This document shows positions 1 through 53,718 of a DNA stretch of 53,718 nt, piece by piece (positions within the stretch are counted from its first letter, which is position 1; every line of letters starts with the position of its first letter). Below the pieces are notes generated by a model, which saw only the letters and a program-made list of their open reading frames with translations, was not told the origin of the DNA and made no database searches. The DNA lies in the NCBI GenBank assembly GCA_003133685.1, contig PKYQ01000009.1, positions 75,638 through 129,355 of the forward strand, written 5' to 3'. A program made the translations under genes and the position numbers. This DNA comes from Acidimicrobiaceae bacterium (GTDB lineage: Bacteria; Actinomycetota; Acidimicrobiia; Acidimicrobiales; RAAP-2).

Positions 1-21
1 TGCGAGGGTGAGGACCACTTA

Positions 22-801
22 CTAAGTTGAGTAGGTGGCGTAAACCACCACCGAGACGACCTTGGGAATCGAACTGGTGTTGAAGTCTCCGCTGCCGTAA
101 TTGACGGACCCGGGCGCATCCACGGACACCTGTCCCACCTTGATCGAAATCGGCTTCCCCAACTTGACCTGTTTGCCCAACGCGGCTTGGGCACGCTGTC
201 GAGCGTTTGCGGCCGCCTCTGCCGTGAGAGCGGGTCGCAGTTTCTTCAATCCATTGAAGGTGTACTGCGGTTGTTGGGCGATGAACGGGACGTTGTTGGT
301 GAGCAGGAGATTACTGACGTCCAGAACCCGCTGCATGGCGGTCAGGCGAGAGGATTGCACGGTGACCGTTTGGCTCATAGTGAAACTGGTCACTTGACCG
401 GTGGCCTGTGTATTGGGTTGCACATTTACCGTGCCAAATGAGATTTCGTCGTTGAGAGCTCCGGCGGCGATAAGCGCGTTGCGAATCTGGGCGGTCCACC
501 CGTTCAATTGCGCCAGTGCCGCCGAGGTTGTCGGCTGCGTGCTGGCCACACTTGCCATCCATTGGAATGTGTTGGACGTGACTGCCTGTTCAGCAGAACC
601 GGTAATCGTAATCTGGTTGGTCTGCGGTTGATTTCGGTTTCGGATCCCCGATGCTACCGAGAACGATCCGATGATGAACGCCGCCGAGAGGATGATCATT
701 CCAATCAACTGCTCATGTGACCGAATCGAGCCTTTCTTCCGGGACGCTGGTTCTTGGCCCTTATTCTCGATGCCGATGTCGGCTCCCTCTTCGGCACTCA
801 C
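22..801 (-). CDS. SIMPL (DUF541) domain protein, membrane anchored
   Basis: The 259-residue product has a charged cytoplasmic N-terminus, one hydrophobic segment at about residues 33-52 (IGMIILSAAFIIGSFSVASG) and an extracytoplasmic SIMPL domain. The domain opens with NQITITGSAEQAVTSNTFQW and closes with the usual PKVVSVVVYATY strand. SIMPL proteins are periplasmic or surface proteins of poorly defined function, linked to envelope or oxidative stress in some bacteria. The GTG start is preceded by a -10-like TAACGT six bases upstream, so the message is probably leaderless. The neighbouring deaminase is transcribed in the same direction but is separated by an 86-base gap holding this promoter. 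Family assignment is firm; the role is not known. Confidence 0.85.
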   Translation of the reverse strand: MSAEEGADIGIENKGQEPASRKKGSIRSHEQLIGMIILSAAFIIGSFSVASGIRNRNQPQTNQITITGSAEQAVTSNTFQWMASVASTQPTTSAALAQLNGWTAQIRNALIAAGALNDEISFGTVNVQPNTQATGQVTSFTMSQTVTVQSSRLTAMQRVLDVSNLLLTNNVPFIAQQPQYTFNGLKKLRPALTAEAAANARQRAQAALGKQVKLGKPISIKVGQVSVDAPGSVNYGSGDFNTSSIPKVVSVVVYATYST

Positions 802-807
802 GGGTTA

Positions 808-813
808 ACGTTA
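808..813 (-). promoter_or_regulatory. -10 hexamer of leaderless promoter for the SIMPL gene
   Basis: TAACGT on the minus strand, followed by six bases and then the GTG start at 801. This is the same spacing as many other genes in the window. No convincing -35 is visible. Confidence 0.5.
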
Positions 814-887
814 TCCCAACTCTTACCCCATTTTTCTGACCAATTCGCCGCGAACTGCCGGGTGCGTCAGGTATGTCAGTCCCCTAA

Positions 888-1358
888 TTAGAGCCCGATG
901 TCCTCGTTCCAGAGGTCGGGGTGTTCGAGGATGAACGTACCGAGCAATTCGGTGCAGGCCGGGTCGTCGAGCACGACGATTTCGACGCCGAGTTCGGCGA
1001 GCCAGTCGTGACCACCGTGAAAGGTCGTCGCTTCGCCGATGACGACGGCGCCGATGTTGAACTGTCGCACCAGACCCGAGCAGTACCAGCACGGTGAGAG
1101 CGTCGTGACCATCACGGTGTCCGGATAGTCACGACGGCGACCGGCCTTGCGAAAGGCGTCGGTCTCGGCGTGCACCGACGCGTCGCGCTCTTGGACCCGG
1201 CGATTGTGCCCGGAACTGATCAGTGTGCCGTCGCGCAGGTACAAGGCCGCGCCAATCGGAATGCCACCCTCGCTGAGACCGAGCACGGCTTCGTCGTACG
1301 CGGTCACGAGCATTCGTTGAGCGAGGTCGCGCTCGAGCGGTGAAGTGGTTGAACTCAT
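888..1358 (-). CDS. Cytosine deaminase, fungal (FCY1-like) type
   Basis: The 156-residue protein belongs to the zinc-dependent cytidine deaminase-like superfamily. The zinc-site motifs are HAE (H63, catalytic E65) and PCWYC (C90, C93). The whole chain resembles yeast cytosine deaminase: YDEAVLGLSEGGIPIGA near the N-terminus, TTLSPCWYC in the centre, and a C-terminal VVLDDP...LEHPDLWNEDIG that matches the yeast VVDDE...PQDWFEDIG tail. It should convert cytosine to uracil and ammonia in the cytoplasm. The divergent phosphoribosyltransferase and the nearby NCS1 permease fit a base-salvage role. A related guanine or ammeline-type deaminase activity cannot be excluded. The ATG start has a CATACT element six bases upstream and no clear Shine-Dalgarno. 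Confidence 0.85.
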   Translation of the reverse strand: MSSTTSPLERDLAQRMLVTAYDEAVLGLSEGGIPIGAALYLRDGTLISSGHNRRVQERDASVHAETDAFRKAGRRRDYPDTVMVTTLSPCWYCSGLVRQFNIGAVVIGEATTFHGGHDWLAELGVEIVVLDDPACTELLGTFILEHPDLWNEDIGL

Positions 1359-1364
1359 CTGTTA

Positions 1365-1372
1365 AGTATGCT
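1365..1372. promoter_or_regulatory. Overlapping divergent -10 elements
   Basis: CATACT on the minus strand (1370-1365) lies six bases before the deaminase ATG. TATGCT on the plus strand (1367-1372) lies eight bases before the phosphoribosyltransferase GTG. The two hexamers share four base pairs, so RNA polymerase can occupy only one direction at a time. Confidence 0.5.
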
Positions 1373-1380
1373 CGTTCATC

Positions 1381-1989
1381 GTGGGTGAACGCACGTACTC
1401 CGTTGATATCGGCACGCAGCGCGTCGACCTACCACTCGTCTCGCTCAGTGAACAACTGACCCTGGCGCTCCTCATCACCGTCGACATGGGCGTCGAGTTC
1501 ATGTCGCGAGCGGGCGCCGAACTCGCCGAGATCATCCGCCCCTACGACGTCGACATCGTCGCGACGGTGGCGACGATGGGCATCCCGGTCGTCGTGGAGG
1601 TCACACGACACCTTGGTCTCGATCAGTACGTGATCTTGCACAAGACACCCAAGATTCACCTGGCCGACGCGGTCACTGAGACAGTGCGGTCGATCACGAC
1701 CGACGCCGAGCAGCGCCTACTTTTCGATCGCGCTCGAATCAAGGACGTCGACGGCAAGCGCGTGGCGATCGTGGACGACGTGATCTCGACGGGCGCGACG
1801 ACCGGCACCGCGCTTCGACTCCTGCGCGGCGTCGGAGCCGAGATCGTGGTGATCGGCACGCTGGTCACCGAGGCGTCGATATGGCGAACCTCGCTCGGCG
1901 AGGACGCGCCGATGGTTCGCGCGCTTGGTTCGATTCCGGTCTTTCGACCAGATGGTTCGGGCGGCCTCGTCGAAGACTGGGCCGGGTAG
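1381..1989 (+). CDS. Purine/pyrimidine phosphoribosyltransferase (APRT-like)
   Basis: A 202-residue type I phosphoribosyltransferase. The PRPP-binding loop is at about residues 136-148 (VAIVDDVISTGAT), with the paired acidic residues and the S-T-G-A-T phosphate loop intact. Such enzymes join a free base to PRPP, releasing pyrophosphate. The gene starts with GTG at the first in-frame position after the divergent promoter. It lies between cytosine deaminase and the NCS1 permease, which implies salvage of a base imported by the permease. The sequence looks more like adenine/xanthine phosphoribosyltransferases than uracil-specific Upp, so the exact base is uncertain. It converges on the permease gene across a shared hairpin. 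Confidence 0.8.
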   Translation: MGERTYSVDIGTQRVDLPLVSLSEQLTLALLITVDMGVEFMSRAGAELAEIIRPYDVDIVATVATMGIPVVVEVTRHLGLDQYVILHKTPKIHLADAVTETVRSITTDAEQRLLFDRARIKDVDGKRVAIVDDVISTGATTGTALRLLRGVGAEIVVIGTLVTEASIWRTSLGEDAPMVRALGSIPVFRPDGSGGLVEDWAG

Positions 1990-2000
1990 TCACGGAAAAG

Positions 2001-2034
2001 ACAACGCCCCCGAGCCGAAGCCCGGGGGCGTTGT
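2001..2034. terminator. Bidirectional terminator hairpin
   Basis: A perfect stem (ACAACGCCCCCG pairing with CGGGGGCGTTGT, 12 bp) sits in the 52-base gap between two convergent stop codons. On the minus strand it is followed by CTTTTCC, so it may work better for the permease transcript. Confidence 0.8.
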
Positions 2035-2041
2035 AGAAGTA

Positions 2042-3598
2042 CTATGAAGTCGGTTCGAGTTCTTGTTGTTTCGCGACCTGTCGAGCCACGTTGGCCGTGA
2101 CCTTCTCGAGCACGAAATACACCAACGCGGCCACGATGATGCCGGTCGGCACCGAGAAGTCGGCGCCGCCGAACCAGCCTCGTAGACCGCACGCAGCCGC
2201 CTTGGTTCCGGTGCAGAAGAACGCACCGTAGTGATTCGATATCGGCGTCATCCAGTGGAACGGGAAGTTCACCGGCGGCGGCGCCTTGGAAAAGGCGATC
2301 GTCGAGCACACCATGCCCACGACGAAGGCGACGATCGAGTTCCAGTTCACGCCGGTCTTGCCGACGAAGTAGATCCCGCTCTTGTCGTTGCGCTGAAGTT
2401 CTGAGGCGCTGTAGCGGTACTTGCGCATGATCCAGTCCATCAAATAGATGCCGAGCCACGGGGCGATCCACACGATGATGACGCCGACGAACTCCTTCAT
2501 GTAGAGCGAGAACGTCGACTGGAACATCGCCCAGATCGTCAGGCCGCAGGCGAGGATGCTGTCCAACACCACGGCCTGGTAGCGCTTGAGCTTGAGTCCC
2601 ATGGCCTGGAGCGACACGCCCGAGGAGTAAAGGTCCAGTGAGTTGATGCCGAAGAGCTGCACGATCGCGAAGATCAAGAACAGCGCGACGACCCAACTCG
2701 GAATGGTGTGCTGGATGTGCAGTGCCTCGAAGGGGTTCGATCCGTTCCAGTCCGCCGACTGTGCACTCGAGGAGACAAACGTAAACGTCGCCGCGCCCAG
2801 CACCATCATGAAGATCTCGGGAATCGCCGTACCGAGGAACATCCAGCCGACGATCGAACCCTTGCTCGCGTCGCGCGCCACGTAGCGGGTGTAGTCGTTG
2901 CCGCACTCCGTCCAGCCGAGACCGGAGAGCGCGAAGGTGAAGGCCAGTCCCGCGGAGAAGAGCTCCCAACCACTACCGAATCCCTTGAAGCTCGCGGACC
3001 CGTGTTTGAAGTCGTAGAACGCCAAGAGCACGAAGATCGCGCCAAAGGGAATGATCAACGCGCGAAGGACCTTGACCATCGTCGCGTGACCGAGGTAGGG
3101 CATGACGGCCTGGATCGCCGCGGCGAGAATGATGTACGCGACCTTCAGACCGCTGGAGGTGTGGATGCCCGCCATCTGGGAGAGCACCAGACCGGCGCCC
3201 ACGATGAGGATCAGGCCCTCAGTCTCGAACCCCAACTGGGTAATCCAGTTGAAGAAACTGAGGAGTCGCGATCCGCGAGTACCAAAGGGCGCCCGAGAGA
3301 TCATGAAGGCCGTGGTGCCGGTCTCGGGACCCTGCAACGACGCGAGGCCCAGTAAGAAATACGAGACGTTGCCGATGATGATGACCGCGAGCGCGGTATA
3401 GAAACTGAACCCGAAGCCCATCAAGAGCGCGCCGTAGATGAAGTACTCGACGTTTATCGACGTACCGGCCCACAGGGCGGCGATATTGCGCGGCGTCGCC
3501 CAGCGCTCGTCGTCGGGGACGTAGTCAATGCCTCGTCGTTCAACCTTGAAGGCTTCGTCGCCCGACGATCCATCGTGAATATCAATACCTGTCGCCAC
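2042..3598 (-). CDS. NCS1-family nucleobase permease (cytosine/purine)
   Basis: A 518-residue integral membrane protein of the purine-cytosine permease (NCS1) family. After a hydrophilic N-terminus with the typical PDDERWATPRNIAALWAG entry to helix 1, about twelve hydrophobic helices follow. They include the family-type stretches LGLASLQGPETGTTAFMISRAPFG and FSAGLAFTFALSGLGWTECGNDYTRY. It should be a proton- or sodium-coupled symporter for a base such as cytosine, which fits the cytosine deaminase 0.7 kb away. The GTG start is preceded by a good Shine-Dalgarno (GGGAGGA), unlike most leaderless genes here. A central stretch (VSSSAQSADWNGSNPFEALHI) and a hydrophilic loop near the C-terminus (FHWMTPISNHYG) are unassigned. 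Confidence 0.88.
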   Translation of the reverse strand: MATGIDIHDGSSGDEAFKVERRGIDYVPDDERWATPRNIAALWAGTSINVEYFIYGALLMGFGFSFYTALAVIIIGNVSYFLLGLASLQGPETGTTAFMISRAPFGTRGSRLLSFFNWITQLGFETEGLILIVGAGLVLSQMAGIHTSSGLKVAYIILAAAIQAVMPYLGHATMVKVLRALIIPFGAIFVLLAFYDFKHGSASFKGFGSGWELFSAGLAFTFALSGLGWTECGNDYTRYVARDASKGSIVGWMFLGTAIPEIFMMVLGAATFTFVSSSAQSADWNGSNPFEALHIQHTIPSWVVALFLIFAIVQLFGINSLDLYSSGVSLQAMGLKLKRYQAVVLDSILACGLTIWAMFQSTFSLYMKEFVGVIIVWIAPWLGIYLMDWIMRKYRYSASELQRNDKSGIYFVGKTGVNWNSIVAFVVGMVCSTIAFSKAPPPVNFPFHWMTPISNHYGAFFCTGTKAAACGLRGWFGGADFSVPTGIIVAALVYFVLEKVTANVARQVAKQQELEPTS

Positions 3599-3698
3599 TG
3601 GGGTGGTCCTCCCTAATAGATGGTGTGCACCTGATACGACCCCGTGAGGTGCTAGTCGTACGCGCCCAGTATGCCCGAATTCAATTGACGGATGAGGC

Positions 3699-3720
3699 CT
3701 TCGTGACGACTTCGTGACGA
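3699..3720 (+). repeat. Tandem 11-bp direct repeat (possible response-regulator box)
   Basis: CTTCGTGACGA occurs twice back to back, with a partial third copy (ACTTCGAGA) after it. TTTAGT at 3730-3735 could be a -10, nine bases past the repeats. An 11-bp direct-repeat period placed where a -35 would be is the layout of OmpR/PhoB-family binding sites. Nothing in the window identifies the regulator. Confidence 0.4.
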
Positions 3721-3788
3721 ACTTCGAGATTTAGTTCCTTCTTACGCCTTCCCAATGGCATCCACACACTCAGTGGGGAAGATGTCCT

Positions 3789-3814
3789 TGTCTCGAATTC
3801 CCCCATTCGAGACA
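3789..3814. promoter_or_regulatory. Inverted repeat TGTCTCGAAT-N6-ATTCGAGACA
   Basis: A perfect 10-bp inverted repeat ends 15 bases before the ATG at 3830. Its GTCTCGA/TCGAGAC core recurs in front of the next gene (4923-4947) at almost the same distance from the start. It could be an operator or a hairpin in the 5' untranslated RNA next to the ribosome-binding site. Confidence 0.6.
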
Positions 3815-3829
3815 GAAAGCGAACCTCCC

Positions 3830-4600
3830 ATGAACCAACCATCGCGCCAGAGAGTCCTACGAAAAGTGGGACTCTCTTCGGCGATCGCCGTCACGGCGCT
3901 CGTCAGTGGCGTCGGCGTTGCGAACGCCTCGACGCACTCTGTGAAGTCCGTAAATCCATTGACCCTTCGCGGCTCGAAAGACGCCAGCACGACTACGCCG
4001 CCGCCGACGCCACCCCTTGAAACGGGTGGCGTCGGCGGGGACGTCAACGCTCTGACGAGTTCCTCGATCACCATCGTGAACTTCGACGGGACCACGACGA
4101 CCTACGTGATCAACTCCTCGACGGTGATCACGAAGCTTCGTCACAGCACCCCGGTGGCGAGCCTGGTGCTGGGCGAGAACGTTCATATCGTGCCGAGTTC
4201 TACCGATGCGGGCGTCGCGGGATCGATCGATATCGTGCCCGCGATAATCGCTGGTCGAGTCGACGCGATAAACGGTGACACGATCACGGTGACTGGGCCG
4301 AATGGCCGTACCGGCACGATTCAGGTGAGTACCGCAACCACCTACTCCAAGGTCGGGACGAGTGCTTCGCTCGGCGACGTGAGCGTTGGGTCATTCGTCT
4401 TTGGCGAAGGGACCTTCGGTTCCTCGCCGACAGCCATTGAGGCCGCGACCGTTGGAATCGGAATGCCCGGGCCGGGTCCAAACAACGGCGCCGGTCCCCG
4501 TCCCATGGGATCTGGTTCCTTGCCCGTAGTGCCGAGAGCCGGGCCCGGACTTGGTTCGAATGCGAGAGGAGTTCGCGCCGAAATGAAGAAGACCGACTAA
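3830..4600 (+). CDS. Secreted protein with DUF5666-like domain
   Basis: An in-frame ATG lies 75 bases upstream, but the start at 3830 is chosen because it begins a normal signal peptide. A basic MNQPSRQRVLRK is followed by a hydrophobic core and a likely cleavage after GVANA. The mature protein has a Thr/Pro-Gly linker (DASTTTPPPTPPLETGGVGG). A repeated small beta module then follows, with GRVDAINGDTITVTGPNG and a sequel on VGSFVFGEG, typical of DUF5666 domains. The tail is Gly/Pro-rich (MPGPGPNNGAGPRPMG). Its function is unknown; an envelope or extracellular role is inferred from the signal peptide. It is flanked upstream by an inverted repeat and downstream by two hairpins. Confidence 0.75.
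   Translation: MNQPSRQRVLRKVGLSSAIAVTALVSGVGVANASTHSVKSVNPLTLRGSKDASTTTPPPTPPLETGGVGGDVNALTSSSITIVNFDGTTTTYVINSSTVITKLRHSTPVASLVLGENVHIVPSSTDAGVAGSIDIVPAIIAGRVDAINGDTITVTGPNGRTGTIQVSTATTYSKVGTSASLGDVSVGSFVFGEGTFGSSPTAIEAATVGIGMPGPGPNNGAGPRPMGSGSLPVVPRAGPGLGSNARGVRAEMKKTD
4001..4038. repeat. 15-bp perfect inverted repeat inside a coding region
   Basis: CCGCCGACGCCACCC (4001-4015) pairs exactly with 4024-4038 around an 8-base loop. It encodes the Pro-rich then Gly-rich hinge of the secreted protein. The very GC-rich stem would form a strong mRNA hairpin just after the signal-peptide-encoding part. Confidence 0.75.
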
Positions 4601-4618
4601 CCAGGTCCCCACAAAGTC

Positions 4619-4658
4619 TCAGGGCCCGAATGGTCCCTCCCTTCCATTCGGGCCCTGA
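4619..4658. terminator. Hairpin after the DUF5666-like gene
   Basis: A 15-bp perfect stem (TCAGGGCCCGAATGG with its complement at 4644-4658) and a 10-base pyrimidine loop begin 19 bases after the stop. There is no T tract, so it may be a 3' stabiliser or a weak terminator. It is the first of three hairpins with related stems. Confidence 0.65.
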
Positions 4659-4680
4659 TATGAAATTTGAATGATCCTGT

Positions 4681-4717
4681 CAGGGTCCAGACGGTTTCCC
4701 CCTCCGTCTGGACCCTG
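4681..4717. terminator. Second related hairpin
   Basis: CAGGGTCCAGACGG (4681-4694) pairs perfectly with 4704-4717 around a 9-base loop. The stem is the same length as its neighbour and shares the CAGGGYCC base. It is followed by CTCCCTTTG rather than a clean T run. Confidence 0.65.
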
Positions 4718-4879
4718 CTCCCTTTGTGTACCGAACGATAATGTTTTGGGCCCATTTGCTGTCAACCCTGAATACGGATGGATTCGCCAAAAGTTGACGA
4801 TAATCACTTGAAAATAGGGCGGGCGCGCAAAGTTTTCGATCGAATTCGCAGTTCGTTGCCAATTAAAGCACCTCCAAGA

Positions 4880-4903
4880 GATTTCACAGGGCCCTCACAA
4901 ATC
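4880..4903. repeat. 24-bp symmetric element around AGGGCCCT
   Basis: GATTT-CAC-AGGGCCCT-CAC-AAATC: the outer arms and the core are palindromic while the two CAC triplets are direct. The core resembles the base of the CAGGGCCC hairpins. It could be an operator upstream of the gene at 4965. Confidence 0.4.
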
Positions 4904-4922
4904 ACCCCTTCAAGATGGGCAC

Positions 4923-4947
4923 GTCTCGATTGAATCCGACTCGAGAC
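4923..4947. promoter_or_regulatory. Inverted repeat GTCTCGA-N11-TCGAGAC
   Basis: A 7-bp inverted repeat ends 17 bases before the ATG at 4965. It has the same half-sites and nearly the same half-site spacing as the repeat at 3790-3813. After both repeats come similar purine-rich bases leading into the start. Confidence 0.55.
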
Positions 4948-4964
4948 AGAGGGCAGGTTTCACA

Positions 4965-5366
4965 ATGATTCGCACCGCGACGATGGAAATTATCAATCGG
5001 ACCGGTTGTGGGCGCCTGGCAATTGACGACCACGTGGTGACATCTGCGCGCCGCGTTCTGACTGAGCACCGCGATTCAACGACGTTTGAGCGTCGGAACC
5101 GCACCGTGCGAACGGTGTTCGCGACGACTGATCACGATCATGGGATAAATGACTCGAGCTCCTCGCTCGCCGTCGCGGCACTCAACTCGTTGCGCAATGC
5201 CGAACGGATCCGCCGCTCGGGCACATTCGCCTTTGCTGCGATGGGACTACGCGAGGCAATACCTTGTGGTCGCGCCTCGAAGTGTGAATATGACGACGTA
5301 ATTCACAGTCGTACTCGTCGCGCGCTCATCAATTTCGGTGGCCGCATTCACAACAGCCACGTATAA
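4965..5366 (+). CDS. Unrecognised 133-residue protein
   Basis: I do not recognise this protein. It begins MIRTATMEIINRTGCGRLAI, is rich in Arg, His, Asp and Ser, and has no obvious signal peptide, membrane helix or zinc motif. Three cysteines are scattered (about residues 15, 100 and 106). The case for coding is circumstantial. An ATG is preceded by AGAGGGCAGG, the frame stays open over 400 bases, codon third positions are moderately GC-rich, and the stop falls just before a strong hairpin. The upstream inverted repeat matches the one before the secreted protein gene, so the two may share control. An alternative is a structured non-coding transcript. Confidence 0.5.
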   Translation: MIRTATMEIINRTGCGRLAIDDHVVTSARRVLTEHRDSTTFERRNRTVRTVFATTDHDHGINDSSSSLAVAALNSLRNAERIRRSGTFAFAAMGLREAIPCGRASKCEYDDVIHSRTRRALINFGGRIHNSHV

Positions 5367-5368
5367 GT

Positions 5369-5414
5369 TTCCCAGGGTCCGAGCGGCGTCGCCCTGCCAA
5401 TCGGGCCCTGGGAA
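5369..5414. terminator. Third CAGGGYCC hairpin
   Basis: TTCCCAGGGTCCGA (5369-5382) pairs with 5401-5414 with one T-G wobble. The loop is 18 bases. It starts two bases after the stop codon of the 133-residue gene. Confidence 0.65.
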
Positions 5415-5480
5415 TTCAGGTTGAGGAGATTTCGTCGCTGAACTTCTTTTCTTTCGGGTTCTTGCTAAGTTGCGACCAGT

Positions 5481-5507
5481 GGAGCGCCAGCACAAGGCCA
5501 GCGCTCC
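5481..5507. promoter_or_regulatory. Inverted repeat GGAGCGC-N13-GCGCTCC
   Basis: A 7-bp inverted repeat ends 16 bases before the ATG at 5524, just before a GGGGGAAAGCAGG ribosome-binding region. TAAGTT at 5466-5471 could be a -10, which would put the hairpin at the extreme 5' end of the RNA. Confidence 0.5.
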
Positions 5508-5523
5508 GGGGGAAAGCAGGACA

Positions 5524-7422
5524 ATGATGTCATCCACGTTCGATCGTCGATCGTTCCTAACTCACTCAGCTGCCACAATCGGTGGTGTCGCGCTGGTCGG
5601 ATCGGTCGTTGACGATCTCCTGGCGACGTCGGCCAGCGCAGCTGCAATTGGCGTGAACACTGCGAAGCCGAAGCGGGGTGGGACACTGACCGTCGGTACT
5701 CTTTCCGACGTTCCGAACTACCACGTTTTTAACGGCTCACAAGGCAAGTTGGACGCCTCAGGATTCTGTGTCGCGAACGCGCTCTACGACCCTCTGTTCG
5801 TGATATCGGCGAACGGCAAGGTCGCCCTGCCGATGCTGGCGCTCTCGGCAACCCCGAACGCGAACTACACGGTATGGACGATTGCGCTTCGCCAAGGCGT
5901 CAAATTCACCAACGGCGACGCATTCGACGCCGACATTTGCGTGGCCAACTGGGTGGCCGCCAACGCCGATCCCACGGTCGGACTGGCGATTAAACCAATC
6001 ATCACATCGGTGACGAAAGTTGACACTTACACCGTTCAGTACAACATGGTGATTCCGTTCTCGGCCTTCCCGATTTCCTTGGCCGAGCAGCAGATTGCCT
6101 ACATGGCGCACCCGAGCTCGTTCGTGTCGACCTATACCGGCAATCCGATCGGTACGGGTCCCTTCAAGGTGCAGACCTGGCAGGTGAACATTGAGTCCCA
6201 ATTGGTCAAGAACGGCAGCTACTGGAGGTCCGACGCGCACTCTCGTAAGTTGCCGTACTTGAGCGCTATTCACTTCAAGACCATCGTCGACCCCGAGGCC
6301 CGCAACCAGGCGCTCCAGGCGGGTAACGTCGACATGATCCTGCAACAGAGCGGTCCGCAGATCAACGCCTTCAAGCACATGAAGGGTGTGAAGTACGTCA
6401 CCGACATCCCCGCGCCAAGGGACCCGTCGCTCAACTGCTTGATCATGAACACGACTGGAACGATGAACCAGTACTTCGCATGGGCCGGCGAATTCGCGCC
6501 GACCGTGCCGGGTTCGTTGTCGTACATCTTGAAGGGTCAGACGCCGCCGTTGGCGGTCCAACAGGCCGACTGGGTCGGCACCATGGGCGCCGTCAACCCG
6601 TCGTCACTGCAGTGGGACACGACGATGAAGCCGGTTGTCAACGACCAGAGCATTCGCCAGGCGTTGGCCATGGCGGTCAACCGCAGTACGTACTTCCGGG
6701 TCATCGACGACGGCGTGGGCGCGTTGGCGGACGGCATCTTCCGCAAGTCCTCGCCGTTCTACAAGAACCCCGGCTATCCGGCCTACAACCCGACGAAGGC
6801 GAAGGCGCTTATTAACGCGTACAAGTCCAAGAACAACGTGTCCCAGGTGGCCTTCGTCATGGACATCGTGGCCGGCAGTGGAACCGCGACCAAGGCCTTC
6901 GACTTCTTCCAGCAGGAGTTTTCGAAGATCGGCGTCACGATCACACCCCGTTCACTCGTCCAGAGCACGCTCATTAACAACGTGATCTACGGCGAGTACG
7001 ACTGCGCCGGTTGGAACCAGTTCGGTGGCGTTGACCAGTCGCTCAACTACGTGTGGTTTGACTCACAGTCGGCGACGACGTCGCCGGCCGCGGGCGGTTT
7101 GGGCATGTCGGGACTCCCGGCCGGAACCCAGATCGCCGGTGCGGTGAACTTCGCCCACCAGGCCGACCCGGTCATCGAGACGGCGTTGTTGACCGCGCTC
7201 GCGTCACGCGTCGGTTCGGCGGCGCAGAAGACGGCGTGGCAGACGGTGAACCGTCGATTCTCCATCGACATGCCCTACGTCATGCTGGACGCCCTGGTGA
7301 ATGCCTGGGCCGCGAGGTCCGACGTGCAGAACTGGGTGTCGGGAACGGCCGGTGACGGTACGACTCGTTGTCTCAGCCCGGACGGCGGCTCGGCGCGCTG
7401 GGACCAGATCTGGAAGAGCTAG
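5524..7422 (+). CDS. ABC transporter substrate-binding protein, family 5, Tat-exported
   Basis: A 632-residue extracytoplasmic solute-binding protein of the peptide/nickel family (SBP_bac_5). A TTG-started longer frame exists, but ATG 5524 follows a strong ribosome-binding site and begins a twin-arginine signal (FDRRSFLTHSAATIGG). The mature part starts KPKRGGTLTVGTLSD, the usual entry of the family. It continues with FTNGDAFDADICVANW and GTGPFKVQTW, both characteristic. Such proteins bind oligopeptides, nickel complexes, sugars or other solutes and deliver them to an ABC permease. No permease or ATPase gene lies beside it, so the partner must be encoded elsewhere. No lipobox is seen, so it may be released or held by other means. 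The ligand cannot be predicted. Confidence 0.9.
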   Translation: MMSSTFDRRSFLTHSAATIGGVALVGSVVDDLLATSASAAAIGVNTAKPKRGGTLTVGTLSDVPNYHVFNGSQGKLDASGFCVANALYDPLFVISANGKVALPMLALSATPNANYTVWTIALRQGVKFTNGDAFDADICVANWVAANADPTVGLAIKPIITSVTKVDTYTVQYNMVIPFSAFPISLAEQQIAYMAHPSSFVSTYTGNPIGTGPFKVQTWQVNIESQLVKNGSYWRSDAHSRKLPYLSAIHFKTIVDPEARNQALQAGNVDMILQQSGPQINAFKHMKGVKYVTDIPAPRDPSLNCLIMNTTGTMNQYFAWAGEFAPTVPGSLSYILKGQTPPLAVQQADWVGTMGAVNPSSLQWDTTMKPVVNDQSIRQALAMAVNRSTYFRVIDDGVGALADGIFRKSSPFYKNPGYPAYNPTKAKALINAYKSKNNVSQVAFVMDIVAGSGTATKAFDFFQQEFSKIGVTITPRSLVQSTLINNVIYGEYDCAGWNQFGGVDQSLNYVWFDSQSATTSPAAGGLGMSGLPAGTQIAGAVNFAHQADPVIETALLTALASRVGSAAQKTAWQTVNRRFSIDMPYVMLDALVNAWAARSDVQNWVSGTAGDGTTRCLSPDGGSARWDQIWKS

Positions 7423-7446
7423 AAGTTCTCACGTTGTACTAAGGCA

Positions 7447-7482
7447 GTGAAGAAGGGGCGGCGAAAGCCACCCCTTCTTCAC
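7447..7482. terminator. Bidirectional terminator hairpin
   Basis: GTGAAGAAGGGG (7447-7458) pairs perfectly with CCCCTTCTTCAC (7471-7482), with an inner GGC-GAAA-GCC tetraloop stem. It sits between the convergent solute-binding protein and MFS genes. Confidence 0.8.
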
Positions 7483-7484
7483 GT

Positions 7485-8642
7485 TCATGTCGATTCAGCG
7501 ATGTTGCCCGTCACGTTGCGCCACCACCACAGTGTCGTCAGCGTGAGCAGCGCCGAGACTACGGCGAGCAACGTGAAGGGGAGCGCGGAGTTGATGGTGA
7601 AGAGGAACCCCGAGACGCCAGCCGCGACGGCGAGCGCCGCCGTGTTCGACGTCGCGTAGAGGCCCTGTCGTCGACTGAGTTCTCGATGCACCGCGCCCTG
7701 GCTCATCAACGACGAGATTGACGGGGCCGACATCGCCGCGCCAATGGATTCGAGCGACCCCATGAACAAGATGAGGTCGTTGTCGTGGATGTGCGGATAG
7801 ATGACCAGAAAGATCGCTCCGTTGAGTAGTCCGCCCAGCGCGATGTAGCGGCGATTGGCGTGATCGGCCAACCACCCGCCGACGCCACTCAACGCTACGA
7901 AGGGGAGACAGAAAATCGTCCAGCTCAGGCGGATCTGTAACGTCGAGGCGTGGTGGGCCTGCATCAACAAACTCCAACACGCTTCGTAGACACCGATGAC
8001 GAGACCGCCGGCGCTCGCGGCAACCAGGGCGCCGGTGAGTTGTGGGCTCCACTGCATTCTCGGCAACGGCGTCGGATCGAAGGCGCGGTCACCGAGGTTG
8101 GTTCGGTACGCGACGATCGCGGCGACGAAGCTGATCATGCCGGCCGCGAAGAAGGCCCAGCCGAGACTGTTCACCGAGACCACGACGCCGGCGACCGGTC
8201 CGAGAGCGAGACCCAGCAGCTGGGCAGCGATGATGCGCGAAATCGCGCGACCTCGTTCGCTTTCAGAGAAGAGCGCCGCGACGGCGGACATCGACGCCAC
8301 TTCGATTGCGCCGGCCGACGCGCCCTGGACGGCGCGCGCGAGGGCGAACCACGGCGCCGAAACCGGTAGGAGGTACGCGGTGCTCGCGATGCCGTAGGCG
8401 ATGAGGCTGTAGATGAGTATTGGTCGTCGACCGAATCGGTCGGCCAGTCGGCCGAGGAAGAACTGGGTGATGACGCCGGCCACGAAGAACGACGCCATGA
8501 TGAATCCGATGATGGTCGGCACGCCGCCACGGTGTTCGAGGAAGAGCGGCAACAGCGGAAGCCCCAGCGTGGCGCCCATCCACTGGATCGCCACGATGAT
8601 CGTGAGGCGTCGCAGAGTTTGCTGAGGAGTGCTCGTGGCCAC
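7485..8642 (-). CDS. MFS transporter
   Basis: A 385-residue, 12-helix major facilitator protein. The MFS signature between helices 2 and 3 is clear (FFLGRLADRFGRRPILIYSL), and the second half repeats the fold (VGGWLADHANRRYIALGG). It probably exports drugs or small metabolites across the cytoplasmic membrane; the substrate cannot be told from sequence. The GTG start is chosen because a TAGCGT -10 lies exactly six bases upstream and no Shine-Dalgarno is visible. The gene converges on the solute-binding protein gene across a terminator and lies 68 bases downstream of the CadD-like gene, transcribed in the same direction. Confidence 0.85.
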   Translation of the reverse strand: MATSTPQQTLRRLTIIVAIQWMGATLGLPLLPLFLEHRGGVPTIIGFIMASFFVAGVITQFFLGRLADRFGRRPILIYSLIAYGIASTAYLLPVSAPWFALARAVQGASAGAIEVASMSAVAALFSESERGRAISRIIAAQLLGLALGPVAGVVVSVNSLGWAFFAAGMISFVAAIVAYRTNLGDRAFDPTPLPRMQWSPQLTGALVAASAGGLVIGVYEACWSLLMQAHHASTLQIRLSWTIFCLPFVALSGVGGWLADHANRRYIALGGLLNGAIFLVIYPHIHDNDLILFMGSLESIGAAMSAPSISSLMSQGAVHRELSRRQGLYATSNTAALAVAAGVSGFLFTINSALPFTLLAVVSALLTLTTLWWWRNVTGNIAEST

Positions 8643-8648
8643 CGTATA

Positions 8649-8654
8649 ACGCTA
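8649..8654 (-). promoter_or_regulatory. -10 of leaderless MFS promoter
   Basis: TAGCGT on the minus strand, six bases before the GTG start at 8642. The same hexamer and spacing precede the MFS gene at 32344. Confidence 0.5.
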
Positions 8655-8710
8655 CTCACGGGCTGTCGGTGAATGATCCGGATTATGAAGACCGAAACGC
8701 AGCGCTTCGA

Positions 8711-9277
8711 CTAGAGCGAGCCACACTCGATCAAGATCAAGACCCCGAGCCCGAAGTACAGCCACGGCAGGAATGACGGCGCGTGTTTCGTGCCCCACGC
8801 GACGACGCGAGCATGACCGGTGAGCCCCCGCGCGGCGACGATGAAGAGAAGTTCCATGACCGCAAAGACCACGACGGTGACGACGGCGTGGGCGAAACCA
8901 TCGGCGCGAAGGAGCGGGATCCATACGGCGAGATTGTCGCCGCCCAAGGCGAGCGTCATCGCGAAGGTGGTTAGCGCACCTCGGCGGTAGACCTCACTCG
9001 GTTCCTTTGTACGGTGGCGCCACGCGTGCCACGCCAGGGCCCAGGGCGCCAGACACAGAAGGCCGACCCACGGCAGGGGAATCGGCGTGAGGAGTGATCC
9101 AATTCCTCCGGCGAGAACGAGGAGCGTGGCGACACCGAGTGCTTGGGCGTAGCTCACACGACGGACACGTTTTTCGTCGGTGACGATCAACTGTGCGGAG
9201 AAGGCGAAGAAATTGTCGAACATCGTTCCGAGGAACGCAAGGATGGCCACGACAATGACACTGAGAATCGTGTGCAC
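8711..9277 (-). CDS. CadD-like cation (cadmium) transporter
   Basis: A 188-residue membrane protein with about five or six helices, matching the CadD family of the LysE superfamily. The N-terminal FLGTMFDNFFAFSAQLI and the internal LGGDNLAVWIPLL are the two related acidic motifs of the two-fold repeat. CadD proteins confer modest cadmium resistance or binding in Gram-positive bacteria, so heavy-metal efflux is the best guess. The GTG start follows TAAGGT by six bases. The gene is divergent from the dehydratase, with only 58 bases between the two starts. Confidence 0.78.
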   Translation of the reverse strand: MHTILSVIVVAILAFLGTMFDNFFAFSAQLIVTDEKRVRRVSYAQALGVATLLVLAGGIGSLLTPIPLPWVGLLCLAPWALAWHAWRHRTKEPSEVYRRGALTTFAMTLALGGDNLAVWIPLLRADGFAHAVVTVVVFAVMELLFIVAARGLTGHARVVAWGTKHAPSFLPWLYFGLGVLILIECGSL

Positions 9278-9283
9278 GCGTTG

Positions 9284-9289
9284 ACCTTA
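9284..9289 (-). promoter_or_regulatory. -10 of leaderless CadD-like promoter
   Basis: TAAGGT on the minus strand, six bases before the GTG at 9277. Confidence 0.5.
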
Positions 9290-9322
9290 CCTGACGGTAG
9301 AAAGGCGAGAAATCGAGCACAG

Positions 9323-9328
9323 TAGGCT
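9323..9328 (+). promoter_or_regulatory. -10 of leaderless dehydratase promoter
   Basis: TAGGCT ends seven bases before the ATG at 9336. No Shine-Dalgarno is visible. Confidence 0.5.
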
Positions 9329-9335
9329 GTCAACG

Positions 9336-10310
9336 ATGATTCGCCAGGTCTTACCCCCGAGCGCCGAGCAAATTGACACGGCGCGTCGCGTCGTCGCCGA
9401 TCACCTCGTTCCCACGCCGACGATCACGCTTTCACTCCGTGGCCGGCCGGTCTTCGTGAAGATGGAGAGTCTCCAGCCAACGGGATCATTCAAGGTGCGA
9501 GGTGCGTTGGCGGCCGTTGACGCCTCTCGTCGCGACGACCCCAACGGCGCCGTCATTACGGCGTCGGCGGGCAATCACGGACTGGGCATCGCCTACGCGT
9601 CCTCCGTGTTGGGCGTTCCCGCGACCGTCGTCGTTCCGGAGAACGCGTCGGCCGCGAAGGTAAAGAAACTCGGAAATTACATGATCGAATTGATCCAATT
9701 CGGATCGTCCTTCGACGAGGCGCAGGCTCACGCGATGGCGTTGGCCGACGAGCGCTCAATTCGCTTCATCTCGCCGTTCAACAACTCCGACGTCATCGCC
9801 GGTCAGTCGACCGTGTTCGATGAGATTCTTCTCCAAGCGCCGGAACTCGAACACCTCGTCATCTCGGTTGGCGGCGGCGGACTTTTGTCCGGTGCGCTCA
9901 TCTCGCGAGACGCGCACGATCGGTCGGATATTCGCGTGACCGGCGTCCAGCCGAAGGAGAGCGCCGCGCTCTATCACGTGCTGCGTGGTGCGACAATGGC
10001 CGAAGTGGTCCATCGTCCGACGATCGCCGACGGACTCGCGGGCGGTGGCGACGACGGTTCCGTCACCAACGACCTGATCGCGTCGCACGACATTCCTCTG
10101 GTTCTGGTGCCAGAAATTGATATTCGACGAGCGGTGCGCGAGGCGGTTGAGAACAACGGCATCGTGATCGAGGGTTCGGCCTCGGCGTCCTACGCCGCGA
10201 TCACCGACGATCTGGTGGACGACACGACGTCGCGCATCGGTTTCATCGCGAGTGGCCGCAACATATCGCTGGAGCTTCTGTTGGAGATCCTGCAAGAGCC
10301 GCTGGCTTGA
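9336..10310 (+). CDS. Threonine/serine dehydratase (PLP, fold type II)
   Basis: A 324-residue pyridoxal-phosphate enzyme of the threonine dehydratase family. The lysine that binds PLP is K53 in SLQPTGSFKVRGA. The phosphate-binding glycine loop is SVGGGGLLSGAL near residue 180, and TASAGNHGLGIAYA is also typical. It should deaminate threonine (or serine) to 2-oxobutyrate (or pyruvate) and ammonia. It lacks the C-terminal ACT-like regulatory domain of biosynthetic IlvA, so it is closer to short catabolic or racemase-type members. 2-Oxobutyrate is the isoleucine precursor used by ilvBNC at the far end of the window, but there is no linkage beyond that. Confidence 0.87.
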   Translation: MIRQVLPPSAEQIDTARRVVADHLVPTPTITLSLRGRPVFVKMESLQPTGSFKVRGALAAVDASRRDDPNGAVITASAGNHGLGIAYASSVLGVPATVVVPENASAAKVKKLGNYMIELIQFGSSFDEAQAHAMALADERSIRFISPFNNSDVIAGQSTVFDEILLQAPELEHLVISVGGGGLLSGALISRDAHDRSDIRVTGVQPKESAALYHVLRGATMAEVVHRPTIADGLAGGGDDGSVTNDLIASHDIPLVLVPEIDIRRAVREAVENNGIVIEGSASASYAAITDDLVDDTTSRIGFIASGRNISLELLLEILQEPLA

Positions 10311-10349
10311 TCCGCTGAGAGGCGAAAATCTCGGCAGGTAAGGTGTTCC

Positions 10350-11156
10350 ATGGCCGCGTTCAAGAAATCGTACGGAATCGCGCTCGCACTTTTAGCCTTC
10401 TCCCTTACGTTCATGGGAATCGTGTTCGCCGCGACGGACTCGAATCCCTCGGGGATAGCGAAGGACGGACTGGTCTTGAACGGAATCCCGCCGCGATCGG
10501 CGAGCCTTCTGGTGACCGTCTCGAACGGCCAGTCCTACACCGTCTCGGCGACGATCAACGTCAACTTCGACACGTCGCGCGCCGAGGCCATCGTGCAGTT
10601 TCCGCTGCTTTTCTCCCAGACCTCGGTCGACCTGCGACTCGTTGGTGATCACGTCTACGCCGAGGCTGCCGACATCTCGTCGGGGAAGTGGCTCGAGATC
10701 GTCGAAAGGCCGCCGTCGTTCTTCGGCATCGCTTTAGAGTTGACGCAACCGGCACCGGACCTGAACTTGATCAAGGGCTTCCATCACGAGTCGATCACCA
10801 AGAACGGCTACTCCACGACGTATGACTTCTCGAGCAACGACGTCGCGCTCACGAACGTGCTCGGCACACCGAAGAAGACGGTCCTCGGCTCACTCGGCGT
10901 CACCGTGACGACGGGCAGTGGTGGCGAGGTCACGGGCGCGACGATGACGTCACGGTCACGCAATGATATGAGCAAGATCATCGTGCACGTCCTCTCGTAC
11001 AACAAGCGCACCGTCATCACCGCCCCTTCTCCCAGCGACGTCAACCCCCTCAAGGTCTCTTCGCTTCGCCAACTGTTCTCGACGACGTCAATCGCCACGC
11101 TGTTGTTGCCCGAGAACATCTCCGCACTGGTCGAGGGCACCTCGCAAGTGAGTTGA
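10350..11156 (+). CDS. Predicted secreted protein, LppX/LprG-like in outline
   Basis: A 268-residue protein with an N-terminal signal sequence (KKSYGIALALLAFSLTFMGIVFA), probably cut before ATDSNP, and no lipobox cysteine. The mature chain alternates strands, with a DISSGKWLEIVERPPSFFG-type segment. It ends with a VHVLSYN...APSPSDV stretch that loosely recalls the mycobacterial LprG/LppX lipid-binding lipoproteins. That resemblance is weak and the function is unknown. TAAGGT lies five bases before the ATG. The stop overlaps the TTG start of the next gene, so the two are probably cotranscribed. Confidence 0.7.
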   Translation: MAAFKKSYGIALALLAFSLTFMGIVFAATDSNPSGIAKDGLVLNGIPPRSASLLVTVSNGQSYTVSATINVNFDTSRAEAIVQFPLLFSQTSVDLRLVGDHVYAEAADISSGKWLEIVERPPSFFGIALELTQPAPDLNLIKGFHHESITKNGYSTTYDFSSNDVALTNVLGTPKKTVLGSLGVTVTTGSGGEVTGATMTSRSRNDMSKIIVHVLSYNKRTVITAPSPSDVNPLKVSSLRQLFSTTSIATLLLPENISALVEGTSQVS

Positions 11157-11800
11157 GCGCCGTGAGCACCGTCAGCCCCGAGCCTCGCTGGCCCGCCTCG
11201 CTCGCCCTCGTGGTGTGTGCCGCGCTCTACGTAGTCCTGCCCGATCGACTCGTGGTCGGACCCCATTGGCTCTTGCCGGTCCTCGTGGCGTTGCCGCTGG
11301 CACCCTTATCGGCGCGAAAACATCGACACCCCGACGAGAGCACGTGGATTCGCCACGCCACGATCGGTCTCATTGCGCTGGTCACCCTCGCCAACGTCAC
11401 CTCGATGGCGTTACTTGTGCACCATCTCTTGGTGAGCCAAGTCTCTCAGGGCCGCCAATTGATCTATTCGGCCGTCGCGGTGTGGTTGACGAACGTCATC
11501 GTGTACGGCCTCTGGTTCTGGGAGGTCGACCGCGGCGGTCCTCACCGTCGGGCCTCGGGCGAGAAACTGCAGCCCGATCTTCAGTTCCCGCAAATGGAGA
11601 GTCCGAACCTCGCGCCCGAGCACTGGCGGCCCCATTTCACTGACTACCTCTACACGTCATTCGCGAACGGTACGAGCTTCGCGCCGGCCGACGCGATGCC
11701 GCTGTCGTTTCGCATGAAGGCGCTGTTCACGACCGAGTCGATCGTGTCGTTGGTCACCATCGCGGTCGTCGCGGCTCGCGCGGTGAATATCCTGCGATAG
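11153..11800 (+). CDS. Integral membrane protein, DUF1345-like
   Basis: A 215-residue protein with hydrophobic helices near residues 14-30, 35-52, 67-95 and 100-123, and a last one near 190-210. The stretch DYLYTSFANGTSFAPADAMPL before the final helices is well conserved in actinobacterial membrane proteins of the DUF1345 kind. Function is unknown. The start could be TTG 11153, overlapping the previous stop, or GTG 11162; translational coupling is likely in either case. It converges on the FAD oxidoreductase gene with a gap of only five bases and no hairpin. Confidence 0.72.
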   Translation: MSAVSTVSPEPRWPASLALVVCAALYVVLPDRLVVGPHWLLPVLVALPLAPLSARKHRHPDESTWIRHATIGLIALVTLANVTSMALLVHHLLVSQVSQGRQLIYSAVAVWLTNVIVYGLWFWEVDRGGPHRRASGEKLQPDLQFPQMESPNLAPEHWRPHFTDYLYTSFANGTSFAPADAMPLSFRMKALFTTESIVSLVTIAVVAARAVNILR

Positions 11801-11805
11801 TTACT

Positions 11806-13194
11806 TCAGCCGAAGAGGCGTTCGAGCCATCGACTCGCGCGGCTCACCCGAGCGTGCTTCGCTTCGACGCGGTCGGCCCAGCCGGCGAGACCGAGTCCCG
11901 CGTTGATGCCGATCCAACGAAGGGGCTCGAACTCCCAGCGCGGAACTGCGCGCTGCACGAAGGGCAGGCGGGTGAAATCCGTTTCGGTGTCCGGTCGCGT
12001 GATCAGATCGGCGAGCGCCGTCGCGGCGACGTGGCTCAGCACGACGCCGTCACCGGTGTAGCCACCGGCCGACGCCATTCCCGAGTCGAAGTTGACGCGT
12101 ACGAACGGTGAGTGGTCCCGGGGCATCGCGAGCGGTCCTCCCCAGGCGTGCGTGATCGAACCCTCCATGGTCGGGAAGAGTTCTCGTAGCGTCCCTTCGA
12201 GCTTCTCGAAGATTTTTTGATTGGTGTCGAATCTCGTTTCGACCGAGGAACCAAAGTGATACGGCGCACCGCGACCACCGAAGGCGATGCGATCGTCACT
12301 CGTGCGCTGACCATAGATGATCATGTGTCGGTCGTCGGCGAACGTCTCGTAGTTCGCGAATCCGACGTCGTCCCAAAAGTCCTGGGCCAACGGTTCGGTC
12401 GCGATCATCAAGGAGTAGAGCGGCACGACGGTGCGTCGCTCGTGCGGCAGGTTCGGCGTGAAGCCCTCGGTCGCTCGCACGACGAAATCGGCGTGCACGT
12501 TGGCACCGACGGTCACCATCTCTGCGCGACGATCCTTGCGCCCGGGGATGATGCGCGTGACCGCGGTGTTCTCGAAGATCATCGCGCCAAGCTGCGCCAC
12601 GACGTCACTCAGGCCGCGAACGAGTCGCGCCGGGTCGATTCGCGCACAGTGCGGTGAGTACGTGGCACCGAGCGCACCCGCCACGCGTCCGTGAGTACCG
12701 AGATCTGTCTGGTCGACCCAGGTCAGATCATCGGCACCAATGCCCACTTCACGAGCCGAGGCAATCTCCTCGTGGAGTCGCGCGACCTGCAGTTCACTGC
12801 GCGCAAACGTCATCGTGCCGCCGTGAATGAAGCGCGCGTCGATGCCGTCATGTCGTGCCGATGCACCCAATTCGGCGACGGCGTCTTGCAACACGTGGCG
12901 CTGGTGATCAAAGGACTCGCGGCCGTAGCGCCGGATGACGCCCGCGTTGCTCACGGGAAAGAGACCCGAGGCCCAGCCGCCGTTGCGCCCCGACGCCCCG
13001 AAGCCGCAGACCTCCTTCTCGAGCACCGCGACGCGCAGCGAGGCGTCGCGTCGAAGCAGTTCTCTCGCGGTCCACAGTCCGGTGAAGCCGCCGCCGACGA
13101 TCGCGACGTCGACGTCGAGGTGGTGATCGAGGGATGCTCGAGGCGTGACGACGTGTTCCAGCGACGACCACCACAGCGACGGCGATGGCGCCAC
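11806..13194 (-). CDS. FAD-dependent amine oxidoreductase (DAO/PuuB-like)
   Basis: A 462-residue flavoprotein of the D-amino-acid-oxidase family. The dinucleotide-binding motif VAIVGGGFTGLWTARELL starts at about residue 30. The family hallmark FGASGRNGGWASG follows, and the FAD-contacting C-terminal motif is ASAGGYTGDGVVLSH. It most resembles gamma-glutamylputrescine oxidase and related amine oxidases, which oxidise a primary or secondary amine to an aldehyde. The frame is open much further upstream, but GTG 13194 is chosen because it lies two bases after the aminotransferase stop. It sits in a polyamine catabolic locus. No puuA-like ligase is present, so a glutamylated substrate is not supported by context. 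Confidence 0.83.
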   Translation of the reverse strand: MAPSPSLWWSSLEHVVTPRASLDHHLDVDVAIVGGGFTGLWTARELLRRDASLRVAVLEKEVCGFGASGRNGGWASGLFPVSNAGVIRRYGRESFDHQRHVLQDAVAELGASARHDGIDARFIHGGTMTFARSELQVARLHEEIASAREVGIGADDLTWVDQTDLGTHGRVAGALGATYSPHCARIDPARLVRGLSDVVAQLGAMIFENTAVTRIIPGRKDRRAEMVTVGANVHADFVVRATEGFTPNLPHERRTVVPLYSLMIATEPLAQDFWDDVGFANYETFADDRHMIIYGQRTSDDRIAFGGRGAPYHFGSSVETRFDTNQKIFEKLEGTLRELFPTMEGSITHAWGGPLAMPRDHSPFVRVNFDSGMASAGGYTGDGVVLSHVAATALADLITRPDTETDFTRLPFVQRAVPRWEFEPLRWIGINAGLGLAGWADRVEAKHARVSRASRWLERLFG

Positions 13195-13196
13195 GA

Positions 13197-14624
13197 TCAG
13201 ATGAACTTGACGGCTCCGGTGAAGACCTCGCGCATGGTACCGACCATGAAGTCGATGTCGGCGCGCGTGGAGATCAATGGCGGCGCGAGTTGGACAACGG
13301 GGTCGCCTCGGTCGTCGGAGCGACAAATCAGTCCGCGGCGGAACATCTCGGGTGAAACGTAACCGCGGAGAAGTTGTTCGGCGTCCTCGCCGGCCCACGT
13401 CTCTTTGGTCTCTTGGTTCTTCACCAGTTCCACGCCCCAGAAGTAACCAGTGCCGCGAACGTCGCCCACGATGGGGATGTCCATCAAGTCCAAAAGGCTC
13501 TGGCGGAAGTAGTCCTCGTTGGCCAGCACGTTCTCGAGGACCTTCTCGTTCTCCATGATCTCGATGCTCTTCAGGGCCACGGCGCACGAGACCGGGTGAC
13601 CGGACCAGGTGAATCCGTGAACGAACGAAGCGTCCCCGTGCTGGAAGGGTTCGGCCAAACGGTCCGAGACGATCATCGCGCCGAGCGGGGCGTAACCGGC
13701 GGTGATGCCTTTCGCGCACGTGATGATGTCGGGCACGTAGTCGAACTTCTGACCACCGAACCAGGTACCGAGTCGGCCGAACGCGCAGATGACGTCATCC
13801 GAGACGAGGATCACGCCGTAGCGGTCACAGATCTCACGCACCGACTTCCAATAGTTCGGCGGGGGAGTGAAGCAACCGCCGGCGTTCTGTACCGGCTCCA
13901 GGAAGACCGCCGCGACGGTGTCGGGGCCTTCACGCAGGATCGCCTCTTCGATTTGGTGGGCGTGCCAGAGCCCGAACGCTTCGAAGTCGTCGCCGTATTG
14001 CTCGGCGCGATAAAAATTGACCGCGGGGACCTTGACGGCGCCCGGCACGAGTGGCTCGAACGGTTGGCGGTATCCCTCGAGGGAGGTGATCGTCAGCGCA
14101 CCCAGCGTCGTGCCGTGGTAGGCGACGTCGCGGCTGATGACTTTGTAGCGATCGGTGTCGCCGCGCATCTTGTGGTACTGACGCGCGAGCTTCCAGGCAC
14201 TTTCGTTCGCCTCGGCACCGCCGGAAGTGAAGAACACGCGGTTGAGGTCGCCGGGGGCGAGGCTCGCGATCTTCTCAGCGAGTTCGATGGCCTTGGGGTG
14301 GGCGTAGGTCCACAGGGGGAAGAAGGCCATCGTGGTCATTTGCTCGGCCGCCGCCGCGGCGATGTCGGCGCGACCGTGTCCGAGCATGTTGGTGAAGAGT
14401 CCCGAGAGACCGTCGAAGTACTCGGTGCCGTTGGCGTCATAGACGCGAGTGCCTTCGCCACGGACCATGATCGGCACTTCGGAGTGCTCGTCGTAGGAAC
14501 CCATTCGCGACATCTGGAGCCAGAGATGGCGCCGCGCTCGCTCGGAGTAGTTATGACTCGCGTGTTGCTCGTCCGTGAAATTTATTCCGTCGCTAATTGT
14601 GTTCAGCGTCACTTGGTCCCCCAT
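13197..14624 (-). CDS. Class III aminotransferase, putrescine/polyamine-pyruvate type
   Basis: A 475-residue PLP aminotransferase. The PLP lysine is K305 in ITCAKGITAGYAPLGA. The cofactor-nitrogen aspartate is D276 in SDDVICAFGR, and the TSGGAEANESAWKLAR phosphate region is intact. Overall it looks like the omega-amino acid/putrescine-pyruvate group (SpuC-like), which moves the terminal amino group of putrescine to pyruvate, giving 4-aminobutyraldehyde and alanine. Beta-alanine or taurine specificity is possible. Context favours polyamines: the aldehyde dehydrogenase, the Pot transporter and alanine dehydrogenase are all adjacent. The ATG overlaps the end of the regulator gene by 16 bases, so translation is coupled to it. 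Confidence 0.87.
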   Translation of the reverse strand: MGDQVTLNTISDGINFTDEQHASHNYSERARRHLWLQMSRMGSYDEHSEVPIMVRGEGTRVYDANGTEYFDGLSGLFTNMLGHGRADIAAAAAEQMTTMAFFPLWTYAHPKAIELAEKIASLAPGDLNRVFFTSGGAEANESAWKLARQYHKMRGDTDRYKVISRDVAYHGTTLGALTITSLEGYRQPFEPLVPGAVKVPAVNFYRAEQYGDDFEAFGLWHAHQIEEAILREGPDTVAAVFLEPVQNAGGCFTPPPNYWKSVREICDRYGVILVSDDVICAFGRLGTWFGGQKFDYVPDIITCAKGITAGYAPLGAMIVSDRLAEPFQHGDASFVHGFTWSGHPVSCAVALKSIEIMENEKVLENVLANEDYFRQSLLDLMDIPIVGDVRGTGYFWGVELVKNQETKETWAGEDAEQLLRGYVSPEMFRRGLICRSDDRGDPVVQLAPPLISTRADIDFMVGTMREVFTGAVKFI

Positions 14625-15133
14625 ACGTATGTCTGCTTTGAAAGCTTCAAATACAGAAATGTTTCAACCTCGGTCACACCGGGAATGCTCCGAATGGAGT
14701 CATTCAAGAGGTGCACGAGGGCGTCGTCGTCGACGGCGATGACTTCGGCGATGATGTCGAAGCTGCCGGCGGTCATAACGACGTAGTTCGCTTCGTCGAT
14801 CGAGGCGATTTTGTCGGCGACAAGTCGGACGTCACCGTGCACTCGAATGCCGATGAGCGCCTCGCGGCCGTAACCAAGTTGCAACGGATCGGTGATCGCC
14901 ACGATCTGCATCACGCCGGAGTCCTTGAGGCGCTGCACGCGACGTCGCACGCCCGCCTCGGAGAGTCCGACCTCGCTCGCGATGGCGCCGTAGGCGCGAC
15001 GACCGTCGCGCTGCAGGTGGCTGATGATCTGTCGATCGATCGAGTCGAGAGCATTCGGCGCGGACGAAATCAGTTCTCCGGTCGAGCGCTCTGCGCTCTT
15101 CTTGGTCTGACGAAGTGGTGTGGTCGCTGGCAT
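14609..15133 (-). CDS. Lrp/AsnC-family transcriptional regulator
   Basis: A 174-residue protein. A 27-residue Ser/Thr-rich extension comes first. A winged helix-turn-helix follows at about residues 30-75 (LDSIDRQIISHLQRDGRRAY, then VGLSEAGVRRRVQRL). The C-terminal half is a RAM/ACT ligand-binding domain. These regulators sense amino acids and form octamers or higher oligomers. Position as the first gene of the aminotransferase-oxidoreductase operon, divergent from the aldehyde dehydrogenase, suggests local control of polyamine use and of its own operon. The known mycobacterial AldR, an Lrp-family regulator of alanine dehydrogenase, is a plausible parallel because ald lies 6 kb away. GGGGAG upstream of the ATG is a fair ribosome-binding site. 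Confidence 0.88.
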   Translation of the reverse strand: MPATTPLRQTKKSAERSTGELISSAPNALDSIDRQIISHLQRDGRRAYGAIASEVGLSEAGVRRRVQRLKDSGVMQIVAITDPLQLGYGREALIGIRVHGDVRLVADKIASIDEANYVVMTAGSFDIIAEVIAVDDDALVHLLNDSIRSIPGVTEVETFLYLKLSKQTYVWGTK

Positions 15134-15330
15134 TGGTCACTCCCCGGCGCAGTAACCCGAAGGCCCCCGTGCTGCGGATAGGGACAGTATAGGGGGTTCA
15201 GATGACGGAAAGCGTCGTTATTTTCACTTCAGGGGACTTATATCTTCGGTTTCGGTTGCAGGGCCTAGTCAATCTCTGGCAGAGTGGCTCAGGGCTGGGC
15301 CACTGGGCGGCCCGTGACTGGGAGGGAATC
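15134..15330. promoter_or_regulatory. Divergent regulatory region of the polyamine locus
   Basis: This 197-base gap separates the Lrp-like gene and the aldehyde dehydrogenase. It holds AGTGGC-N10-GCCACT (15283-15304) and -10-like TATAGG (15188) and TATATC (15239). These are the obvious places for Lrp binding and two promoters, but no unambiguous site can be fixed by eye. Confidence 0.4.
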
Positions 15331-16758
15331 ATGCGTCGATTAGACAATTTTGTGGGGGGCGAGTCCGTCGCTCCGAAGAGCAAAAAGTACGTCGAACTGA
15401 TCAATCCCGCGACCGGTGAACCGTTCGCCGAGATGCCTGTTTCGGACGCCGCCGACGTCGACAGCGCACTGCAAATAGCGAACGCCGCCTTCCAAAGTTG
15501 GAAGCGCACGACGCCGTCACAGCGCAGTCGCGCCCTCCAACAGATCGCCGACATCCTCGAAGCCCACGCCGAAGAACTGGTCGCCGTCGAAGCCGAGAAC
15601 TGCGGAAAGATCATCGCGCTCACGATGAGCGAAGAGATTCCGCCGATGATCGATCAGATTCGTTTCTTCGCCGGTGCGGCGCGACTCTTGGAGGGGCGCG
15701 GCGCGGCGGAGTACATGGAGGGCATGACCAGTTACGTCCGACGCGAACCGATCGGCGTGTGCGGCGCGGTGACACCCTGGAATTACCCGATGATGATGGC
15801 GGTGTGGAAGTGGGCGCCGGCGATCGCCGCCGGAAACACCATGGTCCTCAAGCCCGGCGATTCGACGCCCGCTTCGACCCTGTTGATGGCCCAACTGATG
15901 GCCGAAGTGCTTCCGTCCGGGGTCTTCAACGTGGTGTGCGGAGACCGCGACACCGGACGCGCGCTCGTGGAACACGCGATTCCGGCCATGGTGTCGGTGA
16001 CGGGCTCGGTGCGCGCCGGCATGGAAATCGCTTCGAGCGCGTCCCAGACCTTGAAGCGGGTCCACCTCGAGTTGGGCGGCAAGGCGCCGGTCATCGTCTT
16101 CGATGACGTTGATATCGCCTCGGCCGCGGAGAACATCGCGGTCGCCGGTTACTTCAACGCCGGTCAGGACTGCACCGCGGCCACTCGCGTGCTCGCCGGA
16201 CCAAAGGTCTACGGCGATTTCGTGGACGCGCTCGCCGAACAGGCGAGGAACACCGTCATCGGCCAGCCCGATAATGATGACGCGCTCTTTGGGCCGGTCA
16301 ACAACGTCAATCAGTTCCAGCGTGTAACCGGTTTCCTTGGTCGCGCGCCCGGACACGCGTCCGTGGCCGCCGGTGGGCACCAGGTCGGCGACGCCGGCTA
16401 CTTCATCGAGCCGACGGTGGTCGCCGATTTACACCAAGACGACGAGATGATCCAGAGTGAGATCTTTGGGCCGGTGATTACCGTGCAGAAGTTCAGCGAC
16501 GATGCCGAAGCGCTCGCGTGGGCCAACGGCGTCGACTACGGACTGGCGTCTTCAGTGTGGACCAGCGACCACGGACGTGCCATGCGCTTCACGAGGGACC
16601 TCGACTTCGGGTGCGTGTGGGTGAATACGCACATCCCACTCGTCGCCGAGATGCCGCACGGTGGTTTCAAGAGGTCCGGCTACGGCAAAGACCTCTCGAT
16701 GTACGGCTTCGAGGACTACACGCGCGTCAAGCACGTCATGCACAACATCGAGTCGTGA
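15331..16758 (+). CDS. Aldehyde dehydrogenase, gamma-aminobutyraldehyde type
   Basis: A 475-residue NAD(P)-dependent aldehyde dehydrogenase. The oxyanion asparagine is N151 (TPWNYP), the general base E247 (LELGG) and the nucleophile C281 (GQDCTAATR). The frame is open from 15202, but ATG 15331 has a GGGAGGGA ribosome-binding site and begins at the usual family N-terminus ([10 protein letters not shown]). The sequence type is that of betaine aldehyde and 4-aminobutyraldehyde dehydrogenases. With the aminotransferase and transporter beside it, oxidation of 4-aminobutyraldehyde to GABA is the best prediction. It is divergent from the Lrp-like regulator and leads into the transporter genes after 134 bases. 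Confidence 0.87.
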
Positions 16759-16892
16759 GATTGGATTGAAGATGTCGTAACGTCGCTCGGCATATACAGC
16801 CAGTAACGGCAACTGACGAGGTCACTACTTGACGGGAAATCGTCGAGGTGTGCCGATAGGGTTCGAGGCAGTACCGGGGGAAGGATCGATCG

Positions 16893-18077
16893 TTGACGAC
16901 GACGGATGACGCAGTGGCAACGACCGAGGGCACGAAGAATTCGCCGCCCGCGGTCCGTCTTGAGAATGTCACCAAGGAGTTCAAGGGGATGGTGGCGGTT
17001 GATGACCTCACGCTCGAACTCGCGGCCGGTGAGTTCTTCGCCCTCCTCGGACCGTCGGGTTGTGGCAAGACCACGACGCTGCGAATGGTCGGCGGCTTCG
17101 AGCAACCCTCGAGCGGAAAGATCTTCCTCGGCGGCGAGGACATCACGTTTACGCCGCCGTATCGGCGCGACGTCAACACGGTGTTCCAGTCCTACGCACT
17201 CTTCCCGCACCTGAGCGTCTTCGACAACGTCGCCTTTGGACTCCGTCGAAAGGGTAAGGACAAGGACGAGATTAGGCGCCTCGTCGAAGAGCACCTGGAG
17301 ATTCTTGGCCTCGGCGGGTTCGGTCCGCGAGCGGCGACGCAACTCTCGGGCGGCCAGCAACAGCGTGTCGCGTTGGCGCGCGCGTTGGTGAACCAGCCGA
17401 GAGTGCTCCTGCTCGACGAACCCATGGGCGCCCTCGACGCAAAGATCCGAAAGACCATGCAGGTCGAACTCAAGCGGATTCAGCGCGAAGTGGGTATCAC
17501 CTTTCTCTACGTCACCCACGACCAGGACGAGGCCATGGCCCTCGGTGACCGGATCGCCGTCATGCACGGTGGCAAATACGAAGACCTGGGCGCGCCGCAG
17601 CGCGTCTACGACGAGCCGGCGACGCAGTTCGTGGCGGAGTTCCTCGGCGCCTGCAACCTACTGGCGGTCACGTCTGACCGGGGCGAGCTTCGACTACCCG
17701 ACGGCGCCTCAATTGGCGCTCGACCGGCGTCGATGGCCGACAAGTTGGACCAGATCGCTCAGGTCGGCGTCCGTCCCGAGAAGATGCTCGTGCGACGTGA
17801 TGGCGCGGCGCCCGCACCATCCGGTCCCGCGACCAACACGGTGAGTGCCACGGTCACCACGACTATCTACCTCGGGGCGACCTCGGAGTACGAACTCGTG
17901 ACGTCCTGGGGCGCGCCGCTGCACATTCTGGCCCAGAATATCAGCGAAGCGGACCGCCTCGTGCCCGGTAACAAAGTCACTGTCACGTGGGAGAGGGATC
18001 ACGGATTCGCGCTGCCGGCGTCACCGCACGCGGCGCCCGCACCCATGGGGACAGCGAATGACGAAAGTGACGCGTGA
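16893..18077 (+). CDS. potA: Spermidine/putrescine ABC transporter ATP-binding protein
   Basis: A 394-residue ATPase. Walker A is GPSGCGKTT at residues 53-61, the signature LSGGQQQRVALARAL at 151-165, and Walker B LLLDEP at 172-177 with H in YVTHDQDEA. The C-terminal third is a TOBE-type regulatory domain (VGVRPEKMLVRRD). This is the usual PotA architecture; it hydrolyses ATP to drive import through the two permeases encoded downstream. The TTG start is eight bases after a GGGGGAAGG ribosome-binding site. A TAGGGT at 16857 may be its -10. The stop overlaps the GTG of the next gene. Confidence 0.9.
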   Translation: MTTTDDAVATTEGTKNSPPAVRLENVTKEFKGMVAVDDLTLELAAGEFFALLGPSGCGKTTTLRMVGGFEQPSSGKIFLGGEDITFTPPYRRDVNTVFQSYALFPHLSVFDNVAFGLRRKGKDKDEIRRLVEEHLEILGLGGFGPRAATQLSGGQQQRVALARALVNQPRVLLLDEPMGALDAKIRKTMQVELKRIQREVGITFLYVTHDQDEAMALGDRIAVMHGGKYEDLGAPQRVYDEPATQFVAEFLGACNLLAVTSDRGELRLPDGASIGARPASMADKLDQIAQVGVRPEKMLVRRDGAAPAPSGPATNTVSATVTTTIYLGATSEYELVTSWGAPLHILAQNISEADRLVPGNKVTVTWERDHGFALPASPHAAPAPMGTANDESDA

Positions 18078-19330
18078 GCGCCGGCGCGCTCCCTGGTAAC
18101 GGCGGGCCGGTCTTTGATCCGGCCCTATGGCGCGGACTGACCCAACGACGGATGTCGCGACGTGACGCGCTGGGCGTCGTCGGAAAGGGCGCTGGTCTGC
18201 TCAGCATGGCGGCACTCCTCGCGAGTTGCGGCATCGCCGGTTCGGCGGAACGGCGTGGCGCGGCGAACATTGATTGGGCGACGTTCTGGAAGGATCAGAA
18301 GACAACCAAGCAACTCAACTTCGCGAACTGGCCGCTCTACATTGATTCTGATCACGGCAAGACCGTCTCTTTGGAACTCTTCACCAAGGCGACCGGCATC
18401 AAGGTCAACTACCAGCCGGTCATCCAGGGTGACGACTCCTTTTACGCGACCGTCGAACCGGAGTTGGCCGCTCAAGAGGTGACGGGCTATGACCTCATGG
18501 TCATCACCAACGGCTGGTACTTCTCACAGCTCGTCGAAAACGGATTCCTTAACGAACTCGACCTCTCGAAGTTACCGAACTTTTTCGAGTACTCGAGTCC
18601 CCTCGTGAAAAACCCGAGCTACGACCCCGGCAACAAGCACTCGGTGACGTGGCAGACCGGCTTCACGGGCATCGCCTACAACACCAAGATGATCAAGCGC
18701 GAGATTACGAGTTTCAATGACCTCGCCGACCCGGCCTTCAAGGGTCACGTCGGCATGATGAACGACAACGTTGAGCTCGGCAGTGCCGCGCTCTTGCGCA
18801 TGGGCGTCGATCCGGTCAGTTCGACCATGGCCGACTGGAAGGAGTCGACCAAGTGGCTCGAGAAGCAACGACCACTGGTGGCCGGTTACTACGACCAGAG
18901 CTACATCTCACACCTGGAAAATGGTGACACCTGGATTAGCCAGGCGTATTCCGGTGACATCTTCCAGGCGAACCTCTCGGGCTATCCGCATCTCAAGTAC
19001 GTGACGCCGAAGGAAGGTCAGATTGTCTGGCACGACAACATGGTCATTCCGCGTCAGGCCCAGAACGCCCTGAGCGCCTTGGCGTGGATGAACTTCTATT
19101 ACACACCCAAGATTGCCGGAATCGTGGAGGACTGGGTAAGTTACGTGTGCCCGGTGCCGGCGGCCCAGGACTACATCCTCGACGTCATCAAGGACCCAAC
19201 CGTCGCCAACAGCCCGCTAGTCTTCCCGTCCGCGCAGACCGACAAACTGTCGCACAGTTACTACATCTATCGCGACTACAACGACTACCAGTCGTGGAAT
19301 GACACCTTTAACCCAATCATTGAGTCGTGA
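18074..19330 (+). CDS. potD: Polyamine-binding lipoprotein, Tat/lipobox signal
   Basis: A 418-residue extracellular solute-binding protein of the PotD/PotF family. The signal combines a twin-arginine motif (MSRRDALG, residues 27-34) and a lipobox LASC ending at C52, so it is probably a Tat-exported lipoprotein anchored outside the membrane. The mature chain begins with TKQLNFANWPLYIDSD, typical of this family, and the sequence fits polyamine-binding proteins throughout. It captures putrescine or spermidine for the PotB/PotC channel. The GTG start overlaps the potA stop as GTGA, and its own stop overlaps potB the same way, so the three genes are translationally coupled. An unusual feature is the long 26-residue extension before the twin arginines. 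Confidence 0.9.
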   Translation: MSAGALPGNGGPVFDPALWRGLTQRRMSRRDALGVVGKGAGLLSMAALLASCGIAGSAERRGAANIDWATFWKDQKTTKQLNFANWPLYIDSDHGKTVSLELFTKATGIKVNYQPVIQGDDSFYATVEPELAAQEVTGYDLMVITNGWYFSQLVENGFLNELDLSKLPNFFEYSSPLVKNPSYDPGNKHSVTWQTGFTGIAYNTKMIKREITSFNDLADPAFKGHVGMMNDNVELGSAALLRMGVDPVSSTMADWKESTKWLEKQRPLVAGYYDQSYISHLENGDTWISQAYSGDIFQANLSGYPHLKYVTPKEGQIVWHDNMVIPRQAQNALSALAWMNFYYTPKIAGIVEDWVSYVCPVPAAQDYILDVIKDPTVANSPLVFPSAQTDKLSHSYYIYRDYNDYQSWNDTFNPIIES

Positions 19331-20244
19331 GCACTGACCTGATCGAGCCGGCGCGACCGGCGTACCGCCAACCGAGTTGGTTGCGTCGCCACAGTCCGCC
19401 GTACTGGCTGAGTCTGGTTGGTGGGGGATGGATGTTGCTCTTCTTCCTCATCCCGCTGGCCTCGGGATTGATCGTCTCGCTGGAGACCGGCAACCCGGTC
19501 AGTGGCTACACGTTGACGTGGAACTGGCACATCTATTCCCAGTTGTTCGTCCACTCGGACATTCCGTACATGACCTTCTTCATTCGCTCGCTCTACTACG
19601 GCATCGCGACAACGATCTTGAGCATTCTCATCGCGTATCCGATGGCGTACTTCATCGCCTTTCGCGTCAGCGTTCGTTGGAAGAGCCCGCTCATCTTGCT
19701 GGTGCTGCTGTCGTTCTTTGTGTCGTTCGTTATTCGCACCGACATGTGGTCCTTCGTCCTAGCCCAGCAGGGCTTCGTCATCACCACGTTGCACAAGTTG
19801 CATTTGGTTTCGTCGAACTTCCATATCCTGGGTACTTCGAACGCCGTGATTGGCGGCGATATCTATAACAACCTCCCGTTCATGGTGCTGCCGATCTACG
19901 TCGCACTCGAACGCATCGACCGGCGCATCCTGGAAGCGGCGCGCGACCTCTATTCCAACGGCCGTCAGGTCTTCGTACGCGTTGTGCTTCCGCTCTCGCG
20001 CGCGGGCATCTTCGCTGGCGTCCTGCTGGTCTTCATCACGACCGTTGGTGACCCGGTGAACTCTTCACTGCTCGGCGGCGTGGGCACTTACACCATCGGT
20101 CAAGCGATCCAGGACTCGTACTTGACGAACCAGCAGTTCAACGTCGCGGCCGCGTTGTCGACCGTCTTGATGGTGATCCTCGGCATCATCATGTTCGCTT
20201 ACGCCACGATCTTCGGCACCGAGAACTTAGAAAACCTGGTTTGA
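19327..20244 (+). CDS. potB: Polyamine ABC transporter permease 1
   Basis: A 305-residue inner-membrane permease with six predicted helices. The cytoplasmic EAA loop that docks onto the ATPase is present (EAARDLYSNGRQVFVRVVLPLSRAGI, about residues 204-229). It should pair with the next gene product to form the channel for polyamines delivered by the binding lipoprotein. The GTG start overlaps the upstream stop. The gene ends one base before potC, which keeps the operon tight. Confidence 0.9.
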   Translation: MSTDLIEPARPAYRQPSWLRRHSPPYWLSLVGGGWMLLFFLIPLASGLIVSLETGNPVSGYTLTWNWHIYSQLFVHSDIPYMTFFIRSLYYGIATTILSILIAYPMAYFIAFRVSVRWKSPLILLVLLSFFVSFVIRTDMWSFVLAQQGFVITTLHKLHLVSSNFHILGTSNAVIGGDIYNNLPFMVLPIYVALERIDRRILEAARDLYSNGRQVFVRVVLPLSRAGIFAGVLLVFITTVGDPVNSSLLGGVGTYTIGQAIQDSYLTNQQFNVAAALSTVLMVILGIIMFAYATIFGTENLENLV

Positions 20245-20245
20245 C

Positions 20246-21112
20246 GTGACAACGAACTCTCGCCCTCGTCGCCAGCGGCGCAGCCCGTGGCTCGCCATCT
20301 TCTTCTGGGTCGTGATGGGGATCACCTTCGTGCCGATCATCGTCATGATGCTCTACAGTTTCAACAATGCGCCGACCAGTCGCATCACGTTCGCGTGGAA
20401 CGGTTTCACCACTTACTGGTACCGCAACCTCACGCAAGTGAATGGTCTCACGCACGCCTTCCTGATCTCTCTGGAAGTGGCCATACTCTCGTCGCTCATT
20501 TCGGTGATCGTGGGTACGCCGGTCGCCCTCGCACTTGGACGATTCCGCTTCTGGGGCAAAGGTCCGATCAACGCCATCGTGTTCGCCGACATCGCCGCGC
20601 CGGCCATTGTGGTTGGCGCGGCATCGCTGTCGTTCTTCCTCTCGATCAACCTGAACACCGGCCTTATCACAATTTTGATCGCGCACGTCGCGTTCAATAT
20701 CGCCTACGTCGTCGTCGTCGTTCGAGCCCGCCTGTCGGGGATGGATAGCGCCATCGAGGACGCGGCACGTGATCTCGGCGCCAACGCGTGGACGACGTTC
20801 ACAAAAGTGACGCTGCCACTTATTTGGCCGGGACTGCTGGCGGCGTTCCTTCTCGCCTTCGCGATGTCGGTCGACGATTACGTCATTACCAGTTTCATCG
20901 CCGGCTCGACGGTGACCTTCCCACTCTTCGTCTACGGCGCCGCCAAGGTCGGTCTGCCGCCGCAGGTCCTTTGCTTTGGCACGCTGATATTCCTGGTCGG
21001 ACTGATCGTCGCGCTCGCCAACGGTGCCCTCAACCGTCACCAGCTCGCGCGCGCCACGACGGAGGACTCGCTCGCCGCTCCGGCGCAGCCCCAGCCCGTC
21101 TCTTCCAGCTAA
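20246..21112 (+). CDS. potC: Polyamine ABC transporter permease 2
   Basis: A 288-residue permease with six helices and the EAA loop EDAARDLGANAWTTFTKVTLPL in its second half. The arrangement ATPase, binding protein, permease, permease differs from the E. coli potABCD order but is common in actinobacteria. GTG start one base after the potB stop. The C-terminus is a short soluble tail rich in Ala, Gln and Pro. A 130-base gap follows before alanine dehydrogenase; no hairpin was seen in it. Confidence 0.9.
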   Translation: MTTNSRPRRQRRSPWLAIFFWVVMGITFVPIIVMMLYSFNNAPTSRITFAWNGFTTYWYRNLTQVNGLTHAFLISLEVAILSSLISVIVGTPVALALGRFRFWGKGPINAIVFADIAAPAIVVGAASLSFFLSINLNTGLITILIAHVAFNIAYVVVVVRARLSGMDSAIEDAARDLGANAWTTFTKVTLPLIWPGLLAAFLLAFAMSVDDYVITSFIAGSTVTFPLFVYGAAKVGLPPQVLCFGTLIFLVGLIVALANGALNRHQLARATTEDSLAAPAQPQPVSSS

Positions 21113-21242
21113 ACAACGCTGTTCGTGACCTCATGACTCGGCCTCGCTCCGTCCACCAGCGCACGGACACTAGCTCGCGCGCGCGGTGTCAACGAATGGC
21201 TACCGTGGATAGGGCTTCAAAGATCAGAAAGGGTGATCAACG

Positions 21243-22361
21243 ATGATCATCGGCGTACCGAAAGAGATCAAGACCGACGAGTATCGCGTGGCGCTGACGC
21301 CCGCGGGCGCTCGAGAACTGACCGGTGCCGGTCACCGAGTGCTCATCGAACGAGGCGCCGGCGTCGGCTCCTCGATCGTCGACGCGGACTACGTGGCCAA
21401 CGGAGCGACCATCGTCGAGTCGGCCGATGACGTCTGGTCCGAGAGCGATCTGCTCATGAAGGTGAAAGAACCGATCGCGCCGGAATACCATCGCCTGAGC
21501 GCGCACAAGAACCAGGTGCTCTTCACGTACCTGCACCTGGCCGCCTCGCGCGAATGCACTGACGCGCTCGTCGCGGCGAACAACGTCGCCATTGCCTACG
21601 AGACGGTTCGGTTGCGCGACAATTCATTGCCGTTGCTGACCCCGATGAGTGAGGTGGCCGGTCGGATGGCGCCGCTGATGGCCGCGCATCATCTGATGCG
21701 ACCCGGTGGGGGACACGGGACGTTGATCAGCGGCGTACCCGGTGTCGCGCCGGCCAACGTGGTCGTGATCGGTGCCGGCGTCTCGGGACTCGCCGCCGCG
21801 ACGATGGCCGCCGGACTGCACGCGAACGTGAAGATCCTTGACCGCAACCTCGAGCGCCTGCGACAAGTCGACATCCACTTCGACGGACGCGTGCAGACCA
21901 TCGCGTCGTCGACCCTCGCCCTCGAAGACGCCTGCCTCGACGCTGACATCGTCATTGGCGCCGTGCTGGTCGTCGGCGCCAAGGCACCCAAGCTCGTGAG
22001 TAACGAACTCGTCGCGCGGATGCGACCCGGTTCGGTGCTGGTCGACATCTCGGTCGACCAGGGCGGTTGCTTCGAAGCGACCCGTCCGACGACGCACTCG
22101 GACCCGGTCTTCGAGGTCAACGGTTCGATCTTCTACTGCGTCGGCAACATGCCCGGTGCCTTTCCCTACACGTCGACCTACGCGCTCGCGAACGCCACGT
22201 TGCCGTACGCGATGGAACTCGCTCGTCACGGTTGGCGCGAGGCCGTGGTCGCCGATGACGCGCTCGCCGAAGGCGTCAACGTCGTCGAGGGCGTCGTCAC
22301 GTACGGACCGGTGGCCGAATCTCTCGGCATGCCGTTCAGTCCACTACGCTCGCTCCTGTAA
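21243..22361 (+). CDS. ald: Alanine dehydrogenase
   Basis: A 372-residue NAD-dependent L-alanine dehydrogenase. The N-terminal MIIGVPKEIKTDEYRVALTP carries the substrate-binding arginine (R15). Other hallmarks are KVKEP, SEVAGRMA and the nucleotide fold VVVIGAGVSGLAAA. SVDQGGCFE and CVGNMPGAFPYTST, both family hallmarks, follow. It interconverts alanine and pyruvate plus ammonia. Next to a pyruvate-dependent polyamine aminotransferase it would recycle the alanine product and regenerate the amino acceptor. An AAAGGGTGA ribosome-binding site precedes the ATG. Length is normal for the family (about 370). Confidence 0.95.
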   Translation: MIIGVPKEIKTDEYRVALTPAGARELTGAGHRVLIERGAGVGSSIVDADYVANGATIVESADDVWSESDLLMKVKEPIAPEYHRLSAHKNQVLFTYLHLAASRECTDALVAANNVAIAYETVRLRDNSLPLLTPMSEVAGRMAPLMAAHHLMRPGGGHGTLISGVPGVAPANVVVIGAGVSGLAAATMAAGLHANVKILDRNLERLRQVDIHFDGRVQTIASSTLALEDACLDADIVIGAVLVVGAKAPKLVSNELVARMRPGSVLVDISVDQGGCFEATRPTTHSDPVFEVNGSIFYCVGNMPGAFPYTSTYALANATLPYAMELARHGWREAVVADDALAEGVNVVEGVVTYGPVAESLGMPFSPLRSLL

Positions 22362-22431
22362 TCGGCGACGGCCCGGTGGGCGTTGTGGCCGTGTCCAGCA
22401 CGCTTGCTTGTCACACTTCACGGGGGATTTT

Positions 22432-23967
22432 ATGTCGGACGCTTCAGTAAGTCACGTCGTTCACGCCGAAACACCCGATCCGCGGCGCTGGTTCGCGCTC
22501 GTCGTAATCGGCATCGCACAGTTGATGGTGATCCTGGACGCCTCCATCGTCAACATCGCACTGCCGCACGCGTCGTTGCCCAAGGCGCTCGGTGGGCTGG
22601 CGATCGCTCAGAAGAACTATCAGTGGGCGATCACTGCCTACACCTTGACCTTCGGCGGGTTTCTTCTGCTCGGAGGACGAATCGGTGACTACATGGGCCG
22701 AAAGAAGTCATTCCTCATCGGGCTGCTCGGTTTCGCGGCAGCATCCTTACTCGGAGGACTCGCCCAGAACCAACAGTGGCTCTTCGGTGCCCGGGCCCTA
22801 CAGGGCCTCTTCGGAGCCCTGCTGGCGCCCGCGGCGCTCTCACTCATTTCGGTGACGTTCACCGATTCCAAGGAACGGGCCCGGGCCTTCGGTGTCTACG
22901 GTGCGCTCTCCGGTGTCGGCGGCGCGATCGGACTCATTGCCGGGGGTCTCCTGACGCAGTACTTCTCCTGGCGCTGGTGCCTCTTCGTCAATACTCCCAT
23001 GGCGATCATTGCATTCTCATTGGCCGTGCCCAACGTTCGTGAGTCCAAGGTCGAAGGCCATCCGCACTACGACGTTCCCGGAGCGCTCACGGCGACGGCC
23101 GGCATGTTGAGCGTCGTCTTCGGCGTTTCCCAAGCCTCGACCAACGGTTGGGGCTCGACGGGTGCGTGGCGGTATCTGGTCCTGGGCGCGTTGTTGCTCG
23201 CCGCCTTCTTCGTCATCGAGAGTCGCATTAAGGAGCCGTTGCTGCCGCTGCGCTTGATCACCGATCGCGTGCGCGCTGGCGCGTTTCTCGCGCAGTTATT
23301 TGTCGGGCTCGGACTCTTCGGGATGTTCTTGTTCATGACGTTCTATTTCCAGGACGTTGAACAGTATTCAGCGGTGAAGACCGGAATGCTGTTCATGCCG
23401 TTCTCGATCGGCATCATCCTCGCGGCGGGAATGACGAGTCAGTTGCTCCCCAAGATCGGACCGCGCCCACTGGCGACGGCCGGAAATTTGATGGCCGCCT
23501 TTGGCATGCTGTATCTCTCGTTCATCAAAGTCGACAGCGCTTACGTGACGCGCGTCATGCCCGCCATGATCGTCACCAGCCTCGGACTCGGCGTCGCCTT
23601 CGTGGCGATCGCCTCGACGGCGCTCTTCAACGTTCGACCGCAGGACACGGGCGCCGCGTCCGCGGTGCTGACGACGTCCCAACAGATCGGCGGATCGTTC
23701 GGCACCGCGATTGCGAACACCATCGTCGTCTCCAGCGGAACTGCATTCATGGTGGCGGCCCTGAAGGCGCACCCGTCGATTTCGTCCCACGCCAAGTTGT
23801 TGTTGGTTGCGACGTCCCACGTCCACGGCTACGACGAGTCGTTCCGATTCGGATCATTGATGCTCTTCATCGCCGCAGTGATGTTCTACGGCCTCGTCAA
23901 TATCGACAAGCACCACTTGGGTCAACACGACGAAGCGGCGACCGAGGACTATCCCGCGTCGAGGTAG
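22432..23967 (+). CDS. MFS transporter, DHA2 (EmrB/QacA) type
   Basis: A 511-residue protein with 14 predicted helices. Its motif (FLLLGGRIGDYMGRKKSFLIG) and LDASIVNIALP in the first helix are hallmarks of the DHA2 drug:proton antiporters. The frame is open upstream, but ATG 22432 follows a GGGGGA ribosome-binding site and starts at the normal family N-terminus. It likely exports hydrophobic toxic compounds. Its last codons overlap the convergent DUF5522 gene by 19 bases. Whether it takes part in the neighbouring polyamine locus is unclear. Confidence 0.87.
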   Translation: MSDASVSHVVHAETPDPRRWFALVVIGIAQLMVILDASIVNIALPHASLPKALGGLAIAQKNYQWAITAYTLTFGGFLLLGGRIGDYMGRKKSFLIGLLGFAAASLLGGLAQNQQWLFGARALQGLFGALLAPAALSLISVTFTDSKERARAFGVYGALSGVGGAIGLIAGGLLTQYFSWRWCLFVNTPMAIIAFSLAVPNVRESKVEGHPHYDVPGALTATAGMLSVVFGVSQASTNGWGSTGAWRYLVLGALLLAAFFVIESRIKEPLLPLRLITDRVRAGAFLAQLFVGLGLFGMFLFMTFYFQDVEQYSAVKTGMLFMPFSIGIILAAGMTSQLLPKIGPRPLATAGNLMAAFGMLYLSFIKVDSAYVTRVMPAMIVTSLGLGVAFVAIASTALFNVRPQDTGAASAVLTTSQQIGGSFGTAIANTIVVSSGTAFMVAALKAHPSISSHAKLLLVATSHVHGYDESFRFGSLMLFIAAVMFYGLVNIDKHHLGQHDEAATEDYPASR

Positions 23968-24170
23968 GGACAGTGGCGACAGCCGCTCTCACAACAGTTT
24001 CCGCGCGCGAGATGCGTGGCCACCGTCAAGACCATGAGACCCGAGGATGGATCGCGGTACGTTGATTCGCCCGCAATCGTCGCGGCTTCGTGCGCGGCGA
24101 TGATTGCGTCGTAGTCCGAACGCGTCGGATCACATCGACTCGGGTGCGGTCGCGGGACCGAAGTACTCAC
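23949..24170 (-). CDS. Small Cys-rich DUF5522 protein
   Basis: A 73-residue protein whose C-terminal half matches the DUF5522 signature. That signature is TVATHLARGNCCESGCRHCPY, a cluster of four cysteines (CC-x3-C-x2-C) that looks suited to metal binding. Its function is unknown; relatives are often encoded next to redox enzymes, and here the quinone oxidoreductase stops 18 bases upstream on the same strand. The GTG start is supported by a TAGTTT -10 exactly six bases upstream, and the coding end overlaps the convergent MFS gene. Confidence 0.78.
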   Translation of the reverse strand: MSTSVPRPHPSRCDPTRSDYDAIIAAHEAATIAGESTYRDPSSGLMVLTVATHLARGNCCESGCRHCPYLDAG

Positions 24171-24176
24171 CGAGCC

Positions 24177-24182
24177 AAACTA
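24177..24182 (-). promoter_or_regulatory. -10 of leaderless DUF5522 promoter
   Basis: TAGTTT on the minus strand, six bases before the GTG at 24170 and just past the quinone oxidoreductase stop codon. Confidence 0.45.
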
Positions 24183-24188
24183 CGGTGG

Positions 24189-25136
24189 TTATTCCACTCG
24201 CAGGACGACTTTGCCGAACTTGCCAGGTCGCGCGAAGTATTCGTAGGCCTGGGCCACCTCTTCTAACGCGAAGCTTTGCGCCACCGGTACGCGAACCTCT
24301 CCGGTACGCCATCGAGGGATCAGCGTCTGACTGACTCGATCGGCGACCTCACCTTTTTCCTTACGCGAACGCGAGCGCAACGTCGAACCGGTCAAGGTCG
24401 AACGAGTGCCCATGAACGCTCGCAGGTCGATGTCGACGCGGCTACCGCGGCCGGAAATACCGATGACGACGACGCGTGCGAAGGGATTGAGAAGTCCTTG
24501 GGCGACGCCCAAATGTGCCGCACCGACGAGTTCGAGGATGACGTCAACGCGTCCGATCTCACCAACCCGCTCAAGCGTGACGGTCTCGTCGGCGCCGCAC
24601 TCGCGAAGCCGTTCGTGGTGCTCAATTGTTCGAGTGACACCGATCACGTGCGCGCCGAGCGCGTGCGCGATCTGCACTGCGGCGATACCGACGCCGCCGG
24701 TCGCGCCAGAGATCAACACGCGTTCGCCGACACTGAGGTGACCCTGGGTCACGAGCGCGTCGTGGGCGGTCGTGAAGGCTTCGGGGAAGCCCCCCGCCTG
24801 AACCCAACTGACGTGATCCGGTACGAAGAGCAGATGTTCACTCGGCACGAGGCAGTGGGTCGCCTGGGCGCCGCCTCCGACGATCGCGCAGACCCTGCGC
24901 CCGAGGAGTGGTTCGTGCACGCGTTCGCCCACCGCGCTCACGACGCCGGCCAGTTCCATTCCGGGCACGTCCGCGGGCCAGCCCTCGGGCGCGGGGTAGT
25001 GGCCGTCGCGTTGCATGAGGTCGGCCGCGTTGATCCCGGCACCCCGCACCGCGACCACGACGTCATGGGGACCGGGATTGGGCGTCTCTCGCTCTTGGAC
25101 TTCGAGATTCCCATCACGGATGACGACGCAGCGCAT
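24189..25136 (-). CDS. NADPH:quinone oxidoreductase, zinc-independent MDR
   Basis: A 315-residue medium-chain dehydrogenase/reductase. The N-terminal GroES-like domain has GINAADLMQRDGHYPAPEGWP, which is typical of quinone oxidoreductases. The nucleotide-binding fold has ISGATGGVGIAAVQIAHALGA. Structural and catalytic zinc ligands are absent, as in the QOR branch. It should use NADPH to reduce quinones or enone substrates. TAGGCT lies six bases before the ATG with no Shine-Dalgarno. The gene is divergent from the peroxidase gene across 52 bases, so the two redox functions may respond together. Confidence 0.87.
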   Translation of the reverse strand: MRCVVIRDGNLEVQERETPNPGPHDVVVAVRGAGINAADLMQRDGHYPAPEGWPADVPGMELAGVVSAVGERVHEPLLGRRVCAIVGGGAQATHCLVPSEHLLFVPDHVSWVQAGGFPEAFTTAHDALVTQGHLSVGERVLISGATGGVGIAAVQIAHALGAHVIGVTRTIEHHERLRECGADETVTLERVGEIGRVDVILELVGAAHLGVAQGLLNPFARVVVIGISGRGSRVDIDLRAFMGTRSTLTGSTLRSRSRKEKGEVADRVSQTLIPRWRTGEVRVPVAQSFALEEVAQAYEYFARPGKFGKVVLRVE

Positions 25137-25142
25137 CCGTGC

Positions 25143-25182
25143 AGCCTACGACGCGCCACGTTTCGAGTCGGGCCGTTAGTGT
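25143..25182. promoter_or_regulatory. Divergent leaderless promoters of qor-like and gpx-like genes
   Basis: TAGGCT on the minus strand (25148-25143) lies six bases before ATG 25136. TAGTGT on the plus strand (25177-25182) lies six bases before ATG 25189. Both start codons are predicted transcription starts. Confidence 0.5.
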
Positions 25183-25188
25183 CGCGGA

Positions 25189-25671
25189 ATGACCATTTAT
25201 GACATCCCCGTTCACAGCCTTGACGGCGAGGCGAGTTCGTTGGCGCCCTACGCCGGCAAGACCGTTCTCGTCGTCAACGTCGCCTCCAAGTGCGGTCTCA
25301 CGCCGCAGTATGAAGGACTCGAACAGTTGCAAAAGACCTACGAGGACCGCGGTTTTAGCGTGGTCGGCTTTCCGTGCAATCAGTTCGCGGGACAAGAGCC
25401 GGGAACGGCCGAGGAGATCCAGACGTTCTGTTCGACGACGTACGGCGTGACCTTCCCTCTCTTCGAGAAGATCGACGTCAACGGTGAGGACCAGAGTCCA
25501 ATCTACGCCGAGTTGAATAAGACCGCGGACGCCGAGGGCTACTCCGGTGACATCCGATGGAACTTCGAGAAGTTCCTCATCGCCCCCGACGCCTCGGTGC
25601 AACGCTTTGCGCCCACGGTGACGCCGGAAGACCCGATCCTCGTGGGCGCGATCGAAGCGATACTCAGCTAA
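25189..25671 (+). CDS. Glutathione-peroxidase-family thiol peroxidase
   Basis: A 160-residue peroxidase of the GPx family. The peroxidatic cysteine is C35 (NVASKCGLTPQYEGL), with cysteine in place of selenocysteine. The other catalytic residues are present: Gln in FPCNQFAGQEPG and Trp-Asn in IRWNFEKFLI (W124, N125). A further C81 matches the resolving cysteine of thioredoxin-dependent members. Thioredoxin is therefore the more likely reductant than glutathione, which actinobacteria mostly lack. It detoxifies peroxides in the cytoplasm. The stop codon overlaps that of the convergent acetyltransferase gene. Confidence 0.9.
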   Translation: MTIYDIPVHSLDGEASSLAPYAGKTVLVVNVASKCGLTPQYEGLEQLQKTYEDRGFSVVGFPCNQFAGQEPGTAEEIQTFCSTTYGVTFPLFEKIDVNGEDQSPIYAELNKTADAEGYSGDIRWNFEKFLIAPDASVQRFAPTVTPEDPILVGAIEAILS

Positions 25672-26597
25672 CCGAGTCCGATCGTGCGGTGCAGTCGCAC
25701 GAAGGTCGCTTCGAATCCATACTCCAACCAGTAGTTCCTCGCCCGACGATTCGTCACGCGCCAATTCGTCTCCACGAACTCGAAACCGGCGTTACGCGCG
25801 TCGCGCAGCGCCGCGTCGACCATCGCCGTCCCGACGCCGAGGTGTCGATGTTGCGCGTCGACGGTGACCGCGCTCAGGTGCAACGTGTGCTCGAACGACC
25901 CACGACGATGCGGAAGCGGAAAGGTGATGCATTGAGCGATGGCGCCGCCGTCGAACTCGGCGATGTAGTGATGCACTTCGGGATCGTCGAGCGTCTCGAG
26001 GAGGTCCTCGCGTTTTGACGAGTGATCGAGTCCGATCGAGAAGCTCGGACCGACGCGCTGGACCGCGTCGAGCTCGTCATCGAGGGCCACCGCGATGTCG
26101 ATGTCCTCGATGCCACCACGACGAAGGAAGTAACCCTCGGGCAGCGAGTGATCGTCGCGATCATCGAGTCGCAGCACGCCGCGCATATGCATGCGCGCGA
26201 AGCCCATCTCGTACCAGGGTTGGGTCGAGGTGATGTCGTCGATTGTCCAGACGTAGTGCTCGAGGGCGCCCCGCTCGATCCACGTCGCGCCGGCCGCGCT
26301 GTAGAGGTCGCTCAGAATGTCGGTGTTGTCGAAGGACGCGCCGTCCGGTCCGATCCACACACCGTTGCCGTAAATCTCATTTTCCAACAGCGCGCCGTAG
26401 AGGTGACCGACGATCGCACCGTCCTGGTCGGCGACCCACGATTGATCCGTCGCTTGATGGAGCGAATCGGAGAGGAGTTGCGTCGAAAGCACCGGATTCA
26501 CCAGAGGCTGGAGATGTGCGTCGAGTGCCAATCGATCGACAATGCGCGCCACGACAAGTTCGACGTCAGCCGGTTCGAGTGGGCGGATGGTCGTCAT
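25668..26597 (-). CDS. GNAT acetyltransferase with two GNAT-like halves
   Basis: A 309-residue protein. The C-terminal half carries a clear acetyl-CoA-binding motif (AVTVDAQHRHLGVGTAMVDAALRDARNAG, about residues 245-272) and ends with the usual NYWLEYGFE. The N-terminal half has the same overall strand-helix pattern (DVELVVARIVDRLALD, then IVGHLYGALLEN) with a degenerate motif, so it is probably a fused, non-catalytic copy. Substrate unknown. TAGGGT lies six bases before the ATG. The gene is divergent from the HAD gene with only 38 bases between the starts. Confidence 0.78.
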   Translation of the reverse strand: MTTIRPLEPADVELVVARIVDRLALDAHLQPLVNPVLSTQLLSDSLHQATDQSWVADQDGAIVGHLYGALLENEIYGNGVWIGPDGASFDNTDILSDLYSAAGATWIERGALEHYVWTIDDITSTQPWYEMGFARMHMRGVLRLDDRDDHSLPEGYFLRRGGIEDIDIAVALDDELDAVQRVGPSFSIGLDHSSKREDLLETLDDPEVHHYIAEFDGGAIAQCITFPLPHRRGSFEHTLHLSAVTVDAQHRHLGVGTAMVDAALRDARNAGFEFVETNWRVTNRRARNYWLEYGFEATFVRLHRTIGLG

Positions 26598-26603
26598 GAG
26601 TTC

Positions 26604-26629
26604 ACCCTACGTGTCACGTGTGCCAGAGT
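26604..26629. promoter_or_regulatory. Divergent leaderless promoters (GNAT / HAD)
   Basis: TAGGGT on the minus strand (26609-26604) is six bases before ATG 26597. CAGAGT (26624-26629) is six bases before GTG 26636. The whole intergenic space is 38 bases, too short for untranslated leaders plus two separate promoters. Confidence 0.45.
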
Positions 26630-26635
26630 TGCCGG

Positions 26636-27295
26636 GTGAGTATCGCGGCAACTCTGTTCGACATGGACGGTCTGTTGATCGATTCCGAGATCTTGTGGCA
26701 TAAGGCCGAAGTCGAAATATTCGGCTCCCTCGGCGTACCGCTCTTCGAGAACTCAAGTCGTTCGACCAAGGGCGTGTTCGTGAATGAAGTCGTGGAGTAC
26801 TGGTTCGCGCGCTATCCCTGGAGCGAACCGAGCAACGAAGAGGTCGTCGACATGCTCCTCGAGCGCGTCGGATCGCTCGTCGAATTGGAGGGACGACTTC
26901 TACCCGGAGCGGTTCGCGCGATCGATCTCACGAGTGAACGGGGTCCGGTCGCCCTCGCCAGTTCCACTCCGCTGGCCTTGATCAATCGCTGCCTTGATCA
27001 CTTCGACCTCTCCGGTCGATTCGCGTCCGTTCATTCGGCGGAATTTGAGCCGTACGGCAAGCCGCACCCCGGCGTCTTTCTCACCGCCGCGGCCTCATTG
27101 GGCATGGAGCCGTCGCGCTGTCTGGTCTTCGAGGACTCCACCGTGGGCGTCATCGCCGCGAGGGCGGCGAGCATGAGCGTCGTCGCCGTGCCGACGCCCG
27201 AGGACCGTTGCGAGGTCGAGTTCCTCCTGGCTGATCTGGTGTTGGATTCGCTGGACGACCTGTCGCCGCAATGGCTCGACGAGCGCTTCGCCTAG
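26636..27295 (+). CDS. HAD phosphatase, hexitol/2-deoxyglucose-6-P type
   Basis: A 219-residue HAD subfamily IA hydrolase. Motif I is FDMDGLLIDSE, with nucleophile and acid Asp spaced by M. ASSTPLALINRCL is motif II, KPHPGVFLTAAASLGM motif III, and VFEDSTVGVIAA motif IV. The chain closely resembles E. coli YniC/HxpB, which dephosphorylates hexitol- and 2-deoxyglucose-6-phosphates. GTG 26636 is preferred over GTG 26618 because it begins right at the fold and has a CAGAGT element six bases upstream. The stop overlaps that of the convergent acetyltransferase. Confidence 0.82.
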   Translation: MSIAATLFDMDGLLIDSEILWHKAEVEIFGSLGVPLFENSSRSTKGVFVNEVVEYWFARYPWSEPSNEEVVDMLLERVGSLVELEGRLLPGAVRAIDLTSERGPVALASSTPLALINRCLDHFDLSGRFASVHSAEFEPYGKPHPGVFLTAAASLGMEPSRCLVFEDSTVGVIAARAASMSVVAVPTPEDRCEVEFLLADLVLDSLDDLSPQWLDERFA

Positions 27296-27765
27296 AGGAC
27301 CTTCATAAACCAGTGGGCCTGCGGATGGCAGAAGACGCCGTCCGGGTATTGGTCGATCTCGGTCCAACCATTTGACCGATACAGCGCCAGCGCTTCGGGC
27401 TGGGCGGGGCCCGTTTCGAGATACAGCGTCAGATATCCGAGTTCTCTCGCGCGCGATTCGATCTCTTTCATAAGTACCAGACCGATGCCCTCTCGACGGA
27501 GATCCGGTCGCACCCACAGGCGTTTCACTTCCGCGAAGTGGAGATCGGGGTCCGCGATCGAGCGAAGTCCGACGCCACCCACGAGGTGACGATCGTGTCG
27601 CGCAACGAGAAAGATCCCCTGCGGTGGTCGCAACTCGTCAACACTCAGGTGCTGGTTGTCGCCGTCGCCGCCGTAGCGCTGCTGGAGTTCGTCACTCGCC
27701 GCGTGCACGATGGCGAGAGCGCCGCTCGTGTCAACGGATTCGGCAACGACGGTGATGGGAATCAC
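27292..27765 (-). CDS. GNAT-family N-acetyltransferase
   Basis: A 157-residue single-domain acetyltransferase. The acetyl-CoA motif is VRPDLRREGIGLVLMKEIESRARELG at about residues 88-113, followed by LYLETGPAQPEALALYRSNGWTEI. Substrate is not predictable; homologues acetylate small amines or protein N-termini. The GTG start has TACGAT six bases upstream. It is divergent from ileS (73 bases between starts) and overlaps the convergent HAD gene by four bases at the stop codons. Confidence 0.85.
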   Translation of the reverse strand: MIPITVVAESVDTSGALAIVHAASDELQQRYGGDGDNQHLSVDELRPPQGIFLVARHDRHLVGGVGLRSIADPDLHFAEVKRLWVRPDLRREGIGLVLMKEIESRARELGYLTLYLETGPAQPEALALYRSNGWTEIDQYPDGVFCHPQAHWFMKVL

Positions 27766-27771
27766 GTGGAC

Positions 27772-27812
27772 ATCGTAGGGGTCGGTTCAAAGCGCATTGG
27801 CGGTTCAGTACG
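27772..27812. promoter_or_regulatory. Divergent -10 elements between GNAT gene and ileS
   Basis: TACGAT on the minus strand (27777-27772) lies six bases before GTG 27765. The same hexamer on the plus strand (27809-27814 region) could serve ileS, giving a leader of about 20 bases that contains GAAGGAGA. Coordinates of the second site are approximate. Confidence 0.4.
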
Positions 27813-27838
27813 ATGTGATGACTCTTTGAAGGAGATTT

Positions 27839-30800
27839 GTGTTTCGCCCCGTCAGCGCCGAACTTGATTTTGTGGCTCTCGAAGAAGCCGAATTGGCCCG
27901 CTGGCGGACGAACGACGTCTTCGCGCGATCCATGAAACACCGAGAGGGCGCCGAGCCCTGGGTCTTCTACGAGGGCCCGCCCACCGCGAACGGCAAGCCC
28001 GGTCTCCATCACGTGTGGGCGCGTGTCTACAAGGACCTCTTCTGTCGTTACCAAACGATGCAGGGCCGTTACGTCGCTCGTCGCGCCGGTTGGGACACCC
28101 ACGGTCTCCCGGTCGAAGTCCAGGTGGAGAAGCAACTCGGCATCTCGGGGAAGAAGGCCATCGTCGAACAGGTCGGCATCGAGGAGTTCACGCGCCTGTG
28201 CCGTGAATCGGTCCTCACCTTCGTCGGCGAATTCGAACGTCTCACCGAACGCATCGGGTACTGGACTGACATGGAGCACGCGTACTACACGTTCCATTCG
28301 GAATACGTCGAGTCGGTGTGGTGGCATCTTCAACAACTCTTCGAACATGGTCTCTTGTACGAGGACCTCAAGGTGATCCCGTACTGTCCTCGTTGCGGCA
28401 CGGCGCTCTCCAGTCACGAGTTGGGACAGCCGGAGGTCTACACCGACGAAGTCGACGAGAGTGCGTACGTCCGATTCTTGATCACCGACGCCGACGCACA
28501 CGACCTCGCCGGCGCGACGCACCTCGCCGTGTGGACGACGACACCCTGGACGCTGCTCTCGAACGTGGCGGTCGCCGTCAATCCCGAGATCACCTACGCG
28601 CTGGTCGACGGCACGATTGTGGCGGCCGAACTCGTCGAATCGGTCTTCGGCGCCAGCGTCACGCCGAGCGCGACGTTCCCCGGCAGCGCCTTGGCCGGCG
28701 TGCACTACGAACGTCCGTTTACGGACGCCAAGTTGCCCGCGGACGCCGACGCCTGTTACGTCGTGCTCGCGGACTACGTGACGATCGAAGAAGGCACCGG
28801 GCTCGTCCATCAGGCGCCGGCCTTTGGCGAGATCGACCGTCAGGTGGCGCGCGACCACGGACTGCCAACGATCAATCCCGTCGGACCGGACGGCAAGTTC
28901 ACGGCCGAGATCTCGTGGCTCGAAGGTCGCGACGTGCGCGACGCGAACCACGACATCAATGACGAGTTGGAGCGGCGCGGCGCCCTGATTCGACGACTGG
29001 ATTACAACCACTCGTTGCCGCACTGCTGGCGCTGCGGGACGGTCCTCATTTACTGGGGCAAACCCAGTTGGTACGTCGCGACGAGTAAGTTTCGCGAGCA
29101 GATGCTCGCCGAGAACGCGACCATCGACTGGCACCCCGAGCACATTCGTGACGGCCGCTTCGGCAACTGGTTGGACAACAACGTCGACTGGGCGCTCTCT
29201 CGCGATCGCTTCTGGGGAACCCCACTGCCCATCTGGCGTTGCCCCGATGATCACTTCACGTGCGTCGGCTCGCTCGCGGAGCTCTCGGCACTGGCCGGAC
29301 GCGAACTCGGCGACCTAGACCCGCACCGTCCGGCGATCGATGAGGTCGTCGTGCCCTGTCGAACGTGCGCTAAAGAGGCCCGCCGGGAGGAGCCGGTCAT
29401 CGACGCCTGGTTCGACGCTGGTTCGATGCCGGCGGCGCAGGTCGGCTATCCGCACGTTGAAGGCAGCGCGGAGGCGATGCAGTTCCCGGCCCAGCTGATC
29501 GTCGAGGCGATCGACCAGACGCGCGGTTGGTTCTACACGCTGCTGGCGGTGAATACCTTGGTCTTTGGCGCGAAACCGTACGAGCACGTGTTGTGCCTCG
29601 GTCACATCGTCGACGAGAACGGCAAGAAGATGAGTAAGTCAGTTGGCAACGTCATCGACCCGTGGGAGGTGTTGAACACCCGCGGCGCTGATCCGTTGCG
29701 CTGGTGGATGTTCTCCCAGGGCTCGCCGTGGACCTCGACGCGCACGAGCCTCAGCGCCATCGACGCGTCGCTTCGCGAGACACTCGCCACGCTCTGGAAT
29801 ACCTTCAGTTTCTTTACCCTCTACGCCTCGATCAACAACTTTGATCCGACGGACCCGGAGATTCCCGCGCCCGAGGAGCGCGCCGCGATCGACCAGTGGA
29901 TCCTCTCTCGTCTCGAGTGTGTGACGGTTGCGGTCACGAGTGCGCTCGACGGTTACGAGCCCCTCGGAGGTACGAACGCGCTGAGCGAACTGATCGACGA
30001 CCTGTCGAACTGGTACGTGCGACGAACGCGTCGGCGCTTCTGGCGTACCGATCCCAACGCGCCTCGCTCCGATTCCCTGGCCGCGCAGGCGACACTGTTG
30101 GACGTCTTGCAACGAGTGACGTTTCTCCTGGCACCGTTCTGTCCCTTCGTCGCCGAACGTCTCTACGCCGAACTGTTCGACGTCGAAGCGACGGATTCAG
30201 TGCACTTGGCCGACTGGCCCTCCGGTGAGCCGGAGCGTCGAAACGTCGGGCTCGAAGAGTCGATGGCCGTAGCGCGACGATTGACGTCGCTTGGTCGCGC
30301 GGCGCGCGCCGAGGCAGGCGTGAAAGTGCGCCAGCCGCTGGCGCGAGCCTTGGTATTCCTTCCGTCGAACTCCGCGACTCCGCCCGCCGGGGTGGTGGAG
30401 GACGAACTCAACGTCGATCACTTGGAGTACGCGACGGACCTCGCGAACGTGTTGTCCTTCGAATTGGTGCCGAATTTCCGCACCGTCGGTCCGCGACTCG
30501 GAGAGGCGGTGAAGGAGTTGAAGCCGGCGCTGGCATCGTTGGACTCCGTCGCCGCCGCCGAGACGCTCGAATCGGGCGGATCGATCAGCGTCTCGCTCTC
30601 TTCGGGAACGTTTGAATTGGCTGCAGACGACATCGAACTACGGGTGAAGGGACAGGACGGCTACGCCGTTTCGCGCGACGGAGGTGAGGTCATCGCCCTC
30701 GACTTGACGCTGACCGACGAACTGCGTCGTCGCGGGTTTCTTCGCGACGTCATTCGCCAGGTGCAGGACCTGCGCAAGAACTCCGGACTCGACGTCGCCG

Positions 30801-30970
30801 ATCGCATCGTGCTCCACGTCTCGGGCATTGACGACCTCGCCGACGGCTTCGCGATGTTGGCGAGCGAAGTGTTGGCCGTCGAAGTCATTACGGGGACGGG
30901 CTGGGGCGATGGAACGGTGTTAGAGCTCGACGATGATCGCGACGCGAGGGCCTGGGTCGCGAAGGCCTAA
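27839..30970 (+). CDS. ileS: Isoleucyl-tRNA synthetase, long (type 2)
   Basis: A 1043-residue class I synthetase. The HIGH-equivalent is GLHHV in EGPPTANGKPGLHHVWARVYKD near residue 60, and KMSKS occurs as KKMSKSVGN near residue 600. A CPRCGTALSSHEL zinc-knuckle-like element lies in the editing-region insert. Length and the PTANGKPGLHH form mark it as the eukaryote/archaea-like IleRS2 branch, which often tolerates mupirocin. It charges tRNA-Ile and edits valine. The GTG start follows a GAAGGAGA ribosome-binding site. The 73-base upstream gap is too short for the T-box leader often found before ileS in Gram-positive bacteria. The stop overlaps the convergent MarR gene. Confidence 0.96.
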   Translation: MFRPVSAELDFVALEEAELARWRTNDVFARSMKHREGAEPWVFYEGPPTANGKPGLHHVWARVYKDLFCRYQTMQGRYVARRAGWDTHGLPVEVQVEKQLGISGKKAIVEQVGIEEFTRLCRESVLTFVGEFERLTERIGYWTDMEHAYYTFHSEYVESVWWHLQQLFEHGLLYEDLKVIPYCPRCGTALSSHELGQPEVYTDEVDESAYVRFLITDADAHDLAGATHLAVWTTTPWTLLSNVAVAVNPEITYALVDGTIVAAELVESVFGASVTPSATFPGSALAGVHYERPFTDAKLPADADACYVVLADYVTIEEGTGLVHQAPAFGEIDRQVARDHGLPTINPVGPDGKFTAEISWLEGRDVRDANHDINDELERRGALIRRLDYNHSLPHCWRCGTVLIYWGKPSWYVATSKFREQMLAENATIDWHPEHIRDGRFGNWLDNNVDWALSRDRFWGTPLPIWRCPDDHFTCVGSLAELSALAGRELGDLDPHRPAIDEVVVPCRTCAKEARREEPVIDAWFDAGSMPAAQVGYPHVEGSAEAMQFPAQLIVEAIDQTRGWFYTLLAVNTLVFGAKPYEHVLCLGHIVDENGKKMSKSVGNVIDPWEVLNTRGADPLRWWMFSQGSPWTSTRTSLSAIDASLRETLATLWNTFSFFTLYASINNFDPTDPEIPAPEERAAIDQWILSRLECVTVAVTSALDGYEPLGGTNALSELIDDLSNWYVRRTRRRFWRTDPNAPRSDSLAAQATLLDVLQRVTFLLAPFCPFVAERLYAELFDVEATDSVHLADWPSGEPERRNVGLEESMAVARRLTSLGRAARAEAGVKVRQPLARALVFLPSNSATPPAGVVEDELNVDHLEYATDLANVLSFELVPNFRTVGPRLGEAVKELKPALASLDSVAAAETLESGGSISVSLSSGTFELAADDIELRVKGQDGYAVSRDGGEVIALDLTLTDELRRRGFLRDVIRQVQDLRKNSGLDVADRIVLHVSGIDDLADGFAMLASEVLAVEVITGTGWGDGTVLELDDDRDARAWVAKA

Positions 30971-31425
30971 CGCGACGAGTTGAGTTTCGTCAATAGCGAC
31001 GCGAGCGTGACTCGTTCGCTCTCGGTCAGTTGCTTGGCGAGGCTCTCGTTGAGATATTCGAGGTGGACGTTGAGCGCCTCATCCAATTTTGCGTTACCGG
31101 CGTCGGTGATGGCAACGTGAATGGCGCGGCGATCACTCGGACAACTCTGGCGCGCGACGAGTCCGGCCTCCTCGATTCGGTCGACGAGTCTGGTCGTGCC
31201 GCCGCTCGAGTGCACGATCGCCTCAGCGATCTCATTCATCTTCAAGCGACCGTCCGGGGAACGGCGCAACTGCAAGAGCACGTCGAACCAGGCGAGGGGG
31301 ATTTCGCATTCGGCTTCCAACTCAAGTCCCAGACTGCGCGAGAGTCGGGCGTTGGTTTCGAGCAAAAGTCCGAAGAGTTGGACCTTCTCATCTCCGGAGG
31401 GGCAGGTGCGGGTCACAGTACTCAT
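30967..31425 (-). CDS. MarR-family transcriptional regulator
   Basis: A 152-residue winged helix-turn-helix protein. The recognition region is KMNEIAEAIVHSSGGTTRLVDRIEEAGLV (about residues 60-88), followed by the wing with the conserved acidic-arginine SCPSDRRAIHVAITDAG. It should bind a palindrome as a dimer and respond to a small ligand or oxidant. It is divergent from the YceI gene; an imperfect palindrome covering the -35 of that gene (31460-31476) is a good candidate operator. TATGAT lies six bases before its own ATG, so its message is probably leaderless. Confidence 0.88.
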   Translation of the reverse strand: MSTVTRTCPSGDEKVQLFGLLLETNARLSRSLGLELEAECEIPLAWFDVLLQLRRSPDGRLKMNEIAEAIVHSSGGTTRLVDRIEEAGLVARQSCPSDRRAIHVAITDAGNAKLDEALNVHLEYLNESLAKQLTESERVTLASLLTKLNSSR

Positions 31426-31431
31426 GGGAGA

Positions 31432-31437
31432 ATCATA
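31432..31437 (-). promoter_or_regulatory. -10 of leaderless MarR promoter
   Basis: TATGAT on the minus strand, six bases before the ATG at 31425. Confidence 0.5.
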
Positions 31438-31459
31438 GCATATAGTTCGTCTAACAATT

Positions 31460-31476
31460 ACTGCTTGACAAGTAGT
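31460..31476. promoter_or_regulatory. Candidate MarR operator
   Basis: ACTGCTTG-A-CAAGTAGT is an inverted repeat matching at 7 of 8 paired positions. It covers the TTGACA -35 of the YceI promoter. A further CAAGTA half-site lies at 31485. Confidence 0.5.
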
Positions 31477-31494
31477 TGTATAGGCAAGTATGCT
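31465..31494 (+). promoter_or_regulatory. Sigma-70-type promoter of the YceI gene
   Basis: TTGACA (31465-31470), an 18-base spacer and TATGCT (31489-31494). Start is expected near 31501, giving a 35-base leader with AACAGGAGA. Confidence 0.65.
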
Positions 31495-31535
31495 GGCAGG
31501 AGCACAGTAAGTGTCTAGAAAACAGGAGATTCGAA

Positions 31536-32108
31536 ATGACCAATTCCCCCACCACAGAGGTTGTCACCAGCAACCTGCCCACCGCCGGTACCTACAACAT
31601 CGACGCCGTCCACTCGACCGTTGGCTTCGTTGCCCGTCACCTCGTGGCCTCCAAGGTCCGCGGCCGATTCACCGATTTCACCGGTGTGATCAACATTGGC
31701 GACACCCCCGAGAGCTCGAGCGTCGAGGCGACCGTCCAAGCCGCCAGCATCACGACTGACAACGAGATGCGCGACGCGCACCTTAAGAGCCCGGACTTCC
31801 TCGAGTTCGAGACCTACCCGACGTTGTCGCTTAAGTCGACCAAGGTCAGCGCGAAGGGCGACGACTTTGAGGTCGTCGCTGACCTCACGGTCAAGGGCAT
31901 CACGAAGTCCGTCACGTTCGACCTCGAGTACCTCGGTACCGGTCCTTCGATGACCCCCGGCGTCTCCGTCACCGGTTTTGAGGCCAACGCGGAGTTCGAC
32001 CGTCGTGATTTCGGAATCACCTTCGGCAGTTCGCTGGAGAACGGCGCCCTGGTCGTCGGCAACAAGATCGTGATCGAGCTCGCCGTCGAGGCGCACCAAG
32101 CGATCTAA
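31536..32108 (+). CDS. YceI-family protein
   Basis: A 190-residue YceI-like lipocalin-fold protein. The hallmark opening is GTYNIDAVHSTVGFVARHLVASKVRGRFTDF, and DAHLKSPDFLEFETYPTLSLKSTKV is equally typical. The family binds long isoprenoids such as octaprenyl lipids. No signal peptide is present, so it is cytoplasmic here. An upstream in-frame ATG exists, but ATG 31536 follows AACAGGAGA and a clear promoter. It is divergent from a MarR-type gene, which probably represses it. The transcript ends in a strong terminator. Confidence 0.93.
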   Translation: MTNSPTTEVVTSNLPTAGTYNIDAVHSTVGFVARHLVASKVRGRFTDFTGVINIGDTPESSSVEATVQAASITTDNEMRDAHLKSPDFLEFETYPTLSLKSTKVSAKGDDFEVVADLTVKGITKSVTFDLEYLGTGPSMTPGVSVTGFEANAEFDRRDFGITFGSSLENGALVVGNKIVIELAVEAHQAI

Positions 32109-32123
32109 GCAATCACCTGAGTT

Positions 32124-32154
32124 AAAACGCCGGGGACTACGTCCCCGGCGTTTT
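32124..32154 (+). terminator. Rho-independent terminator after YceI gene
   Basis: AAAACGCCGGGGAC (32124-32137), a three-base loop, then its exact complement ending in TTTT (32141-32154). This is the cleanest intrinsic terminator in the window together with the ilv attenuator. Confidence 0.9.
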
Positions 32155-32171
32155 GCTCGTTACGATGGGTT

Positions 32172-32294
32172 ATGGCTGAAAACCGGAAGGGCAAGGGCGT
32201 CAAGTCCACGATCGGAGTGCTGGGCGCCTTGGCCTCGATCATCTCGGTGTGGTGGTTCGCCCTTCGCCCGCGCCGTAAACCGCGAGACGAGTAA
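32172..32294 (+). CDS. Small single-helix membrane protein (40 residues)
   Basis: A short ATG frame encodes a basic N-terminus (MAENRKGKGVKS), one hydrophobic helix (TIGVLGALASIISVWWFALR) and a charged tail ending RRKPRDE. It follows the terminator of the YceI gene and precedes an MFS gene by 49 bases. TACGAT sits five bases before the ATG, so it would have its own leaderless promoter. The positive-inside pattern on both ends and the compact fit between transcription signals support a real gene. I do not recognise a family and cannot give a function; a membrane-protein partner role is only a guess. Confidence 0.6.
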   Translation: MAENRKGKGVKSTIGVLGALASIISVWWFALRPRRKPRDE

Positions 32295-32331
32295 TCCGCT
32301 GACGCGAGCGATTCGCGACGACACCGACCGT

Positions 32332-32337
32332 TAGCGT
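32332..32337 (+). promoter_or_regulatory. -10 of leaderless MFS promoter
   Basis: TAGCGT, six bases before the ATG at 32344. Confidence 0.5.
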
Positions 32338-32343
32338 TACGAG

Positions 32344-33594
32344 ATGGCTTCTGCGTCGTTCGCGCCGCTTCGTCACCGAAGTTTCGCCCTCTCCCTCACC
32401 TCATCGTTCGTCTCTTCGACCGGGACCTGGATGCAGACGGTGGCGCTCGGCGTCTATCTCACCGAGACGACGCACGACGCGCTGTGGCTCGGTCTCTTGA
32501 CGGTGTGCGCGTGGACGCCGGCGCTGATCGGCGCGCCGTTGGGTGGCGTCATTGCCGACCGCGTGGTTCGACAGCGCTGGATCCAGGCCAACAATCTCGT
32601 GATGGCCCTCACCGCGAGCGCGCTCGCGACGGCCGAGCTGACCCATCACCTGACGCCGCAGTTGGCCTGCTACCTCGCCATCGTCGAAGGACTCTGCAGT
32701 TCGGCGTCGTGGGCTGCGTGGCAGTCGTTGTTGCCGGACCTCGTCGATCGTGATGAGGTCTTCGCCGCGGTGTCATTGTCGTCGGCGCAGTTCAACCTCG
32801 GTCGCATCATCGGCCCGTTGTTGGCCGGAGTGACGCTGGCGTTCGCCTCGCCCGGCATCTGTTTTGCGATCAACGCCGCGTCGTTCGTCTTCGTCGTCGT
32901 GATGTTCTCCTTCGTGCGATCGGCGCCTCGACCCAAACCGACGACGTCCATACGCATCTGGTTCGAAACGAAGCACGGCGTCGTGCGCGCGTGGGCCGTG
33001 AAGGGCTGTCGCTACCCGATCATCGGCATCGGGACCGTCGCGTTCATTGCCAGTCCCTTCATCGCGCTGGTACCGGCCATGGCCATCCAGACGTTGCACT
33101 CTGGTCGCACGGGCGTGGCGTGGCTGGTGGCCGCCCAGGGCGTCGGTGCCGTCATCGGCGCGGTGACCCTGCCCGGGGTCGCTCGACGAACGTCGCGAAT
33201 CGCCGTCCTTCGCGCTTCACTCGCGACGGTGGCGTTGGCGCTCGCGCTCTATGGCTGTAGCCAGACCCTCGGGTTCGCGGTGGCGTCACTGGTGTTGCTC
33301 GGTGGTGCCTACGTCGGCACGTTGACGGGACTCAACACCGCCGTGCAATTACACGCCCCCGCGAGTGAACGTTCGCGAATACTTTCGCTCTATACGCTCT
33401 CGCTCTCGATCTTCTATCCGCTCGGCGCCCTCGTGCAGGCGGCGTTCGCGCGAGCGTGGGGCGTGCGTCCGGTCACGGTGTGTGACGCAGTCCTACTGGC
33501 GCTCGTTTTAGGAATCGTCACGCTCTGGCGCCCCGAGTTTTGGCGCGAGATCGCCGCGACACCGAATGAGCCCGCGGTTTTGCTGGCAGACTAG
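32344..33594 (+). CDS. MFS transporter, MFS_3 (EntS-like) type
   Basis: A 416-residue, 12-helix transporter. The start FAPLRHRSFALSLTSSFVSSTGTWMQTVALG and the loop APLGGVIADRVVRQRW are typical of the MFS_3 group, which includes the enterobactin exporter EntS. Efflux of a small molecule is likely, but no siderophore genes are nearby. The stop is four bases before the start of the aldehyde dehydrogenase gene, although that gene also seems to have its own -10 inside the MFS end. Confidence 0.87.
   Translation: MASASFAPLRHRSFALSLTSSFVSSTGTWMQTVALGVYLTETTHDALWLGLLTVCAWTPALIGAPLGGVIADRVVRQRWIQANNLVMALTASALATAELTHHLTPQLACYLAIVEGLCSSASWAAWQSLLPDLVDRDEVFAAVSLSSAQFNLGRIIGPLLAGVTLAFASPGICFAINAASFVFVVVMFSFVRSAPRPKPTTSIRIWFETKHGVVRAWAVKGCRYPIIGIGTVAFIASPFIALVPAMAIQTLHSGRTGVAWLVAAQGVGAVIGAVTLPGVARRTSRIAVLRASLATVALALALYGCSQTLGFAVASLVLLGGAYVGTLTGLNTAVQLHAPASERSRILSLYTLSLSIFYPLGALVQAAFARAWGVRPVTVCDAVLLALVLGIVTLWRPEFWREIAATPNEPAVLLAD
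33587..33592 (+). promoter_or_regulatory. -10-like CAGACT before aldehyde dehydrogenase
   Basis: CTGGCAGACT ends six bases before ATG 33599. The same ten bases occur at the same spacing before mnmA (36136-36145). The hexamer departs from TAnnnT at its first base. Confidence 0.4.
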
Positions 33595-33598
33595 AGCC

Positions 33599-34963
33599 AT
33601 GTCATTCACCGCAATTAATCCCGCCACCGAAGAGTTCGTCGCTGAGTTTGATGCCCACAGCGACGCTGACGTCGAACACGCCCTCGCCCACTCGGCGAGC
33701 GCGTTCGAGGAGTGGCGCGCGACGCCTTTATCTGAGCGCGCACATCTGATGATTCGCGCCGCCGAAATGCTCGAGAGCGAGGTCCCGGTCGTCGCTGAAC
33801 TGTTGACGAGCGAGATGGGCAAGACCTTCACCGCCGCCAAGGGCGAAGTCGCCAAGTGCGCTCAGACCATGCGCTACTACGCCGAGCACGCCGAAGCCAT
33901 GTTGCGCGACGAGAGTGTCACGACGAGCGGGTCACGTAGCGGCATTCGCTACGACCCGATTGGTGCCGTATTGGCGGTGATGCCCTGGAACTACCCGCTC
34001 TGGCAGTTCATCCGCGTTGCCGCGCCCACCGTGATGGCGGGCAACGTAATGGTTCTGAAGCACGCCTCGAACGTGCCGGGATGCGCGAAGTTCATCGAGG
34101 ACCTCTTCACGCGCTCCGGGTTCCCCAAAGGTGTCGTGACGACACTCTTCGTGAGCCACGACCAGATCCCACGTATCATCGCCGACCCGCGCATCGCCGC
34201 GGTGACGCTCACGGGATCGGACCGCGCCGGTCGTTCGGTCGCGGAGATCGCGGGCCAGCACTTGAAGAAGTCCGTCCTCGAGTTGGGCGGCTCCGATCCA
34301 TTCATCGTCGCGAGCTCGGCGGATATGGACGCCACGGTGCCGTTGGCGGTCACGGCGCGCATCCAGAACAACGGACAGTCCTGCATAGCGTCCAAGCGTT
34401 TCATCGTCGTGCGCGAGCGCGCCGATGAGTTCATCGCAAAGTTCGTCGAGGCAATGGCCGCCGTTCCGATCGGCGATCCGATGGACCCCGCGACGGTCCT
34501 CGGTCCGGTCGTGAGTCGAAGTCAGCTCGATGAGTTGACCGCCCAGGTCGCGGACTCGCTCGCCAAGGGCGCGGTCGCTCGAACTGGCGGTGCCCCGTTG
34601 GAACGACGCGGTTACTACTTCCCGGCAACGGTGTTGACCGACGTTCCGACGGACTCGCGCGCCGGTTGCGAAGAGCTCTTCGGCCCGGTCGCCGTGGTCG
34701 AGGTCGTTGACGACCTCGACGCCGCGATTGCGTTCGCCAACGCGACGCCGTGGGGACTCGGTGGCGCGATCCACGCGACGGACCAGAAGGAGATCGACGC
34801 CGCCATCGCCGGACTCGACGTCGGTATGGTCTTCGCCAACTCCATCGTCGCCTCGATGCCCGAACTGCCCTTCGGTGGGACTAAAGAGTCGGGCTTCGGT
34901 CGCGAATTGGGCGAGTTTGGCGTACGCGAGTTCACGAACGTCAAATCGTTCTACGTGGCGTGA
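33599..34963 (+). CDS. Aldehyde dehydrogenase, succinate-semialdehyde type
   Basis: A 454-residue aldehyde dehydrogenase. Catalytic residues are N131 (PWNYP), E228 (LELGG) and C262 (GQSCIASKR). The opening FTAINPATEEFVAEF and the GGSDPFIV variant after the glutamate place it with NADP-type succinate-semialdehyde dehydrogenases (GabD/YneI-like). It would oxidise succinate semialdehyde to succinate, the last step of GABA breakdown, and could take over GABA carbon from the polyamine locus 12 kb upstream. No GABA aminotransferase is seen in the window. The stop overlaps the cysteine desulfurase start. Confidence 0.83.
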   Translation: MSFTAINPATEEFVAEFDAHSDADVEHALAHSASAFEEWRATPLSERAHLMIRAAEMLESEVPVVAELLTSEMGKTFTAAKGEVAKCAQTMRYYAEHAEAMLRDESVTTSGSRSGIRYDPIGAVLAVMPWNYPLWQFIRVAAPTVMAGNVMVLKHASNVPGCAKFIEDLFTRSGFPKGVVTTLFVSHDQIPRIIADPRIAAVTLTGSDRAGRSVAEIAGQHLKKSVLELGGSDPFIVASSADMDATVPLAVTARIQNNGQSCIASKRFIVVRERADEFIAKFVEAMAAVPIGDPMDPATVLGPVVSRSQLDELTAQVADSLAKGAVARTGGAPLERRGYYFPATVLTDVPTDSRAGCEELFGPVAVVEVVDDLDAAIAFANATPWGLGGAIHATDQKEIDAAIAGLDVGMVFANSIVASMPELPFGGTKESGFGRELGEFGVREFTNVKSFYVA

Positions 34964-36123
34964 GCCAGTACTACTTTGACCACGCGGCCTCAGCGCCGCG
35001 ACGCGACGAGGTCGCCGACGCCATGGCGCCGTGGCAACGCGGCGTCGTTGGCAATCCCTCGGGCAGCCACAAAGCAGCGCGTGACGCTCGACGAGCTGTC
35101 GAGGAGGCGCGCGACGAGGTCGCGGCGTTCATCGGCGCCAAACCGGGTGGCGTCATCTTCACCGGGGGCGGCACCGAGTCCTGTGACCTCGCCATCGTCG
35201 GCGTCACGAGTCGCCATCGCCGCCAGCACGAGACCTCCGAGATTGTGATTAGCCGTATTGAGCACCACGCGGTTACCGACGCCGCCGAAAAGATGGCGCG
35301 TGACTACGACGACGTGCGCGTGAGCTACGTCGACGTCGACGGTGACGGCGTCGTTGACCTCGACTCGCTCACGTCGAAGCTGAGTGACGACACCGCGATC
35401 GTGAGCGTCATGGCGGCCAACAACGAAACCGGGGTTCGTCAGCCGCTCGACGGGGTAAGTGCCCTATCGAAATTGATCATTCCCGGGGGCCTGCTCACGC
35501 ACACGGACGCCATCGCCGCGGCGTCGTGGGTGAACCTCGCCAGCCTGACCGCCTCGACCGACATGGTCTCAATCTGCGCGCACAAGATCGGTGGACCGGT
35601 CAACTCGGGCGCGCTGGTCCTACGCAGCGACATTGCACTCGACGCCGTTATTCCCGGCGGGGGACAGGAGCGCGGTCGTCGCGGCGGCACCGTCGACGTC
35701 GCCGCGGCCGTGGGACTCGCCACCGCGGCACGACTCACGATGAAAGAACTCGCCGAGGTGAACGACCGGGTGCTCGACTTCCAGGAGAAGCTCGTCGCGG
35801 CGGTGAGCTTGATTCCCGGATGTCGGGTCACGGGTCTCGGCGCTTTGCGCGTGCCCGGTAGCGTGCACGTGACGTTCGAAGACCTCGCGAGCGACGAACT
35901 TCTCTTTTTGTTGGACCAAGAGGGCGTGTGCGCGTCGGCCGCCGCGAGCTGTTCGAGCGGCGCGGCCAGCCCCAGTCACGTGTTGGCCGCGATGGGCGTG
36001 TCGCACGAGCGCGCGCGTGGGTCACTGCGCCTTTCGATGGGGGCCGAGACGACCGAAGAAGAGGTCGACGCCGTCATCGCAATTCTTTCGGCCGTCGTCT
36101 ACCGGTTGCGCGCCGAGGCATAG
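34960..36123 (+). CDS. Cysteine desulfurase (IscS/NifS-like) with diverged cofactor site
   Basis: A 387-residue fold type I PLP enzyme. The PLP lysine is K209 (CAHKIGGP), the persulfide cysteine C331 (ASCSSGAASPSHVL), and the stacking histidine lies in EHHAV. It mobilises sulfur from cysteine; mnmA follows 28 bases later, so tRNA thiolation is the likely destination. Two positions usually fixed in IscS differ. The glutamine that contacts PLP (HVDATQS in E. coli) is alanine here (HTDAIAA, A186), and the TESNN asparagine is aspartate (TESCD). The GTG start overlaps the previous stop. Activity is likely but may be altered. Confidence 0.85.
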   Translation: MSQYYFDHAASAPRRDEVADAMAPWQRGVVGNPSGSHKAARDARRAVEEARDEVAAFIGAKPGGVIFTGGGTESCDLAIVGVTSRHRRQHETSEIVISRIEHHAVTDAAEKMARDYDDVRVSYVDVDGDGVVDLDSLTSKLSDDTAIVSVMAANNETGVRQPLDGVSALSKLIIPGGLLTHTDAIAAASWVNLASLTASTDMVSICAHKIGGPVNSGALVLRSDIALDAVIPGGGQERGRRGGTVDVAAAVGLATAARLTMKELAEVNDRVLDFQEKLVAAVSLIPGCRVTGLGALRVPGSVHVTFEDLASDELLFLLDQEGVCASAAASCSSGAASPSHVLAAMGVSHERARGSLRLSMGAETTEEEVDAVIAILSAVVYRLRAEA

Positions 36124-36139
36124 AGGTCCTGGCGACTGG

Positions 36140-36145
36140 CAGACT
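36140..36145 (+). promoter_or_regulatory. -10-like CAGACT before mnmA
   Basis: CAGACT ends six bases before GTG 36152, in the same CTGGCAGACT context as at 33583-33592. Confidence 0.4.
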
Positions 36146-36151
36146 GGGACG

Positions 36152-39240
<3,089 letters not shown>

Positions 39241-39268
39241 GTCCAAATCGGTATGGTTATGAGGGACT

Positions 39269-41170
39269 ATGCCACCACCCACCTTCGCCAACGGACACCT
39301 TTTGGTCAACCGCTACCGGATCCAGGAGCTCTTGGGTATTGGCGACACGGCCGAGGTCTACCTGGCCGACGACCAGTCGCTCCAGCGTTCGGTCGTGGTA
39401 AAGGTGTTGTTACCTCGACTGGCCGGCCACGAGGACGTCCGTCGCGCCTTTCGCGAGCGAATCATCAAGGCCGCCACCCTGAGCCACTCGCACCTCGCGC
39501 GCGTCTTTGACGGCGGTCAAGAGTCCGGTTCGATCTTCATGATCTGTGAGTACCTCAGTGGAGGATCGCTCGAGGACGTGCTCTCGAGCGGACGCAGGCT
39601 GAGCGTCGATGACGGTGCTCGACTCGGTCGCGACGTGGGCAGTGCGTTGGCCTACGTGCACGAGAACGGCATGGTGCACGGCGTGCTCTCCCCGTCGAAG
39701 TTATTGCTCGACGAAGAAGGTCGCATCCGTGTGAGTGACATCGCGTTGGCCGGAATCGGCACCGAGTACCGCGAACGCGTGACGCTCGACGACGTGCGCT
39801 TCCTCAGTCCCGAGCAGGCGATCGGCGACCCGGCCAATCCTCGCAGCGACGTCTACGCCTTGGCCCTCATCCTTTATGAGGCGGTGACCGGCATAACGCC
39901 TTTCGACGGCGTGACGCCGGAGGCCGTGTTGCGTGCGCGCATCAACGCGACGCTGCCCATGCGACCGGAACTCGGCACGCTTGACATGATCCTCGCGCAA
40001 GCGGCGGTCTCGGATCCGCGGCAACGTCTGGACGCCGAACAGTTCGCGAGTCGACTCGGCGCGGTCGTGAGCGACTTCGCCCCGCTCGTGATACCTCCCG
40101 TCGGGGGAGAAGTGCCGCTGCTCAGCCAATACCGGCCGTCGGAGCCAAGAAACTCGGTTGGCTTTCGGCCCCCGTCGCCCGATCAGATCACCGGCGCGAC
40201 CGCAGCTGTCTCGTCGATTGGTCGCACCGGTGCGCCGCGTCACGCCCGTCCGGCCGATGAGTGGGTCACGACGAGCTCGCCCGTCGGTCGAAGTCGAAGC
40301 GTCCGCGGCGACTTCGACGACCAGGACTACGCGCGGCTTGCGCCGTCTCGTCGACTGGTGTTTCTCGTGGCCGCAGTGGTCCTGCTCGTCGTGGCGATCG
40401 GTGGCGGAATCGCCTGGAAGGTCGGGCTGTTCAGCCAGGACAACTCGGTGCCGAACTTCGTCGGCGTGAATCTGGGCGAGTACCAGAACGCCAGCTTCAC
40501 CAGCAACGCGGGAATCGTGAGCCTTCGATCGACCGTGAAAACGGACGGGTTCGTCCTCCACATCAAGCACGCGTTCTCTACGAGCGCCAAGGGTGGCACA
40601 ATCATCTCTCAGTCACCGGCGTACAACACCGAAGCCACGAGCGGCCAAGCGATCACGGTGACCGTCTCCGACGGCGTCCAGACGGTGCGAATCCCCGCCT
40701 CGCTCATCGGCGAGACGTGCGCCGTGGCCGGACCGAAGCTCGTGCACCTGCACCTCGCCGTGCGCTGCCCGGCGAATCGGTTGATCTCGAGCGCGACCGT
40801 TCCGATCGATCGGATCGCGCGAATCGTCAACACCGCTGGTAAATCGATCACGACTGCGGCCGTACATTCGACCGTGATTCTGGAACGAAGTTCCGGCCCC
40901 GCGACGTCGACGACCACGACCACCGTGGCGACGTCGGGTACGACGACCACGACGGTCGCGGTCCAGAGCTTGGTCGCGGTGCCGAACGTCGTCGGAATGA
41001 ACGAGGCGCAAACGCTCGCCGCGATGACGGCGGCTGATCTCTATTACTCGACGACCGGTCCCGGCGCCTCGCCGACGACTCCCACCTGGACGAAGGTCGT
41101 CTCGGAGAACCCCGCCGCCGGCACGATGGTGAAGAAGCTTTCCCATGTAATTTTGACCGTCACCAAATGA
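39269..41170 (+). CDS. PASTA-domain transmembrane pseudokinase
   Basis: A 633-residue PknB-like protein. The kinase-like domain covers residues 12-265, one membrane helix 363-383, and the outside carries about three PASTA repeats (393-540 and 575-633) with a Thr-rich linker. The ATP side is partly kept: GIGDTAEV loop, K45, E63, D157. The catalytic loop is not. HRDxKxxN reads HGVLSPSK (H137, G138, V139, S141, K144), so the catalytic Asp, the following Lys and the Asn are all lost, and DFG reads DIA. It is therefore predicted to be a pseudokinase. It may sense muropeptides through PASTA and signal by binding partners. It follows ligA and overlaps the CxxC gene. Confidence 0.88.
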   Translation: MPPPTFANGHLLVNRYRIQELLGIGDTAEVYLADDQSLQRSVVVKVLLPRLAGHEDVRRAFRERIIKAATLSHSHLARVFDGGQESGSIFMICEYLSGGSLEDVLSSGRRLSVDDGARLGRDVGSALAYVHENGMVHGVLSPSKLLLDEEGRIRVSDIALAGIGTEYRERVTLDDVRFLSPEQAIGDPANPRSDVYALALILYEAVTGITPFDGVTPEAVLRARINATLPMRPELGTLDMILAQAAVSDPRQRLDAEQFASRLGAVVSDFAPLVIPPVGGEVPLLSQYRPSEPRNSVGFRPPSPDQITGATAAVSSIGRTGAPRHARPADEWVTTSSPVGRSRSVRGDFDDQDYARLAPSRRLVFLVAAVVLLVVAIGGGIAWKVGLFSQDNSVPNFVGVNLGEYQNASFTSNAGIVSLRSTVKTDGFVLHIKHAFSTSAKGGTIISQSPAYNTEATSGQAITVTVSDGVQTVRIPASLIGETCAVAGPKLVHLHLAVRCPANRLISSATVPIDRIARIVNTAGKSITTAAVHSTVILERSSGPATSTTTTTVATSGTTTTTVAVQSLVAVPNVVGMNEAQTLAAMTAADLYYSTTGPGASPTTPTWTKVVSENPAAGTMVKKLSHVILTVTK

Positions 41171-41466
41171 GCGCCGGGTGTGACCTGTGCGAAGCGGCGG
41201 TCATCACCACCCGGTATTTCGAGGACGACGACTGCTGGATCGCCGATTGCGAGATCTGCCTCGTGCCCATGGTCGTGTGGACCACGCATGACGACGTACC
41301 GCCCGAAGACGTAAAAGTCCGTCTGCGCACCGCGTTGAGCGCCGTCGCCGACAAAGAATTCGGCGACGGGAACTGGTCCTACGACGACCACATGCGTAAC
41401 ATCCCCGACCACTATCACGCGCACGCCCGGCCGCCGTACTTCTGGCGCCGGGGCCAGACCCGGTAG
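41167..41466 (+). CDS. Small double-CxxC protein, unknown function
   Basis: A 99-residue protein. Two CxxC pairs (CDLC at 5-8 and CEIC at 28-31), linked by a short aromatic stretch, suggest a zinc ribbon or a redox site. They are followed by VPMVVWTTHDDVPPEDV and a His-rich tail (DHYHAHARP). I do not recognise a named family. The ATG overlaps the pseudokinase stop (ATGA), so it is translated with it and could be a functional partner. A 52-base gap with a Shine-Dalgarno follows before the SDR gene. Confidence 0.72.
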   Translation: MSAGCDLCEAAVITTRYFEDDDCWIADCEICLVPMVVWTTHDDVPPEDVKVRLRTALSAVADKEFGDGNWSYDDHMRNIPDHYHAHARPPYFWRRGQTR

Positions 41467-41518
41467 ACCCCGCCCACCTCATTACAATCGGGTCACCACA
41501 TTCTTTAAAGGGGTCACC

Positions 41519-42397
41519 ATGGGTGCGCTGGACGGTCGCGTAGCAATCATCACCGGAGCTGGTCGCGGTATCGGGCGAGAGCACGCGTTGCTCTTCGCCC
41601 ACGAAGGCGCAAAGGTCGTGGTCAACGACCTCGGGGGCGCACTCGACGGCTCGAGTCACGCCGCGTCGCCGGCCGAAGAGGTTGTCGCCGAGATCAAGGC
41701 CATGGGTGGTGAGGCCGTCGCGAATCACGACAACGTCGCGGAGTGGGAGGGCGGTCAGCGTCTAATCCAGTGTGCCCTCGAGACCTACGGCGCCCTGCAC
41801 GTGCTAGTGAACAACGCCGGCATCCTGCGCGACCGCGTGCTGGTGAACCTCAGTGAAGAGGACTGGGATTCGGTCATCAACGTCCACCTGAAGGGCCACT
41901 TCGTGCCAACGCGTCACGCCGCCCACTACTGGCGCGAGGAGGCCAAGGCCGGCAATCCCGTGAAGGCCGCCATCATCAACACGTCCTCGACCTCGGGCCT
42001 GCTCGGCAACATCGGTCAATCGAACTACGGCGCCGCGAAGGCCGGCATCGCCGCGTTCACCGTCATCATCGCCGAAGAGCTCGGTCGCTACGGCGTGCGC
42101 GCCAACGCGATTGCCCCCGCCGCGCGAACGCGAATGACCGAGTCGACGCCCGGTCTCTCGGATCACGTCGTCGCGCCCACGGACGCGTCGGTCTTTGACA
42201 CCTGGGACCCCGCCAACGTCTCGCCGTTGGTCGCGAGTCTGGCGATGGAGGACTGCGACATCACCGGTCAGGTCTTCTTCGTCCAGGGCGGTACCGTGCG
42301 AAAGTTTCAGAACTGGACGATGACCGCGACGCTCGAGAAGAACGATCGCTGGTCGGTGGCCGAACTGGCCGAGCAGCTGCCCACGCTCTTGCAGTGA
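41519..42397 (+). CDS. SDR-family dehydrogenase (3-hydroxyacyl-CoA type)
   Basis: A 292-residue short-chain dehydrogenase. The cofactor motif is TGAGRGIG (12-19), NNAG is at 98-101, and the catalytic Tyr and Lys are Y170 and K174 (SNYGAAKAG) with a Ser near 157. The VVNDLGGALDG stretch and long C-terminus resemble the dehydrogenase domain of multifunctional beta-oxidation enzymes (HSD17B4-like), so a 3-hydroxyacyl-CoA or steroid substrate is plausible. AAAGGGG precedes the ATG. The stop overlaps the GTG of the broken MFS gene. Confidence 0.85.
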   Translation: MGALDGRVAIITGAGRGIGREHALLFAHEGAKVVVNDLGGALDGSSHAASPAEEVVAEIKAMGGEAVANHDNVAEWEGGQRLIQCALETYGALHVLVNNAGILRDRVLVNLSEEDWDSVINVHLKGHFVPTRHAAHYWREEAKAGNPVKAAIINTSSTSGLLGNIGQSNYGAAKAGIAAFTVIIAEELGRYGVRANAIAPAARTRMTESTPGLSDHVVAPTDASVFDTWDPANVSPLVASLAMEDCDITGQVFFVQGGTVRKFQNWTMTATLEKNDRWSVAELAEQLPTLLQ

Positions 42398-44015
42398 GCG
42401 AGGAGCGCCGCGGGGCGCACGTCGACCGCGCGGACGCCGACGGTCTGCTGAACGCGCGCACCGATCCAGGTGCGGAGGCCTTCGGTGCGCTCGGCACCGA
42501 AGCCGGCAGCGACCTCAACTGGTTCGCACTCTTACGCCACCGCGCGCAGGCCCGCGCCGAAGGCTCGTCGCGCTACCAGTGGTGGGTGTTGTGGTCCCTG
42601 TTGGCCGGACTGTTCGCCTGAATTTCACCTTCACCGTATTTGTCGTCGCGTTGCCCACGGTGGCGGCGCAGTTCCACACCAGCGTCACCGTGCTGACGTG
42701 GACGATGGTCGGGCCGCTCCTCGCCTACGGACTGGCGGCACCGATTCTCGGTAAGACCGGTGACATCTACGGGCACCGACGTCTCTACCTCTACGGGCTC
42801 TTGGGGGCAATCGTTTCGGCGCTCTTGACCGCGCTCGCGCACAACGTGGACATGTTGTTGTTCGCGCGAACGCTGGACGGCGTGCAGGGCGCCGCGACGG
42901 GCACCGCATCGGGGGCCTTGATCAACTCGGTCTTCGGACGCGAGGAACGCGTGAAAGCCATGGGCTGGTGGAGTCTCGTGGGTGCCGGGGGACCGGTCAT
43001 TGGCGTGTCGCTCGGCGCGCCGATCATCGCGGCCTTCGGATGGCGCGCCCTCTTCTGGTTCCAGTTGGTCCTCATCGTTGCCGCCTTGTGCGTCGTGTCG
43101 ATCGTGCTGCCGAAGCGCCGAGGACTCGACCACGAAGAGGCCGAGGAGAAGGCGCGGGCGCGACGCGAGTTCAAGGAGATGGACTGGATTGGCAGTTGGT
43201 CGCTCTCGATTGCCGTGATGGCCGTCATGCTCGGACTCTCAATCGGTCCGAGCGTCGGGTGGACCAGTGTGTGGTGCGTCGGCACGTTCGTTCTCTCGGT
43301 GTTGATGACGGGCGCGTTCGTCCATCGAATTCGAACGGCGGAGCATCCGCTCATTCCGGCTGAGTATTTCCATCGAAGAAACTTCGTCATGCCGATGGTC
43401 CTTCGCGGTGCGGCGAACTTCGCCTATTTCGGTGCGTTCTTCCTCTTTCCCCTCCTCATGGAACAGGGCTACGGCTACTCGATCCCGCACGTCGGCGTGC
43501 TGGCGATCGCTCGACCGATAACGTTCTCCCTCTGTTCGCCCATCGCCGGCTACGTGGCCGTTCGTATCGGTGAACGCGTGAGCGCTATCGCCGGCGCGAC
43601 GTTCCTCACGGCGTCGCTCGCGCTCTTCGCACTGTTGCAACCCAGTTCGGGCGCGTGGATCGTCGCGATCGCGCTTGCTCTGTCGGGACTGGGGATGGGC
43701 GTCGCATTGCCCTCGTCGAGCTCGGTGATGGCCAATGAAGTGAAGGCGAATGAGTTCGGCGTCATGTCGGCCGCCCAGATGCTCGCGATGCAGGTTGGCG
43801 AAGTGGCCGGTATCCAGGTGCTCGAGACCGTGCAGCAGGCGTTGGTCCGTCGTCGCGGACTGATGCACGCCAAGCCCGGTCCGGCGTTACTGGATACCTT
43901 CCATTTGCCGTTCCTCGTCGGCGCGTGTGTCGGCGCGCTCGGACTGTTCGCCTCGCTCTTCATGCGATCGATTCCGCGTGAGCGCACGAAGAAGGCGCTC
44001 GTTTCTGACCGGTAG
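42394..44015 (+). pseudogene. MFS transporter with a one-base frameshift in helix 1
   Basis: Two overlapping frames together make one 14-helix-type MFS protein. The first frame (42394-42621) starts with a GTG overlapping the SDR stop, carries a soluble N-terminus and ends inside helix 1 at WWVLWSLLAGLFA followed by TGA. The second frame (up to 44015) continues exactly where it should, as NFTFTVFVVALPTVAAQFHTS, then LGKTGDIYGHRRLYLYG and the remaining helices. Adding one base near 42619 (for example GCC-GTG-AAT instead of GCC-TGA-AT) joins them as LFAVNFTF. The GTG at 42579 would give a non-hydrophobic, unusual start. It is either a sequencing error, a recent mutation, or a phase-variable or recoded gene. 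Confidence 0.72.
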
Positions 44016-44018
44016 GCT
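44013..44018 (+). promoter_or_regulatory. -10 of promoter before the hydrolase gene
   Basis: TAGGCT, eight bases before ATG 44027 and overlapping the end of the MFS gene. It may start the hydrolase-gatCAB transcript. Confidence 0.4.
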
Positions 44019-44026
44019 TTGGACCT

Positions 44027-44782
44027 ATGACCGACGAGATTATGCCCGGCTGTGAACCTTTTTCCTCCCCCGGAAGCTCGATGGGAGTTCTCGTTTTGCA
44101 CGGATTCACCGGGAATCCGTATTCCATGCGCCCCCTGGCCGAACGCTGCGCGAAGGCTGGCTACAGCGTGGAATTACCTCGACTTCCCGGCCACGGCACG
44201 TCACTCGAGGACCTGGTGCCGTGGCGCTGGCCCGACTTCGTCGAGGTCGCGCTGGGGGCCTATGACGACTTGGCAGAACGATGTGACAAGGTCGCCGTCG
44301 TCGGTCTCTCGGTCGGTGGCGGACTCACGGCGTTGATCGCCGAACAGCGGCCGTCGGTTGCGGGGTGCGTCTTCATCAATCCGATGTTCAAGGGTCCCGG
44401 GGCCGAAATGGAGCAGGGACTTCAGGACTTGATCGATTCCGGTCTCGAGGTGCTCGCGACCGACCGAGGTTCGGACATCAAGAAAGAGGGCACGACCGAA
44501 GCGAAGTATGAGGGCTGGCCGCTTCGCGCGTTACAGAGCGTGATCGAGGGCGTCGAGGTCGTCGACGCCAACCTGTCATCGATCACTGCGCCGAGCCTGT
44601 TGCTCTCCAGTCGCGAAGACCACACCGTGGCCCCTGACAACGGTGACGAAATCGTCGAGAATTCCTCAGGTCCCGTTGAGCGAATCTGGCTTGAAGAGTC
44701 GTATCACGTCGCGACGCTGGATAATGACCAAGAACTCGTCGAGCGTTCGACCGCGGAGTTCCTCGCGAAGGTCTTGGTGTAA
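44027..44782 (+). CDS. Alpha/beta hydrolase, carboxylesterase/monoacylglycerol lipase-like
   Basis: A 251-residue alpha/beta hydrolase. LHGFTGNPYSMRPLAE forms the oxyanion region. The nucleophile elbow is GLSVGG with S95, the acid lies in SSREDHTVAP, and the histidine in EESYHVATLDND. The pattern fits the small thermophilic carboxylesterase/monoacylglycerol lipase group, which cleaves short acyl esters. The gatC ATG overlaps its stop (TAATG), so it shares the gatCAB transcript, though no functional link is known. Confidence 0.85.
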   Translation: MTDEIMPGCEPFSSPGSSMGVLVLHGFTGNPYSMRPLAERCAKAGYSVELPRLPGHGTSLEDLVPWRWPDFVEVALGAYDDLAERCDKVAVVGLSVGGGLTALIAEQRPSVAGCVFINPMFKGPGAEMEQGLQDLIDSGLEVLATDRGSDIKKEGTTEAKYEGWPLRALQSVIEGVEVVDANLSSITAPSLLLSSREDHTVAPDNGDEIVENSSGPVERIWLEESYHVATLDNDQELVERSTAEFLAKVLV

Positions 44783-45081
44783 TGGCGAGCCTTCGTCGTG
44801 AGGACGTCGCTCACGTCGCTAAGTTGGCGCGCTTGACGATGAGCGACGCGGAACTCGATAAGTTCACCGCGCAACTGGGCCAGGTCCTCGACCACGCCGG
44901 TGATATGAACGCGCTCGATCTCGAAGGTGTGATTCCCACGGCGCATCCGTTCGGTCTGATCAACGTCGTTCGCGACGACGAACGGCGGGCCTGTCTCGAT
45001 CACGACGTCGTGATCGCCATGGCGCCCGATGCCGAAGACGGGCGTTTCGCCGTGCCGCGCATCTTGGGCGAAGCGCCGTGA
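44782..45081 (+). CDS. gatC: Asp/Glu-tRNA amidotransferase subunit C
   Basis: A 99-residue GatC. The N-terminal LRREDVAHVAKLARLTMSDAELDKF and the C-terminal RRACLDHDVVIAMAPDAEDGRFAVPRIL are family hallmarks. It clamps GatA and GatB together in the complex that converts Glu-tRNA-Gln or Asp-tRNA-Asn to the amide form. Its stop overlaps the gatA GTG. Confidence 0.95.
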   Translation: MASLRREDVAHVAKLARLTMSDAELDKFTAQLGQVLDHAGDMNALDLEGVIPTAHPFGLINVVRDDERRACLDHDVVIAMAPDAEDGRFAVPRILGEAP

Positions 45082-46502
45082 AGAGCGTTCGTCAAACGGC
45101 GCTCGACGTCCAAAACGGTGACGCGAGCGCGCTCTCGGTCCTCGAAGAGTCGCTCGCGCGCATCCGGGCTCGTAACGACGAGCTCAATGTCTTTCTCTAC
45201 GTCGATGAAGAGGGCGCGCGGGCCGCGGCGAGCGCGCTCGACGAGCGCGTCGCACGCGGCGAGAACGTCGGAGCCCTCGCCGGGGTGCCCGTCGCCCTGA
45301 AGGACAACCTGTGTCAGACGAACATCCCCACGACCTGTTCGTCCAAGATCCTCGAGGGGTGGCGCCCGCCCTACAGCGCCACGGTCGTCGATCGACTGTT
45401 GCTCGCTGGCGCCGTGCCCGTTGGCAAGACCAACCTCGACGAGTTCGCCATGGGCTCGTCGACCGAGAACTCGGCCTTCGGTCCCACGAAGAATCCCCTC
45501 GACACGACCCGAGTTCCCGGTGGATCGTCCGGCGGCTCGGCCGCCGCGGTGGCGGCCGACATGACGCCGCTCGCCCTCGGCAGTGACACCGGCGGCTCGA
45601 TTCGTCAACCGGCCGCGCTCTGCGGACTGATCGGTGTCAAGCCGACCTACGGGCTCGTCTCTCGTTACGGTCTCATCGCCTTCGCCAGCTCGTTGGACCA
45701 GATCGGTCCGCTCACCAAGACCGTCACCGACGCCGCGATGGCGCTCGAGGTGATCGCGGGACACGACCCACTCGATTCGACGTCGCTCCCCGAGCCGTCG
45801 CCGTCGTTGGTCGCCCACGTCGAAGACGGCGTCGCGGGCAAGCGCGTCGGCGTGGTTCGCGACCTCATTGACGGCGCGGACGAAGATGTCGTGGCCGCAG
45901 TCGAGCGCGCGGTCGAAGTGCTCAAGGAGGCCGGCGCCACGATCGTCGAGCTCTCGGTGCCCGAATTCCGTTTGGGACTGAGCGCGTACTACTTGATCGC
46001 TCCGGCCGAGGCCTCGAGCAACCTCGCGCGTTTCGACGGTGTGCGTTACGGGTTACGCGTGAACGCCGACGACGTCACCGCGATGATGGAAGCGACGCGC
46101 ACCGCCGGCTTCGGTGAGGAAGTGAAGCGCCGCATCATGCTCGGCACGTACGCGCTCTCGGCCGGCTACTACGACGCCTACTACGGACAGGCGTTGAAGG
46201 TCCGCACACTCACGATCGACGCTTTTCGCCGCGCCTACCACGAGGCCGACTTGCTGCTCGGTGCGACGACGCCGTCGGTCGCCTTCGAATTCGGATCGAA
46301 GACCGCCGACCCGATGGCGATGTATCTGTCGGACGTCTTCACCATTCCGAGCAACCTCTCCGGTGAGCCGGCGATCTCGATTCCCTTCGGCACCGGCGAG
46401 GCGGGACTCCCGATCGGCGTGCAACTGCTCGGTCCGGGCCGCAGCGAAGCGCAGCTGTTCGCGGGGGCGCGCGTCCTCGAGATCGCCGACGGTCGACCAT
46501 GA
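45078..46502 (+). CDS. gatA: Asp/Glu-tRNA amidotransferase subunit A
   Basis: A 474-residue amidase-signature enzyme. The catalytic Lys is K75 (PVALKDN), the cis-Ser S150 (PGGSSGGSAAAVAAD) and the nucleophile S174 (GSDTGGSIRQPA). It releases ammonia from glutamine and channels it to GatB. The GTG start overlaps gatC and the stop overlaps gatB as ATGA, so the three subunits are made in tight balance. Length is normal. Confidence 0.96.
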   Translation: MKSVRQTALDVQNGDASALSVLEESLARIRARNDELNVFLYVDEEGARAAASALDERVARGENVGALAGVPVALKDNLCQTNIPTTCSSKILEGWRPPYSATVVDRLLLAGAVPVGKTNLDEFAMGSSTENSAFGPTKNPLDTTRVPGGSSGGSAAAVAADMTPLALGSDTGGSIRQPAALCGLIGVKPTYGLVSRYGLIAFASSLDQIGPLTKTVTDAAMALEVIAGHDPLDSTSLPEPSPSLVAHVEDGVAGKRVGVVRDLIDGADEDVVAAVERAVEVLKEAGATIVELSVPEFRLGLSAYYLIAPAEASSNLARFDGVRYGLRVNADDVTAMMEATRTAGFGEEVKRRIMLGTYALSAGYYDAYYGQALKVRTLTIDAFRRAYHEADLLLGATTPSVAFEFGSKTADPMAMYLSDVFTIPSNLSGEPAISIPFGTGEAGLPIGVQLLGPGRSEAQLFAGARVLEIADGRP

Positions 46503-47926
46503 CCTTGCGCGACGGCTGGGAGATGGTGGTGGGGCTCGAGGTCCACACGGAACTCAAGACCTACACCAAGATGTTTTGTGGTTGTGCCAACGCCTTCGGC
46601 GCCGCGCCGAACACCCTCGTCTGCCCGGTCTGCCTGGGGCTTCCCGGCTCGTTGCCCGTGCTGAACGTGCGCGCCGTCGAATTGGCGATGGCGATCGGGA
46701 CCGCTCTCCAGAGCACGATCTCGCCGTCCACGTTTCACCGCAAGAACTATTTCTATCCCGATATGCCCAAGGACTTCCAGATCAGTCAGTACGACCTGCC
46801 GATCAACGTCGGCGGCTACCTCGACTTGCCGGACGGTTCACGGGTTGCAATCGAGCGCGCCCACCTCGAAGAGGACACCGGCAAATCGACGCACCTGGGG
46901 GGCGGTGGTCGCATCCACGGGGCCGACCGCTCACTCGTCGACTACAACCGATCCGGCGTGCCCTTGGTCGAGATCGTCTCGGGACCGGACATTCGAAGTT
47001 CGGCCCAGGCCCGGACCTACGCCGCCGAGCTTCGCGGCATCTTGATTGCGACCGGCGCCTCGGACGGACGAATGGAAGAGGGTTCGGTGCGCATCGACGC
47101 CAACGTCTCGGTGCGCCGTTCGGGAGAACCGCTCGGCACCCGCTGCGAGATCAAGAACCTGAATTCGCTGCGCAGTCTCGTGCGCGCCATTGACTTCGAA
47201 GCCGCGCGACAAGTCGAGTTACTCGAAGGGGGCGGCACCGTCCGTCAAGAGACTCGGCACTGGGACGAGAACCTCGGCTCGACCTCGACGATGCGCGTCA
47301 AAGAAGAAGCCGACGACTACCGCTACTTCCGAGAGCCCGATCTTGTCGATCTCGTCCCCGATCAGGCGTGGCAGGACCGGGTTCGCGATGGTCTCCAACC
47401 GATGCCCGCCGAGCGTCGCGCCGTTCTGACCCAACGCCTCGGCGATCGCGCGCCGGCACTCCGTGACGCGCTCGAGGTGGTGATCGACCTCGGTCTCGAC
47501 CCCTACGTGATCGCCGCCCTCGATGCCGAGGTCGACGCAGATCTCGCCTTCGCGCGCGCCGCCAACGAGATCGCCAGCGACCTCGTTCACGTGGATAACT
47601 TGAGCGTCGAATCGTACGTCGCGACGCTGCGCATGGAACAGAGTGGCGACCTGTCCGCGACCCAGGCCAAGACGGTACTGGTAGAGATTCTCGCGAACGG
47701 GGGAGAGCCCGTGTCGATTGCGCAGAGCAAGGGATTCGAGCGACTCGCTTCCGGTGCATTGGGTGAGGTCGTGGCCAAATTAATTGAAGAGAACCCGGAC
47801 GAGTGGTCGCGCTACCGCGACGGTAACGAGAAGTTGGCGCAGTTCTTCATTGGCCAGGTGATGAAACTCACCAAGGGCCAGGCGAACGGCAAAGAAGTGA
47901 TCGCCGCACTCCAAGCGCGTCGCTAG
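46499..47926 (+). CDS. gatB: Asp/Glu-tRNA amidotransferase subunit B
   Basis: A 475-residue kinase-like GatB. It opens with WEMVVGLEVHTELKTYTKMFCGC, which carries zinc-site cysteines together with the later VCPVCLGLPG. It has HRKNYFYPDMPKDFQISQYDLPI and ends in a YqeY-type tail (FIGQVMKLTKGQANGKEV). It phosphorylates the mischarged tRNA carboxylate and completes amidation with ammonia from GatA. The ATG overlaps the gatA stop. Confidence 0.96.
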   Translation: MTLRDGWEMVVGLEVHTELKTYTKMFCGCANAFGAAPNTLVCPVCLGLPGSLPVLNVRAVELAMAIGTALQSTISPSTFHRKNYFYPDMPKDFQISQYDLPINVGGYLDLPDGSRVAIERAHLEEDTGKSTHLGGGGRIHGADRSLVDYNRSGVPLVEIVSGPDIRSSAQARTYAAELRGILIATGASDGRMEEGSVRIDANVSVRRSGEPLGTRCEIKNLNSLRSLVRAIDFEAARQVELLEGGGTVRQETRHWDENLGSTSTMRVKEEADDYRYFREPDLVDLVPDQAWQDRVRDGLQPMPAERRAVLTQRLGDRAPALRDALEVVIDLGLDPYVIAALDAEVDADLAFARAANEIASDLVHVDNLSVESYVATLRMEQSGDLSATQAKTVLVEILANGGEPVSIAQSKGFERLASGALGEVVAKLIEENPDEWSRYRDGNEKLAQFFIGQVMKLTKGQANGKEVIAALQARR

Positions 47927-47964
47927 GGGACCTTCGCTGACCTCAAGTCGGTTGCTCGAAGAAG

Positions 47965-47970
47965 TAGGTT
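47965..47970 (+). promoter_or_regulatory. -10 of leaderless DUF3048 promoter
   Basis: TAGGTT, six bases before ATG 47977. Confidence 0.5.
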
Positions 47971-47976
47971 TTTGCC

Positions 47977-49008
47977 ATGCGTCGTAGTCCCCTCGTCCTC
48001 GCGGCAGTGCTGAGCGTGAGCGCAATCGCGACGAGCGTCAGCGGCGCTGATACGACGACCACGACGTCCACGTCGTCGACGACGACGACCACGACCACGA
48101 CCACGACGACGACTGTGGTGCATCGACGCGTCGCGGCGTTGACGGGCCTACCGGACCCGACCGCCGTCACCAAACGCCGTTCGGCGCTCACCATCAAGAT
48201 GGACAACACCCCTCAGGCTCATCCGCAGTATGGCGTCAACGAAGCCGACGTGGTGTACGAAGAGATCGTCGAGGGTGGGATCACTCGACTGGCCGCCATC
48301 TTCAATTCGAACTTGCCGACCAAGGTCGGACCGGTGCGATCGGTTCGCCGCACGGACCGTGAGATCGTCTTTCCTATCGGCGGCATATTCGCGTTTTCCG
48401 GCGGTGCCCAGTACGCCATCACCAGCATCGAGACAGCGCCGGTCGCGCTGATTGATCAATCGAACGCCGGTGCGGCGATGTTCCGCGACCCCACGCGCCC
48501 GCCGCCGCACAACCTGTTCGCCAACGCAGTCCTGCTCATGAAAGAGGGTGGCAAAGTCCATACGCCGCCGGCGCTCTTCAGCTACCTGCCCCGCAAAGCG
48601 CCCCCGGTCGGCGCGCCGGCCGGTTCGTTCACGGTGAACTTCGGATCGGGCTTCGCGACGTCGTATCAGTGGGACACGCAGACCCACGACTGGCTGCGCT
48701 CGATCTTCGGCGCACCCGACGTCACGGCGACCGGCGTGCGAGTGGCACCGACCAACGTGATCGTGATGAGCGTGAAGTACTACGGCGGCGTCGGCGTCGA
48801 AGGCTCCTACGCCCAGATGGTCGGCTCGGGCCCGGTCGAGATCTTCTCCGACGGTCGACTTCAGAAGGGGAAGTGGTTTCGACGCAATATCCGACTGAAG
48901 ACGGCCTATCGCTCAGCGTCGGGCAAGGTCATTGTGCTGCGTCCCGGTCAGACGTGGGTCGAACTGCTCGCGACCGGTGAGACGGTCAGCGTGTACGCGC
49001 ATTCCTAG
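47977..49008 (+). CDS. DUF3048 (YerB-like) secreted protein
   Basis: A 343-residue envelope protein. A signal peptide (MRRSPLVLAAVLSVSAIATSVSG) is followed by a run of about twenty Thr/Ser residues. The two DUF3048 domains follow, with the hallmark ALTIKMDNTPQAHPQYGVNEADVVYEEIVEGGITRLAAIF and the later PTNVIVMSVKYYGGVG. The fold is known from Bacillus YerB; the function is unsettled, perhaps cell-wall related. The promoter -10 TAGGTT lies six bases before the ATG. The Thr linker matches that of the pseudokinase. Confidence 0.9.
   Translation: MRRSPLVLAAVLSVSAIATSVSGADTTTTTSTSSTTTTTTTTTTTTVVHRRVAALTGLPDPTAVTKRRSALTIKMDNTPQAHPQYGVNEADVVYEEIVEGGITRLAAIFNSNLPTKVGPVRSVRRTDREIVFPIGGIFAFSGGAQYAITSIETAPVALIDQSNAGAAMFRDPTRPPPHNLFANAVLLMKEGGKVHTPPALFSYLPRKAPPVGAPAGSFTVNFGSGFATSYQWDTQTHDWLRSIFGAPDVTATGVRVAPTNVIVMSVKYYGGVGVEGSYAQMVGSGPVEIFSDGRLQKGKWFRRNIRLKTAYRSASGKVIVLRPGQTWVELLATGETVSVYAHS
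48052..48113 (+). repeat. Trinucleotide repeat encoding the Thr linker
   Basis: About twenty ACG/ACC/TCG codons in a row at the start of the DUF3048 protein. Such a tract is prone to slippage by whole codons, which would change linker length without breaking the frame. Confidence 0.7.
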
Positions 49009-49173
49009 CTCGTCACTGACTATCAACCACTACGAGGCCCCCGAGTTCGGCCCCGGGATGCGCGAGATGTTCATGGTCGCCGGCGATAAGAATGGCGTTG
49101 GTGGCGGAAAGGGAAGCCGTTACCATGAGGAAATCATCTTGTGCTGTCGTGTCGGATGTGCTTAGATAAAGGC

Positions 49174-49227
49174 GTGACGACCCGTAACGACATTCTCATG
49201 GTGGTAGTAGGCGCGCGGCGCCGGTAG
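49174..49227 (+). CDS. ilvB leader peptide (17 residues)
   Basis: GTG begins MTTRNDILMVVVGARRR, a 17-residue frame with Ile, Leu and three Val codons close together and an arginine-rich end. It ends 21 bases before the attenuator stem. Branched-chain codon runs in a short frame before ilvB are the classical arrangement of translation-coupled attenuation. TTAGAT lies six bases before the GTG, so the leader peptide itself would be translated from a leaderless RNA. Confidence 0.7.
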   Translation: MTTRNDILMVVVGARRR

Positions 49228-49248
49228 TCACGCTCACACGTACTCCGG

Positions 49249-49276
49249 AGGCCTCCCAAACATGGGAGGCCTTTTT
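49249..49276 (+). terminator. Attenuator terminator of ilvBNC
   Basis: AGGCCTCCC (49249-49257), a six-base loop and GGGAGGCCT (49264-49272), followed by TTTT. It ends 25 bases before the ilvB start. Its position between the leader peptide and ilvB marks it as an attenuator. Confidence 0.85.
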
Positions 49277-49301
49277 GCTTATCTAAGAACAAAGGAACAT
49301 T

Positions 49302-51017
49302 GTGCAACTCACAGGAGCCCAGGCACTAATCAGGAGCCTCGAACAAGAGGGCGTCGACACGATATTCGGACTGCCCGGTGGCGCCATTCTCCCCGTGTAC
49401 GACCCGCTCCTCGACTCCTCAATTCGCCACATCCTCGTACGTCACGAACAGGGCGCCGGTCACATGGCCGAGGGCTACGCCCTGGCGACCGGGCGACCGG
49501 GCGTCGCCATGGTCACGAGTGGCCCCGGTGCGACGAACATCGTCACGCCGATCGGCAACGCCCACATGGACTCGACACCGCTCGTCGTGATCACCGGCCA
49601 GGTCGCGACCGCCTCCATCGGTACCGACGCCTTCCAGGAGTGCGACATCACCGGCATCACCATGGGGATCACCAAGCACAACTTCCTCGTCCAATCGGCT
49701 CAGGAGATCCCGCGCGCCGTCGCGGCGGCCTTCCATTTGGCGACGACGGGTCGACCGGGACCGGTCTTGATCGACGTACCCAAGGACGTGACCCAGTCGA
49801 TGATGGACTGGTGGTACCCGGCGAGCATCGAGGAGTACGACTTGCCGGGCTATCGTCCCGAGATCCCGCTCGACCAAGAGGCCGTTGAGCGCGCGGTGGC
49901 GCTCATCGCCGAATCGGAGCGACCGGTGCTCTACGTCGGCGGCGGCACGTTGAAATCGCGCGCATCACAAGAACTGCTGGCCTTCGCCGAGCGCACGGGC
50001 ATGCCGGTCGTGACGACGTTGATGGCCCGCGGGGCGTTCCCGGACTCGCACGAACAACACCTCGGCATGCCCGGCATGCACGGCATGTACACCGCGGTCA
50101 CCGCGATTCAAAAGAGTGACCTGCTGATCTCACTCGGCGCGCGATTTGATGACCGGGTGACGGGCAAGATCCCCGCCTTCGCCGCTGGGGCGAAGGTCAT
50201 CCACGTGGACATCGATAAGGCCGAGTTCAACAAGGTTCGTCACGCCGACGTCGCGATTCAGAGCAATGTGGCCGCGGCGCTGGTGGCATTCGACGCCGCC
50301 CAGGCAACGCCGCGCAACCTCGACGTGTGGTGGAAGGCCATCAACGACTGGCGCGACCAGTACCCGCTGGTCTACGACGAACCAACGGCCGACGGACCGC
50401 TCCGACCGCAGCACGTCATCGAGGCAATCGCCGCCAAGGCTGCACCGGGCACCATCGTCGCATCCGGCGTCGGACAACACCAGATGTGGGCATCCCAGCA
50501 CTGGAAATTCGAAGAGCCCGGCACGTGGATCAACTCAGGGGGAGCGGGGACGATGGGATTCGGAGTGCCCGCCGCGATCGGCGCGAAGGTCGGTCGACCG
50601 GAACGTACGGTGTGGTGCATCGACGGCGACGGCTGCTTCCAAATGACGGCCCAGGAGTTGACGACGGCCCGCTCGGAGGGAATACCGATCAAGGTGGCGA
50701 TCCTCAACAATGCCTACCTGGGAATGGTTCGACAGTGGCAAGAGATGTTCTACGAAGAGCGCTACTCCGAGGTGTACCTCAGCGCCGACCTTCCCGACTA
50801 CGTGAAGTGGGCCGAGGCGATGGGCTGTGTCGGACTTCGTGCGCGCACGCTCAAGGAGATGCACGAGGTGATCGACGAGGCCAACACCATCAACGACGTG
50901 CCGGTCGTCATCGACTTTCGCACCGACGCCGAAGAGAAGGTCTTCCCGATGGTCGCCGCGGGCGCGAGCAACGATGACATCATCGTGCACCCGTTGCAGC
51001 GAGGTGAACGTCGATGA
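49302..51017 (+). CDS. ilvB: Acetohydroxyacid synthase, large subunit
   Basis: A 571-residue ThDP enzyme. The activating glutamate is E49 ([15 protein letters not shown]). [13 protein letters not shown] opens the chain, and [14 protein letters not shown]...[12 protein letters not shown] is the ThDP-Mg motif. It makes acetolactate or acetohydroxybutyrate for valine, leucine and isoleucine. AAAGGA precedes the GTG start. The stop overlaps the ilvN ATG, and the upstream leader gives attenuation control by branched-chain aminoacyl-tRNA supply. Confidence 0.95.
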
Positions 51018-51538
51018 GCCCCGAACCGTACTTAGGAGAGGTTTCTCGCACACCGGTGCGTCACCACATCCTCTCCGTGCTCGTTGAGAACAAGGCGGGT
51101 GTGCTGGCTCGAATCGCCGGGTTGTTCGCTCGTCGCGGGTTCAACATCTACTCGTTGGCGGTCGCCCCGGCCGAGAGTCACGCCAGGTTCTCTCGCGTCA
51201 CTATCGTCGTCGACGCCGAATCTGCGCCCCTCGAACAGATCGTCGGACAGCTGGACAAATTGGTCAACGTCGTGGCGATTAACGACCTCGCGCCGCGCGA
51301 CGCCGTGGAACGCGAACTGCTCCTGGCGACGCTGCCCTTGGGTGACGAGCATCGTTCGGCCATGCTCGACACGATCACGAAGGCCGGCGCGTCGATCGTC
51401 GACGTCGGACCGACGTCGGTCACCGTGATGCTCGCGGGGACGCCCGGCGCGTGCGACGAGCTCGAACGGGCGCTCGAAGACTTCGCCGAGGTCGAGCTCC
51501 ATCGAACCGGTCGCGTGGCACTCCCTAGACTTGGCTGA
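51014..51538 (+). CDS. ilvN: Acetohydroxyacid synthase, small (regulatory) subunit
   Basis: A 174-residue ACT-domain subunit. The first ACT domain holds [38 protein letters not shown], which contains the valine-binding region. The C-terminal domain has [33 protein letters not shown]. It stimulates IlvB and gives valine feedback inhibition. The ATG overlaps the ilvB stop. The symbol ilvH is also used for this family. Confidence 0.94.
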
Positions 51539-51574
51539 CCGAAGACCGACAATTAGCAGAATGAAGGACTCCCC

Positions 51575-52609
51575 ATGACCACGATGTACTACGAAGCCGA
51601 CGCCAAGCCCGAGCTCTTGAAGTCAAAGAAGATCGCCATTCTCGGCTACGGATCCCAGGGCCACGCGCACGCGCTGAATCTGCACGACGGTGGCTACGAC
51701 GTTCGCGTGGGACTGCGAACCGACTCCTCGTCAATCGCCAAGGCCGAAGCCTCGGGACTTCGCGTACTGTCCATTGCCGACGCCTGCGCCGAGGCCGACG
51801 TCATCATGGTGCTCGTGCCCGATACTGAACAAAAGCGCACCTACGACGCCGAGATCGCGCCCCATCTCACGGCCGGTAAATGCCTACTCTTCGCGCACGG
51901 CTTCAACATCCGCTTCGATCTGATCAAGCCGCCGGCCGACGTCGACGTGGCGATGGTTGCCCCGAAGGGGCCCGGACACCTGGTGCGACGCACGTACTTG
52001 GAGGGTGGCGGCGTGCCCGCGCTCGTGGCCGTGCAACAAGACGCCACCGGACACGCCCACGACATCGCGCTCGCGTACGCGCACGGTATCGGCGCCACGC
52101 GCGCCGGGGTGCTCGAGACGACGTTCACTGAAGAGACCGAGACCGACCTTTTCGGCGAGCAGGCCGTGCTCTGCGGCGGCGTGTCGGCGCTGGTTCGCGC
52201 CGGTTACGAGACGCTCGTTGAGGCGGGCTATCAACCGGAGAGCGCCTACTTCGAGTGCCTGCACGAACTGAAACTGATCGTCGACTTGATGTACGAAGAG
52301 GGCATCACCGGCATGCGCTTCAGCGTTTCGGACACTGCTGAGTACGGCGACCTGACTCGGGGACCGCGGGTCATCAACGAATCAGTGAAGAAAGAGATGA
52401 AGCAGATCCTCACGGAGATCCAAGACGGAACCTTCGCCGCCGAGTGGATCTTGGAGAACGAGATTGGACGCCCCCGCTACCGCGAACTCCGTGACGCCGG
52501 AAAGAAGCACCCGATTGAGGACATTGGCCAAAAGCTTCGCGCCATGATGCCATTCGTCTCGGCCGGCAAGCAGAAGGTCTCCGAGGTTTCTGGGGGAGAC
52601 ACCGACTGA
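51575..52609 (+). CDS. ilvC: Ketol-acid reductoisomerase
   Basis: A 344-residue class I reductoisomerase. The nucleotide motif is [15 protein letters not shown], followed by [15 protein letters not shown]. That R-x-D/S-S loop resembles NADPH-preferring forms. The Mg-binding KARI domain has [51 protein letters not shown]-like residues. It converts acetolactate to dihydroxyisovalerate. GAAGGA precedes the ATG. The gap of 36 bases from ilvN keeps it in the operon. Confidence 0.95.
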
Positions 52610-52768
52610 TTTTCTGATCTCTCGCAGGAACCGCTGAGGAGTTGAATGTCGCGATTTAGGGTCAGACGGAGTTACGCCGATATGACGTCGAGTGTCTCTG
52701 GAATCAATGCGACGGACGGCGCGACTGGTCCGCTAAGTGGGGCAATCCAGCGCCGTTAGGCTTTCGAA
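52610..52768. other. Gap after ilvC
   Basis: This 159-base gap has no hairpin that I can see directly after ilvC. Its only clear signal is the -10 TAGGCT at 52757-52762. Confidence 0.5.
52757..52762 (+). promoter_or_regulatory. -10 of leaderless CoA-transferase promoter
   Basis: TAGGCT, six bases before GTG 52769. Confidence 0.5.
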
Positions 52769-53718
52769 GTGACCACCGCAGACCAATCTCGAATCAAGAG
52801 TGCGTCAATCGCGGGTCGGATCATGTCGCCCGATGAGGCAGCCGAATTCATACGACCGGGCGACAATGTCGGGATGAGCGGCTTTACGGGGGCGGGCTAT
52901 CCCAAGAAGGTACCCGGGGCTCTCGTGCGACGAGTCGAAGACGCGGCCACACGAGGTGACCGTTTCGCGGTGAGTGTCTGGACCGGGGCGTCGACGGCCC
53001 CCGAGCTTGACGGTGCGCTCGCGGCGGTCGACGCGATCGACATGCGCATGCCGTACCAGTCTGACCCGGTGAGTCGCGCCAAGATCAATGCCGGACTGCT
53101 CGACTACCTCGATATGCATCTCTCGCACGTCGCGCAGATGGTCTGGGAGGGCGCCTTCGGACACCTCGACGTCGCGGTCGTAGAGGTGTCCGGTATCACC
53201 GCGGACGGCGAATTGATTCCGTCGTCCTCGGTCGGCAACAACAAGACGTGGATTGACATGGCCGACCGCGTCATCCTCGAGGTGAACGCGTGGCAGCCCG
53301 CCGCGCTCGAGGGGATGCACGACATCTATTACGGCACCGCACTACCGCCATTTCGCAAGCCCATCCAAATCCTCCAAGCGTCTGACCGCATCGGCGTTCC
53401 CTACCTGCATTGCCCACCAGAGAAGATTGTGGCCGTCGTCGAGACGAACTCACCCGATCGCAACACGGCGTTCAAACCGGTCGACGATACCTCGCAGCGA
53501 ATTGCCGAACACCTCTTGGAGTTCCTGGCCTACGAGGTGAGGGGAGGGCGTCTGCCCGCGTCGCTCCTGCCCCTGCAGTCGGGCGTCGGCAACATCGCCA
53601 ACGCCGTCCTTCGCGGACTCGACGGTGGGCCGTTCCGTCCGCTGACCGCGTACACGGAGGTCATCCAGGACGGCATGCTGGCGTTGCTGAACTCGGGCAC
53701 GATGAGCACCGTCTCGGC
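52769..53718 (+). CDS. Acetyl-CoA hydrolase/CoA-transferase (partial, runs off the end)
   Basis: The visible 316 residues start MTTADQSRIKSASIAGRIMSPDEAAEFIRPGDNVGMSGFTGAGYPKKVP and run past the window edge. This is the succinyl-CoA:acetate CoA-transferase / acetyl-CoA hydrolase family. Supporting segments are VVEVSGITADGELIPSSSVGNN and the active-site region TAYTEVIQDG, whose Glu is expected to form the CoA thioester. It would exchange CoA between acetate and succinate or hydrolyse acetyl-CoA. The GTG start is chosen from TAGGCT six bases upstream and the absence of a Shine-Dalgarno. About 200 residues are missing at the C-terminus. Confidence 0.88.
   Translation, partial: MTTADQSRIKSASIAGRIMSPDEAAEFIRPGDNVGMSGFTGAGYPKKVPGALVRRVEDAATRGDRFAVSVWTGASTAPELDGALAAVDAIDMRMPYQSDPVSRAKINAGLLDYLDMHLSHVAQMVWEGAFGHLDVAVVEVSGITADGELIPSSSVGNNKTWIDMADRVILEVNAWQPAALEGMHDIYYGTALPPFRKPIQILQASDRIGVPYLHCPPEKIVAVVETNSPDRNTAFKPVDDTSQRIAEHLLEFLAYEVRGGRLPASLLPLQSGVGNIANAVLRGLDGGPFRPLTAYTEVIQDGMLALLNSGTMSTVS

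Follow-up and report, generated by a model that had tools for sequence, protein, structure and literature searches.

A ligA-linked PASTA receptor of an Acidimicrobiales genus as a predicted pseudokinase under strong purifying selection

The locus and its parts

The window, i.e., the whole stretch of DNA analysed (53,718 nucleotides from an Acidimicrobiaceae genome), contains on its forward strand an open reading frame of 633 codons for amino acids, which is treated here as the gene of a PASTA receptor pseudokinase. The protein has the architecture of the PASTA receptors, in which a kinase domain is combined with a transmembrane segment (read from the sequence) and extracellular PASTA repeats, as indicated by Pfam and by the modelled fold. 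The Pfam matches are Pkinase (2.2e-27) and PASTA (1.9e-15, in two stretches), in line with the original prediction that the PASTA repeats were retained. The features of the locus are the following.

39269..41170, + strand: PASTA receptor, predicted pseudokinase, 633 aa (ORF, translation, Pfam)
39314..40054, + strand: kinase-like domain, residues 16-262 (Pfam, AlphaFold, structure matches)
39311..39313, + strand: Arg15, equivalent to PknB Arg10, presumed N-lobe dimer interface (structural alignment, model 15 to PknB 10; conservation count)
39380..39382, + strand: Leu38, equivalent to PknB Leu33, presumed N-lobe dimer interface (PknB alignment, structure, conservation count)
39401..39403, + strand: beta-3 Lys45 (genus census, 76/87 readable)
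39458..39460, + strand: Arg64 at the helix-C Glu column (alignments to kinases, census)
39509..39511, + strand: Asp81, equivalent to PknB Asp76, presumed N-lobe dimer interface (PknB alignment, structure, conservation count)
39677..39700, + strand: degenerate catalytic loop HGVLSPSK, residues 137-144 (translation, alignments, census)
39737..39745, + strand: DIA at the DFG position, residues 157-159 (translation, PknB alignment, census)
39737..39817, + strand: short activation segment, residues 157-183, without the WTEP Thr loop and the GTARY P+1 loop (comparison with active orthologues)
40142..40195, + strand: conserved juxtamembrane motif EPRNSVGFRPPSPDQITG, residues 292-309 (motif counts)
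40355..40417, + strand: transmembrane helix, residues ~363-383 (read from sequence)
40436..41167, + strand: extracellular part, three PASTA-like repeats and a Thr-rich linker (Pfam, alignment, model)
37210..39240, + strand: ligA, upstream neighbour (Pfam, synteny)
41167..41466, + strand: 99-aa CxxC protein, ATGA overlap with the receptor gene (ORF, synteny)

The receptor gene begins 28 bases after the end of ligA and overlaps that of the CxxC protein by the four bases ATGA, an overlap that had been noted before. The CxxC protein contains CxxC pairs and is rich in His at its C-terminal end, and it gave no match in Pfam (E 0.001) or NCBIfam (E 1), nor did tblastn detect it in those ligA loci of other families that were retrieved. 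It had been suggested as a possible partner of the receptor, for which the evidence is its adjacent position, conserved within the family.

The AlphaFold model of the ectodomain (pLDDT 80.1, pTM 0.44) has three alpha-beta repeats, of which the middle one is a divergent PASTA-like fold with a Cys pair invariant over 32 aligned sequences, and the Thr-rich linker stands ahead of the last repeat. The kinase-like domain was modelled with a pLDDT of 90.7 and a pTM of 0.90, and the closest solved folds are those of Mycobacterium tuberculosis PknA (4ow8, Z 32.2) and PknB (2fum_B, Z 30.4, 1.9 A over 250 residues).

A kinase-like domain without the catalytic machinery

For the active site, M. tuberculosis PknB and the two intact kinases that the genome also encodes served as references in the alignments. 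These alignments agree with the original prediction that HRDxKPxN is represented by HGVLSPSK (residues 137-144), that DFG is represented by DIA (157-159), in which the Asp itself is retained, and that K45 is the Lys of the VAIK motif. The proposed helix-C Glu63, on the other hand, was one residue off and is rejected as the conserved Glu by the same alignments: the Glu column, which lies in FRREA in PknB, holds Arg64 (helix C spans residues 55-69 in the AlphaFold model), and therefore the Lys-Glu pair of the active kinases is missing. The glycine loop, GIGDTAEV, had been described as kept, which is partly but not fully the case. The activation segment is shorter than that of the active orthologues, given that the stretch AWTEP...GTARY, including the P+1 GT, is gone. 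Of the catalytic set formed by the beta-3 Lys, helix-C Glu, HRD Asp, HRD+2 Lys, Asn and DFG, only K45 and the DFG Asp survive, and the domain, read in its own right, is very probably that of a pseudokinase.

Loss of the catalytic motifs across the genus

The whole query was matched in 61/61 relatives and its kinase part in 171/172 family genomes, paralogues included, with no internal stops among the matches listed in either search. The window's genus is uncultured, with many members from peat soils; its named records are MAGs, mostly titled Acidimicrobiaceae or Actinomycetes, and the titles of 20 of them mention palsa, bog or fen. Two orthologues, 73% (L084) and 67% (L098) identical, belong to records titled Candidatus Saccharibacteria and Acidobacteriota; these titles look mislabelled because of that degree of identity.

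Rows were obtained from 90 of the 99 genomes of the window's genus, 87 of them fully readable at the active site, and not one of these 87 has an intact site; a further member, G151, is also non-intact. The loss of the catalytic motifs is thus common to the orthologues of the genus, as expected of a pseudokinase. The HRD Arg (138) and the catalytic-loop Asn (144) are lost in 89/89, with Lys at the latter position in 72, while the HRD+2 Lys is lost in 88/89 and retained in one. The helix-C Glu is lost in 81/88, and the few cases in which it (7/88) or the DFG Gly (9/89) is retained are early-branching members; the core of the genus has lost the helix-C Glu as well as the P+1 GT. The DFG Asp is retained in 86/89 and the beta-3 Lys in 76/87, so that, together with the HRD Asp in 10/89, nucleotide binding may have been kept. 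A complete loss of the HRD Asp across the genus is rejected by those ten members.

Weak residual kinase activity could be proposed from the ten members that keep the HRD Asp, yet it is highly improbable: none of the ten has Lys141 and none has Asn144, and the core of the genus has neither the helix-C Glu nor the P+1 GT. Another reading is that the nucleotide serves a reaction other than phosphorylation, in the manner of SelO, which AMPylates, or that Lys144 stands in the place of the metal. It may draw on the frequent retention of K45 and D157, and on the observation that Lys144 is always accompanied by Asp157 (70/70 fully readable genus rows), a pairing that reflects few independent events and is known from sequence only. 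Table 1 of PMC12599244 also gives HGV for SelO. Against such a chemistry stand the loss of the Mg-binding Asn in 89/89 and the rarity of Val at the HRD Asp, which is found in 1/89, Ala, Ser and Glu being commoner, and we regard it as very unlikely.

Outside the genus, the rest of the family gave rows from 61/73 genomes in 20 other genera, 53 of which are intact; the eight exceptions are five genomes of g30 and one each of g29, g32 and g28. In the other families of the order, where a ligA-linked row was found in 21/24 genomes, 20 of the 21 are intact, the exception being G042 (HTELTPSK). The original prediction had held that orthologues with intact HRD and DFG would imply a local sequence error. 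Such orthologues do exist in the other genera; a sequence error is nevertheless not implied, since the site is non-intact in all 87 fully readable members of the genus. Sequencing or assembly error is rejected on this count and by the absence of stops among the matches listed.

Among the exceptions, all five sampled genomes of g30 (L132, L234-L237) have VAVR, HGA for HRD, and DFS, DFH or DFR for DFG; g30 is thus the second genus whose PASTA receptor is degenerate. The single genome of g29 (L131, G081) has HGDLKPSN and retains the Lys, Glu, Asn and DFG, with an altered activation loop; judged by these residues, its protein may be an active non-RD kinase and may represent a non-RD intermediate. 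One genome, G080 of g28, has Gln at the beta-3 Lys. In L132, L165 and L054, taken as representatives of the other non-intact cases, Pfam finds three PASTA stretches each.

Origin from an active ligA-linked PASTA kinase

In the loci that were fetched, the best match usually adjoins ligA, and the gene order tRNA thiouridylase, ligA, pseudokinase or kinase gene, CxxC gene and SDR recurs in the family where the contigs reach. In other families ligA lies at most ~3.2 kb from the kinase gene. An intact PASTA kinase lies near ligA in many families of the order (loci L034-L060, L128-L165), and this ligA-linked kinase is a second PASTA kinase, separate from the FHA-linked PknB.

Trees were built for the kinase and for LigA after the trait columns had been taken out. 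The window's genus forms one group in both (SH-aLRT 90 in the kinase tree, 100 in the LigA tree), and each tree needs four changes between the active and the pseudokinase states, the protein of g29 being scored as a pseudokinase for the kinase tree and as active for the LigA tree, with four changes either way. Three is the cautious figure, because the LigA tree does not fix the branching among g1, g29/g30, g31/g32 and g44; there seem to have been at least three independent conversions, four being the most likely number. The ancestor is an active ligA-linked PASTA kinase, which was then converted to a pseudokinase: in the genus the catalytic loop, the helix-C Glu, the activation loop and the DFG Phe and Gly were replaced, and the fold, the transmembrane helix and the PASTA repeats were retained.

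Selection on the pseudokinase domain

Values of dN/dS were computed by the Nei-Gojobori method only for pairs in which the window is one member, dS being near saturation in the more distant pairs. With the four nearest relatives the domain has a dN/dS of 0.039-0.048 (dS 0.47-0.72), about half that of LigA (0.075-0.087), and each of the eight pairs computed gave a lower value for the domain than for LigA. The same four comparisons gave 0.076-0.095 for the thiouridylase, 0.074-0.135 for the CxxC protein and 0.020-0.048 for the SDR, and 0.188-0.218 for the receptor outside its kinase-like domain.

Overall conservation is equal in the core pseudokinases (74 sequences) and the active orthologues (70), with mean majority frequencies of 0.765 and 0.758, respectively. 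A set of 29 positions is conserved among the pseudokinases and rare among the active orthologues, and helix C has been heavily remodelled (positions 54, 57, 58, 60, 63, 64 and 65). The dN/dS values and these 29 positions show that the domain serves a function other than ordinary catalysis.

The degenerate motifs might also be expected of a decaying pseudogene or an assembly error, a reading to which we give a negligible probability in view of the frames, which are open among the matches listed, the dN/dS of ~0.04 and the 0/87 intact sites; the last two rule out gene decay. The non-phosphorylating PASTA sensor that had been proposed at the outset is, as far as sequence can tell, strongly supported by the genus-wide loss, the intact ancestor and the strong purifying selection.

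Dimer interface and candidate partners

Arg10, Leu33 and Asp76 of PknB are residues of its N-lobe dimer interface, and PDB entries for the PknB mutants L33D, L33E and D76A are found among the structural matches. Their equivalents are conserved in the genus (R15 in 87/87, L38 in 85/88 and D81 in 88/88), and also in the active orthologues (70/70), for which reason their retention is not specific to a heterodimer. Beside Asp81, the genus has changed Trp82 to Gly (80/88) and Glu84 to Gln (80/89), and these changes could represent an altered interface. In PknB-type kinases the N-lobe dimers are described as a means of allosteric activation in PMC3601408, and the back-to-back dimer is likewise described in PMC6333020.

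In the genome itself, whose completeness is about 95%, Pkinase was matched three times, by the pseudokinase, an intact 520-aa kinase without a PASTA match, and an intact PknB; the presence of another full kinase, which had been suggested earlier, is thereby borne out twice. The pknB gene adjoins two FHA proteins, with a PP2C and a PBP also there (read from the sequence), and these two are among the three FHA matches of the genome. Further PASTA-bearing frames occur at G000:C9:96489-96668 and G000:C7:24808-25200 (278 and 372 aa), outside the kinase matches.

The main rival explanation starts from this neighbourhood: PknB would phosphorylate the juxtamembrane tail or the activation segment of the receptor, an FHA protein would dock there, and the receptor would site the complex at wall growth in a manner similar to that of MviN. 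The motif R-x-S-[IV]-G-F, Ser included, is present in 70/79 core genus sequences, and the three FHA matches, two of them beside pknB, offer possible docking partners. FHA domains, however, favour phospho-Thr, and the juxtamembrane motif has no constant Thr. In addition, 19/58 genomes from the rest of the family have a GFRxPSxxELT-like form, and in 13 of these 19 the active site is intact; the motif is rejected as a gain linked to the loss of catalysis given this related form in members with intact sites. Although MviN provides a precedent (PMC12599244, section 8), we consider such a phospho-scaffold rather unlikely.

A receptor that acts as a decoy, binding the same muropeptides and damping PknB by pairing with it, would be expected to have the same architecture and the same dimer residues, as is observed, and its inactivity would make it a damping partner. 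The sequence, however, does not separate damping from activation, and we judge the decoy improbable.

Proposed mechanism

The animal receptor HER3 (ErbB3) combines a ligand-binding ectodomain, a transmembrane helix and an impaired kinase, and it signals through an active partner. We propose a similar arrangement here, to which, taken as a whole, we give about an even chance: the PASTA repeats would retain their affinity for lipid II or fragments of peptidoglycan, the catalytically dead domain would join the cell's own PknB, an intact PASTA kinase, in a back-to-back pair through the retained N-lobe interface, and it would modulate PknB allosterically, broadly as HER3 acts on the active kinases that it pairs with. 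We infer the ligand, the pairing and the direction of the effect. Since catalysis has been lost under selection that is nonetheless strong, the signalling probably proceeds via a working kinase rather than by phosphorylation of its own, and the model in which the receptor pairs with PknB is preferred given the lost machinery, the ancestry, the selection, the interface residues and the intact candidate partner.

A broader version, which is possible though doubtful, would see a bacterial HER3 in the repeated conversion of PASTA kinases (in the window's genus, g30, one g32 member and G042), with catalytic and non-catalytic receptors forming heterodimers for wall sensing and, in the window's genus, with Lys144 and the DFG Asp in the place of the metal.

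Comparison with known systems

The protein resembles the PASTA receptor kinases PknB, PrkC and Stk1 in its architecture, its fold and its retained N-lobe dimer residues, and the NCBIfam model NF033483 matches it over almost its full length (1.3e-72). It differs from them in its score, of 245.6 bits against a cut-off of 450, and in being without the catalytic loop, the helix-C Glu, the DFG Phe and Gly, and the P+1 loop.

PMC12599244 covers seven bacterial pseudokinase families, and in its text PASTA occurs once, in the title of a reference. One of these families, the pseudokinase domain of MviN (ActPs3), is part of an actinobacterial membrane protein with a role in wall synthesis and forms a back-to-back dimer; the window's protein shares the first of these traits, probably the tie to wall synthesis and, in the proposed model, the dimer. 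The motifs given there for ActPs3, VALT, Lsidhpsr and Y--, are VVVK, HGVLSPSK and DIA in the window's protein, and membership in MviN/ActPs3 is rejected by this comparison, made by motif only. MviN was absent among the best 50 Foldseek and the best 50 VIA-align matches, which has no bearing on kinship. The window's protein descends, unlike MviN, from the ligA-linked PASTA kinase. MviN is not known to have PASTA repeats.

ActPs2 is characterised in PMC12599244 by Arg for the beta-3 Lys, Asn for the HRD Asp and a long activation-loop insertion, whereas the window's protein keeps K45, has Val at the HRD Asp and has a shorter activation loop. ActPs1, as described there, has all three catalytic residues substituted, often with the G-helix missing and a PQQ domain present; the window's protein, compared by motif and domain only, keeps K45 and the DFG Asp, and its Pfam matches include no PQQ. 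With ActPs1, ActPs2, GLW, CP1, DYD, DLHK and EssB/YukC it has in common the kinase fold and the loss of the catalytic motifs, while no PASTA ectodomain is mentioned for these in PMC12599244.

The likeness to HER3 is one of receptor logic only, between unrelated receptors. A PASTA receptor pseudokinase was not found in the open-licence literature, judged by titles and the openings of abstracts, and as far as this literature shows it is a new variant among the known pseudokinases.

The PASTA kinases couple wall synthesis with cell division, and dimerisation of the kinase domain is considered to be what drives them; the role of this dimer beyond trans-phosphorylation is hard to tell apart from catalysis. 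A strongly selected PASTA receptor without catalysis, in a genome with few kinases of which one is an intact PknB, would allow the two to be distinguished, and the intact orthologues of the sister genera are ready comparisons. Finally, the repeated conversions suggest that the active forms of the receptor, too, perform a non-catalytic job.
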